Source of the DNA: Nitrospirota bacterium
GTDB lineage: Bacteria; Nitrospirota; Thermodesulfovibrionia; Thermodesulfovibrionales; Dissulfurispiraceae
Assembly (NCBI GenBank): GCA_009773415.1
Contig: WSNO01000008.1
Span: 73,600-113,082 of the forward strand
Reading direction: 5' to 3'
Length of the DNA: 39,483 bases
The first letter of the stretch is position 1, and each line of letters begins with the position of its first letter. The position numbers were made by a program, and so were the translations under genes. The notes under the pieces were generated by a model. It did no database searches. It was not told the DNA's origin and saw nothing but the letters and a program-made list of their open reading frames with translations. Below are positions 1 to 39,483 of the stretch, piece after piece.

Positions 1-781
1 CGCCCATCTTTGCGAGCACGGCGGCCATGATGATGGTCGCGCAGGTCGGCGCCTCGGCATACGCATCGGGCTGCCAGCCATGGAAGGGCACAACCGGCAC
101 CTTCACCGCGAAACCGAGGAAAAACGCGGCAAACAGCCAGAGCTGCGCCGCATGAGGGAGTCCGGCGTTCGAGAGTGCAACGATATCGAAGGTTCTGCCG
201 CCGAGCAGATACAGTGCGATTATGCCGACCAGCATGAAGATGCTGCCGCCCAACGTAAAAAGAAGGAATTTCATGGCCGCGGCCCGGCCTCGTTCGCTGC
301 CCCACATGCCGATGAGCAGATACATCGGAATCAGCATCGCTTCCCAGAAGAAAAAGAAGAGAATAAGATTCAGGGAGACAAAAATGCCGAGCATGATGCT
401 TTCCATGAGCAGCAGACAGGCATAGTACCCCCGCACCCGGCTGGTTATGCTTCCCCACGAAGCGAGCACACAGACCGGACAGATAAGCACTGTCAGGAGT
501 ACCAGCGGCAGGCTGATGCCGTCGATGCCGACGCTGTATTCGAGGTTCCAGACCGCAACCCACGTAACTCGCTCCACAAACTGCATCTGCGAGGCCGCCT
601 TGTTGAACAGATGCCAGAGCGGCACGGAAAAGAGGGCCGTCAGGAGCGTCGTGCCGAGCGCCAGGACACGCGCGGCCCGCGCACTCATCGGCAGAAGCAG
701 CAGCAACGCCCCGGCTGCAGGGATGATCATCAGGAGAGAAAGAAGCGGCATTCCGGCCGCATTATAGAAGGGGTCGAACAT
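1..781 (-). CDS. nuoM: NADH-quinone oxidoreductase subunit M, N-terminal part (runs off window)
   Basis: Antiporter-like, proton-translocating membrane subunit of the complex I membrane arm. The ATG at 779-781 overlaps the upstream gene's TGA by one base, and about 260 codons are visible before the window edge. I translated it by hand. It shows repeated hydrophobic segments, a Trp-Glu pair in a membrane helix (FFFFWEAMLIPMYLL), and near the edge the family signature KVPVVPFHGWQPDAYAEAPT followed by a helix ending in a Lys (AAVLAKMG). This matches the middle of NuoM, where a Lys sits in the proton path. Full-length NuoM is around 500 residues, so the C-terminal half and any nuoN lie outside the window. 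It is the last visible gene of the operon. Confidence 0.93.
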   Translation of the reverse strand, partial: MFDPFYNAAGMPLLSLLMIIPAAGALLLLLPMSARAARVLALGTTLLTALFSVPLWHLFNKAASQMQFVERVTWVAVWNLEYSVGIDGISLPLVLLTVLICPVCVLASWGSITSRVRGYYACLLLMESIMLGIFVSLNLILFFFFWEAMLIPMYLLIGMWGSERGRAAAMKFLLFTLGGSIFMLVGIIALYLLGGRTFDIVALSNAGLPHAAQLWLFAAFFLGFAVKVPVVPFHGWQPDAYAEAPTCATIIMAAVLAKMG

Positions 782-2550
782 CACTTCCCCCACCATGCAA
801 GGTAGAACACGGCGAGCCCAACAATGCCGGCAACCATGACAAGCGCATAGTCGTGCACCCTGCCGGTCTGCAATCGTTGCAGCATCGCGCCGAAGCGGCT
901 CGCCCCGGCAGCGAGCGCCGGAGCGGAGGGCTGAACCGCCTCCGTCTCAAAATGATTGACTACCCGGGACATGAGAAGAATCGCGGTGCGAATGAGGTAA
1001 TCGTATGCTTCTCCGACGATCTTGTATTCAATGGTTGCTACCGGTTTTCTCACGACCGTCATGAACGCCTGTGCAGCTTTTCTATAGAACCAGTCGGTGT
1101 CGAGATTCAGTCCGGGCTTCGGCGCAAGTTTTTTCATGAAGAGGATGAACCCGAACGCAGTGAAGAAAAAGAGCCCGAGAGAGTCCAGTACATGCTGAGC
1201 TGTATAAGGCGCATAGTCGGCCGGATAGGGAAGCAGCGCGTACAGACTCTGCGGAACGATGCCGATGAAAATGCAGATGAACGACGCCAGCCCCATGGCG
1301 ACCAGCATGTTCTTCGGCGGCTCGGTCACCTGAAGGCCGGAATCCTTGCCGAAAAACATGTAGTACGTCATCTTCAGCACGATACTGAGGAACGTGCCGG
1401 ATGATGCCAGCGTGAGCATGAGGAAGGCAAAGGAATTGTGCTGCTCGCCCGCACCCGAAATGGTCATCGACTTGCTCACAAAGCCGCTCATCAGCGGCGC
1501 GCCCGCAATCGAGAGCCCGCCGACGAGAAAGAAGATCATGGTGAGCGGCATGGTTTTGTACAACCCGCCCAGTTCACTTAACTTGACCGTCCCGGCCATA
1601 TACAGCACCGCGCCTGCACCCATGAACAGCAACCCTTTGTAAATGATATGTGCAAAGGCGTGCGCGGCAGCTCCATTAACCGCCATCTCGCTGCCGATGC
1701 CGATGCCGCAGACCATGAAGCCGACCTGGCTGACAATATGGTAGGCGAGCAGCCGTCTGCCGTTATTTTCCATAGTCGCATAGATGACGCCGTAGACCGC
1801 CATGATGGCCCCGAGCCACATCAGCGCTTCGGTTCCCGAAAATCCTCTGATAAGCACATAGACCGCAGATTTCGTAGTATAGGCGGACATGAAGACCGCA
1901 CCGGTGACCGTCGCGGCGGGGTATGCATCGGGCAGCCACGCATTGAGCGGCGGGACAGCGGCATTCAGGATGAAGCCGACGAGGATGAGGATGAACGCCG
2001 TGCCTCCGGCAAACGCATGCATGGCATCAAAGGAGATCGATCCGGTCTGTCCGATGTGCAGCATGATGCCGCCAAGCAGGCACAATCCGCCGAACACATG
2101 GACCAGCAGATAGCGGAATCCTGCCGCGACCGATTCCGGAGTGCGGTTCGCCCAGATGAGGAAAACCGAAGAAAAAGCCATGAGCTCCCAGAAGATGAAA
2201 AGGACGAAGTAGTCCCCCGCAAAAATCACACCAAGTGCGCTTCCCATGTAAATTAGAGCCGCTATGTGCTGGAGTCTGTCCTTGACATGGAGCGCATAGA
2301 TGAACCCGATAACCCCGGCAAGCGTGAATACGTATGCAAAGACAAGGCTCAGGCGATCAACCCTGCCGAACGTCAGGTCATAACCGAGGAACTGAAATGC
2401 GGCATAGGTGCCCGGCGCCATCAGGATGCAGTCCAGAAGCGCTGCCGCTGCCAGCAGCGGCAGATAGGCCTGAAGCAGCCTGCCGCGCAGAAACGGCACA
2501 AGGGCGGCGCCGCCAATCAGCAGAAGCCCGGGATGGAGCCACTCAATCAT
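781..2550 (-). CDS. Antiporter-like proton/sodium-conducting membrane subunit (NuoL/MrpD family, 589 aa)
   Basis: Membrane-arm subunit of the complex I/Mrp antiporter superfamily, expected to move protons or sodium. About 14 hydrophobic segments are visible. The family marks are a membrane Glu (FIFWELMAFSS, about residue 122), the broken-helix region PPLNAWLPDAYPAA, a Lys in TKSAVYVLIRG, and HAFAHIIYKGLLFMGAG. The C-terminus continues with a roughly 100-residue charged amphipathic stretch and ends in a last hydrophobic helix. That resembles the lateral helix and terminal TM of NuoL, or the long HycC/HyfB-type subunits. It overlaps the upstream 86-aa gene by 8 bp and nuoM by 1 bp. Whether it is the NuoL equivalent or an additional MrpD-like subunit cannot be decided from sequence alone, so no symbol is given. 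Confidence 0.9.
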   Translation of the reverse strand: MIEWLHPGLLLIGGAALVPFLRGRLLQAYLPLLAAAALLDCILMAPGTYAAFQFLGYDLTFGRVDRLSLVFAYVFTLAGVIGFIYALHVKDRLQHIAALIYMGSALGVIFAGDYFVLFIFWELMAFSSVFLIWANRTPESVAAGFRYLLVHVFGGLCLLGGIMLHIGQTGSISFDAMHAFAGGTAFILILVGFILNAAVPPLNAWLPDAYPAATVTGAVFMSAYTTKSAVYVLIRGFSGTEALMWLGAIMAVYGVIYATMENNGRRLLAYHIVSQVGFMVCGIGIGSEMAVNGAAAHAFAHIIYKGLLFMGAGAVLYMAGTVKLSELGGLYKTMPLTMIFFLVGGLSIAGAPLMSGFVSKSMTISGAGEQHNSFAFLMLTLASSGTFLSIVLKMTYYMFFGKDSGLQVTEPPKNMLVAMGLASFICIFIGIVPQSLYALLPYPADYAPYTAQHVLDSLGLFFFTAFGFILFMKKLAPKPGLNLDTDWFYRKAAQAFMTVVRKPVATIEYKIVGEAYDYLIRTAILLMSRVVNHFETEAVQPSAPALAAGASRFGAMLQRLQTGRVHDYALVMVAGIVGLAVFYLAWWGK

Positions 2551-2803
2551 AATGGTTCTCCTTCCGGGACAGGAGCGGATAGAAAATAAATTTGGCTGCG
2601 ATTATGATTATGACGCCCGAAATGAACCCGCAGACCGAACCGAACGCAGGAAGTCCGTCAAACCAGAAATACCCGTGGCCGAGATGCAGCACATTGACCA
2701 CCAGAACCTCCAGCAGCGCCACAAGAACGGCTCCGGCAAAAAAGACGCGTTTCAGCAGCTTCATCCGCTGCGGATCTTCAAGCAGCCTGCGCAGTCCGTT
2801 CAC
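2543..2803 (-). CDS. Small two-TM membrane protein inside the complex I-like operon
   Basis: An 86-residue protein with a charged N-terminus (LLEDPQRMKLLKR) and two hydrophobic segments at about 20-40 and 55-76, ending in a short basic/acidic tail. I do not recognise it as a standard Nuo subunit. Its start codon overlaps the TGA of the 492-aa antiporter gene (ATGA type) and its end overlaps the next antiporter gene by 8 bp, so it is translated with them. Position and size suggest an accessory subunit of the membrane arm, comparable to the small MrpF/MrpG or MbhC-like subunits found between antiporter genes. That comparison is inference from context, not from sequence identity. Confidence 0.8.
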   Translation of the reverse strand: MNGLRRLLEDPQRMKLLKRVFFAGAVLVALLEVLVVNVLHLGHGYFWFDGLPAFGSVCGFISGVIIIIAAKFIFYPLLSRKENHYD

Positions 2804-4278
2804 TTGACCACCTCCCGGGCAAGGTTCAGGATAAAGTCGGGATAGAGGCCGAGCACAAAAGTGACCGAAGCCGTGAAGCAGAGCGGAATAGCCATAAACG
2901 GGTTTTCACGAATCTCCTCTCCGTGATGCCCGGTCTCTTCCTTTTCGAAAAAAGCCTTATACACTATCGGCATGAAATATGCGGCATTCAGCAGCGTACT
3001 GGCCAGCAAAACGCCGAGAACGGCGACACTGCCGGCTTCCATTGCACCGAGCATCAGATTCCACTTGCTCACAAAACCACCGACGAGCGGCACTCCGATC
3101 ATGTTGAAGGCGCCGATGGTAAAAGCGGTCATCGTCCAGGGCATCTTCTTTGCAAGTCCGCTCATCTGGCTGATTTCCGTTTTATGCGCGCAGGCATAAA
3201 TGGAGCCGGCGCAGAAAAAGAGCGTGATCTTGCCGAACGCGTGCATCGTGATATGAGAGATGCCTCCGACTATCGCGGCCGGCGTCAGCAAAGCCGCTCC
3301 AAGAATGATGTATGACAACTGGCTGACGGTCGAAAACGCGAGCCGCGCCTTGAGGTTCTCCCTGCTCAGCGCGATAACGGACGCCATCAGCAGGGTGAAG
3401 CAGGCAATCGCGATTGCGACGGTATTGACTCCAAGAGCACCGAGAGTCCCGGTGCCGAACACAAAAAAAACGACGCTCAGCACCGTGAATACGCCGGTTT
3501 TGACGACCGCAACGGCATGCAGCAGCGCACTGACGGGAGTCGGCGCGACCATGGCGGCAGGCAGCCAGCCGTGTACCGGCATGACCGCACATTTTGCAAA
3601 GCCGTACAGATACATCAGGAATATCGCGCTCAGCAGCAGCGGATGGGCTGCAACCACCTCGGGCGGAAAGATGCCGCCTTTCTGAAAATCGAGCGTTCCC
3701 GCAAGATTATAGGTCAGAACAATCGCCGCGATAAGAAAAACCTTCGCGGCGCCGAGCAGATAAATGACATATTTGCGTGCTCCGGCCTTCGCTTCCTCCG
3801 TCTCCTTGTGATAAACAAGCGGGTAGGTGATGATTGTCAATCCTTCGTAAAAGAGAAACATCGTGAAAAGGTTTGCCGAAAACGCAACGCCCATGGTTGT
3901 TGCGAGTGATACCGCAAAGCAGGCGAAGTATCTGGTCTGGGCATGCTCGTTCAGCGAGCGCATGTAGCCGATTGAGTAGAATGTCGTGACAATCCAGAGA
4001 AACGAAGCGCCAAGGGCAAACAGCATGCTGAATGCATCCGCCTTGAAGGCAATCTCAATACCCGGCATAAGTGTAAACAGTTTATAGTGCAGCGTTTTAC
4101 CGTCGAGGATTGCGGGCAGCATGGACAGAACGAGGCCGAACTTTACCACGCCTGCCCCGACCGACCAGAACTCGCGCAGGTTCGGATTCCCTTCGCCGGT
4201 CCGGATAATCAGTCCGGTCGCAATGAGCGAGACGAGAATCGTCAGCAGCGGCGTTATCGATACAAGGTCGTTCATCAC
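2800..4278 (-). CDS. Antiporter-like proton/sodium-conducting membrane subunit (MrpD/NuoL family, 492 aa)
   Basis: Second antiporter-like subunit, 492 residues with about 14 TM helices. Key residues of the family are present: Glu145 in FLFYEGLTII, Lys179 in YLLGAAKVF, Lys229 in GFAKCAVMPVHGWLP, His254 in ALLHAVAVVK and a following Lys260. The intact Glu/Lys/His channel argues for an active proton or sodium half-channel pair. It sits directly after nuoK, where nuoL normally lies, but it lacks the long C-terminal lateral-helix extension of NuoL, which the 589-aa neighbour has instead. Its closest type seems to be the Mrp antiporter subunit D family. Its ATG (4276-4278) directly abuts nuoK, and its TGA overlaps the 86-aa gene. 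Confidence 0.9.
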   Translation of the reverse strand: MMNDLVSITPLLTILVSLIATGLIIRTGEGNPNLREFWSVGAGVVKFGLVLSMLPAILDGKTLHYKLFTLMPGIEIAFKADAFSMLFALGASFLWIVTTFYSIGYMRSLNEHAQTRYFACFAVSLATTMGVAFSANLFTMFLFYEGLTIITYPLVYHKETEEAKAGARKYVIYLLGAAKVFLIAAIVLTYNLAGTLDFQKGGIFPPEVVAAHPLLLSAIFLMYLYGFAKCAVMPVHGWLPAAMVAPTPVSALLHAVAVVKTGVFTVLSVVFFVFGTGTLGALGVNTVAIAIACFTLLMASVIALSRENLKARLAFSTVSQLSYIILGAALLTPAAIVGGISHITMHAFGKITLFFCAGSIYACAHKTEISQMSGLAKKMPWTMTAFTIGAFNMIGVPLVGGFVSKWNLMLGAMEAGSVAVLGVLLASTLLNAAYFMPIVYKAFFEKEETGHHGEEIRENPFMAIPLCFTASVTFVLGLYPDFILNLAREVVK

Positions 4279-4580
4279 TATCCCTTCAGCAGATCAAACT
4301 CATCCATATTGGCGCTCTCCCTGTTCCGGAATGCAGCAATAAGAATCGCAAGGCCGATAGCAACGCCCGCGGCGGCCCCTGCCATCACAAAAAACGCGAG
4401 AATCTGCCCGCGCATATCCTGCATGTAGTGGCTTGTTGCAATCAGCATGATATTCACCGCGTTGAGCATCAGCTCAAGCGATATCAGCATCATGATGATA
4501 TTGCGGCGCACGAGGAAGGTGAACATGCCGATCACAAACAACCCGGCCCCAAGCATGAGATACCAGCTCAGCGGAATCAT
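4278..4580 (-). CDS. nuoK: NADH-quinone oxidoreductase subunit K
   Basis: A 100-residue, three-TM subunit at the junction of the membrane arm, the usual NuoK length. It aligns without gaps to the E. coli NuoK pattern: basic patch VRRN at about 24-27 and LISLELMLNA with the conserved Glu36. The second conserved membrane Glu (E. coli Glu72, in AAAEASIGLAL) is replaced here by Gly72 in AAAGVAIGLAI; the codon on the minus strand is GGC. MrpC, the Mrp homologue of NuoK, also lacks that Glu, so the change may mark a Mrp-like variant. The gene is one base downstream of nuoJ (TGA then C then ATG), so the two are translationally coupled. Confidence 0.95.
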   Translation of the reverse strand: MIPLSWYLMLGAGLFVIGMFTFLVRRNIIMMLISLELMLNAVNIMLIATSHYMQDMRGQILAFFVMAGAAAGVAIGLAILIAAFRNRESANMDEFDLLKG

Positions 4581-4581
4581 C

Positions 4582-5094
4582 TCAGCGCTTCCTCTCTTTC
4601 ATCGCAAGCACAATTGCGGCGACCATCGGGACAAACAGCACGAGCGCGGTCATAAGAAACGGCAGCACATACTGATTGAACAGGACCGTGCCGAGCACTT
4701 TGGTATGGCCCATTTCGTTGATGAACGTTATGGAGTAGCCGCCGGTCGGCTGCACCGCCGCCTTGTATACGGAAATGACGATAACCGTCAGAAGGAGAAT
4801 GCAGACGGCGAGCCTGCCCTGCCATGCTTTGACAAAGCGGCGAGCCTCATGCTCTTCCCGCAGGTTGAGCAGCATGACGAGGAAAAGGAACAACACCAAT
4901 ATGGCGCCAGCATATACGATGACCTGGATCACCGCAAGAAACTCGGCGTTCAGAAACAGATACAGGCAGGCGATGTGGAGGAAGAGCAGCAGCATCCAGA
5001 GCACGCTGTGCACAAGATTCTTCCGCGTCACGGTCAGCATCGCCAATCCGAGGATCGCGCAGGCAAAATATCCGAAAAAAAATTCCGGCAGCAT
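4582..5094 (-). CDS. nuoJ: NADH-quinone oxidoreductase subunit J
   Basis: Membrane subunit of 170 residues with five hydrophobic segments. The NuoJ signature VIVYAGAILVLFLFLVMLL at about 57-75 corresponds to TM3 with its pi-bulge, the segment that undergoes turnover-linked rotation in complex I. The N-terminus FFGYFACAILGLAMLTVTRKN and the following region match NuoJ order. It lies 16 bp after nuoH and directly before nuoK, the standard nuoHJK order, but without nuoI between H and J as in E. coli. Confidence 0.95.
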   Translation of the reverse strand: MLPEFFFGYFACAILGLAMLTVTRKNLVHSVLWMLLLFLHIACLYLFLNAEFLAVIQVIVYAGAILVLFLFLVMLLNLREEHEARRFVKAWQGRLAVCILLLTVIVISVYKAAVQPTGGYSITFINEMGHTKVLGTVLFNQYVLPFLMTALVLFVPMVAAIVLAMKERKR

Positions 5095-5110
5095 TACGAT
5101 CTTCCTTTCT

Positions 5111-6115
5111 TCACATCAACCACCGCTTTACGAATGCAGTTATCACGATGTTCACCACCGAAACCGGAATCAGAATCTTCCACCCGATTGCCATCAGCTG
5201 ATCAAAGCGGTAGCGCGGCAGGGTTGCCCGAACCCAGAAATAAAAAAACATAAAGGCATAGACCTTGATCAGAAACCAGATGATGCCGGGCACTTGCTCC
5301 AGAAACGGCAGCGCCCGCGTCACAAAGCCCGGCAGGGCCCATCCGCCGAGATAGCAGAGGGCAATAAGCGCCGCCATGATGTACATGCTGATGTATTCCG
5401 CCAGAAAGAAAAGCGCATACCGGAACCCGCTGTATTCGGTGAGGTATCCGGCAACCAGCTCTGTTTCCGCCTCCGGCAGATCGAACGGGGTGCGGTTCGT
5501 TTCGGCAAAAGCCGAGATGACGAAGACAACAAAACCGACAATTTGCAGCACCGCAAACATGCCGAGCGGCTGCTCGCGCTGCGCCAGCACGATGTCGTTG
5601 AGGTTCACCGAACCCGCCATAAGAAAGACCCCGGCAAGGCTGATACCCATGGCAATTTCATAACTGATAACCTGCGCGGCGGAGCGTATGCTGCCGAAGA
5701 ACGAATACTTTGAATTCGACGACCATCCTGCAACGATGATTCCGTAAACAGCGAGCGAGGCCATCGCAAAAATGAACAGGACTCCCACGTTGAGGTTCGC
5801 GATTGCGCCGTTGTTGAAAAACGGGATGACCGCCAGAGACGTCATGACCGATGCAACAACGATGACCGGCGCCAGAAAGAAGAGCGTCCGGTCGGCGGCA
5901 GCCGGTATGATGTCCTCCTTGAAGAGCGACTTCACCATATCGGCAAACGGCTGGAGCAGGCCCCGGAACCCGACCTCGACCGGTCCGATTCTTCCCTGCA
6001 TGCGTCCGATGACCTTGCGCTCAAAATAGGTGGCATAGGCAACATGCAGCAGGGTGACGCCGAAGACCGCCGCCACATAAAGCACCGTTTTCGCTATCGT
6101 TACAAGCAATTCCAT
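5111..6115 (-). CDS. nuoH: NADH-quinone oxidoreductase subunit H
   Basis: Heel subunit of the membrane arm that forms much of the quinone chamber and docks the peripheral arm. The 334 residues are close to E. coli NuoH (325). Conserved elements are GRIGPVEVGFRGLLQPFAD near residue 40, KSLFKED, SYEIAMG around 165 and the acidic quinone-site loop ETNRTPFDLPEAETELVAG near 205-225. About eight TM helices are present. A complete quinone loop indicates that this machine still reacts with quinone rather than being an energy-converting hydrogenase. It starts 2 bp after nuoC ends. Confidence 0.97.
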   Translation of the reverse strand: MELLVTIAKTVLYVAAVFGVTLLHVAYATYFERKVIGRMQGRIGPVEVGFRGLLQPFADMVKSLFKEDIIPAAADRTLFFLAPVIVVASVMTSLAVIPFFNNGAIANLNVGVLFIFAMASLAVYGIIVAGWSSNSKYSFFGSIRSAAQVISYEIAMGISLAGVFLMAGSVNLNDIVLAQREQPLGMFAVLQIVGFVVFVISAFAETNRTPFDLPEAETELVAGYLTEYSGFRYALFFLAEYISMYIMAALIALCYLGGWALPGFVTRALPFLEQVPGIIWFLIKVYAFMFFYFWVRATLPRYRFDQLMAIGWKILIPVSVVNIVITAFVKRWLM

Positions 6116-6117
6116 GC

Positions 6118-6663
6118 CTATCGCTTCCTCAGTTCATGCTTTTTGAACTCTTCCGCCTTGCGCAGCACTTCCGTGTATCCCGGCCATTGTTCAGCAGGCC
6201 CCTCCACCGGGTAGTCCTTGCGGAGCGGATGTCCCTGCCAGTCTTCCGGCATCAGCACCCGCCGCAGATCCGGATGCCTCCGGAATGCGATGCCGAACAT
6301 GTCATAACACTCCCGCTCATGCCATGCAGCGCCTTCCCACAGCTCTCCGGCACTGTCTATGGCACAGTCATCCGCAGGCACTTCCGCGCGCAGCCTGATG
6401 CGATGCCGGTGCTGGATCGAGTAAAGGGTGTACACGACCCCGAAGCGAGGCTCATGTGTCTTCCCCAGATCAATTCCGCACAGGTCGGCCAGGTGAGAGA
6501 ACGCAAGATCCGGCTCATTTTTCAACAACTGAAGCACGTCAAGAATTGACGCCCTGTCAACAATCACGGTGACCTGCCCGCGAAAGCCGACAACTTCGCG
6601 GATAGCGTCCGGAAATGCACGCGCGAGTCGCTCAGCAATTTTCTGCACTTCCATGCCGCTCAT
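6118..6663 (-). CDS. nuoC: NADH-quinone oxidoreductase subunit C
   Basis: Peripheral-arm structural subunit, 181 residues, encoded separately from nuoD rather than fused as nuoCD. The family signature is clear: AWHERECYDMFGIAFRRHP near 115-135, then RVLMPEDWQGHPLRKDYPV. The start used here overlaps the nuoA stop (ATGA at 6660-6663); an alternative ATG three codons later is possible. The C-terminal tail is rich in Lys/Glu. Confidence 0.95.
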   Translation of the reverse strand: MSGMEVQKIAERLARAFPDAIREVVGFRGQVTVIVDRASILDVLQLLKNEPDLAFSHLADLCGIDLGKTHEPRFGVVYTLYSIQHRHRIRLRAEVPADDCAIDSAGELWEGAAWHERECYDMFGIAFRRHPDLRRVLMPEDWQGHPLRKDYPVEGPAEQWPGYTEVLRKAEEFKKHELRKR

Positions 6664-7025
6664 TCGAGCGCTCCTTTTTTCCAGTCATAGAGATAGCCGA
6701 CGAGGATAATCGCGAGGAAAAAAATCATGCTCCAGAACCCGAGCAGGCCGATGTTTCCGAATGCAACCGCCCACGGATACAGAAAGACCGCTTCAACATC
6801 AAACACCACAAACAACATGCCGATAACGTAAAAGCGGACGTCAAACCTTGTGCGCGGCTCACCGACCGGGATATTTCCGGATTCGTAAATCGAGAGTTTC
6901 TCGGCATATGGCCGCCGGGGGCGAAGCAGCTCGCCGAGCACCAGCGCTCCGACCGCGAAACAGGTGCCGAGCACCAGCGTGATAAACACCGGCAGATACT
7001 CTGATGGAATATAGCTTCCCGGCAT
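6660..7025 (-). CDS. nuoA: NADH-quinone oxidoreductase subunit A
   Basis: Three-TM membrane subunit of 121 residues. The signature FVVFDVEAVFLYPWAVAF at about 75-92 carries the conserved Asp and Glu of the NuoA DxE motif. The loop before it is rich in Pro/Arg (LRPRRPYAEKLSIYESGN), as expected for the quinone-site loop. The ATG at 7023-7025 touches the nuoI stop and the TGA overlaps nuoC. The order I-A-C is unusual, since nuoA normally opens the operon. Confidence 0.96.
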   Translation of the reverse strand: MPGSYIPSEYLPVFITLVLGTCFAVGALVLGELLRPRRPYAEKLSIYESGNIPVGEPRTRFDVRFYVIGMLFVVFDVEAVFLYPWAVAFGNIGLLGFWSMIFFLAIILVGYLYDWKKGALE

Positions 7026-7675
7026 TATATCCTCCCTCCTTCGCCGACTGATGGCGAGGGCCGTCCGTTTTCTGTGTTCTCTTCTTCTGACTTCTGGCTT
7101 TTGGCTTCCGGCTTCCGCCCTGCAGGTATTGCCTGCTGCTCACGTTTTCCTGCCGGAAGTCGGCGCACATCGCACCCAGCAGGACGCCAGAACATATTGA
7201 AGTAGGAATCTCTCTTCAGCCGCGCTGCAAATTCGTCCCAGTTCAGAAGCAGCCGCTCCCGGTCGTACAGAAATCCGTCCCGGCTGTAGGAGGCATATTC
7301 ATACGTCTCGGTCAGTACAATCGCGCAGACCGGACAGACAGATTCGCAGTAGCCGCAGAAGATGCATCGAAGCGCGTCGATTTCGTATTTGGTGAGTTTC
7401 CGCGCCCCGCTGTCGTCCGTTGTGTAGCGAATCGATATGCACCGGGACGGACAGACAATCGCGCATTTTTGACATGCAACGCATTTCTCGCGTTTCGTCA
7501 CCGCATCACGCACAAAGGCATGCTGCCCCCGGAATCCCGGTTTCGGGTCGCGCCGCTCTTTCGGATACTGACGAGTAACAGGAGGCTTCAGCATCGTCCG
7601 GAAGGTCAGTGCCAGACCCTTCAGGATCTCGACAAACAAAATCTTTTTTATAAAATCGGGAAAACGCTGTTTCAC
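7025..7675 (-). CDS. nuoI: NADH-quinone oxidoreductase subunit I with C-terminal extension
   Basis: Ferredoxin-like subunit carrying clusters N6a and N6b. Motifs [16 protein letters not shown] and [16 protein letters not shown] give eight Cys ligands. I chose the GTG at 7673-7675, which overlaps the nuoD stop as GTGA and gives a 216-residue protein starting [11 protein letters not shown]. The longer open frame up to 7807 reads through nuoD and its N-terminus is Arg/His-rich shadow sequence. NuoI is usually 150-180 residues. Here roughly the last 50 residues are a low-complexity tail rich in Lys, Glu, Arg, Pro and Ser, encoded partly by a heptamer tandem repeat. Confidence 0.93.
7084..7118. 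repeat. Five-copy heptamer tandem repeat within the 3' end of nuoI
   Basis: Plus strand units are CTTCTGA, CTTCTGG, CTTTTGG, CTTCCGG and CTTCCGC, one after another. Because the unit is 7 nt, each copy shifts the reading frame. The encoded tail (around [14 protein letters not shown]) therefore looks like random low-complexity peptide. Heptamer repeats of this type are usually intergenic, so the repeat probably expanded into the end of the gene. Confidence 0.8.
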
Positions 7676-8877
7676 CGGTCGCACTCTCCCATGACGATGT
7701 CTATCGATCCGATCACCGCAATGACGTCGGCAATGAATCCCCCTTCGCACATTTTTGCAAGCGCCCCGGCGTGAACATAGGAGGGAGAACGAACGCGCAT
7801 GCGGCACGGGTTGCCGGTGCCGTCGCTCATGAGGTAGAACCCGAGTTCGCCTTTCGGGACCTCGACGGCCGAATAGATTTCTCCCTTCGGCGCCACCGAA
7901 ACTCTATCTCCAAAAGCAAGGGAAGCGTTTCCAAGCGACATCTCCGGAACAAGCTCTTTCTTGCCCGAGATCGGCATGTCCAGCTCCGGCGCATCCGAAG
8001 CAAGGATATCGCCTTCCGGCAGCGCGGCAATGCACTGTTGAATTATTCTGTTTGACTGACGCAGCTCTTCCATGCGGCAGCGGTACCGATCGTACACATC
8101 TCCTTTATTCCCAATCGGCACCTCAAACTGAACACGGTCGTAGGCATCGTAGGGAACATCGCGGCGAAGATCATACGAGACGCCGGAGCCCCGCAGCGTC
8201 GGGCCGGTGAGCCCCCATCGCACGGCGTCTTTTGCTGAAATAACGCCGACTCCCTGTGTACGCTGGAGCCAGATGCGGTTTTTGTCGATCAGCGTTTCAT
8301 ATTCAAGGATCTTTTCGGGGAACATGCGGGTAAAGGCCTCAAGGCTTTCGAGCACCGCAGGCTCCATGTCCTGCAGCACCCCGCCGATGCGCGGGTAGCT
8401 TACCGTCAGCCGGGCGCCGCATATCGTCTCAAAGATGTCGAGCAGCCACTCCCGCTCGCGGAAACAGTAGAGGAATACGGTCATGGCGCCGATGTCGAGC
8501 GCATGCGTTGCGAGCCAGAGCAGATGGCTGCTGATGCGCGACATCTCAAAAGCGATGGTGCGCAGGTACTTTGCGCGGTCGGGAGCTTCGATGCCGAAAA
8601 GTCGTTCAACCGCAAGGCAATAGCCGACGTTGTTCGCTACGCTTGCCACATAATCAAGCCGGTCGGTCAGGGGCATGACGCCCTGATAGGTTCGGGTTTC
8701 CGCAAGTTTTTCGATTCCGCGATGAAGGTAGCCGACATGCGGTGTGCAGCGGATGACCGTTTCGCCGTCAAGATCGAGCGTCAGCCGGAGGACTCCGTGG
8801 GTCGCCGGATGCTGCGGCCCCATGTTGAGCGTCAGCTCTTTGCGGGTTTCTGTCCCGGCTACGCCCACCGGCTCCAT
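7672..8877 (-). CDS. nuoD: NADH-quinone oxidoreductase subunit D
   Basis: The 49-kDa-type subunit forming the quinone pocket with NuoB, 401 residues. It is related to the NiFe-hydrogenase large subunit, but the nickel-binding CxxC pairs are absent: the N-terminal motif is [16 protein letters not shown] and the C-terminus reads [13 protein letters not shown], with only a single Cys. The segment [17 protein letters not shown] is typical. This argues for quinone chemistry, not hydrogen evolution. The ATG at 8875-8877 lies inside the 3' end of nuoB (19-bp overlap), and the stop overlaps the GTG of nuoI. Confidence 0.97.
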
Positions 8878-9377
8878 GAAAACTCCTCTTTCCTTATGAG
8901 ATTCTGAAGCTTGAGCAGACCGTCGATAAGCGCTTCAGGCCGGGGCGGACAGCCGGGAATATAGACGTCGACCGGAAGAAACGTGTCGACCCCCTGTACG
9001 GTGCTGTATGTCTTGAAAATGCCGCCGCTGCACGCGCAGCTTCCCATGGCAATAACATAGCGGGGTTCGGGCATCTGGTCATAGACTTTGCGGACGACTG
9101 GCGCCATTTTCATCGTTACGGTTCCGGCGACGATCATGCAGTCAGACTGGCGGGGAGATGCGCGGAATATAATGCCGAAGCGGTCGAGATCAAGGTGCGC
9201 GGCACCTGCCGCCATCATCTCGATGGCGCAGCAGGCAAGCCCGAAGGTCATGGGCCAGAGCGACGAGGCGCGCCCCCAGTTGACAATCTTGTCAACGGAG
9301 GTGATGATGGTATTGGCGCCAGTTATTGCCCTGACGCCATCCTCAACCTCGACCAGCCCTGCATCGTCTTTTTTCAT
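8859..9377 (-). CDS. nuoB: NADH-quinone oxidoreductase subunit B
   Basis: Carries the terminal cluster N2 that reduces quinone. The 172 residues contain the four expected ligands: adjacent cysteines in [11 protein letters not shown], one in MGSCACSGG and one in [12 protein letters not shown]. The Cys-Cys pair is the complex I form. The gene starts 6 bp after the stop of the ferredoxin gene, so the Mo enzyme/ferredoxin pair and the nuo genes are one transcription unit. Confidence 0.97.
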
Positions 9378-9383
9378 GGAAAA

Positions 9384-9893
9384 CTAATACGGAAGGTTTT
9401 CGGCTATTTCCTGCGCGTACCGCTCACGCTTCAGGCGAGACGCTTCCTCGGGAGATACCCACCTGAGCGCATGCGCCGTACACTTTGTTACACATGCTGG
9501 TTTCAATCCCCTGTCAACACGGTCCTTGCAGTAATCGCACTTAATCACTTTGCCGCTCTCCGGATTCCACTGCGGAACACCCCACGGACAGGCGGTGATG
9601 CAGGACTTGCAGCCGACGCACAGAGATGCGTCAACAGAAACAATGCCGTCTTGTGCGCGTTTCTGCATGGCGCCGGTCGGACAGGCAGAAACACACCACG
9701 GCTTCTCGCAATGGAAACATGGCAGAAAGATGAACTGCATCCGCGGGATGCCTGCCGCGAGTTTCGGACCAACCTGGATGATGCGGCAGTAGCGGGGACC
9801 GACCGGCACATTATTCTTCGTCTTACAATGAACTTCACAGGCATAGCACCCGATGCAGCGCTGCTGGTCCTGATAGATATAGTACTTGCTCAT
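9384..9893 (-). CDS. PsrB/DmsB/HycB-like ferredoxin subunit with four [4Fe-4S] clusters
   Basis: A 169-residue electron-transfer subunit. It has sixteen cysteines in the order typical of the DmsB/PsrB/HycB family: CIGCYACEVHC, CFHCEKPWCVSAC, CVGCKSCITAC and CDYC...CVTKC. There is no signal peptide, as expected for a subunit that stays in the cytoplasm or travels with its partner. Its ATG overlaps the stop of the molybdopterin subunit (ATGA) and it ends 6 bp before nuoB. In Psr or Dms enzymes it would pass electrons to an NrfD/DmsC membrane anchor, but no such gene follows. The direct neighbour is nuoB, so electron delivery into the NuoB/NuoI cluster chain is the natural inference. Confidence 0.93.
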   Translation of the reverse strand: MSKYYIYQDQQRCIGCYACEVHCKTKNNVPVGPRYCRIIQVGPKLAAGIPRMQFIFLPCFHCEKPWCVSACPTGAMQKRAQDGIVSVDASLCVGCKSCITACPWGVPQWNPESGKVIKCDYCKDRVDRGLKPACVTKCTAHALRWVSPEEASRLKRERYAQEIAENLPY

Positions 9894-11986
9894 GCCTTGC
9901 CTCCCTGCGCCTTCTTCACAGTGACCATCGCTTCCATATACGCTACGCCGCCGCCGACCGGGTCGACCGTTTCGAGCAGTCCTTTCTGGAGAAGGTTGTC
10001 ACGCAAGCCCTTTTTAAACGACCTCGTCTTGAGCGGAACCTCGTTGCCGAAGCCATGCAGCATGAAAACAGCCTCGGGATGAATGAACGGTGTCACCTTC
10101 GCTCTGATGCTGCCTGTGTACTCTTCGCTGCTCACATCGACCATGTCACCATCCTTGATGCCGAGCTTCGCGGCCTCCGTATCATTGACCCAGACGGTGT
10201 TCTCTCCGATGATTTCGCAGAGATAGAGATTATTCTGGGACTGCGCGTGCGCGTGTACCGCCGTACGGCCGAATGTGAGGCGAAAAGAGCCCTCGGCGGG
10301 TTTCTTCGGGCTTACATAAGGAACGAATGACGGGAATCCGGCTTTTGCCATTTTTTCAGAGACGAGTTCGATCTTCCCGGATGCGGTCGGAAATTTTATA
10401 TCATCCCGCGGCATCAGTATGGGGGTTTTCGCAAGACTCACCGAGCCCTTCGCATCGAAGTCTTCGATTTTCACACCGGTTCCGTCAAGCTGGTATTGCC
10501 AGATATCTTCAATGCTCTTCCAGGGGAAATATGCCCCGGCGCCCATTCGGTGAGCAAGAAGGGTAAAGATCTCCCATGCCGGCTTGCTGTCGTACCGCGG
10601 CTGCATTGCCTGACGACGCATGCCGAAGCCGGGCTTCGGTCCCTTCTGCGTAATCAGTATGTTGGAGCGTTCCAGATAGGTCGCTTCCGGCAGGATGACG
10701 TCCGCATGCCATGCGGTATCGCTGTAGTTGACGTCGATAGCGACGAGCAGATCGAGATTGTCAAATACCTTCTTTTGTGCCTCTGGGTCAGGGAAAGCAG
10801 CGATCGGGTCGAAGCGGTAGGCAAAAAAAGCCCTGATCGGATAGGGCTCGCCGGTACGGATTGCCTTGAAAAGGTTCACCATATGACCGGTGCCGAGCGG
10901 CTTGTTCGTCATCTCAGCATCAACAATCTTGTCCGCAACATCCGGCATGTTCTTTCCGAGCGAATTCAGCCCCTTTGCGCCGGCGTCCTTCGGCCCCTTC
11001 GCAATGATCAGACCACCGTTGCTTTCAATGTTTCCCATCAGAGCATTCAGGATATACAGCGCCCGGCTGCAGTAGAACGAATCAATATAGCGGGAAAGCA
11101 TCCAGCCGCCATGAAAGATGACATGCGGTTTTGCTGCGCCTGTTTCATGCGCCAGGCTGGTTATCTCAAATGCCGGGATACCGGTCTCAGCCTCGGCCCA
11201 CTCCGGCGTGTACGGCTGCACAAACTGTTCAAGCTCGGCCAGGCCGGTGCAGTACCGTGATACAAAACCGACATCATATAACCGCTGCTTCAGGACAACA
11301 TGGATCAATGCCAACAGCAGTGCATAGTCTGTCCCCGGCCGGATGGTCAGGAACTTGTCCGCCTTGGAGGCAGTGACGGTCGCCCGGATGTCGACATAGA
11401 CCAGTTTCGCACCCTTCTCCATGCCGTCCAGCACCGTATTGACTTCCTTCACCTGAAGCGACTCAAAAATGTTTCTGCCGAGAAGGACAATATATTTGGT
11501 GTTCGAAAAATCGTAGCCGAGTTCGGCGCGCGGATATCCGAGCAGCGACTGGCACGCCATGTTCACATTCTTGGCGCATGAATCGTCGTGATCGAAATAG
11601 TTGGGAGAGCCGATCGCCTTTACAAAACTTTTTGTGAGATCGGTAAAAATACCGCTCCGGTCTGCAAGCGCAATCGACTTTGCGCCGTACTTTTCCCGGA
11701 CCGTACTCAGCTTCTCGGCGATATAATCGAGGGCCTCGTCCCATGATGCCTTTCTCCATTGCCCCGCGCCTCTCGCGCCGTCCCGAATCATCGGGTACTG
11801 CGGCCGCTCGGTGTCATACTCAAACGCAAGTCCTGCCGAGCCCTTGGCGCAGAGCGCCCCCTCGATGCCCGGCACGTGGGGATTGCCTTCTATCCAGGTC
11901 ACCCGGCCGTTTTCGGCCTCGACCCGAATCGGGCACCGAACGGCACACATGCCGCACAAGCTGAAGACTGATGCCGTATCTGCCAT
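9890..11986 (-). CDS. Cytoplasmic PsrA/PhsA-like molybdopterin oxidoreductase
   Basis: Catalytic subunit of a Mo/W-bisPGD enzyme, 698 residues. The N-terminal [4Fe-4S] motif is Cys11, Cys14, Cys18 and Cys46 (CGMCAVRC...LCAKG). Cys137, in DHDDSCAKN, is at the position expected for the metal ligand. It is not followed by His, unlike formate dehydrogenase (Cys/Sec-His). The overall pattern (GNPHVPG, RKASWDEALDYIAEKL, HADVILPEATYLERSN) fits the thiosulfate/polysulfide reductase branch. No twin-arginine signal is present, so it should be cytoplasmic, whereas PsrA and PhsA are normally exported. Start ATG 11984-11986 has AGGAGG about 7 bases upstream. It is the first gene of the complex I-like operon. 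Its substrate is unknown. Confidence 0.92.
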   Translation of the reverse strand: MADTASVFSLCGMCAVRCPIRVEAENGRVTWIEGNPHVPGIEGALCAKGSAGLAFEYDTERPQYPMIRDGARGAGQWRKASWDEALDYIAEKLSTVREKYGAKSIALADRSGIFTDLTKSFVKAIGSPNYFDHDDSCAKNVNMACQSLLGYPRAELGYDFSNTKYIVLLGRNIFESLQVKEVNTVLDGMEKGAKLVYVDIRATVTASKADKFLTIRPGTDYALLLALIHVVLKQRLYDVGFVSRYCTGLAELEQFVQPYTPEWAEAETGIPAFEITSLAHETGAAKPHVIFHGGWMLSRYIDSFYCSRALYILNALMGNIESNGGLIIAKGPKDAGAKGLNSLGKNMPDVADKIVDAEMTNKPLGTGHMVNLFKAIRTGEPYPIRAFFAYRFDPIAAFPDPEAQKKVFDNLDLLVAIDVNYSDTAWHADVILPEATYLERSNILITQKGPKPGFGMRRQAMQPRYDSKPAWEIFTLLAHRMGAGAYFPWKSIEDIWQYQLDGTGVKIEDFDAKGSVSLAKTPILMPRDDIKFPTASGKIELVSEKMAKAGFPSFVPYVSPKKPAEGSFRLTFGRTAVHAHAQSQNNLYLCEIIGENTVWVNDTEAAKLGIKDGDMVDVSSEEYTGSIRAKVTPFIHPEAVFMLHGFGNEVPLKTRSFKKGLRDNLLQKGLLETVDPVGGGVAYMEAMVTVKKAQGGKA

Positions 11987-12050
11987 ATCTATCCTCCTGA
12001 GGCGCCGCTGCCGGCAGCATGCGGCACTGTCTGTTTCACAAGCTTATCAC

Positions 12051-12094
12051 AAAAAAACGTCAGTGTGGAGGCAGCATTTCCGCTGCCTCCACAC
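12051..12094 (-). terminator. Intrinsic terminator after the tauE-like genes
   Basis: Perfect 13-bp inverted repeat (arms 12063-12075 and 12082-12094, loop ATTTCC). On the minus strand it is followed, after five bases, by seven Ts (12051-12057). It separates the phnD/tauE unit from the molybdopterin/nuo operon. That leaves only about 60 bp (11987-12050) for the operon's promoter, in which I saw no convincing -35/-10 or sigma-54 motif. Confidence 0.85.
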
Positions 12095-12113
12095 TCCGGG
12101 CACATGCCCGGAA

Positions 12114-12503
12114 TTAAATCAGACCGAGCAGCTGGGATGCGAGAATCAAAAGACCGACAACCGCCACCCGCTTGACCCAGAGGGGGCTGATTCTTTTGGC
12201 AATCTGAGGCGCGACAAATCCTGCCAGAATGGCAGGGATAAACATAATCAGAAAAAACGTGCCGTCAAAGTTGCCGAACTGGTAATGACGCATACTTCCG
12301 ACAACCGTATTGAAAAAGATGGCAAGCAGCGAACTGCCCACAACGAGATACATCGGCAAACCAAGCCCGACCGCCAGAAGCGGCGTCATGAACGGCCCTC
12401 CGCCGAACCCGAACATTGAGGAAACAATAGCGATGAGAAATCCGCCAATGCATCCTATAAATATATTGACCTTGAATTCCTGTCCCCAGAATGTGACTGT
12501 CAT
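12114..12503 (-). CDS. Half-size TauE/SafE-type permease
   Basis: A 129-residue integral membrane protein with four TM segments and the TauE/SafE motif MFGFGGGPFMTPLLAVGLG. Normal TauE/SafE exporters have two such halves in about 250-270 residues; this gene encodes only one half. The other half is at the C-terminus of the 423-aa protein encoded just upstream, so the pair probably assembles into one exporter. It is not a frameshifted remnant: the upstream gene ends in TAA, and an AGGAGG ribosome-binding site lies between that stop and this ATG at 12501-12503. TauE/SafE proteins are linked to export of sulfite, sulfoacetate or other organosulfur anions; the actual substrate is unknown. Confidence 0.88.
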   Translation of the reverse strand: MTVTFWGQEFKVNIFIGCIGGFLIAIVSSMFGFGGGPFMTPLLAVGLGLPMYLVVGSSLLAIFFNTVVGSMRHYQFGNFDGTFFLIMFIPAILAGFVAPQIAKRISPLWVKRVAVVGLLILASQLLGLI

Positions 12504-12516
12504 TTCAGCATCCTCC

Positions 12517-13788
12517 TTACGCTTTCTTCGCTTCAGCGGCCTCTTTGGCGCGCTTCTGGAATTCTTTCAGGATGGCTTGCTCCTTCTTGTTCTTCGCAAG
12601 GTAGCCGGGCGTCGTCTGCCATGCCATAAGAGCGGCCAGGACAATAAGAATCCAGCCGAAAACAAATTTGTACTGGTCAAGAGATACAAGCTCCGTCAGT
12701 TTCGGACCGATGAATCCGCCGGCAACCATCGCAAGTCCGATGGTCGCTCCAAGCTTCCAGCTGATGAACTTGATCCTCGAGTAGTTGTAAATACCGCTGC
12801 CCTGCGAGAAGAGGACCGTCGGCATGACCGTACCCGCAACCACCGTGTGCGGAAGCGGCCAGATGGAGAGAAGAAGCGGGTTCAGGATAAAGCCGCCGCC
12901 CGCGCCCATCAAGACACCGAACGTCGTGACGGCCATGGTAAGCAATGCCGGCCAGAAAATATTCAGACTCGTTCCTGCGTTGCTCAAATACATGGTCGGG
13001 AAGCTGATATTGTTGGTAAATGCGAGAGGCTTGGTCTTGATATCCTTGTCTGCTGCCGCCACAACATTGTATTGCCCGGGAGCAAGCCCCTCCCTAATGT
13101 TTATTTCTGCCTTAAAGCTTCCGTCGGGGCTGATATCAACATCTGCGCTGAATACCTTCGGCAGATCCCTGAAGCGAGCTTTCACAAGCTGCATTGACCT
13201 TCTTTTGTTCTCACCTGCATCCATTTTAGGGAGCATCTCTCCCCGGGAGCCAATGACACTGGCGATTAACGAAGTCTGGTATCTGTCAATCTTGCCTTTC
13301 GCAGGAGCAGAATAGACAGCCGCTGCACCTGTATTGCGCAGCACCTTTGAAACACTCCATTTTCTGCCCTCTTTTTTCTCCGCTTCGAGCACCTCTTTAA
13401 AATCCTTCGGCACAGCAAGCTTATAGTAAGCCGGCATCTCCTCCGTCAAATAGAAAATGTACGGTCTTTGCCCTGTTTCCGGGTCTACATCTGCATCAAA
13501 CCGCGATGAACGAACCTTTTGATCCGCCCACACCTCAATATAGACCGGCTTGCCGGCAGGGGCTTTCCCCGTAATAACAATTTTACCGCCGTTATTCAGG
13601 GATGTTTTGTCGAGCTGGGCAGTAATGCCGTCAGTGGATTCTTCAGCCTTGCTTTCAGCGGGTTTTGATTCTGCAGCAATATTCTGAGCGTTAACCTCTT
13701 TGGGTTTCGCAGCAAATGCCCCGTCCTGATACAGCATAAAAACCGTTGCGCTTAACGCTATAACCAATGACAACCAGTATCGCTTCAT
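12517..13788 (-). CDS. Exported-domain plus half TauE/SafE permease fusion
   Basis: A 423-residue protein. Residues 1-26 form a signal/anchor helix (LVIALSATVFMLYQDGAFA). Residues about 30-265 look like a periplasmic domain with beta-rich, Ig-like character (NNGGKIVITGKAPAGKPVY, EGLAPGQYNVVAAAD). Residues about 270-395 are a half TauE/SafE domain with FGVLMGAGGGFILNPLLL and four TM helices. A Lys/Glu-rich cytoplasmic tail ends the protein. A second half-permease follows 13 bp downstream. The periplasmic domain may present the substrate to or from the permease, or sense it. An AGGAGG site precedes the ATG at 13786-13788. Probably co-transcribed with the PhnD-like gene upstream. Confidence 0.88.
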   Translation of the reverse strand: MKRYWLSLVIALSATVFMLYQDGAFAAKPKEVNAQNIAAESKPAESKAEESTDGITAQLDKTSLNNGGKIVITGKAPAGKPVYIEVWADQKVRSSRFDADVDPETGQRPYIFYLTEEMPAYYKLAVPKDFKEVLEAEKKEGRKWSVSKVLRNTGAAAVYSAPAKGKIDRYQTSLIASVIGSRGEMLPKMDAGENKRRSMQLVKARFRDLPKVFSADVDISPDGSFKAEINIREGLAPGQYNVVAAADKDIKTKPLAFTNNISFPTMYLSNAGTSLNIFWPALLTMAVTTFGVLMGAGGGFILNPLLLSIWPLPHTVVAGTVMPTVLFSQGSGIYNYSRIKFISWKLGATIGLAMVAGGFIGPKLTELVSLDQYKFVFGWILIVLAALMAWQTTPGYLAKNKKEQAILKEFQKRAKEAAEAKKA

Positions 13789-13812
13789 AAATACTCCTCC
13801 TTAACATTTTTA

Positions 13813-13877
13813 TGACAGGAAAATACCTGCCATAAAATTATGTTCCTTCTCTCGCAAGATAGAATGAATGAGCGAGA
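13813..13877 (-). other. Two intercistronic hairpins between the phnD-like and tauE-like genes
   Basis: On the minus strand the phnD stop is followed by a 6-bp stem (13850-13855 with 13872-13877). Next comes a 7-bp stem TGGCAGG/CCTGTCA with loop TATTTT (13813-13832, one G-U pair), just upstream of the tauE ribosome-binding site. Neither has a T tract. They more likely trim or stabilise the mRNA, favouring the binding-protein segment, than terminate it. Confidence 0.5.
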
Positions 13878-13882
13878 AATTC

Positions 13883-14719
13883 TTAATATGCCCCTGCAGC
13901 CTTGCCGGCCTCGATCATGACATTAAAGTCTTTATCGGTGGTCGGAACAAAGCCGTCTATCCTCGCAGGAGCCAAAATCTTGATGGACTGCAGATCTCCT
14001 GTCTTGAGCTTCAGCAATGCTGCCTTCAGCTTTGCGGCGGTTGCAGAATCCATTTTCTTTGCGGTCATTATTGTCCAGTTCGGGATAGCATCGCTTTTGC
14101 CGAGCTTTCTGAATTTATCAGCGCCAGCTTTCAGCTTCTCGACATCATCATCTCTCACGAATCCGGCATCTGCCTTGCCTGCCAATATGGCGTCGGCAAC
14201 CGGGTCACGCTTTTTCTCGAATATCAGCTTGATATCGTCTTTTTTCAACCCTGCCTTTTGAATCATCAGCATCTGCACAAGATATGCGCCCGCTGAACCG
14301 GGATCGGTTGCCGCTACCGTCTTTCCCTTCAGTTCCGAGACACTCTTAATCGGGCTGTCTTTTTTGACAATGATGGTTCCGAACAGCTGTTTTCCTATTT
14401 CCGGCTCAGACGCGATGACCAGAGGCTCAGCCGCCTTCACATCCTTTTTCACCACGACGTATAAATACGGATTGGTGTAGGCAATGTCATACTTGCCTGC
14501 CTTTGCTTCCTTTGTCCACGTATCAAAATCCTTCGGGATAACAAGGGTGACCTTCATGCCCACTTCTTTTTCAAGATACTTTGCCAGAGGCGCAAACCCT
14601 TCCAGCATCTCTTTCTCTGCAAGACGTGGCAGGAGCCCTAATTTCAATTCCGCAGCAAATGAGGTAAACGGAATCGCCAGCACAGCCAAAAGCACCAAAA
14701 CGACAAAACTTTTCTTCAT
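13883..14719 (-). CDS. PhnD-like periplasmic substrate-binding protein
   Basis: A 278-residue exported binding protein. I start it at the ATG 14717-14719, which gives a clean signal peptide (KKSFVVLVLLAVLAIPFTSFA, cut before AELKLG); a longer open frame adds 30 residues with no ribosome-binding site. The mature part follows the phosphonate/phosphite-binding family: GLLPRLAEKEMLEGFAPLAKYLE, KAGKYDIAYTNPYLYV, VSELKGKTVAATDPGSAGAYL and ADAGFVRDDDVEKL. No ABC permease or ATPase is nearby. As an orphan receptor it may feed the TauE-like pair downstream or a sensor kinase. An oxyanion or organosulfur ligand is plausible from the context but not shown. Confidence 0.88.
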   Translation of the reverse strand: MKKSFVVLVLLAVLAIPFTSFAAELKLGLLPRLAEKEMLEGFAPLAKYLEKEVGMKVTLVIPKDFDTWTKEAKAGKYDIAYTNPYLYVVVKKDVKAAEPLVIASEPEIGKQLFGTIIVKKDSPIKSVSELKGKTVAATDPGSAGAYLVQMLMIQKAGLKKDDIKLIFEKKRDPVADAILAGKADAGFVRDDDVEKLKAGADKFRKLGKSDAIPNWTIMTAKKMDSATAAKLKAALLKLKTGDLQSIKILAPARIDGFVPTTDKDFNVMIEAGKAAGAY

Positions 14720-14803
14720 CCTTCTCTCCCTCCATATTTTTGTATTTTCAAAAGTTTCCGGAACAAACATGAAAACTTTTGATACCAGAAGTCGACATAA
14801 AAA

Positions 14804-14821
14804 AAGCAAGGATTATGCCTT
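14804..14821 (-). promoter_or_regulatory. Sigma-54 promoter of the phnD/tauE unit
   Basis: The minus strand reads AGGCATAATCCTTGCT. It has GG and GC exactly 10 bases apart and matches TGGCAYRNNNNTTGCW at all specified positions except the first. It is followed by a T-rich stretch. The predicted transcription start is near 14794, leaving a 75-nt leader before the ATG of the binding protein. Confidence 0.72.
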
Positions 14822-14896
14822 TTCACGATAATGCCTGAAAATCGTTATGGAACAGAGGCTTGACAGAGCATGCTGAGAAAGGACAGTGCCCCTCAT

Positions 14897-14944
14897 TGTC
14901 CCATACGGGACAGCTCGAACGGTCGTATTGGCCCATACGGGACA
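14897..14944. promoter_or_regulatory. Twin 16-bp operator sites (probable enhancer-binding-protein sites)
   Basis: Site 1 (14897-14912) reads TGTCCCATACGGGACA and site 2 (14929-14944) reads TGGCCCATACGGGACA. They match at 15 of 16 bases, have 6-bp inverted arms, and sit 32 bp apart, three helical turns. They lie about 110 and 143 bp upstream of the sigma-54 start of the phnD-like gene, the usual position for a sigma-54 activator. The same 14720-15090 gap also carries the start region of the divergent M56 gene, so both could be controlled. Confidence 0.7.
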
Positions 14945-15031
14945 GCCGCGTCGGATTTGCCCATCCATCACTGTCTGAGCAGTGCGCCGGAGATAGCTGC
15001 GGCCGGGCGGCCAAAAAAATGATGGCCGATA

Positions 15032-15037
15032 TATAAT
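15032..15037 (+). promoter_or_regulatory. Possible -10 element of the M56 peptidase gene
   Basis: Perfect TATAAT 54 bp upstream of the chosen ATG (15091). No good -35 lies 16-18 bp upstream (the region is GC-rich, with GGCCGGGCGGCC at 15001-15012). If real, it would need an activator. Confidence 0.3.
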
Positions 15038-15090
15038 TGAATAGATTCCCGTTCATTCCGACGCTTCAGTCAGAGCGGGCTGAGAGGTGC

Positions 15091-16107
15091 ATGAGCGATT
15101 CGTGGAACATAAACGATCTTCTTTCAACCTATTGGGGCATGTACCTCGTACAGATCATCCTCCACTCAGTCGTCGTTGCAGTGCTTGCGGAATGCGCCAT
15201 TATGGCGTGGCAGATACGCAGTCCGGCAAGCAGGCAATGGTTGCGAGTCATGGTGCTGGTGTTGCCGCTCGCTGCGTTCCCCGTCTTTCAACTTCTCTCG
15301 CCTGATCGCGGCACGATTTTTTTCCGTCTTCAGAGCCTGTTTGACAGCAACCGATTGCTGCTGCTCGATCTGCCGGGAACAATCCCGATGCTTGTTCCAC
15401 TATTCATCGTGCTCGGGCTGAGTTCGGTCATCTTTCTTGTCCAGGAGCTCATCCCGGTCATAACCAACATGCTCGCGCATATGCGCGGCGAGAGCGTCCC
15501 GCTTGTTGAAAAGCTTGATGAACGATCATCCGAAAAAATTGAACGGGCGCTTTCAGGTTTGTCTGTCGGACGTGATTCTGTCGAAGTGCTCGACGATGAC
15601 GATCTGGTGCTGTATTCAAGCACCGGCGCCAACCCGATTATTTATGTATCCGCCGGCATGCTTCAGCAGTATGATATCGAACACCTTCAGGGGGCATTCG
15701 CCCATGAGATTGCCCACATCCGGAGAAGCAGGCGTCCGCTCCTCATGTTCGCCTATATTCTGCGGACAGTGATGTTTTTTAATCCTGTGGCGCTGGTTGA
15801 GTTTCGACGTCTTGCGCAGGAAGAAGAAAAAGCGTGCGATGATTATGCCGTCTCCATGACCGGCAAGCCCCAGGCCCTGGCCGAGGCAATCAGCATGCTT
15901 CGGCCGGCGCAGACACAGCAGCCGCCGGAGTCTGACGGGAAGAGTGAAAATACAATTGAAATCGCACTGGAAGATTACGGCCACGACATCCTTCTGCAAA
16001 GCAGGGAGCGCCGCCTTCGGGAACTCTCCGGCGACATAGCGCTCTGGGGAATTCCGCACATCGCAACCTTCGCGGCGTTTGCGGTCATCGCCTATTATGT
16101 GGTCTGA
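15091..16107 (+). CDS. M56-family (BlaR1-type) membrane zinc metallopeptidase
   Basis: A 338-residue integral membrane protease. It has N-terminal TM helices at about 15-35, 50-70 and 95-115, a cytoplasmic loop, and the zinc motif HEIAH (His205, Glu206, His209) within GAFAHEIAHIRRSRRP. A further helix follows, then the acidic EEEKACDDYAV segment that supplies the third ligand in this family. A C-terminal TM closes the protein. I use the ATG at 15091 with GAGAGG just upstream; a TTG at 15037 would add 18 residues but lacks a site. M56 proteins usually pair with a BlaI-type repressor, and none is seen here. The next gene is a small membrane protein starting 3 bp later. Confidence 0.85.
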   Translation: MSDSWNINDLLSTYWGMYLVQIILHSVVVAVLAECAIMAWQIRSPASRQWLRVMVLVLPLAAFPVFQLLSPDRGTIFFRLQSLFDSNRLLLLDLPGTIPMLVPLFIVLGLSSVIFLVQELIPVITNMLAHMRGESVPLVEKLDERSSEKIERALSGLSVGRDSVEVLDDDDLVLYSSTGANPIIYVSAGMLQQYDIEHLQGAFAHEIAHIRRSRRPLLMFAYILRTVMFFNPVALVEFRRLAQEEEKACDDYAVSMTGKPQALAEAISMLRPAQTQQPPESDGKSENTIEIALEDYGHDILLQSRERRLRELSGDIALWGIPHIATFAAFAVIAYYVV

Positions 16108-16110
16108 CCC

Positions 16111-16659
16111 ATGCAGATAAAAAACAGCCGGCAGAGCATCCTTCGGGGCCTTGTGCTGATGAGCATCCTTGCGGCAGTTGTTGCGGCGGCATTCGGCGGA
16201 CTGAACTGGCTGTCGGCGTCGCTGCAGAGCGTTGCTGCCCGGCAGTTTGCAAGCATTGATGAAGCCCGGCGGAGCATCGGACTTGCCCAGGTCAGCGTGC
16301 CCGCCTATTTCCCGGAAGGCATTGCCTGGCCGCCGTCATCGCTCATTGGCCAGAAAAAACCGTTCCCTGCACTTGCGATGGAGTTCCGAACCATTCATGG
16401 CTCGGATACGGCACTCATCATTGTGCAGCATTCCGGGGGTAAAACTGCGCGCGCCCTCCAAAGACTGTCGCTCAGCACGGTTCTGGAAGAGACAGAGTAC
16501 ACGATCAAGAAACAGCCGGTACTTCTCCAGGTTGGCAGGTGCACCTCCGGCAGGCCATGCAGCCAGATGCACTGGACTCGCGCCGGCGTACAGCATACCG
16601 TCCTCTTTATGGGACCGGCACTTGAACTCATCAGACTATCTGAAAGCATGATCCACTAA
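16111..16659 (+). CDS. Membrane-anchored protein coupled to the M56 peptidase
   Basis: A 182-residue protein with one N-terminal TM helix (LVLMSILAAVVAAAFGGLNWL) and an exported domain of about 150 residues. The exported part contains VSVPAYFPEGIAWPP and a paired-Cys region GRCTSGRPCSQMHW. The layout is like small lipoprotein or anti-sigma-type DUF4367 proteins, which share a 'vPaylPeG' stretch, but I do not claim membership. It starts 3 bp after the M56 stop, so the two are probably translated together. It could be the substrate, inhibitor or sensor partner of the protease. Confidence 0.75.
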   Translation: MQIKNSRQSILRGLVLMSILAAVVAAAFGGLNWLSASLQSVAARQFASIDEARRSIGLAQVSVPAYFPEGIAWPPSSLIGQKKPFPALAMEFRTIHGSDTALIIVQHSGGKTARALQRLSLSTVLEETEYTIKKQPVLLQVGRCTSGRPCSQMHWTRAGVQHTVLFMGPALELIRLSESMIH

Positions 16660-16759
16660 CCGGCGCCTGCTGCGCACCTTGCGCTTTTCCGCGTTTCCGC
16701 ACTGTTTCTTCCCTCCCTGCCGTCAAACATACTTCATGCCAATCTAAGAACTTTTCCCC

Positions 16760-16789
16760 TTGGAAATAGGACATTTCGCCAATTATCAA
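16760..16789 (+). promoter_or_regulatory. Weak candidate promoter for the small-protein/cytochrome operon
   Basis: TTGGAA (16760-16765) and TATCAA (16784-16789) with an 18-bp spacer, each 4 of 6 to consensus. They lie in the 273-bp gap 16660-16932 before the first of the three small membrane proteins. Nothing else convincing is in this gap. Confidence 0.25.
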
Positions 16790-16932
16790 TGCTTTTTCAA
16801 AGTGATATGCTGAAGTCAAGAAGAAGAAAAACGAGAGAGGGGGAAAAACAAAAGCAGGCGGCACCGCCGGAAAAGCAGAATCACCGTTCCGGCTGGAGAG
16901 ATAGAAACAAAACAACCACGAGGAGGTGTACC

Positions 16933-17331
16933 ATGTTTCTCTACAAAGGTGGACAGACCGTCAAGAAGGGAACCTACTGGGAATCCGAAAAGAATGCCAG
17001 GATCGTCCTTGATACCGAAGGCATGCTTCCGGGCGGAACAAAGGAACTGTATTTCAGACTTCCTGAAAGCTATGCATTGATCCCGATTGTGCTCGTCGGA
17101 CTGGCACTCTCGATGGCGTTTCCCTATGGAGCAGGATTTCTGGTCTTCGTCACGCTGATTGCGCTTTCGGCAGCGGTTTACGCAGCGGGCACGGCAACGG
17201 CACGCCTCATGAAAGAAAAGCTCGGCAAAAATGCGAACTTCGGGTACAGCCCTACCACGGCATACCTGGCAGGCAAGAAAACAAAGAAGCGCGGCAAAGA
17301 TAACGAGACGAACAAGAACGAAGAGCAGTAA
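16933..17331 (+). CDS. Small membrane protein A of a three-gene set
   Basis: A 132-residue protein starting at the ATG 16933 behind a perfect AGGAGG. The N-terminal cytoplasmic part has the pattern YKGGQTVKKGTYW...TEGMLPGG...LYF. Two TM helices follow at about 48-65 and 67-88. Then comes a C-terminal YSPTTAYLAGKKTKKRGK motif and a charged tail. The N-terminal pattern recurs in the next gene product and the C-terminal motif in both following ones, so the three are related or bind the same partner. I do not recognise a named family. The position before a cytochrome/HybA/HybB set suggests an assembly or accessory role in that complex. Confidence 0.8.
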   Translation: MFLYKGGQTVKKGTYWESEKNARIVLDTEGMLPGGTKELYFRLPESYALIPIVLVGLALSMAFPYGAGFLVFVTLIALSAAVYAAGTATARLMKEKLGKNANFGYSPTTAYLAGKKTKKRGKDNETNKNEEQ

Positions 17332-17338
17332 GGAGGTT

Positions 17339-17369
17339 CCGGTGCAGGCGGATATGCAGCCTGCACCGG
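17339..17369 (+). other. Strong intercistronic hairpin
   Basis: Perfect 11-bp inverted repeat (17339-17349 and 17359-17369, loop GGATATGCA) between small membrane genes A and B. There is no T run, so it is not a standard terminator. It sits 14 bp before the GGAGGAGG site of gene B. It is likely to protect or process the mRNA or to set expression ratios. Confidence 0.7.
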
Positions 17370-17391
17370 TGAACTCCGGAGGAGGTGTTTC

Positions 17392-17763
17392 ATGGGTATG
17401 TACAGTGGCGGAACAGCAGTAGCACGGGGAGTATACTGGAATCCGGTTGACGGACAAGAAGTCCATATCCGGACACACGGTGTGCTTCCTGGAGATGGGA
17501 GCAGGAGATATCTGAAAATGACCGCTGTGGGGCTTCTCGTTGTCGCTCCGGTTTTCGGACTAATCTTTCTCCTCTTTCTGCCGCTCTTCGGAATAGGAAT
17601 GATCTTCATTCTCTGCATTGTTCCTATCATGAGCGGCCTCGCATCGGTCGCGATGACGGCTGTTCGCATATCGTCCGGCCTGGCAGGGACCGGCTGGAAA
17701 CCGTCACGCTCCTATTTTTCAGGCAGGGGAAAACGCACCGCGAAAAAACAGGAAGTCAAATAA
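17392..17763 (+). CDS. Small membrane protein B of a three-gene set
   Basis: A 123-residue paralogue of protein A. Shared residues line up from the first codon: M..Y.GG..V..G.YW, then I.T.G.LPG and a Tyr, followed by two TM helices (about 44-66 and 68-92). The C-terminal motif is GWKPSRSYFSGRGKRTAKK. Start ATG at 17392 with GGAGGAGG seven bases upstream. Function unknown. Confidence 0.8.
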   Translation: MGMYSGGTAVARGVYWNPVDGQEVHIRTHGVLPGDGSRRYLKMTAVGLLVVAPVFGLIFLLFLPLFGIGMIFILCIVPIMSGLASVAMTAVRISSGLAGTGWKPSRSYFSGRGKRTAKKQEVK

Positions 17764-17812
17764 ACCGGTCGTACTCTTTTGATCGGATAATCTTTCGCAT
17801 GGAGGAAGCCTT

Positions 17813-18202
17813 ATGAACACATTATTCGACTATATCAGCACAGTTAACGGCATACAGTATGCGCTGATGCTGGCGTTCATCATCGGGTTCGTTCTCTTTC
17901 TGGAATTGCTGAAACCGAAGCCGTTTGCCGGACTGATGAGAATTGCATCTGATGATATCGGATTCGTCAGGACGCAGTCGCCGGGAACACGGCTGCGGAG
18001 CATCAAGCGTTTATGCGCAGCGCCGTTGTTAGCGCTTTTTTACATTGCAGCCATTCCGATCCTTTTTGTCCACGGGGTTGCAGTCATCTTCAGCCGTGTC
18101 ATCATGGCGCTCACCTGGGTCAGCTGGAGTCCGGTGCGGGCATATTTTCGCGGCAGTAAAAAAGCGAAACGGCATGAATCGCCGGAACAGCACAGAACAT
18201 AG
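17813..18202 (+). CDS. Small membrane protein C of a three-gene set
   Basis: A 129-residue protein with TM helices at about 16-32 and 70-100. It lacks the GG...YW N-terminus of A and B, but ends with SWSPVRAYFRGSKKAKR, the same [WY]-x-P-x-x-x-Y-x-x-G plus basic cluster seen at the ends of A and B. The central region TQSPGTRLRSIKRL is basic. Ribosome-binding site GGAGGAA lies before the ATG. It precedes the five-heme cytochrome by 24 bp. Function unknown. Confidence 0.78.
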   Translation: MNTLFDYISTVNGIQYALMLAFIIGFVLFLELLKPKPFAGLMRIASDDIGFVRTQSPGTRLRSIKRLCAAPLLALFYIAAIPILFVHGVAVIFSRVIMALTWVSWSPVRAYFRGSKKAKRHESPEQHRT

Positions 18203-18226
18203 AACGCCGGAGCAAAGGAGGAGGCA

Positions 18227-18688
18227 ATGCCAAGGCTCATACTGAAGCTCGCAGCACTTGTTCTCTGCATCGCTCCGGTTTCATTTTTTCTGATCACTTC
18301 TGCCACCGGAACCGGAACAGCACTGCCGGGGATGATAACGATCAATGCCGTGCAAAACAAGTTCGGCCCGGTGCAGTTCGACCACGCCAAGCACGCAGCG
18401 CTCGCGGAAGGCTGCGGGCAATGCCATCACATGCACAACGACAAGGCGAATGCGACATGCAAGGAGTGTCATGCACTGAGCGCCGCGCACTTCAAGAACT
18501 CGGTAAAGCAGCAGTTTTTGCCGTGCAGCGGCTGCCACACCGAAACATCAGCCACAGCTCCCGAACTTCCGGGACTGAAAGTTGCGCTCCACAAAAAATG
18601 CTTCACATGCCACGTCGGCATGGGAGACCTCGGAGCATCACCCAGGGGATGCACGCAGATCTGCCACACACAAAAAGAAAAAGGATGA
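18227..18688 (+). CDS. Exported class III-type multiheme cytochrome c (five heme sites)
   Basis: A 153-residue periplasmic electron carrier with an N-terminal signal or anchor helix (LAALVLCIAPVSFFLITSATG). Four CxxCH sites are present (CGQCH, CKECH, CSGCH, CFTCH), and a fifth site near the C-terminus has the longer form CTQICH (CX3CH). The opening VQFDHAKHAALAEGCGQCHH is the cytochrome c3/c7 pattern, with axial His ligands before the first heme. AGGAGGAGG precedes the ATG. It probably accepts electrons from, or donates them to, the HybA-like ferredoxin encoded next. Confidence 0.9.
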   Translation: MPRLILKLAALVLCIAPVSFFLITSATGTGTALPGMITINAVQNKFGPVQFDHAKHAALAEGCGQCHHMHNDKANATCKECHALSAAHFKNSVKQQFLPCSGCHTETSATAPELPGLKVALHKKCFTCHVGMGDLGASPRGCTQICHTQKEKG

Positions 18689-18715
18689 CGTGCACACACG
18701 AGGAGGACAGCAACC

Positions 18716-19690
18716 ATGAGTGATGAAATAACAGGCACGCCGCACGATGAGCAGAAAAAGAACAGCGGGATAACCCGACGACGCCTTCTTTCACTCTCTC
18801 TGCTGGCTGGAGGCGCCGCTCTCGGTCTGTCGCGTCCGGCATCGGCACGACCCGAATTTTCCGGATGGCCGAACAGCTTCGGCATGCTGGTCGACCTGAG
18901 CCTCTGTGTCGGCTGCAGAAGCTGCGAACAGGCCTGCAACGAAGCCAACGCCATGCCGAAACCTGAAAGGCCGTTTGATGACGACGCAGTCCTGAAGGCA
19001 AAGCGCTGGCCTTCCGCAAAGGCATACACCGTTGTAAACCGTTATCCAAATGCGAAGAACAAGGAGCAGCCGCTCTACCGGAAAATTCAGTGCAATCACT
19101 GTCTCGAACCGGCATGCGCGACAGCATGCCCGATTCAGGCATACACCAAGACACAACAAGGAGCCGTCATCTATAACGAAGACCTCTGTTTCGGTTGCCG
19201 TTACTGCGTTATTGCCTGCCCGTTCAACATTCCGGGATACGATTATGAAAGCGTCACGGAAGCAAAAGTGGTCAAGTGCACATTCTGCAACACCCGCATT
19301 GAAAAGAACGGACTTCCGGCCTGCGCCGAGGCTTGTCCTTCAGGCGCGCTCACCTTCGGAAAGCGCACGGACCTCATCAAAATGGCGCGCAAGAGAATTA
19401 TGGAGAACCCGGGCAAATATCTCGATCATATCTACGGAGAACAGGAAGTCGGCGGCACCTCGTGGATGTACCTCTCCGCCGTGCCGTTTGAGCAGTATGG
19501 CCTGCCTGGCGGCCTGCCGAAGCGGCCGCTCATAGAATTGACGGAAGGATACCTCTCTTCGGTGCCGGTCATTTTCACCACTTTTCCGGCAATCTTCGGC
19601 ATGCTCTACGCAGCCCTTCACAAGAAAGAAAAGAGAGACGAAGGCGGACAGAAAACCGGGAGCGACTCCCGTGAGGTGAAGCATGAATAA
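18716..19690 (+). CDS. TAT-exported HybA/DsrO-like ferredoxin with C-terminal membrane anchor
   Basis: A 324-residue periplasmic iron-sulfur protein. The twin-arginine signal is TRRRLLSLSLLAGGAALGL. Four [4Fe-4S] sets follow: CVGCRSCEQAC, CNHCLEPACATAC, CFGCRYCVIAC and CTFC...CAEAC. Near residue 285 a hydrophobic helix (VPVIFTTFPAIFGMLYAAL) anchors the C-terminus, as in HybA. A hydrophilic Lys/Glu tail ends it. The stop overlaps the NrfD-like gene by 8 bp. The role is electron transfer between the quinone-reactive membrane subunit and the multiheme cytochromes. Confidence 0.93.
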   Translation: MSDEITGTPHDEQKKNSGITRRRLLSLSLLAGGAALGLSRPASARPEFSGWPNSFGMLVDLSLCVGCRSCEQACNEANAMPKPERPFDDDAVLKAKRWPSAKAYTVVNRYPNAKNKEQPLYRKIQCNHCLEPACATACPIQAYTKTQQGAVIYNEDLCFGCRYCVIACPFNIPGYDYESVTEAKVVKCTFCNTRIEKNGLPACAEACPSGALTFGKRTDLIKMARKRIMENPGKYLDHIYGEQEVGGTSWMYLSAVPFEQYGLPGGLPKRPLIELTEGYLSSVPVIFTTFPAIFGMLYAALHKKEKRDEGGQKTGSDSREVKHE

Positions 19691-20939
19691 GTTATCCGAT
19701 GTCGAACAGCGCCGCCCGTCCGATGAATCAGGCTTCCGCTCGCGTTTTCTCGCAAAGCTCTTCATGGGCATGTCGCCTGCGGACTATTCCCGATCACTCG
19801 TCACACCGTTCAATCTGCTGGCGGCAGCAATCCTCGCGACATCGCTGCCTGTCTTTTATATGCGCTATACACAGGGCCTGGCAACCGCCATCCATGCAGA
19901 TCACGAATATCCGTGGGGTCTGCTGCTGAGCTGGGGCATATTCGCAGGAGAGCCGCTTTTTGCCGCAGGCTTTGTTGTCGCGGCAGCTTACTATCTCTTC
20001 GGCATGAAGCACTATCGTGTTCTCGTGCGTCTCTCCGTGCTGGGCGGCATGCTCGGATACGCTTTTGCTGCCGCATATCTGCTGATCGATCTCGGCAGGC
20101 CCTGGCGCATCTACTATCCCATGCTGGTCAATTTCGGGCCGTCGTCGGTTCTGTTTGTCGTTGCATGGCATGTCGGCCTCTATGTGACGGTTCAGCTGCT
20201 CGAGTTCTCGCCGTCCATCCTCGAATGGATCGGCTCCCGCCGCCTCCACCGATGGGCCACGTCCATCACCGTTGCTCTGATTATCGGCGGGGTCATCCTG
20301 TCGACCGTGCATCAGTCGTCACTCGGCGCCATGTATCTGATTACGCCAGGCAAGCTCCACCCTCTCTGGTACAGCTCACATCTGCCGCTGCTCTTCTTCA
20401 GTTCGGCAATCTATGCGGCAATGTCGTTTGCGCTGCTGCTCGCCTTCGTTGCCGGTCGATATTTCAGGAAAACGTGCGATCAGGAGTTCCTCTCACACGT
20501 GCAGCCGCTGACGATCAGTCTCGGGAAAGGCGCCGCCCTTGCCATGTATGTTTACTGCGCTCTCAAGCTGCTGGCGCTGGCGCAGGACAACCACTGGGCG
20601 CTTCTTTCCACGCCATTCGGCTACTGGTATCTTATCGAACTCATCGGTTTTGTCGTCGTGCCGATGCTGCTGTTCACCGCCGGCGTCCGCATGGAGAAAA
20701 TCGGCCTGATACGTTTTTCGGCCTTCTATGCCATTGTCGGCATTGTCCTGAACCGTGTGAATGTAAACCTGATTGCTTACAACTGGAATCTGCCTGACCA
20801 CTGGAGCAAGATTATACCGCCATGGTCTGAAAACATCATGATCCTGGCCATGATAACGCTGCACATACTGGTTTTTCGCTGGATTATGAACCGGTTTCCG
20901 GTTACACGGGAGCTGCCGGAATATAAAGGAACGCACTGA
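19683..20939 (+). CDS. HybB/NrfD-like quinone-reactive membrane subunit
   Basis: A 418-residue protein with about ten TM helices of the NrfD/PsrC superfamily, HybB type. Marks are WGLLLSWGIFAGEPLFAAGF, YLLIDLGRPWRIYYP and STVHQSSLGAMYLI. The N-terminal 20 residues are cytoplasmic. Such subunits oxidise menaquinol, or reduce menaquinone, at the periplasmic side and exchange electrons with a HybA-like partner, encoded here immediately upstream with overlap. No hydrogenase genes are present in the set, so hydrogen is unlikely to be the substrate. Confidence 0.93.
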   Translation: MNKLSDVEQRRPSDESGFRSRFLAKLFMGMSPADYSRSLVTPFNLLAAAILATSLPVFYMRYTQGLATAIHADHEYPWGLLLSWGIFAGEPLFAAGFVVAAAYYLFGMKHYRVLVRLSVLGGMLGYAFAAAYLLIDLGRPWRIYYPMLVNFGPSSVLFVVAWHVGLYVTVQLLEFSPSILEWIGSRRLHRWATSITVALIIGGVILSTVHQSSLGAMYLITPGKLHPLWYSSHLPLLFFSSAIYAAMSFALLLAFVAGRYFRKTCDQEFLSHVQPLTISLGKGAALAMYVYCALKLLALAQDNHWALLSTPFGYWYLIELIGFVVVPMLLFTAGVRMEKIGLIRFSAFYAIVGIVLNRVNVNLIAYNWNLPDHWSKIIPPWSENIMILAMITLHILVFRWIMNRFPVTRELPEYKGTH

Positions 20940-20975
20940 AACGATTCGCTGCCGGAAACGGGAAGGGGGAATGTC

Positions 20976-23168
20976 ATGAGGTTGCCGCGCTGCGCAGCTC
21001 TTCTGCTGCTCACGTTCTGGCTGGCCCTGACCTTTGCCCATGCCGCTGCCGCTGCTGATGAAAGCACCGCAGCGGCCGAGCGCAAGCACTGCCTGAGCTG
21101 TCATGCAAAAAAAGGCTCCATCAAAAAATTCAGCGACGGCGACAGCGTTGCAACCTACGTGGACCCGAAAGCGTTCGAGCGCTCCATTCACGGTTCTCTT
21201 CCCTGTTCTGCCTGTCACGAAGAGTTCTCTGAACGTCGTCATCCGGACAGGGTATTCAGGACGAAACAGCAGTATCAGGTGCGTGAGTCGCGGCGCTGTC
21301 TCGCCTGCCATCCAGATGAGTCCATCAACGCAAGGCCAATCCATCAGTCGCTGTTCAAAAAAGAACAGGCGGGGCAGCCGCGCATCTGCACCAACTGCCA
21401 CAATGCTCATAGTGCCCAGCGGGTCAGGAAGGGTGCTGTTACCGCATCGGAAGAACAGTTCTGCATGCGCTGCCACAGGCATGCGAAGAACATGCAGTTT
21501 GCCGCCGGAGGATACGTCTCGGTTCAGATTGACATGGCAGTGCTTGCGAGTTCGGTACACCGGAATCTCAGCTGCTCGGACTGCCATCGCTCCTTTTCGG
21601 CATCTGAGCACCCCCGGCGACAGTTCCGGTCGATACGGGAATATCGCCTCTCGGCATCCGAACTCTGCCGCCGCTGTCATTATGACAAGCAGTCCAAAGT
21701 TGCCGACAGCATTCACTATTCTCTTGTCAGTACCGGGCGTCTTGGTGCGCCGACCTGTGTGGACTGCCACGGCGGACACGCGGTCACACCAATAGGCACC
21801 GACCGGCTGGCAATTGTAAAAAAATGTGCTCAATGCCATGCGCATGCTTACGCGGAATATGCACAGAGCGTTCACGGCAGTGCCCTCAGGAATACTGCCA
21901 ACCGCGACGTCCCGACCTGCATCGACTGCCATTCATCGCATACCATCAGAGCGACCCGCTCGGCTGCTTTCCACGATACCATTCCGGATACCTGCAGCGG
22001 ATGCCACGGAAAGCAGGAGATAATGGCAAAGTACGGACTTTCCACCGCCGTGGTAAGGACCTATCTGTCTGACTTTCACGGAATGACTCTTCAGTTGCAG
22101 CGCAAGGAGGTCCGGAGCAGACAGCGGCCTGCAGCATCCCTGGCGGTCTGTTCCGACTGTCATGGCAGTCACAGCATAGCACGCGCGGCAGGAGCAAATG
22201 CAGCCGTCATAAAAAGCAACCTGCTCAAGCGCTGCCAGTCCTGCCACCCGAACGCTTCCGAAAATTTCCCGGATATCTGGCTGTCGCATTACGAAACGAG
22301 CCTTGCAACAATGCCGCTGATCTTCGTCCTGGGGTGGTTTTACCGGATTATGCTCGTTGTCATGGTAGTCGGACTGGTATTTCAGATCGTTCTGGATATC
22401 CGGCGACGCCTCGAAAAACGACAGGAAGTCTGCATGTCAACAGGCTGGCCGGCAAATGACCGGCAGATGGTCAGACGCTTCAGCATGTACCGCATTATAG
22501 AGCATCTCGTTCTCATCGCTCTCTTTTTCACGCTCGTGCTGACCGGGTTGCCGCAGAAATTTCATCAGGTCAGCGCATGCCAGTCCATTATCCTCGTGCT
22601 CGGCGGCATTGATACCGTCAGGCTTATCCACCGCATTGCGGGTGGGTTGTTTCTTATGCTTGCAGTCCAGCACATTGCCGTAAATTTCATCGGAATTGTG
22701 TTCCGGCAATGGGATCCCTCGCTGCTCATCACCCTGAAAGATGTGAAAGATTCCGTGCATAATGCCCGCTATTACCTCGGACTGCTTCCGAATCCGGCGC
22801 TCTGCGGCCGTTTTACCTACAAGGAAAAATGTGTCTACTGGCTGGTGCTCATCGGCGGCATCCAGATGATAGTCACCGGGTTCATGCTCTGGTTTCCGGT
22901 TCTCGTCACAAAATATCTGCCGGGGCAATTCATCCCAGCAGCAAAAATAGTCCATAGCAGCGAGGCGATGATTACCCTCCTGCTTATCGCAACATGGCAC
23001 ATGTATGAGGTGATATTCAGTCCGGATGTATTTCCGATCAACAAAAGCATTTTTACCGGCTTCATGAAACAACGGCAGGCTGCCCGGCTTCACCCGCTCG
23101 AAATGGCTCAGCGACGGGAAATCGGCGAAGATGACCTTACGGAAATGACCAGGGAGCGGAAGCTATGA
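20976..23168 (+). CDS. 13-heme cytochrome c fused to a b-type cytochrome membrane domain
   Basis: A 730-residue protein. A signal peptide (LLLLTFWLALTFAHAAAAA) is followed by about 440 periplasmic residues with 13 CxxCH sites, the first CLSCH and the last CQSCH. Five TM helices follow, with membrane histidines in RIIEHLVL, RLIHRIAGG, LAVQHIAVN and LIATWHMYEV, consistent with a diheme cytochrome b561/FdnI-like domain. This single chain could carry electrons from quinol through b hemes to a chain of c hemes on the outer face. It is the last of the cytochrome/HybA/HybB set and starts 36 bp after the NrfD-like gene, with GGGGGAA before the ATG. Confidence 0.92.
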   Translation: MRLPRCAALLLLTFWLALTFAHAAAAADESTAAAERKHCLSCHAKKGSIKKFSDGDSVATYVDPKAFERSIHGSLPCSACHEEFSERRHPDRVFRTKQQYQVRESRRCLACHPDESINARPIHQSLFKKEQAGQPRICTNCHNAHSAQRVRKGAVTASEEQFCMRCHRHAKNMQFAAGGYVSVQIDMAVLASSVHRNLSCSDCHRSFSASEHPRRQFRSIREYRLSASELCRRCHYDKQSKVADSIHYSLVSTGRLGAPTCVDCHGGHAVTPIGTDRLAIVKKCAQCHAHAYAEYAQSVHGSALRNTANRDVPTCIDCHSSHTIRATRSAAFHDTIPDTCSGCHGKQEIMAKYGLSTAVVRTYLSDFHGMTLQLQRKEVRSRQRPAASLAVCSDCHGSHSIARAAGANAAVIKSNLLKRCQSCHPNASENFPDIWLSHYETSLATMPLIFVLGWFYRIMLVVMVVGLVFQIVLDIRRRLEKRQEVCMSTGWPANDRQMVRRFSMYRIIEHLVLIALFFTLVLTGLPQKFHQVSACQSIILVLGGIDTVRLIHRIAGGLFLMLAVQHIAVNFIGIVFRQWDPSLLITLKDVKDSVHNARYYLGLLPNPALCGRFTYKEKCVYWLVLIGGIQMIVTGFMLWFPVLVTKYLPGQFIPAAKIVHSSEAMITLLLIATWHMYEVIFSPDVFPINKSIFTGFMKQRQAARLHPLEMAQRREIGEDDLTEMTRERKL

Positions 23169-23235
23169 AAAAAGACATGGGAAGCCGCGGGATGAAGGTT
23201 GAAGTCGGGGTCATGGTGGTGTATGCTGGTGACAT

Positions 23236-25053
23236 ATGCTCCAGAAAATACTGACAACTCTGCTTCTTAATGTCATCATTATTTCAGTGACGCTCAGCAT
23301 TGTTAGTTTTGTGACAATTCACAAGAGCATCGACCAAACCATCGAAAACCGTCTCGCCCTTGCGCGGGTCATGGCGTCGTACATCGAAATGACGATCAAC
23401 CGCAACCTGAACCGGTTCACCGAAATGGCAATCGCTGAAAAAATAGACCTCAGTGACAACAACTGGGCTCCCGAACAGCGAATGCTTGAGCTGACATACC
23501 GTTTTTCCATTTTCACCGAAGGCGTATTTCTGCTTGACCGCCACGGCAATGTGCTGCTTACCTGGCCGCAGCGTATGGGACCGATGCTGAACCTGACCCA
23601 TATCCCTGCAGTAAGCAGGGTCATCAGCACCGGGGAATCGGCGATATCCGACGTCTATACCATCGAGCCGCTCAAGAAAAAAGTAGTCTTTCTCATGACT
23701 CCGCTCAAGAATGCCGACGGCTCCATTGCCGGCATCGCGGGAGGCATGCTTGGCCCGACATCCGAGTTTCTGAACGAAATGATGATAGGTGCAAAAGCGG
23801 GCCTCCAGGGCTATGCCCAGATCCTCGATTCCAATGAAATCATCATTGCATCGGATGACCCCGCACTCATTTTGAAACATCACGATCATCGTGGTGTATT
23901 GAGCGGGATGATCCGGGAAGGCAGATCCGGCATTGTCGAATGCGACCATGGGCATGCCGATCAGAGCGGAAAGGATCCTTCGCGGAACATCCTTGCAGTA
24001 TATCCGCTTCATCGCGCGACCTGGGCGGTCGTGGTCGGACAGGAGGTGCAGACGGTTTTTGCGCCGGCATCTACGCTTCAAATGCAATTTATCCCCGTTG
24101 TGCTCATATTTACTCTCATTACAACCTATATCTCCTTCCGGATGAGCCGGAAAATTGTTACGCCGCTCCAGACTCTGACCGAGACATCGGAACGCATTGC
24201 CGCAGGAGATATTGCCACGCCGGTCGGGGATCACGGGAGCGATGAAATTCTTCAACTGAGCAGGAGCTTTGAAGGCATGCGTCAGAAGCTGGACGAGTCC
24301 CTCAAGAACATCCGGATGCAGAATGCGGATCTCGAAAATCGCGTCGCACACCGCACGCGCACGATTCGCGAAGGACGGCGCAAGATTCGCTTTCTGCTGA
24401 AGAAGGTCATCTCCTCCCAGGAAGAGGAGCGCCGCCGCGTCGCCCGGGATCTGCACGATACTATCCTGCAGGATGTATCTGCAATTCTCATCCAGCTTGA
24501 CATCTGCAGGATGCGCCCCGCGCTGGTCACCGCAGAAAAGATAGACGAGATCCGGCATATTGTCACCCGCACCATAGACAATATCCATATCGTGATTAAA
24601 GACCTTCGACCCTCTCTGGTTGACGACCTCGGGGCCAATGCATCGATCAAGTGGTTGCTGGATCGCCATCTCGCCGAAAAAGGGATCTCCTACTACCTCG
24701 ATATCGCCTCCCCGCTCACCCGAAGGCTTTCGACTGAAATCGAGACAACGCTTTTCCGGGTGTTTCAGGAAGCAATCATAAACATAGCCCGCCATGCACA
24801 GGCGGAAAACGTTTTCGTCACGATTGACGCGCAGCGCACGAAGTTTGAAATCATGATTGAGGACGACGGCATCGGATTCGACATGCACGAACTGATGCGC
24901 CTGCCGGCAGACAGCGGCAGAGGGCTCGGCCTGCTCGGCATGCAGGAGCGTCTTTCGCTGGTCGACGGCAGAATGAAGATATACTCGAAGCCGGGAGAGG
25001 GCACGCGGATCTGCCTGCAAATCCCGATCGAGACGGAGGCGGACCATGTCTGA
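23236..25053 (+). CDS. Membrane sensor histidine kinase, NarX/DegS type
   Basis: A 605-residue kinase. TM1 is at about 8-30, followed by a periplasmic double-Cache-like sensor of about 250 residues (FTEGVFLLDRHGNVLLTWPQ, AGIAGGMLGPTSEFL) and TM2 at about 282-300. A HAMP region (SERIAAGDIATPVG) and coiled coil follow. The HisKA_3 box VARDLHDTILQDVSAIL contains His407, and the HATPase has DDGIGFD and GRGLGLLGMQERL. The dimerisation box ISSQEEERRR is typical of the NarL-partner group. It overlaps the response regulator by 8 bp and follows the cytochrome operon, so it may sense an electron acceptor or donor for that system. Confidence 0.93.
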   Translation: MLQKILTTLLLNVIIISVTLSIVSFVTIHKSIDQTIENRLALARVMASYIEMTINRNLNRFTEMAIAEKIDLSDNNWAPEQRMLELTYRFSIFTEGVFLLDRHGNVLLTWPQRMGPMLNLTHIPAVSRVISTGESAISDVYTIEPLKKKVVFLMTPLKNADGSIAGIAGGMLGPTSEFLNEMMIGAKAGLQGYAQILDSNEIIIASDDPALILKHHDHRGVLSGMIREGRSGIVECDHGHADQSGKDPSRNILAVYPLHRATWAVVVGQEVQTVFAPASTLQMQFIPVVLIFTLITTYISFRMSRKIVTPLQTLTETSERIAAGDIATPVGDHGSDEILQLSRSFEGMRQKLDESLKNIRMQNADLENRVAHRTRTIREGRRKIRFLLKKVISSQEEERRRVARDLHDTILQDVSAILIQLDICRMRPALVTAEKIDEIRHIVTRTIDNIHIVIKDLRPSLVDDLGANASIKWLLDRHLAEKGISYYLDIASPLTRRLSTEIETTLFRVFQEAIINIARHAQAENVFVTIDAQRTKFEIMIEDDGIGFDMHELMRLPADSGRGLGLLGMQERLSLVDGRMKIYSKPGEGTRICLQIPIETEADHV

Positions 25054-25705
25054 CATACGGGTTCTCATTGCTGATGACCATGCGCTGGTCCGGGAAGGGA
25101 TAGCGGCAATGCTGCGCATCTCTGCGGGAATAGAGGTGGTCGGAGAGGCAGCTGACGGCATGGAGGCAATACGGAAGGCACGCGAACTGAGACCCGATGT
25201 TGTGTTGATGGACATCAGCATGCCGACGCTCGGCGGACTTGAAGCAACCATTGAACTGCGGCGGACCAATCCGGAGATCCGCATACTTGTCCTGACCCAA
25301 TACGACGACCGGGAATATATAGCGCGTTTCCTGAAAGCAGGCGTAGCCGGCTATCTGCTCAAGAAAGCGGTTGGCGCTGAACTGATCAACGCAATCAAGG
25401 CAGTCAACCGCGGGGAGTGCTATCTCTTTTCGGCCATAGCATCGGAAGTGGTGTCCGGGTACCTCTGCAAAGACCGGAAAGATGACAGCCCGGATATGTA
25501 TGAGCGGCTTACCGAGCGGGAAAAGCAGGTGCTGAAACTCATTGCCGAAGGGCACAGCCACAAGGAAATTGCCGGACTGCTCAACATAAGCGCAAAAACA
25601 GCCATCGCGCATCAGACAAACATTTCGGAAAAGCTCGACCTCCGGACGCGGGCATCGCTCATTAAGTTTGCCATCGCAAAAGGAATCATTAAGCTTGAGC
25701 GGTAG
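25046..25705 (+). CDS. NarL/FixJ-type response regulator
   Basis: A 219-residue regulator. The receiver domain has Asp10/Asp11, the phospho-acceptor Asp56 in VVLMDISMPTLGG and the LLKKA lysine. A LuxR-type helix-turn-helix occupies about 150-210 (LTEREKQVLKLIAEGHSHKE, ISAKTAIAHQTNISEKL). It is the cognate partner of the kinase encoded upstream. Likely targets include the adjacent cytochrome operon; no binding sites could be assigned. Confidence 0.95.
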   Translation: MSDIRVLIADDHALVREGIAAMLRISAGIEVVGEAADGMEAIRKARELRPDVVLMDISMPTLGGLEATIELRRTNPEIRILVLTQYDDREYIARFLKAGVAGYLLKKAVGAELINAIKAVNRGECYLFSAIASEVVSGYLCKDRKDDSPDMYERLTEREKQVLKLIAEGHSHKEIAGLLNISAKTAIAHQTNISEKLDLRTRASLIKFAIAKGIIKLER

Positions 25706-25720
25706 AACAAGGGGAAGGAT

Positions 25721-25960
25721 ATGGGATCTGCAAAAAATATCGCCGCATTGTTTGTACGCATTTATTTGTTCTTCATCGGCCTTCTTTTTCTGGGATTTGC
25801 CTTTCTCATGCTGAACGACCTGCTTTTCCGGGCGGAAGATGCTTTCTCGCACTATCGCCTTTTCTGCAACCGGGCGCTGCCGGCAGTTCTTGCGTTTTTC
25901 GCCGCCCTCCTGCTTCTTATGCTCGGACTGCCGTGGGGAAAGCGCGGAACAAAAAGTTGA
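25721..25960 (+). CDS. Small two-TM membrane protein
   Basis: A 79-residue protein with two hydrophobic helices (IYLFFIGLLFLGFAFLML and LPAVLAFFAALLLLMLGL) and a basic C-terminus. GGGGAAGG precedes the ATG, 15 bp after the response regulator. Unrecognised. It is probably the last gene of the kinase/regulator unit, since an insertion-sequence remnant begins immediately after its stop. Confidence 0.65.
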   Translation: MGSAKNIAALFVRIYLFFIGLLFLGFAFLMLNDLLFRAEDAFSHYRLFCNRALPAVLAFFAALLLLMLGLPWGKRGTKS

Positions 25961-25961
25961 C

Positions 25962-26123
25962 TTGACCTGCCCCCAAAAAACTGCTCCAGATGTTAAGTTG
26001 TATCTGGGCACAAAAAGGGAGGCGGAAATGAGCAGGAACGCGTATACGCCGGAGCAGATCGTCAAGAAACTGAGAGAAGCAGACGTTCATGGTCTGCAAA
26101 AAAAAGTGGCGGGAGAGTTATGA
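25962..26123 (+). pseudogene. Remnant of an IS3-family insertion sequence (orfA start)
   Basis: After the 79-aa gene comes TGACCTGCCCCCAAAAAACTG, which looks like an IS3-family terminal repeat. About 40 bp later an AGGGAGG site and the ATG at 26028 open MSRNAYTPEQIVKKLREADV, the standard beginning of an IS3 orfA transposase. After about 20 codons the match ends, with a stop at 26121-26123. The rest of orfA, orfB and the right end are missing. The remaining gap to 26277 (about 150 bp) shows nothing I can name apart from the restriction gene's ribosome-binding site. Confidence 0.75.
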
Positions 26124-26277
26124 GACTTTCTGTCGCCGAAGTTACGAGCCTTGGCCATGGCGAGTTATGCCCTCAGTCATGCACCATTATCGCCGAACGG
26201 CCTTCCTCCTACCTTGCCACCCTTGTCCCCGCATGGTAAGCTGTCTCTCAGTGCATATCGTGAAGGAGTAATTGAGC

Positions 26278-29112
26278 ATGCCCCTTTCCCTGAACGAGAT
26301 CAAGGACCGCGCCCTCGCCTTTTCCCGCGAATGGGAAGGTGAACAGGTGGAACGAGCCGAGGCGCAGAGCTTCTGGAACGACTTTTTCACCGTTTTCGGC
26401 ATCTCCCGCCGCCGGATTGCCTCGTTTGAAGAGCCGGTCAAAAAAGCGCTGCCGCTGTTTGAAAAAAATACTCCAAAAGGAAGCGGCAGGATAGACCTCT
26501 TCTGGCGCGGCGTGCTCATTGCCGAGCATAAATCACTCGGTCGCGACCTCGACACCGCTTACAAGCAGGCGCTCGGTTACTTCAGCGGGCTCTTCGAACG
26601 CGACCTGCCGAGATACGTCATTGTTTCGGACTTCGCGCGGTTTCGCCTCTATGATCTCGATAAAAACGTACAGACCGAATTTCTCCTCCGCGATCTTTAC
26701 AAACACATAAAGCTGTTCGGCTTTATCTCCGGCTATACAACACAGAAAATCGAGTCGCACGACCCGGTCAACATCAAGGCTGCCGAACGCATGGGCAAGC
26801 TGCACGACCGCCTGCGCGCCAACGGCTACAGCGGCCACCAACTGGAAATGCTCCTCGTGCGGCTGCTCTTCTGCCTTTTCGCGGACGACACCACGCTCTT
26901 TGAACCGCGCGGCTCGTTCCGCGACTTTATCGAGAACGCGACCAAGGAAGACGGCTCCGATCTCGGATCGCAATTGACCATGCTCTTTCAGGTGCTCAAT
27001 ATGCCGGAAGAGAAGCGCCAGAAAAATCTGGATGAACTGCTCGTCGTTTTCCCCTATGTCAACGGTAAGCTGTTTGAAGAAACCCTGCCCATCGCCGCCT
27101 GCGACCGCGCCATGCGCGACCTGCTGCTGGACTGTTGCGGACTGGACTGGGGGCTGATCTCTCCCGCAATCTTCGGCGCGCTCTTTCAGTGCGTAATGGA
27201 CGAAGAAGGCACCGCCCGCCGCCGTAACCTCGGCGCGCATTACACCAGCGAAGAAAACATCCTCAAGCTCATCAAGCCATTGTTTCTCGATGCACTATGG
27301 GAGGAGTTCGAGACCGCAAAGCGGAGCGCCAACAAGCTCTTCGAGCTGCACAAGAAACTGGCGCGGCTCAAGTTCTTCGACCCGGCCTGCGGCTGCGGCA
27401 ACTTTCTGGTCATCGCCTATCGCGAACTGAGAAAGCTCGAACTCGAAATCCTCCGCGCCGTGCGCCAGACCGGGCAGCAGCACCTCAACATCTTCCAGCT
27501 CGTGCAGGTTGATGTCGATCAGTTCTTCGGCATCGAGATCGAAGAGTTCCCCGCGCAGATCGCACAGGTGGCGCTCTGGCTCACCGACCACCAGATGAAC
27601 ATGCAGGTCTCCGAAGAGTTCGGCCAGTACTTCCGCCGCCTGCCGCTCATCCACTCCGCCAAGATCGCCTGCGGCAATGCCCTGCGCATGGACTGGAACG
27701 ATGTCGTCTCCGCCGAACAGGTTGACTACATCCTCGGCAATCCGCCGTTTGTCGGCAAACATTATCAAAATGCAGGACAAAAAGAAGACTTGGGGCTTAT
27801 CTTCTCGGGAGTAAAAGGCGCGGGCGTACTCGACTATGTGACAGCCTGGTATCTCAAGACAGTTCAGTATCTGCACGGCAACGACAAGGCGGCAGGGCTG
27901 CTTGACGGCCTGTTCGGCAAAACCGAAGGACCGGGCGACCGAGTAAAGGTTGCCTTTGTATCGACCAACTCCATTACGCAAGGCGAGCAGGTAGGCGTGC
28001 TCTGGTCTGAGCTGCTGCGGCTTGGCGTCAGGATTCACTTTGCGCACCGCACATTCAGCTGGTCCAATGAAGCGCGGGGCAATGCCGCAGTGCATTGCGT
28101 GATTATCGGCTTCGGGCTGCATGACACTGACCGGAAAACCATTTTTGAGTACGACAGCCCGAATGGTGAGCCGCACGCCATTGCTGCGGCAAATATCAAT
28201 CCGTATCTTGTCAACGCAGCCGACATACTTGTAGGGAAGCGAAGCAAGCCGATTTGTGACGTGCCGGAAATGGGCTATGGCAGCAAACCGGCAGACGGCG
28301 GCAATCTTATTCTCTCGGAAGCCGAAAAAACAGAACTGCTTACTGCCGAGCCGAGTGCAGAAATGTATTTACGTGCTTATGTAGGAGCGGATGAATTGCT
28401 CTACAACTACCGTAGATATTGCCTTTGGCTTAAAGATGTACCGCCTGCAAAGCTGCGTAGCATGCCTAATATTGTGATACGCTTAAAGGCCGTTCGTGAC
28501 ATGCGCCAAAACAGTTCGGACGCCAACACCAAACGCTGGGCTGAGTATCCAAGCCTGTTTCAGACCGATCGGCAGCCTAAATCAGACTATCTGGCAATTC
28601 CCGAGGTCTCTTCGGAACGGCGCAATTACTTGCCGGTTGGCTTCATGGGATCTGAGGTTATCGCAAGCAACAAAATCTATACGCTGCCGAATGCTACGCT
28701 TTATCATTTTGGAATGCTTTCTTCGGGCATGCATATCGCTTGGACCCGCTATATAGCAGGAAGGCTTGAGAGTCGCTACCAATACTCCAACCAAATCGCC
28801 TACAACAACTTCCCATGGCCGGACAAGCCGACAGAAAAGCAGGTTGCTGCTGTGGAGCAGGCGGCGCAGGCGGTGCTCGATGCCCGCGCCAGCCACCCGG
28901 AGTCGTCCCTTGCCGACCTGTACGACCCCGTTGCCATGCCGCCCGACCTGCGCAAAGCGCACCAGTCCCTCGACAAGGCGGTAGATGCCGCTTACGGAAA
29001 AAAGACCTTCACCTCCGACGCCGAGCGCGTCGCGTTCCTCTTCGACCTCTACCACCACTACACCAGCCTCCTGCCTCCGCCGGAGGCGAAGAAGACGCGG
29101 AAGAGAAAGTAG
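26278..29112 (+). CDS. MmeI-like (type IIL/IIG) fused restriction endonuclease-methyltransferase
   Basis: A single-chain enzyme of 944 residues that methylates adenine and cleaves unmodified DNA at a distance. The N-terminal nuclease has Asp73-X9-Glu83-X-Lys85 (GRIDLFWRGVLIAEHKS), the same spacing as the MmeI catalytic D-X9-EXK. A helical linker follows. The methyltransferase has motif I FFDPACGCGNFL near 366 (Ser to Cys compared with the usual GSGNF) and motif IV LGNPPF near 486. The C-terminal third is the target-recognition part. I use ATG 26278 with GAAGGAG nine bases upstream; the TTG at 26272 is too close to that site. It lies next to an IS remnant, consistent with horizontal gain. Confidence 0.92.
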   Translation: MPLSLNEIKDRALAFSREWEGEQVERAEAQSFWNDFFTVFGISRRRIASFEEPVKKALPLFEKNTPKGSGRIDLFWRGVLIAEHKSLGRDLDTAYKQALGYFSGLFERDLPRYVIVSDFARFRLYDLDKNVQTEFLLRDLYKHIKLFGFISGYTTQKIESHDPVNIKAAERMGKLHDRLRANGYSGHQLEMLLVRLLFCLFADDTTLFEPRGSFRDFIENATKEDGSDLGSQLTMLFQVLNMPEEKRQKNLDELLVVFPYVNGKLFEETLPIAACDRAMRDLLLDCCGLDWGLISPAIFGALFQCVMDEEGTARRRNLGAHYTSEENILKLIKPLFLDALWEEFETAKRSANKLFELHKKLARLKFFDPACGCGNFLVIAYRELRKLELEILRAVRQTGQQHLNIFQLVQVDVDQFFGIEIEEFPAQIAQVALWLTDHQMNMQVSEEFGQYFRRLPLIHSAKIACGNALRMDWNDVVSAEQVDYILGNPPFVGKHYQNAGQKEDLGLIFSGVKGAGVLDYVTAWYLKTVQYLHGNDKAAGLLDGLFGKTEGPGDRVKVAFVSTNSITQGEQVGVLWSELLRLGVRIHFAHRTFSWSNEARGNAAVHCVIIGFGLHDTDRKTIFEYDSPNGEPHAIAAANINPYLVNAADILVGKRSKPICDVPEMGYGSKPADGGNLILSEAEKTELLTAEPSAEMYLRAYVGADELLYNYRRYCLWLKDVPPAKLRSMPNIVIRLKAVRDMRQNSSDANTKRWAEYPSLFQTDRQPKSDYLAIPEVSSERRNYLPVGFMGSEVIASNKIYTLPNATLYHFGMLSSGMHIAWTRYIAGRLESRYQYSNQIAYNNFPWPDKPTEKQVAAVEQAAQAVLDARASHPESSLADLYDPVAMPPDLRKAHQSLDKAVDAAYGKKTFTSDAERVAFLFDLYHHYTSLLPPPEAKKTRKRK

Positions 29113-29113
29113 C

Positions 29114-29761
29114 GTGATTATCTATCTGGACGAGTCGGGCGATCTGGGCTTTGATTTCTCGAAACCAAAAACAACACGGAAGTTTGTCATTACTTTGCTG
29201 GTCTGCGAAAACAAGAATGCCTCGGACTCTTTTCGCTTCGCCGTTCGCCGCACGCTCAAGAACAAACTGAATAACGGGAAGAACCGGTCTGTGCATGAAT
29301 TGAAAGGCACAGAGACCGCCCTGCCGATAAAGCAATATTTCCACCGGCAGCTTGGAACGAATGGATGGCACATTTACACGGTTGTCCTGAACAAACAGCG
29401 CGTAAATGATGACTTGAGAAAGCCTCTTGCCAAGAAGAAACTTTACAACTTTCTTGCCCGCTTTATCCTCGAAAAAATAGATTTATCCCTTGCCGCTCCG
29501 GCTGTAACGCTTATCCTTGACCGGTGCAAAAACAGGGATGAAATTCGCGACTTCAATAGCTATGTCGAGAATCAGCTTCAGGCTCTCTTGCCGCTGAACA
29601 TCCCGCTCAATATTTATCATGAACGTTCTCATGAAAATGCGGGGCTTCAGGCGGTTGATCTGTTTTGCTGGGGGATATTCAGAAAATACGAGAAACTGGA
29701 TACAGCATGGTATGAAATGTATCGCAGCTCCATCATTTACGAGACAGAATACCTTCGATAG
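29114..29761 (+). CDS. DUF3800 protein coupled to the restriction gene
   Basis: A 215-residue protein starting at the GTG 29114, one base after the stop of the restriction-methylation gene. An open frame reaching back to 28985 is Arg/Ser-rich shadow sequence. DUF3800 marks are IIYLDESGDLGFDF at the N-terminus, VTLILDRCKNRDE in the middle and ENAGLQAVDLFCWGIFRKYE near the end. The acidic residues are arranged as in RNase H-fold nucleases, to which this family is thought to be related. The extreme proximity suggests it works in the same defence unit. Its activity is unknown. Confidence 0.88.
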   Translation: MIIYLDESGDLGFDFSKPKTTRKFVITLLVCENKNASDSFRFAVRRTLKNKLNNGKNRSVHELKGTETALPIKQYFHRQLGTNGWHIYTVVLNKQRVNDDLRKPLAKKKLYNFLARFILEKIDLSLAAPAVTLILDRCKNRDEIRDFNSYVENQLQALLPLNIPLNIYHERSHENAGLQAVDLFCWGIFRKYEKLDTAWYEMYRSSIIYETEYLR

Positions 29762-29766
29762 GCAAT

Positions 29767-29859
29767 AAAAAAGACGGCCCCTGTTATGCCGATATCCCCG
29801 AGGCTGAAGCCAACCGATGGAAGGGAACACCCCGGGCACACAACAGGTCTTATCCGTCT
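29767..29859 (-). ncRNA. Unassigned structured small RNA, about 93 nt
   Basis: A stand-alone RNA gene predicted from promoter, fold and terminator. The 5' end at 29859 reads AGACGG, which pairs with CCGUCU just before a run of Us (29767-29772). Inside, CCUGUU-GU-GUGCC (29847-29835) pairs with GGCAU-AACAGG (29790-29780) over 11 bp with a two-base bulge. Further in, UUCCC can pair with GGGGA around a small apical stem. The whole is one long interrupted hairpin ending in an intrinsic terminator. I looked for 4.5S SRP RNA, tmRNA and common riboswitch cores and found none; 6S RNA is normally longer. No protein gene follows on this strand. Confidence 0.72.
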
Positions 29860-29865
29860 GGTTCT

Positions 29866-29894
29866 AAATTAGCAGACGCTAAGCACTTTGTCAA
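29866..29894 (-). promoter_or_regulatory. Near-consensus sigma-70 promoter of the small RNA
   Basis: On the minus strand, TTGACA (29894-29889) is separated by exactly 17 bases from TAATTT (29871-29866). The start expected seven bases downstream (29859) coincides with the first base of the RNA's closing stem. This is the best promoter match I found in the window. Confidence 0.8.
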
Positions 29895-29937
29895 GCTGAT
29901 CGTTGAAGAATTGTCGGCAACAAAGATCCGGCCAACC

Positions 29938-29976
29938 CACCCCCAGCCCCTCTTAAGATAAGAGGGGCTGGGGGTG
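29938..29976. repeat. Perfect 18-bp palindromic element
   Basis: Inverted arms 29938-29955 and 29959-29976 with a 3-base loop (AGA). The arm is C-rich (CACCCCCAGCCCCTCTTA). It has no T tract on either side, so it is more like a REP/MITE-type dispersed palindrome than a terminator. It sits in the 319-bp gap 29762-30080 together with the small RNA and the oadB terminator. Confidence 0.7.
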
Positions 29977-30029
29977 TTATGAGTCGCGGGATTCCGGGAG
30001 CTATGAGCCTATGGGCGTATTGAAGCAAC

Positions 30030-30062
30030 AAAAAAAGGCGCCCGGAATCGGGCGCCTTTTTT
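30030..30062 (-). terminator. Bidirectional intrinsic terminator after oadB
   Basis: Stem GGCGCCCG/CGGGCGCC (30037-30044 and 30049-30056, loop GAAT). It is flanked by seven As on the left and six Ts on the right, so it can stop transcription both from oadB (minus) and from the plus strand. Confidence 0.92.
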
Positions 30063-30080
30063 CACTGAAGTCCTGCTCCG

Positions 30081-31445
30081 CTAATTCCCGAAAATAGCTA
30101 TCATGACACCTGCGGCTACTGCCGTTCCGATAACACCCGCGACGTTCGGCCCCATGGCGTGCATGATAAGAAAGTTGCTGGAGTCAGCTTCCAGTCCGAG
30201 CTTGTTCGAAACGCGCGCAGCCATCGGAACTGCCGAAACCCCGGCAGAGCCGATAAGTGGGTTGATCTTGTCTTTGACGAAGCGGTTCATGATCTTCGCA
30301 AAGACGACGCCCGCCGCCGAACCGAAGCAGAACGCCACCAGCCCGAGGACAACGATGCCGAGCGTCGCGGGCTGAATAAACTTGTATGCCACCATTTGGG
30401 TTCCGACGCCGAGTCCGAGGAATATGGTGACGATATTCAGCAGCTCGTTCTGCATGGTCTTGCTCAGGCGGTCGACAACCCCGATCTCCCGCACAAAGTT
30501 TCCAAAAGCGATGCTGCCGATGAGCGGGGCGGCTGTCGGCAGCAGAAGAATCGTGAGCGCGAGCAGCAGCATCGGAAAGACAATCTTTTCAACTTTGCTT
30601 ACCGGGCGGAGCTGCTTCATCCGGATCTTCCGCTCCTCCGGCGTCGTCAAAGCGCGCATAATCGGCGGCTGAATGAGCGGAACCAGCGCCATATACGAAT
30701 ATGCCGCGACGGCGATGGAGCCCATCAGGTCCGGCGCCAGCTTCCCGGCAAGATAGATTGAGGTCGGCCCGTCTGCGCCGCCGATGATGGATATTGCGCA
30801 GGCCTCCTTCAAGGTATACGTGATGCCCGGAACAATATTCAGGGCGACCGCTCCAAGAAGCGTACCGAAGACGCCGAACTGGGCTGCCGCCCCCAGGAGT
30901 GCTGTCCGGGGATTGGCAATGAGCGGACCGAAGTCGGTCAGCGCGCCGATGCCCATGAAGATGACGAGCGGAAAGAACTCGTTGTTGATGCCGAAGTCGA
31001 AGATAATCTTGAGGAACCCGCCGTCATCGCCCATGCCGGCAAACGGTATATTCACCAGAACCGTTCCGAACCCTATCGGAACAAGCAGCAGCGGCTCGAA
31101 GTTCTTCGCGGCGCCGAGATAAAGCAGAATCCCGCCTATGATAAGCATCATAAGCTTGTGCCACCCATACACCGTTACGTCGCCGCCGCGGAATTTGACC
31201 GTCTCCTTGTCGGCGAGAAAGCCGTAAAAGCCGGTTGTCTTGGCGAGATTCATCGCAAAACGCTCAACCGACACTTCCTCTGCAGGCGCCGATTGCGGCG
31301 TATCCGGCGACACGCTCTGCGCCGCAGCAGGCCCATGCGCGGCGTGGAGCACACTGTCGGAAAGACCGACACAGAGCCCCAGTACTCCGATGAGGAGCAG
31401 GCTGCCGAGGAGCACGGCCCCTGGTTTTTTCAGTGAGTACCACAT
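30081..31445 (-). CDS. oadB: Sodium-translocating decarboxylase beta subunit (oxaloacetate decarboxylase type)
   Basis: Membrane subunit that decarboxylates carboxybiotin and pumps sodium. It has 454 residues. An N-terminal hydrophobic helix ([18 protein letters not shown]) and a Pro/Ala/Ser linker precede the conserved core. Core marks are [40 protein letters not shown] and [22 protein letters not shown], where the family's conserved Asp and Ser/Asn residues lie. About ten TM helices. It starts 11 bp after oadA ends and is the last gene of the mdh-oadG-oadA-oadB operon. Glutaconyl- or methylmalonyl-CoA decarboxylase beta subunits are very similar; the OadA partner decides the assignment. Confidence 0.94.
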
Positions 31446-31456
31446 GAGGGCACCCC

Positions 31457-33244
31457 TTACTGGACCCTGGCGAGCACTTGCCCTGCTGCTACACTCGCAC
31501 CGGTCTCGACCAGATAGGTTATCGCACCCGCTGCCTTTGTTTTAATCTCGAGCTCCATTTTCATCGATTCCAGAACGATAACGGTGTCTTCCACTGCTAC
31601 CGCATCGCCGTGGTTCTTCGCAAACTTAAGCACCGTTCCGGAGACCGGAGCTTCGATCGTAACGCCTCCTGCCGGAGCAGGGGCAGGAGCTGCGGCAACG
31701 GGAGCGGCCACTGCCGCCACCGGGGCTGCTGCATTAACAAGCACGGTGCCTTCGTCGCGGATAGAGACCCTATAGTCCCTGTTGTCGACGTTTACGATGT
31801 AGACTGCCGGGCCGGATGCTGCCGCAACAGACGCGGGAGCGGGAGCTGCTGCCGGCTTCGGAACTTCCGCAGGCTCGTCAAACGAGACCGGTCCCTTCGG
31901 ACGGGTCTCGAAGAACTTGAGCGCAACCTGCGGGAACATCGCATAGGTAAGAACGTCATCGATGTTGACCGTTGAAACGCCGAGCTTTTCCTTCAGCTCA
32001 GCCTCGATCTTGTCGAGTTCATTCGGTATGAGATCTGCCGGGCGGCACTCGACCGGCTTCTCCATATTGAGTCCCTTCAGCGCCATCTTGACGAGTTCCG
32101 GATCCGGCTTGGCCAGAGTCCTGCCGTAGTTGCCGACAAGCAGGTTCATCGATTCGGCAGTCATCTTCTTGTAGCGGCCGAGCAGCACGTTCAGAACCGC
32201 CTGGGTGCCGACAATCTGCGATGTCGGGGTGACGAGAGGCGGATAACCGAAATCTTTCTGCACGCGGGCGTTCTCTTCGAGCACTTCAGCGATGCGATGC
32301 CCGGCATTCTGGTCCTTCAACTGGCTTTCGAGGTTCGAAAGCATGCCGCCCGGAATCTGGGCCGCGAGGATGCGGGTGTCGGCGCCGAGAAACGAGCTTT
32401 CAAATTTCCGGTACTTGGGCCGGACATGGGTGCGGAAATATTCCGAAATCTCAAGGAGGATATTGATATCAAGCCCGGTATCGAACTCCGTGCCGCGGAA
32501 TATTTCGACCATCGTCTCGGTCGGCGAGTGGCTGGTTCCCATGGACATTGAGGATATGGTGGTGTCGAGAATGTCGGCACCGGCCTCTGCGGATTTCACC
32601 AGGGTTGCAACCGACATGCCGGTCGTTGCATGAGAGTGCACATGAATCGGGAGGTCAACTTTCGCTTTGATAGCCTTGATAAGCGCATAGGCATCATACG
32701 GCTTCAGCAGGGAAGCCATGTCCTTGATGCAGATGGTATCGGCGCCCATTTTTGCCAGTTCGAGCGCCAGTTCGACATAGCCGTCGACGGTATGAACCGG
32801 CGAAACGGCATAGCAAATGGCAGCCTGAGCATGCTTGCCCGCTTTTTTGACCGCTTTCATCGGTGTCATGAAGTTGCGTGGATCATTCAGCGCATCGAAT
32901 ATGCGGAAGACATCCACACCGTTGACTGCCATGCGCTCAACACACTTTTCGACGACATCGTCGGCATAGTTCCTATAGCCAAGAATGGTCTGCCCGCGCA
33001 ACAGCATCTGCTGGGGGGTCTTCGGCATCGCTTTTTTGAGCAGGCGGATTCTCTCCCACGGATCCTCATTCAGAAAGCGGATGCAGGAATCAAACGTCGC
33101 GCCGCCCCACGTCTCCAGCGACCAGAAGCCGGCGCTGTCGAGCTTTTCAGCTATCGGCAGCATGTGGCTGGTAAGCATACGGGTGGCATGCAGAGACTGG
33201 TGGGCATCTCTGAGGACCAGCTCACTGATTTTTACTTTTGCCAT
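31457..33244 (-). CDS. oadA: Oxaloacetate decarboxylase alpha subunit with biotin carrier domain
   Basis: A 595-residue carboxyltransferase. The N-terminal TIM barrel has [15 protein letters not shown] with the metal/substrate Asp, [23 protein letters not shown] and [12 protein letters not shown] with metal-binding histidines. A conserved carboxylase domain and an Ala/Pro-rich flexible linker (about 470-520) follow. The biotinyl domain holds [10 protein letters not shown] with the biotinylated Lys near 562. It moves a carboxyl group between oxaloacetate and biotin in the cytoplasm. No biotin carboxylase gene is nearby, so a decarboxylase role with OadB/OadG fits better than pyruvate carboxylase 5S/PycB. 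AGGAGG lies before the ATG. It overlaps oadG by 13 bp. Confidence 0.96.
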
Positions 33245-33507
33245 GAATGCCTCCTGTTTGCATCACTTTTTTTATCGTTTAAATACTGTCTCATAGCTAT
33301 TGCGATGGCCGCCACGACCGCTCCCTCATCGCGGCGCGGCGGCGCGGCAGCCTGCGGCACTGCCAAAGGCTCCGGCACCGCATATTTTGCCAGCAGGCGC
33401 GACATTGTCTTCAGAGAGACAACCAGCGTGGCAAGGAAAAAAAAGACGACGCCCATGCCGAGCACCATGACGAGCGCTGCCTGTGCGAATGTATCTAGAT
33501 AGGACAT
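33232..33507 (-). CDS. oadG: Oxaloacetate decarboxylase gamma subunit
   Basis: A 91-residue one-TM subunit (AALVMVLGMGVVFFFLATLVVSL) that holds the alpha and beta subunits together. The VLGMGVVFFFL core is typical of OadG. A Pro/Ala linker and a basic C-terminus with several His/Arg/Lys follow. Position between mdh and oadA, with its end overlapping oadA, supports the call. Confidence 0.9.
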   Translation of the reverse strand: MSYLDTFAQAALVMVLGMGVVFFFLATLVVSLKTMSRLLAKYAVPEPLAVPQAAAPPRRDEGAVVAAIAIAMRQYLNDKKSDANRRHSWQK

Positions 33508-33547
33508 GCACGGCCTCCTGACGCTTTACTATTGCTTGGCTTCAACA

Positions 33548-34474
33548 CTATAGCCCGATCACTTTCACCAGCGAGCGCACCGCATTGACTGACTTCGCAA
33601 AATCCGAGCTCTCCTGCTCGTTCAGTTTCAATTCCACAATCCTCTCAACGCCGTTTTTGCCGAGTACGGTCGGCACTCCGGTGCAGACTCCGTCAAGACC
33701 GTAGACGCCGTCAACATACGGAGAACACGGCAGCAGGCGCTGTTCGTCAAGCAGTATTGCTTTGACCATCTGGAAATTTGAAGCAGCCGGCGCATAATAA
33801 GCGCTGCCGGTCTTCAGCAGCCCGACAATCTCCGCGCCGCCGGTGCGGGTGCGCTGCACGAGCGCGTCAATGCGCTCCTTGCTGATAAGTTCAGTGATGG
33901 CAACGCCCTTGACGGTCGTAAAGCGCGGCATCGGGACCATCAAATCACCGTGGCCTCCGAGCACCTGCGCTTCGACATCCTGAACCGACACGCCCAGCTC
34001 CATAGCGACAAAAGTCCGGAAGCGGGCCGAGTCGAGAATACCGCCCATGCCGACAACCTTGTCCTTCGCAAAACCGGTTACTTTCAGCGTGAGCTGTGCC
34101 ATGACATCCATCGGGTTGGTTACCACGACGATTACCGCATTCGGTGAAAATCGTGCGCTCTTCTCTGCAACGTCACCGACGATCTTCGCATTCGCCATCA
34201 GCAGGTCATCGCGGCTCATGCCGGGTTTGCGGGCCAGACCGGCGGTTATGACGATGATGTCGGAACCGGCCGTATCGGCCAGGTCATTTGTGCCGGTGCA
34301 CTGGGAAGCCGATCCATAGAGCGGGCATGCCTCTGCGAGATCAAGAGCCTTGCCCTGCGGTACTCCTTCAATGACGTCGAACAGAACAACATCGGCAAGC
34401 CCTGAAGCTGCAATAAGCTGCGCGGTCGAGGCTCCGACATTTCCTGCTCCGATTACGGTTACTTTCTTCTCCAT
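33548..34474 (-). CDS. mdh: Malate dehydrogenase (LDH/MDH superfamily, LDH-like MDH)
   Basis: A 308-residue NAD-dependent enzyme interconverting malate and oxaloacetate. The Rossmann motif is VIGAGNVG (Gly9, Gly11, Gly14). The mobile loop ARKPGMSRDDL has an Arg where lactate dehydrogenases have Gln, which favours malate. VTNPMDVM, DSARFR and the catalytic His in LGGHGDLMVP are present. AAAGGAG precedes the ATG. It lies 40 bp upstream of oadG in the same direction, so its product oxaloacetate is the substrate of the next enzymes. The upstream gap contains an AT-rich TATAAAAT-like segment that could be the -10 of an operon promoter. Confidence 0.96.
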   Translation of the reverse strand: MEKKVTVIGAGNVGASTAQLIAASGLADVVLFDVIEGVPQGKALDLAEACPLYGSASQCTGTNDLADTAGSDIIVITAGLARKPGMSRDDLLMANAKIVGDVAEKSARFSPNAVIVVVTNPMDVMAQLTLKVTGFAKDKVVGMGGILDSARFRTFVAMELGVSVQDVEAQVLGGHGDLMVPMPRFTTVKGVAITELISKERIDALVQRTRTGGAEIVGLLKTGSAYYAPAASNFQMVKAILLDEQRLLPCSPYVDGVYGLDGVCTGVPTVLGKNGVERIVELKLNEQESSDFAKSVNAVRSLVKVIGL

Positions 34475-34611
34475 AAATACAATCTCCTTTCAAGTCGTCG
34501 GGGGTTCCTTATTTTATATGATAAAAGGGTTATCGCGCTCTGCAGAACTCGCGGGCACACCCGGTTATTTTTTGCGTTATCATTTTTTCCCCGATTTCCT
34601 GAACAAATTCA

Positions 34612-34648
34612 GGTGAGCGCGCGGGCATTCTCCGGCCGTGCGCTCACC
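34612..34648 (-). terminator. Hairpin after the DASS transporter gene
   Basis: GGTGAGCGC (34612-34620) and GCGCTCACC (34640-34648) form a 9-bp stem, with further GC pairs inside. It begins about 19 bp after the transporter stop codon. No U tract follows on the minus strand, so termination may be partial, allowing readthrough into mdh. Confidence 0.55.
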
Positions 34649-34666
34649 AATGATGTGGATCGTTTC

Positions 34667-36214
34667 CTACTTCACCAGACCGACGAGCGGCAGCAGAATA
34701 TAGAGGCCGCCCCAAATAGTAAAGCCGCCCAGCACGCCGTAAAACACGCCGGCGCGGATCATCTTGGTAATCGGCACCATGCCGGAACCGTAGACGATTG
34801 CGTTCGGCGGTGTGGAAACCGGCAGCATGAAGCCCCAGCTTGCGCCGAGCGCCGCCCCGATGGCCGGCGGAATCGGATTCACGCCTGCGGCCACAGAAAT
34901 TGCTATCATGACCGGAATAATCATGTTGGCCGATGCGGTATTGGAACAGGTCTCACTGATGATAATGGCGCAGAAAATAGACCCCAGCGTGATGCCCCAG
35001 AGTGACGACGCGCCGCTGAATGCCAGGAGCTTCGTCCCGAGGACTTCGGCGAGTTTTGTCGAGAACATCAGATCTCCGAGCGCGAGACCGGCGCCGAAAA
35101 GCAGAAGGGTACCCCAGTCGATCTTCATTGCCTGCTTCATGCTCAGCGTGAACTTGCGCGCTTTCCAGTCGACCGGCAGCAAAAAGAGCAGCGTTGCGCC
35201 GAGCAGCGCCGCGACGGCTTCAGGCATATGCTTACTGTAAGTCTTGGCAAACGGCGAGCCGATGGCCGCAAGAAAGCCCGGCGTAATCCAGAGAGCAACC
35301 GTGATTAGAAAAGCGACGAGCGCGTTTTTCTCGCCGCGCGACCACGGACCCATTGCTGCAAGCTCCTTGGCGACAAACTCTGTTCCGCCTTCGACGCGTG
35401 CAACTTCAGGCTTGTGCAGGAAGTACATCAAAATATATAAGAGGACTAAAAGGACAATCATCAGCGGAACAGCAAAGGACATCCACTGGAAAAACTGTAT
35501 CTTGACGCCGACAAACTTCTCGATCATCGCGATGCCGATGATGTTCGGCGGAGTGCCGACCGGTGTCGCAATGCCTCCTGTCGACGACGCATAGGCTGCC
35601 ATGAGCATCATGCCGGTGCCGAAGCGCATCTTGAGCGGGTCAAATGATTTGCCGGATTTTTTCATCTGGATGTCCGCCAGAGCGTAGACAATGCCGAGCG
35701 CGATCGGAAACATCATGGCCGTTGCCGCCGTGTTGCTTATCCACATCGACAGCGACGCGGTTATCAGACCGAAGGCTCCCAGAATGCGTCCGGTGCTGTT
35801 GCCGACGGACTTCAGCGACATAATCCAGTACGCAAATCGCTTGTCGAGTCCGTGATACGACATGGCTTCGGCAAGCATGAAGCTGCCGAGGAATACGTAA
35901 ATAATCGGTTCGGCGAACGGGGCAAAGACTTTTTTGGCTCCTTCGACGTCCATCAGAACACAGAGCACCGCGCCGAGAACTCCGGTGATCGGGAGCGGTA
36001 TGGGTTCGCAAATCCACCAGATAACGACCCAGCTGATAATTGCTGCGAGAATATGAGCCTTGGCCGAGAGCGATGGCATATCCATGAAATAGATGGCTAT
36101 CGCCACAAGAGGACCCAAAAAGAGGCCTACATTTGCACGCCAGCGGTCAAAAGACTCCTCTTTGTCGTGTTTGCCCAGCTTAATTTCATTCGGCGGGCTT
36201 GCTGCATCTGTCAT
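34667..36214 (-). CDS. DASS/SLC13-family sodium:dicarboxylate (or anion) symporter
   Basis: A 515-residue inner-membrane transporter with about 11-12 TM helices. The two sodium/substrate SNT motifs are present: WISNTAATAMMFPIALGI and SETCSNTASANMIIPVM. The matching TGGIATPVGTPPNIIGI and MLPVSTPPNAIVYGSGMVP repeats, which clamp the carboxylates, are also present. Substrates are probably malate, fumarate or succinate, since mdh and oadGAB follow 190 bp downstream. Sulfate is carried by some family members and cannot be excluded. The two-component system just upstream resembles DctB/DctD and may control it. AGGAGGAAG precedes the ATG. Confidence 0.93.
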   Translation of the reverse strand: MTDAASPPNEIKLGKHDKEESFDRWRANVGLFLGPLVAIAIYFMDMPSLSAKAHILAAIISWVVIWWICEPIPLPITGVLGAVLCVLMDVEGAKKVFAPFAEPIIYVFLGSFMLAEAMSYHGLDKRFAYWIMSLKSVGNSTGRILGAFGLITASLSMWISNTAATAMMFPIALGIVYALADIQMKKSGKSFDPLKMRFGTGMMLMAAYASSTGGIATPVGTPPNIIGIAMIEKFVGVKIQFFQWMSFAVPLMIVLLVLLYILMYFLHKPEVARVEGGTEFVAKELAAMGPWSRGEKNALVAFLITVALWITPGFLAAIGSPFAKTYSKHMPEAVAALLGATLLFLLPVDWKARKFTLSMKQAMKIDWGTLLLFGAGLALGDLMFSTKLAEVLGTKLLAFSGASSLWGITLGSIFCAIIISETCSNTASANMIIPVMIAISVAAGVNPIPPAIGAALGASWGFMLPVSTPPNAIVYGSGMVPITKMIRAGVFYGVLGGFTIWGGLYILLPLVGLVK

Positions 36215-36319
36215 TGCTCTTCCTCCTTAATGTTGTTTTCTGGAAAACATCCGCTCCCGGACGCGCAAGGAGTACAGAAATATGCTCGCTAATCGAAACC
36301 TCCTCCGTGATGATATTTC

Positions 36320-36337
36320 CGGCACGGGTATAACCAT
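36320..36337 (-). promoter_or_regulatory. Weak sigma-54-like promoter candidate for the DASS gene
   Basis: The minus strand reads TGGTTATACCCGTGCC: the GG and GC are 10 bases apart, but CA and TTGC match poorly. It is about 110 bp upstream of the transporter ATG, in the 427-bp gap 36215-36641. Apart from this and the regulator's terminator the gap shows only AT-rich tracts and one loose TGTCC...GGACA pair (about 36530-36556). Confidence 0.3.
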
Positions 36338-36593
36338 GTCGCCCCCAAAAAAAGACGCCCAAGCGTGCTGCTGAAAAAATAATGCAGTGCCGAAGTAAGC
36401 AAGGAGCATACCCGACGCAGGAATTGAGAACTGACTGATTTTATTATGCTTTCAGGATAGTTCAGGAGTTTGAGTCTATAACAATAAACATAGGTATGCT
36501 TTTTTAATGCGCAACCAGGAAGTCGGAGATGTCCGAACCGAGACGTGCAGGGGACAGTGAGTCAGAAATAAACCACGAAATTGCCGTTCTGGA

Positions 36594-36640
36594 AAAGAGC
36601 TTCTGTGCCGGGCAACATTACGCCGTCACGGAAGCTCTTT
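36594..36640 (-). terminator. Terminator-like hairpin after the sigma-54 regulator gene
   Basis: Perfect 10-bp inverted repeat AAAGAGCTTC/GAAGCTCTTT (36594-36603 and 36631-36640) right after the regulator's stop codon. It includes an inner GTG/CAC pairing and ends in TTTT on the minus strand. It separates the two-component genes from the transporter gene. Confidence 0.65.
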
Positions 36641-36641
36641 G

Positions 36642-38057
36642 CTAAAGCTCTCCCGTCTTTGCTGCCTGCATGTTCTTGAGCCGCCTGCTCAGAGCGGGCT
36701 GGGAAATGCCGAGGATGCGGCAGGCGACAGACTGGTTGCCTCCCGCGCGCTTCATGGCCGCACTGACCAGAAAACTGATTGCCTGATTGATGGTCGGCAG
36801 GGAATCCGCAGACTCAAAAATATCTTCTGAGCGCGCCGGCGCTAAAAGAGCTGTTCTGCTGAGCACCTTCCGGAAGTGATCGACAGACAGTTCCGGACCG
36901 CTCTGCACCACCGCATCGAAGACCATCGACCGCAACTCCCGGATATTGCCGGGAAAGTCATAGGTAGCGAGCAAACGACAGACTTCAATCGGCGCACGAG
37001 GTCTCATCTTGCCGAGCGACTGAGAAGCCTCTTCAAGAAAGCTTTCGAGCAGAACGGTGATGTCGTCCATGCGCTCGCGGAGCGGCGGCAGGTGGACATG
37101 ATGGGTCTGGAGCCGGTAGTAGAGGTCTTTCCGGAGAACCCCCTGCTCCTGCTTCTTGAGAAGATCCTGATGCGTTGATGCGATTATGCGCGCTTTCAGG
37201 CGCTTCGGCTGGTCGCTGCCGAGCGGAAAATAATCACCCTCCTGTAAGAGGCGAAGGAGCTTCACCTGCGAGGCGTTGCTTAGATCGCCGATTTCATCGA
37301 GAAAGAGGGTGCCGCTGGCAGCTTTCTCTATCATGCCGCTCCGTGGCTGATCCGCTCCGGTAAAGGCACCTTTCACGTGGCCGAAGAGCGTATCGGTAAA
37401 CATGGCGTCATCGAGTCCGCCCACATTGACCGATACCATCTCGCCTTTGCATCCGCTGAGCCGGTGAACGGCATTTGCGACAAGCCCCTTGCCGACGCCG
37501 CTTTCGCCGGTGATAAGAATTGGCTGAGAGCTTTTTGCGACAGCTTCAGCATACCGGAAAATGGAGAGCATGCTTTTGTTGATAGTCACAAGCCCCTCGA
37601 ATGCCTCGGGGTGCTGAAGGGTGTCGGAAAGCATATGACGCCGCATCTCTCGGTTTTCGCGCTCTATTTCGACCATTCGGATTGCATGTTGTATGACGGT
37701 GACAATGCGGTCTTCCTCGGCAGTCTTGACGAGGTAGTCGAATGCGCCCTGCTTCATGCACTTGACCGCGGTCTCTATCTGGTTCATGCCGCTGACGATG
37801 ACTACGATGATTTCCGGATATTTTTCGCTGATCTGCCCCAGCAGCTGCTCGCCGGACTGGTGAGGCATTGTAAGATCAAGCAGCACAATGCCTACCTCAT
37901 GCAGCGAAAGCAGGTTCATGACGTCGCGGCTGTCCTGACAGGTCAGTACATTGGTAATGCCGGCAAGACGCGCCAGCGAAATTCGCATGGATCGCAGCCA
38001 CGCAGGTTCGTCATCAACAACCAGAATGCCGAATGACGGATAAAACTCTTCGCTCAT
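36642..38057 (-). CDS. Sigma-54-dependent response regulator (NtrC/DctD type)
   Basis: A 471-residue activator. The receiver has Asp15/Asp16 and the phospho-acceptor Asp61 (GIVLLDLTMPHQSG). The AAA+ domain has Walker A GESGVGKG at 184-191, the sigma-54 contact loop GAFTGA at 230-235, Walker B TLFLDEIGDL and an arginine-finger region LRKDLYYRL. A Fis-type helix-turn-helix (NQSVACRILGISQPALSRRL) ends it. It must act at sigma-54 promoters. The candidates seen here are the strong one before the phnD-like gene and the weak one before the DASS gene. It overlaps the kinase stop (ATGA). Confidence 0.96.
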   Translation of the reverse strand: MSEEFYPSFGILVVDDEPAWLRSMRISLARLAGITNVLTCQDSRDVMNLLSLHEVGIVLLDLTMPHQSGEQLLGQISEKYPEIIVVIVSGMNQIETAVKCMKQGAFDYLVKTAEEDRIVTVIQHAIRMVEIERENREMRRHMLSDTLQHPEAFEGLVTINKSMLSIFRYAEAVAKSSQPILITGESGVGKGLVANAVHRLSGCKGEMVSVNVGGLDDAMFTDTLFGHVKGAFTGADQPRSGMIEKAASGTLFLDEIGDLSNASQVKLLRLLQEGDYFPLGSDQPKRLKARIIASTHQDLLKKQEQGVLRKDLYYRLQTHHVHLPPLRERMDDITVLLESFLEEASQSLGKMRPRAPIEVCRLLATYDFPGNIRELRSMVFDAVVQSGPELSVDHFRKVLSRTALLAPARSEDIFESADSLPTINQAISFLVSAAMKRAGGNQSVACRILGISQPALSRRLKNMQAAKTGEL

Positions 38058-39391
38058 GCCCTCACCTCCTGCTCTGCCGCAGGCAGCAGAATGATAACCG
38101 TCGTTCCCTCGCCGGGAATCGATTCAAACTCAATGGTTCCGCCGTGCTCCCTGACGATGCCGTCCGATATTGCGAGCCCGAGGCCCGTTCCTCCGGACTC
38201 ACGTTTTGTGGTGAAAAACGGGTCGGTAAGACGCGGCAGGTGTTCCTTGGGAATACCCACCCCATCATCCGTCACCTTGATGACGACCGATTTGGATTCC
38301 GGGCTGTACAGCGTTGAGACGAATATGCCCCTATCCGGGCCTGGCAGTGACTGACAGGCATTCAGAATGAGATTCACCAGGACCTGCTCCAGACGCTGGA
38401 AGTTGCCGCGCACACTGGGAAGCTTTCCGGTGTAATGGACAGTATAGCGGTTCGTCGCCTTGCGAAGAGAGTTGTCGACAAGACGCACAGATGTCTTGAC
38501 CACCTCGTTGATGTCGATGAGGTCGTCATAGCACGCATCGCTTCTTCGCGAAAAATGCTTCAGGTCATCAACGATATGCTTGATGCGCTTTGCTGCTCCC
38601 TGCATCTCATTGAGCAAATGGGGGATTTCTGTCCGCATCTGGGAATACGGCAGCCCTCCCATCTTGAAATCGCCGTTCTCCCGCAAATGTTTTTCCAGAA
38701 TGGGTTCGATATCTTTCGCCGCTTCGGCAACGGTGGGAAGATTCAGCAGGATGAGGCCGTTTGGATTGTTGATTTCATGCGCCATGCCCGAAACGAGCAC
38801 CCCGAGCGCCGCCATTTTGTCGGCCTGCACCAGCTGCTGCTGATGCAGTTTGAGCGCTTCCGCCGCCCGCTTGCGCTCCTCTACTTCGTGCTCAAGCGCC
38901 GCCGTCCTGATTTCGACCTGCCGCTTCAGGGAGGCCGACCACACAATGGAAACCCCAAGCACGAGAACAAGCGAAGCCACCACGATGAAGCGATGGCGGT
39001 ATGCCCAGGCGGTGGGTCCCGCTTCAGCCTCAGCGTCTGCCAGCCATTTGTCCTGCAGTTCTTTATACTTTCCTGAATGCTTCAGGATCGCCATGCCGTC
39101 GCTGAATTTTTCCAGCACCGCCAGATTGCCTTTTTTCACTGCGTAGCCGTATTTTTTTGTGTCGATGCCGCGGGCTGCCAGTTCAACCCCTTTGATGTCA
39201 AGCTCCCTGACAAGATAAAGCGCCGGGAGCGTCGCAAGCACGGCGTAATCATGTTCGCCTGAGCCGAGAAGCATCAGGGCGGCAGAAATCGTCGGGGCTG
39301 GCACAGCCCGGACCTGCAATCCCGACTGCTCAAAAAAGTCATGCATGATGCCGCGGCCGAGCAGAATGACCTCTTTCCCGCTAACCCACAT
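38054..39391 (-). CDS. Sensor histidine kinase with a truncated periplasmic-binding-type sensor domain
   Basis: A 445-residue kinase partner of the adjacent regulator. The visible N-terminus (GKEVILLGRGIMHDFFEQSG, AALMLLGSGEHDYAVLA, GYAVKKGNLAVLEKFSDGMA, then KYKELQDKWLAD) matches only the second part of an SBP_bac_3 ligand-binding domain. The first lobe and any signal peptide are missing. One TM (FIVVASLVLVLGVSIVW) and a coiled coil follow. Next are the His box SGMAHEINNPNGLIL, the N box LVNLILNACQSLP, and the G boxes DDGVGIP and GGTGLGLAIS. The ATG at 39391 has no ribosome-binding site and an in-frame TGA lies two codons upstream. The gene is either 5'-truncated, frameshifted or interrupted near 39391. 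Confidence 0.88.
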   Translation of the reverse strand: MWVSGKEVILLGRGIMHDFFEQSGLQVRAVPAPTISAALMLLGSGEHDYAVLATLPALYLVRELDIKGVELAARGIDTKKYGYAVKKGNLAVLEKFSDGMAILKHSGKYKELQDKWLADAEAEAGPTAWAYRHRFIVVASLVLVLGVSIVWSASLKRQVEIRTAALEHEVEERKRAAEALKLHQQQLVQADKMAALGVLVSGMAHEINNPNGLILLNLPTVAEAAKDIEPILEKHLRENGDFKMGGLPYSQMRTEIPHLLNEMQGAAKRIKHIVDDLKHFSRRSDACYDDLIDINEVVKTSVRLVDNSLRKATNRYTVHYTGKLPSVRGNFQRLEQVLVNLILNACQSLPGPDRGIFVSTLYSPESKSVVIKVTDDGVGIPKEHLPRLTDPFFTTKRESGGTGLGLAISDGIVREHGGTIEFESIPGEGTTVIILLPAAEQEVRA

Positions 39392-39483
39392 AATTCATAA
39401 ACTTGGGGCAAGAGCAGTTTTTGGAGTTGAATGCTTGTTGAAGACGGGATAAATGTTGAGAACCGCCCTTGGTACCCATGCGG
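39392..39483. other. Window-edge segment upstream of the truncated kinase
   Basis: None of the three minus-strand frames of these 92 bases continues the ligand-binding domain expected in front of the kinase. One frame reads MGTKGGSQHLSRLQQAFNSK and stops inside the kinase start. I recognise nothing in it. It could be foreign DNA that displaced the kinase N-terminus. Confidence 0.4.

Follow-up and report, generated by a model that had tools for sequence, protein, structure and literature searches.

A DUF3800-V small RNA gene placed tail-to-tail against a DUF3800 gene in a Nitrospirota restriction–modification locus

What does the short hairpin-forming element, bounded by promoter- and terminator-like signals, encode on the minus strand of a 39,483-nt stretch of a Nitrospirota bacterium genome (contig WSNO01000008.1, positions 73,600 to 113,082; hereafter the window)? 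A preliminary description had read it as an orphan small RNA gene of about 93 nt in which no known RNA family core was recognised, perhaps a diverged housekeeping RNA or an unrecorded regulator. We find that the element is almost certainly a DUF3800-V small RNA gene, and the reading as an independent small RNA gene with a predicted promoter and terminator of its own is supported, with these features:

29767–29860, minus strand: predicted transcript of the DUF3800-V small RNA, with ends inferred from the −10 element and the T-tract
29768–29865, minus strand: match to Rfam RF02964 (score 52.2 bits, gathering threshold 37.4; model positions 1–96 of 96)
29889–29894, minus strand: −35 element TTGACA of the RNA promoter, read in the sequence
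29866–29871, minus strand: −10 element TAATTT of the RNA promoter, read in the sequence; weak (3 of 6 positions match TATAAT), with a 17-nt spacer
29854–29858, minus strand: 5′ arm of the basal stem, GACGG, pairing with 29773–29777
29773–29777, minus strand: 3′ arm of the basal stem, CCGTC, pairing with 29854–29858
29767–29772, minus strand: T-tract of the intrinsic terminator, six T, read in the sequence

Re-reading of the minus strand reproduced the original placement, the TTGACA-N17-TAATTT geometry, the T-tract and the start at the closing stem; transcription is expected to begin near 29860, at the basal stem, giving an RNA of about 94–95 nt (about 94 nt from the predicted ends), in line with the size first given. 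The promoter had been called near-consensus, which is accurate for the perfect −35 element and generous for the −10 element. The Rfam scan of this strand that had been proposed named the RNA and placed it in a known family after all: RF02964 (DUF3800-V) is the sole Rfam 15 family that matches, over the full model and with an E-value of 8e-9 when the whole window is searched. The RNA scores above the gathering threshold of this family and has a DUF3800 gene nearby, its secondary structure agrees with that of the family and differs in nothing essential, and its GACGG/CCGTC basal stem places it in a subtype that tracks the subclade of its DUF3800 protein. The DUF3800-V family reportedly goes back to a survey published in 2017, which described 224 candidate structured RNAs, and the window locus adds a copy to it. 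Known housekeeping RNAs were rejected, as no second Rfam family matched and no tRNA or tmRNA was found, and a housekeeping role is practically excluded by the scarcity of the RNA, which only 22 genomes in a sample of 396 from the phylum carry. The alternative of an unrecorded regulator was half right, in that the family is on record in Rfam and its function is not; we found no reported function for DUF3800 RNAs in the literature searched, which did not cover the 2017 survey.

Judged from its own sequence alone, the small RNA does not stand clearly beyond chance, because its fold is only mildly better than that of shuffled sequences (−39.3 versus −33.3 kcal/mol, z −1.5), its −10 element is weak, and a simple promoter and terminator scan, whose list does not include the TTGACA/TAATTT site, gave no clear excess of such sites in the region. 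These weak single-sequence statistics are the point in favor of a promoter and hairpin that arose by chance with no gene behind them, a reading that we consider negligible given that the Rfam match and covariation refute it. That the small RNA is real follows from the family match, from covariation, and from a promoter that most homologues have at the corresponding position. Covariation had been named as a check, and across 82 homologues 97% of cells pair and 18 of 20 base pairs have changed on both sides while still pairing, with 392 two-sided paired changes compared to 117 in shuffles and a covariation score of 0.70 compared to 0.27 in shuffled alignments and at most 0.12 when slid. This alignment was fitted to the covariance model, and an unfitted alignment of 29 sequences already contained two-sided changes at 14 of 20 pairs. 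The basal stem, which lies outside the covariance model, forms 5 of 5 pairs in 72 of 80 homologues, compared to 37.5% with shuffled partners. Promoter scores reach at least 9 of 12 in 62 of 78 loci and in 12% of shuffled sequences, with the homologous promoters at a fixed distance and the −10 element mostly 6–7 nt upstream of the stem, and the terminator position is T-rich in 70 of 76 homologues. As read from these alignments, the DUF3800-V RNA forms a hairpin of about 95 nt that is conserved and covaries, with a predicted promoter and terminator of its own.

The description of the RNA as an orphan gave way on the opposite strand, where the following two genes run toward it:

26272–29112, plus strand: MmeI-like type IIG restriction enzyme-methyltransferase (PF20473, PF20466, PF20464, PF20467)
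29114–29761, plus strand: DUF3800 protein gene of 215 aa with a GTG start (PF12686), convergent with the RNA

The DUF3800 stop codon and the U-tract of the RNA meet tail-to-tail with 5 nt between them. The protein matches the whole of PF12686 (1–149 of 149; 57.8–58.3 bits, cut-off 21), and its GTG start was chosen from alignment A1 together with the sequence. The MmeI-like gene (PADLOC PDLC03598, 1204 bits) and the DUF3800 gene are separated by a single base. At 26040–26123 on the plus strand, the end of an open reading frame (RNAYTPEQIVKKLREADVHGLQKKVAGEL), for which Pfam gave no match, looks like the first part of an IS3-type orfA that is cut off immediately ahead of the MmeI-like gene.

How general is this arrangement? 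Relatives were found with a profile of RNA-adjacent DUF3800 proteins, and 80 genes chosen by protein alone were kept and searched for the RNA with a covariance model for which 29 RNAs from Nitrospirota had served as the input; these relatives occur in Desulfobacterota, Pseudomonadota, Chloroflexota, Planctomycetota, Omnitrophota, Actinomycetota, Cyanobacteria and other groups. The RNA lies on the opposite strand, convergent and at the 3′ end, in 79 of the 80 genes, and Rfam's own model recovers it in all 27 tested genomes that had been selected by the protein, 26 of them above its cut-off. In the sole exception (L127) the DUF3800 C-terminus is damaged and its end replaced by transposase-like open reading frame sequence (the transposase was recognised by eye), and no intact DUF3800 gene lacking the RNA was seen among these 80 related, protein-selected genes. 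Three of the DUF3800 genes carry a premature stop, and 73 of the 76 others stop between −20 and +18 nt from the RNA end, with a median of 4. On this sequence survey, the DUF3800-V RNA is paired near-invariably and tail-to-tail with a DUF3800 gene of one clade. Protein and RNA distances are correlated (r = 0.83, with 0 of 2000 permutations as high), a co-divergence that physical linkage alone could produce. The DUF3800-VII (RF02967) and DUF3800-IX (RF02968) RNAs, which are separate Rfam families with their own models beside other DUF3800 genes, are likewise convergent, with their 3′ ends at or near the DUF3800 stop codon.

Two further DUF3800 genes that lack an Rfam RNA have features of their own in the 3′ flank. 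About 0–180 nt beyond the stop at 2256 of one (L058) lies a convergent TTGACA...TATAAA-like promoter, perhaps that of a DUF3800-type RNA not yet in Rfam, and directly behind the stop at 2136 of the other (L077) lies a hairpin, CCCCGTGTG...CACACGAGG, that is another candidate for an unrecorded DUF3800 RNA. Cargo of phages or of common plasmids was rejected, since no phage match and just 6 plasmid records, one at 61% identity, were found.

The tail-to-tail layout itself suggests one way in which the RNA might act, as a regulator in cis that pairs with read-through DUF3800 mRNA or whose convergent transcription collides with that of the gene, comparable to a type I antitoxin at a 3′ end. Since the DUF3800 stop abuts the RNA 3′ end, an mRNA without a terminator of its own would include sequence fully complementary to the RNA. 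A covarying structure is not required for antisense action, however, and the pairing of cognate RNAs with mRNA starts has a mean rank of 0.47 where chance gives 0.5. The RNA is also kept where the DUF3800 gene is mostly deleted, and on balance we judge regulation in cis to be distinctly unlikely. The narrower proposal of antisense control at the DUF3800 translation start was rejected outright, as duplex energies show no cognate preference.

Retention of the RNA without its gene was seen when loci were selected by RNA. Among 30 such loci in the phylum, the DUF3800 gene is intact at 14, frameshifted, mostly deleted or a remnant at 8–9 (the remnant at L014 was read by eye and that at L022 comprises 8 residues only) and absent at 5, while one of the rest is a tandem RNA and one meets a contig end. 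RNA base pairs are intact at 99% beside broken genes, 93% where there is no gene and 95% beside intact genes. The genome that contains the window carries a second DUF3800-V RNA (L003, contig C16, 6280–6497; 65.4 bits) within a type I restriction–modification operon, between an SLFN_AlbA_2 gene and hsdM. No DUF3800 domain was detected on contig C16, but 44 codons from the end of such a gene persist against this second RNA, so the protein gene has been mostly deleted and the RNA has been kept together with its promoter. An excess of RNA-only over protein-only loci fits an antidote, but the gene is about 6.5 times the length of the RNA and breaks first while the RNA decays more slowly, so the excess is partly expected and is suggestive of an antitoxin rather than proof of one.

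The RNA also occurs in several copies. One locus (L035, G340:C53) has tandem DUF3800-V RNAs at 5115–5213 and 5581–5676, of which the second alone abuts the DUF3800 gene, and two others (L109 and L090) have two copies each. A copy at L030 (1501–1637), beside a DUF3800 remnant, is interrupted in the apical part of the hairpin by roughly 40 inserted nt. The genome of a KSB1 bacterium (G464) has eight copies (L171 and L194–L200), with the DUF3800 genes alongside intact, internally deleted or nearly absent.

The position of the second RNA beside hsdM raises a different possibility, that the RNA regulates adjoining restriction–modification genes or other cellular targets and that DUF3800 is a mere linked neighbor or a processing enzyme. 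Restriction–modification genes are indeed frequent on both flanks. HsdM is the gene next beyond the RNA in 11 of 75 loci, and among the upstream neighbors at the 75 loci, frequently only a few bases away, are ResIII helicases (8), N6 methylases (5), type I specificity subunits (4) and MmeI proteins (3), with type IIG, type I and DISARM-like proteins represented. N6_Mtase genes account for 16 of 150 neighbors, against a rough expectation of 0.2–0.3 that assumes about 2,600 genes per genome. Many loci, however, lack an adjoining restriction–modification gene while DUF3800 is constant, which makes this possibility very unlikely. Many are not visibly in defense loci and some lie among ordinary genes; linkage of the DUF3800-V RNA to restriction–modification is common, not defining.

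The partner that the linkage points to is probably the protein itself, with the RNA acting in trans and specifically on its cognate DUF3800 protein, as its RNA partner. Residues D6, E7, D10, E62 and D136 are invariant in 77 DUF3800 sequences; a sequence search of solved structures found no relative of the DUF3800 protein, and an NCBIfam search found nothing. Published work predicts an RNase H fold for DUF3800 and places the protein alongside Cas12a2 and type VI-F CRISPR loci (PMC10910872; PMC12669027). This fold and company, together with the near-invariant linkage, the co-divergence and the covarying RNA structure, are what favors the main rival to our preferred reading, an obligate ribonucleoprotein in which the RNA would be a structural cofactor or recognition RNA needed for DUF3800 nuclease activity. 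The transcript, however, spans basal stem to terminator with no variable guide, and some RNA copies have outlasted the protein, an observation that target size may account for. We regard an obligate ribonucleoprotein as somewhat unlikely.

We tentatively prefer, at a little under an even chance, that the RNA mainly keeps the DUF3800 nuclease inactive, like an RNA antitoxin. The RNA would bind its cognate DUF3800 protein and hold the predicted nuclease inactive, and its separate promoter would keep it in excess. If the supply of RNA failed, as it might when host transcription is shut down by a phage, the nuclease would be released and could attack nucleic acid of the cell or the phage, and in the window the module behind the type IIG restriction–modification gene would form a second line of the same defense locus. 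Counted toward this explanation are the family match, the linkage, covariation, the RNA's own promoter, co-divergence and the VII and IX layout, and also the RNAs without an intact protein, the defense context, the RNase H-fold literature and the precedent of AbiF. The architecture, the near-absence of protein without RNA, the surviving RNAs and the restriction–modification setting turn a label, associated with DUF3800, into a specific and testable proposal of an RNA-controlled nuclease. To the literature searched, this analysis adds the quantified architecture, its extension to the VII and IX families, the RNA-only survivors and the defense-locus setting. A broader and more doubtful possibility is that DUF3800 RNAs make up a new class of RNA antitoxins, or of obligate RNA partners, each encoded convergently with the RNase H-fold nuclease under its control; such modules would be spread across many phyla, often as a second defense layer in restriction–modification loci.

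Among known systems, type I toxin–antitoxin pairs have an antisense RNA that targets mRNA encoding a small hydrophobic toxin; here the neighbor is a 215-aa DUF3800 protein, and no cognate pairing is seen at the mRNA start. TnpB-type RNase H-fold nucleases require omega RNAs, in which a variable guide segment follows the RNA, while the predicted DUF3800-V transcript is bounded by its basal stem and terminator and leaves no room for the guide of a TnpB or IscB system. The type III antitoxins of ToxIN, CptIN and TenpIN are tandem-repeat pseudoknot RNAs encoded upstream of the toxin in one operon (PMC5086642). By analogy with these systems, the DUF3800-V RNA would hold a nuclease inactive, but it is a single hairpin, convergent and with its own promoter, and the locus lacks the type III hallmark of tandem repeats upstream in the same operon with a terminator between. 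A precedent is AbiF, a toxic protein that is bound and neutralised by the neighboring RNA RCd22, a type III-like antitoxin that its authors trace to the 2017 RNA survey (PMC12373285). Both are structured RNAs from the same survey beside a protein gene, whereas RCd22 lies upstream of its gene, has two motif copies and is paired with an Abi_2 protein, and neutralisation is proven for RCd22 only. If confirmed, the DUF3800-V RNA would join AbiF as a further case in which a structured RNA family proves to be an antitoxin, and would add a defense module found in many phyla; we do not file the module as type III, but it may work like one.
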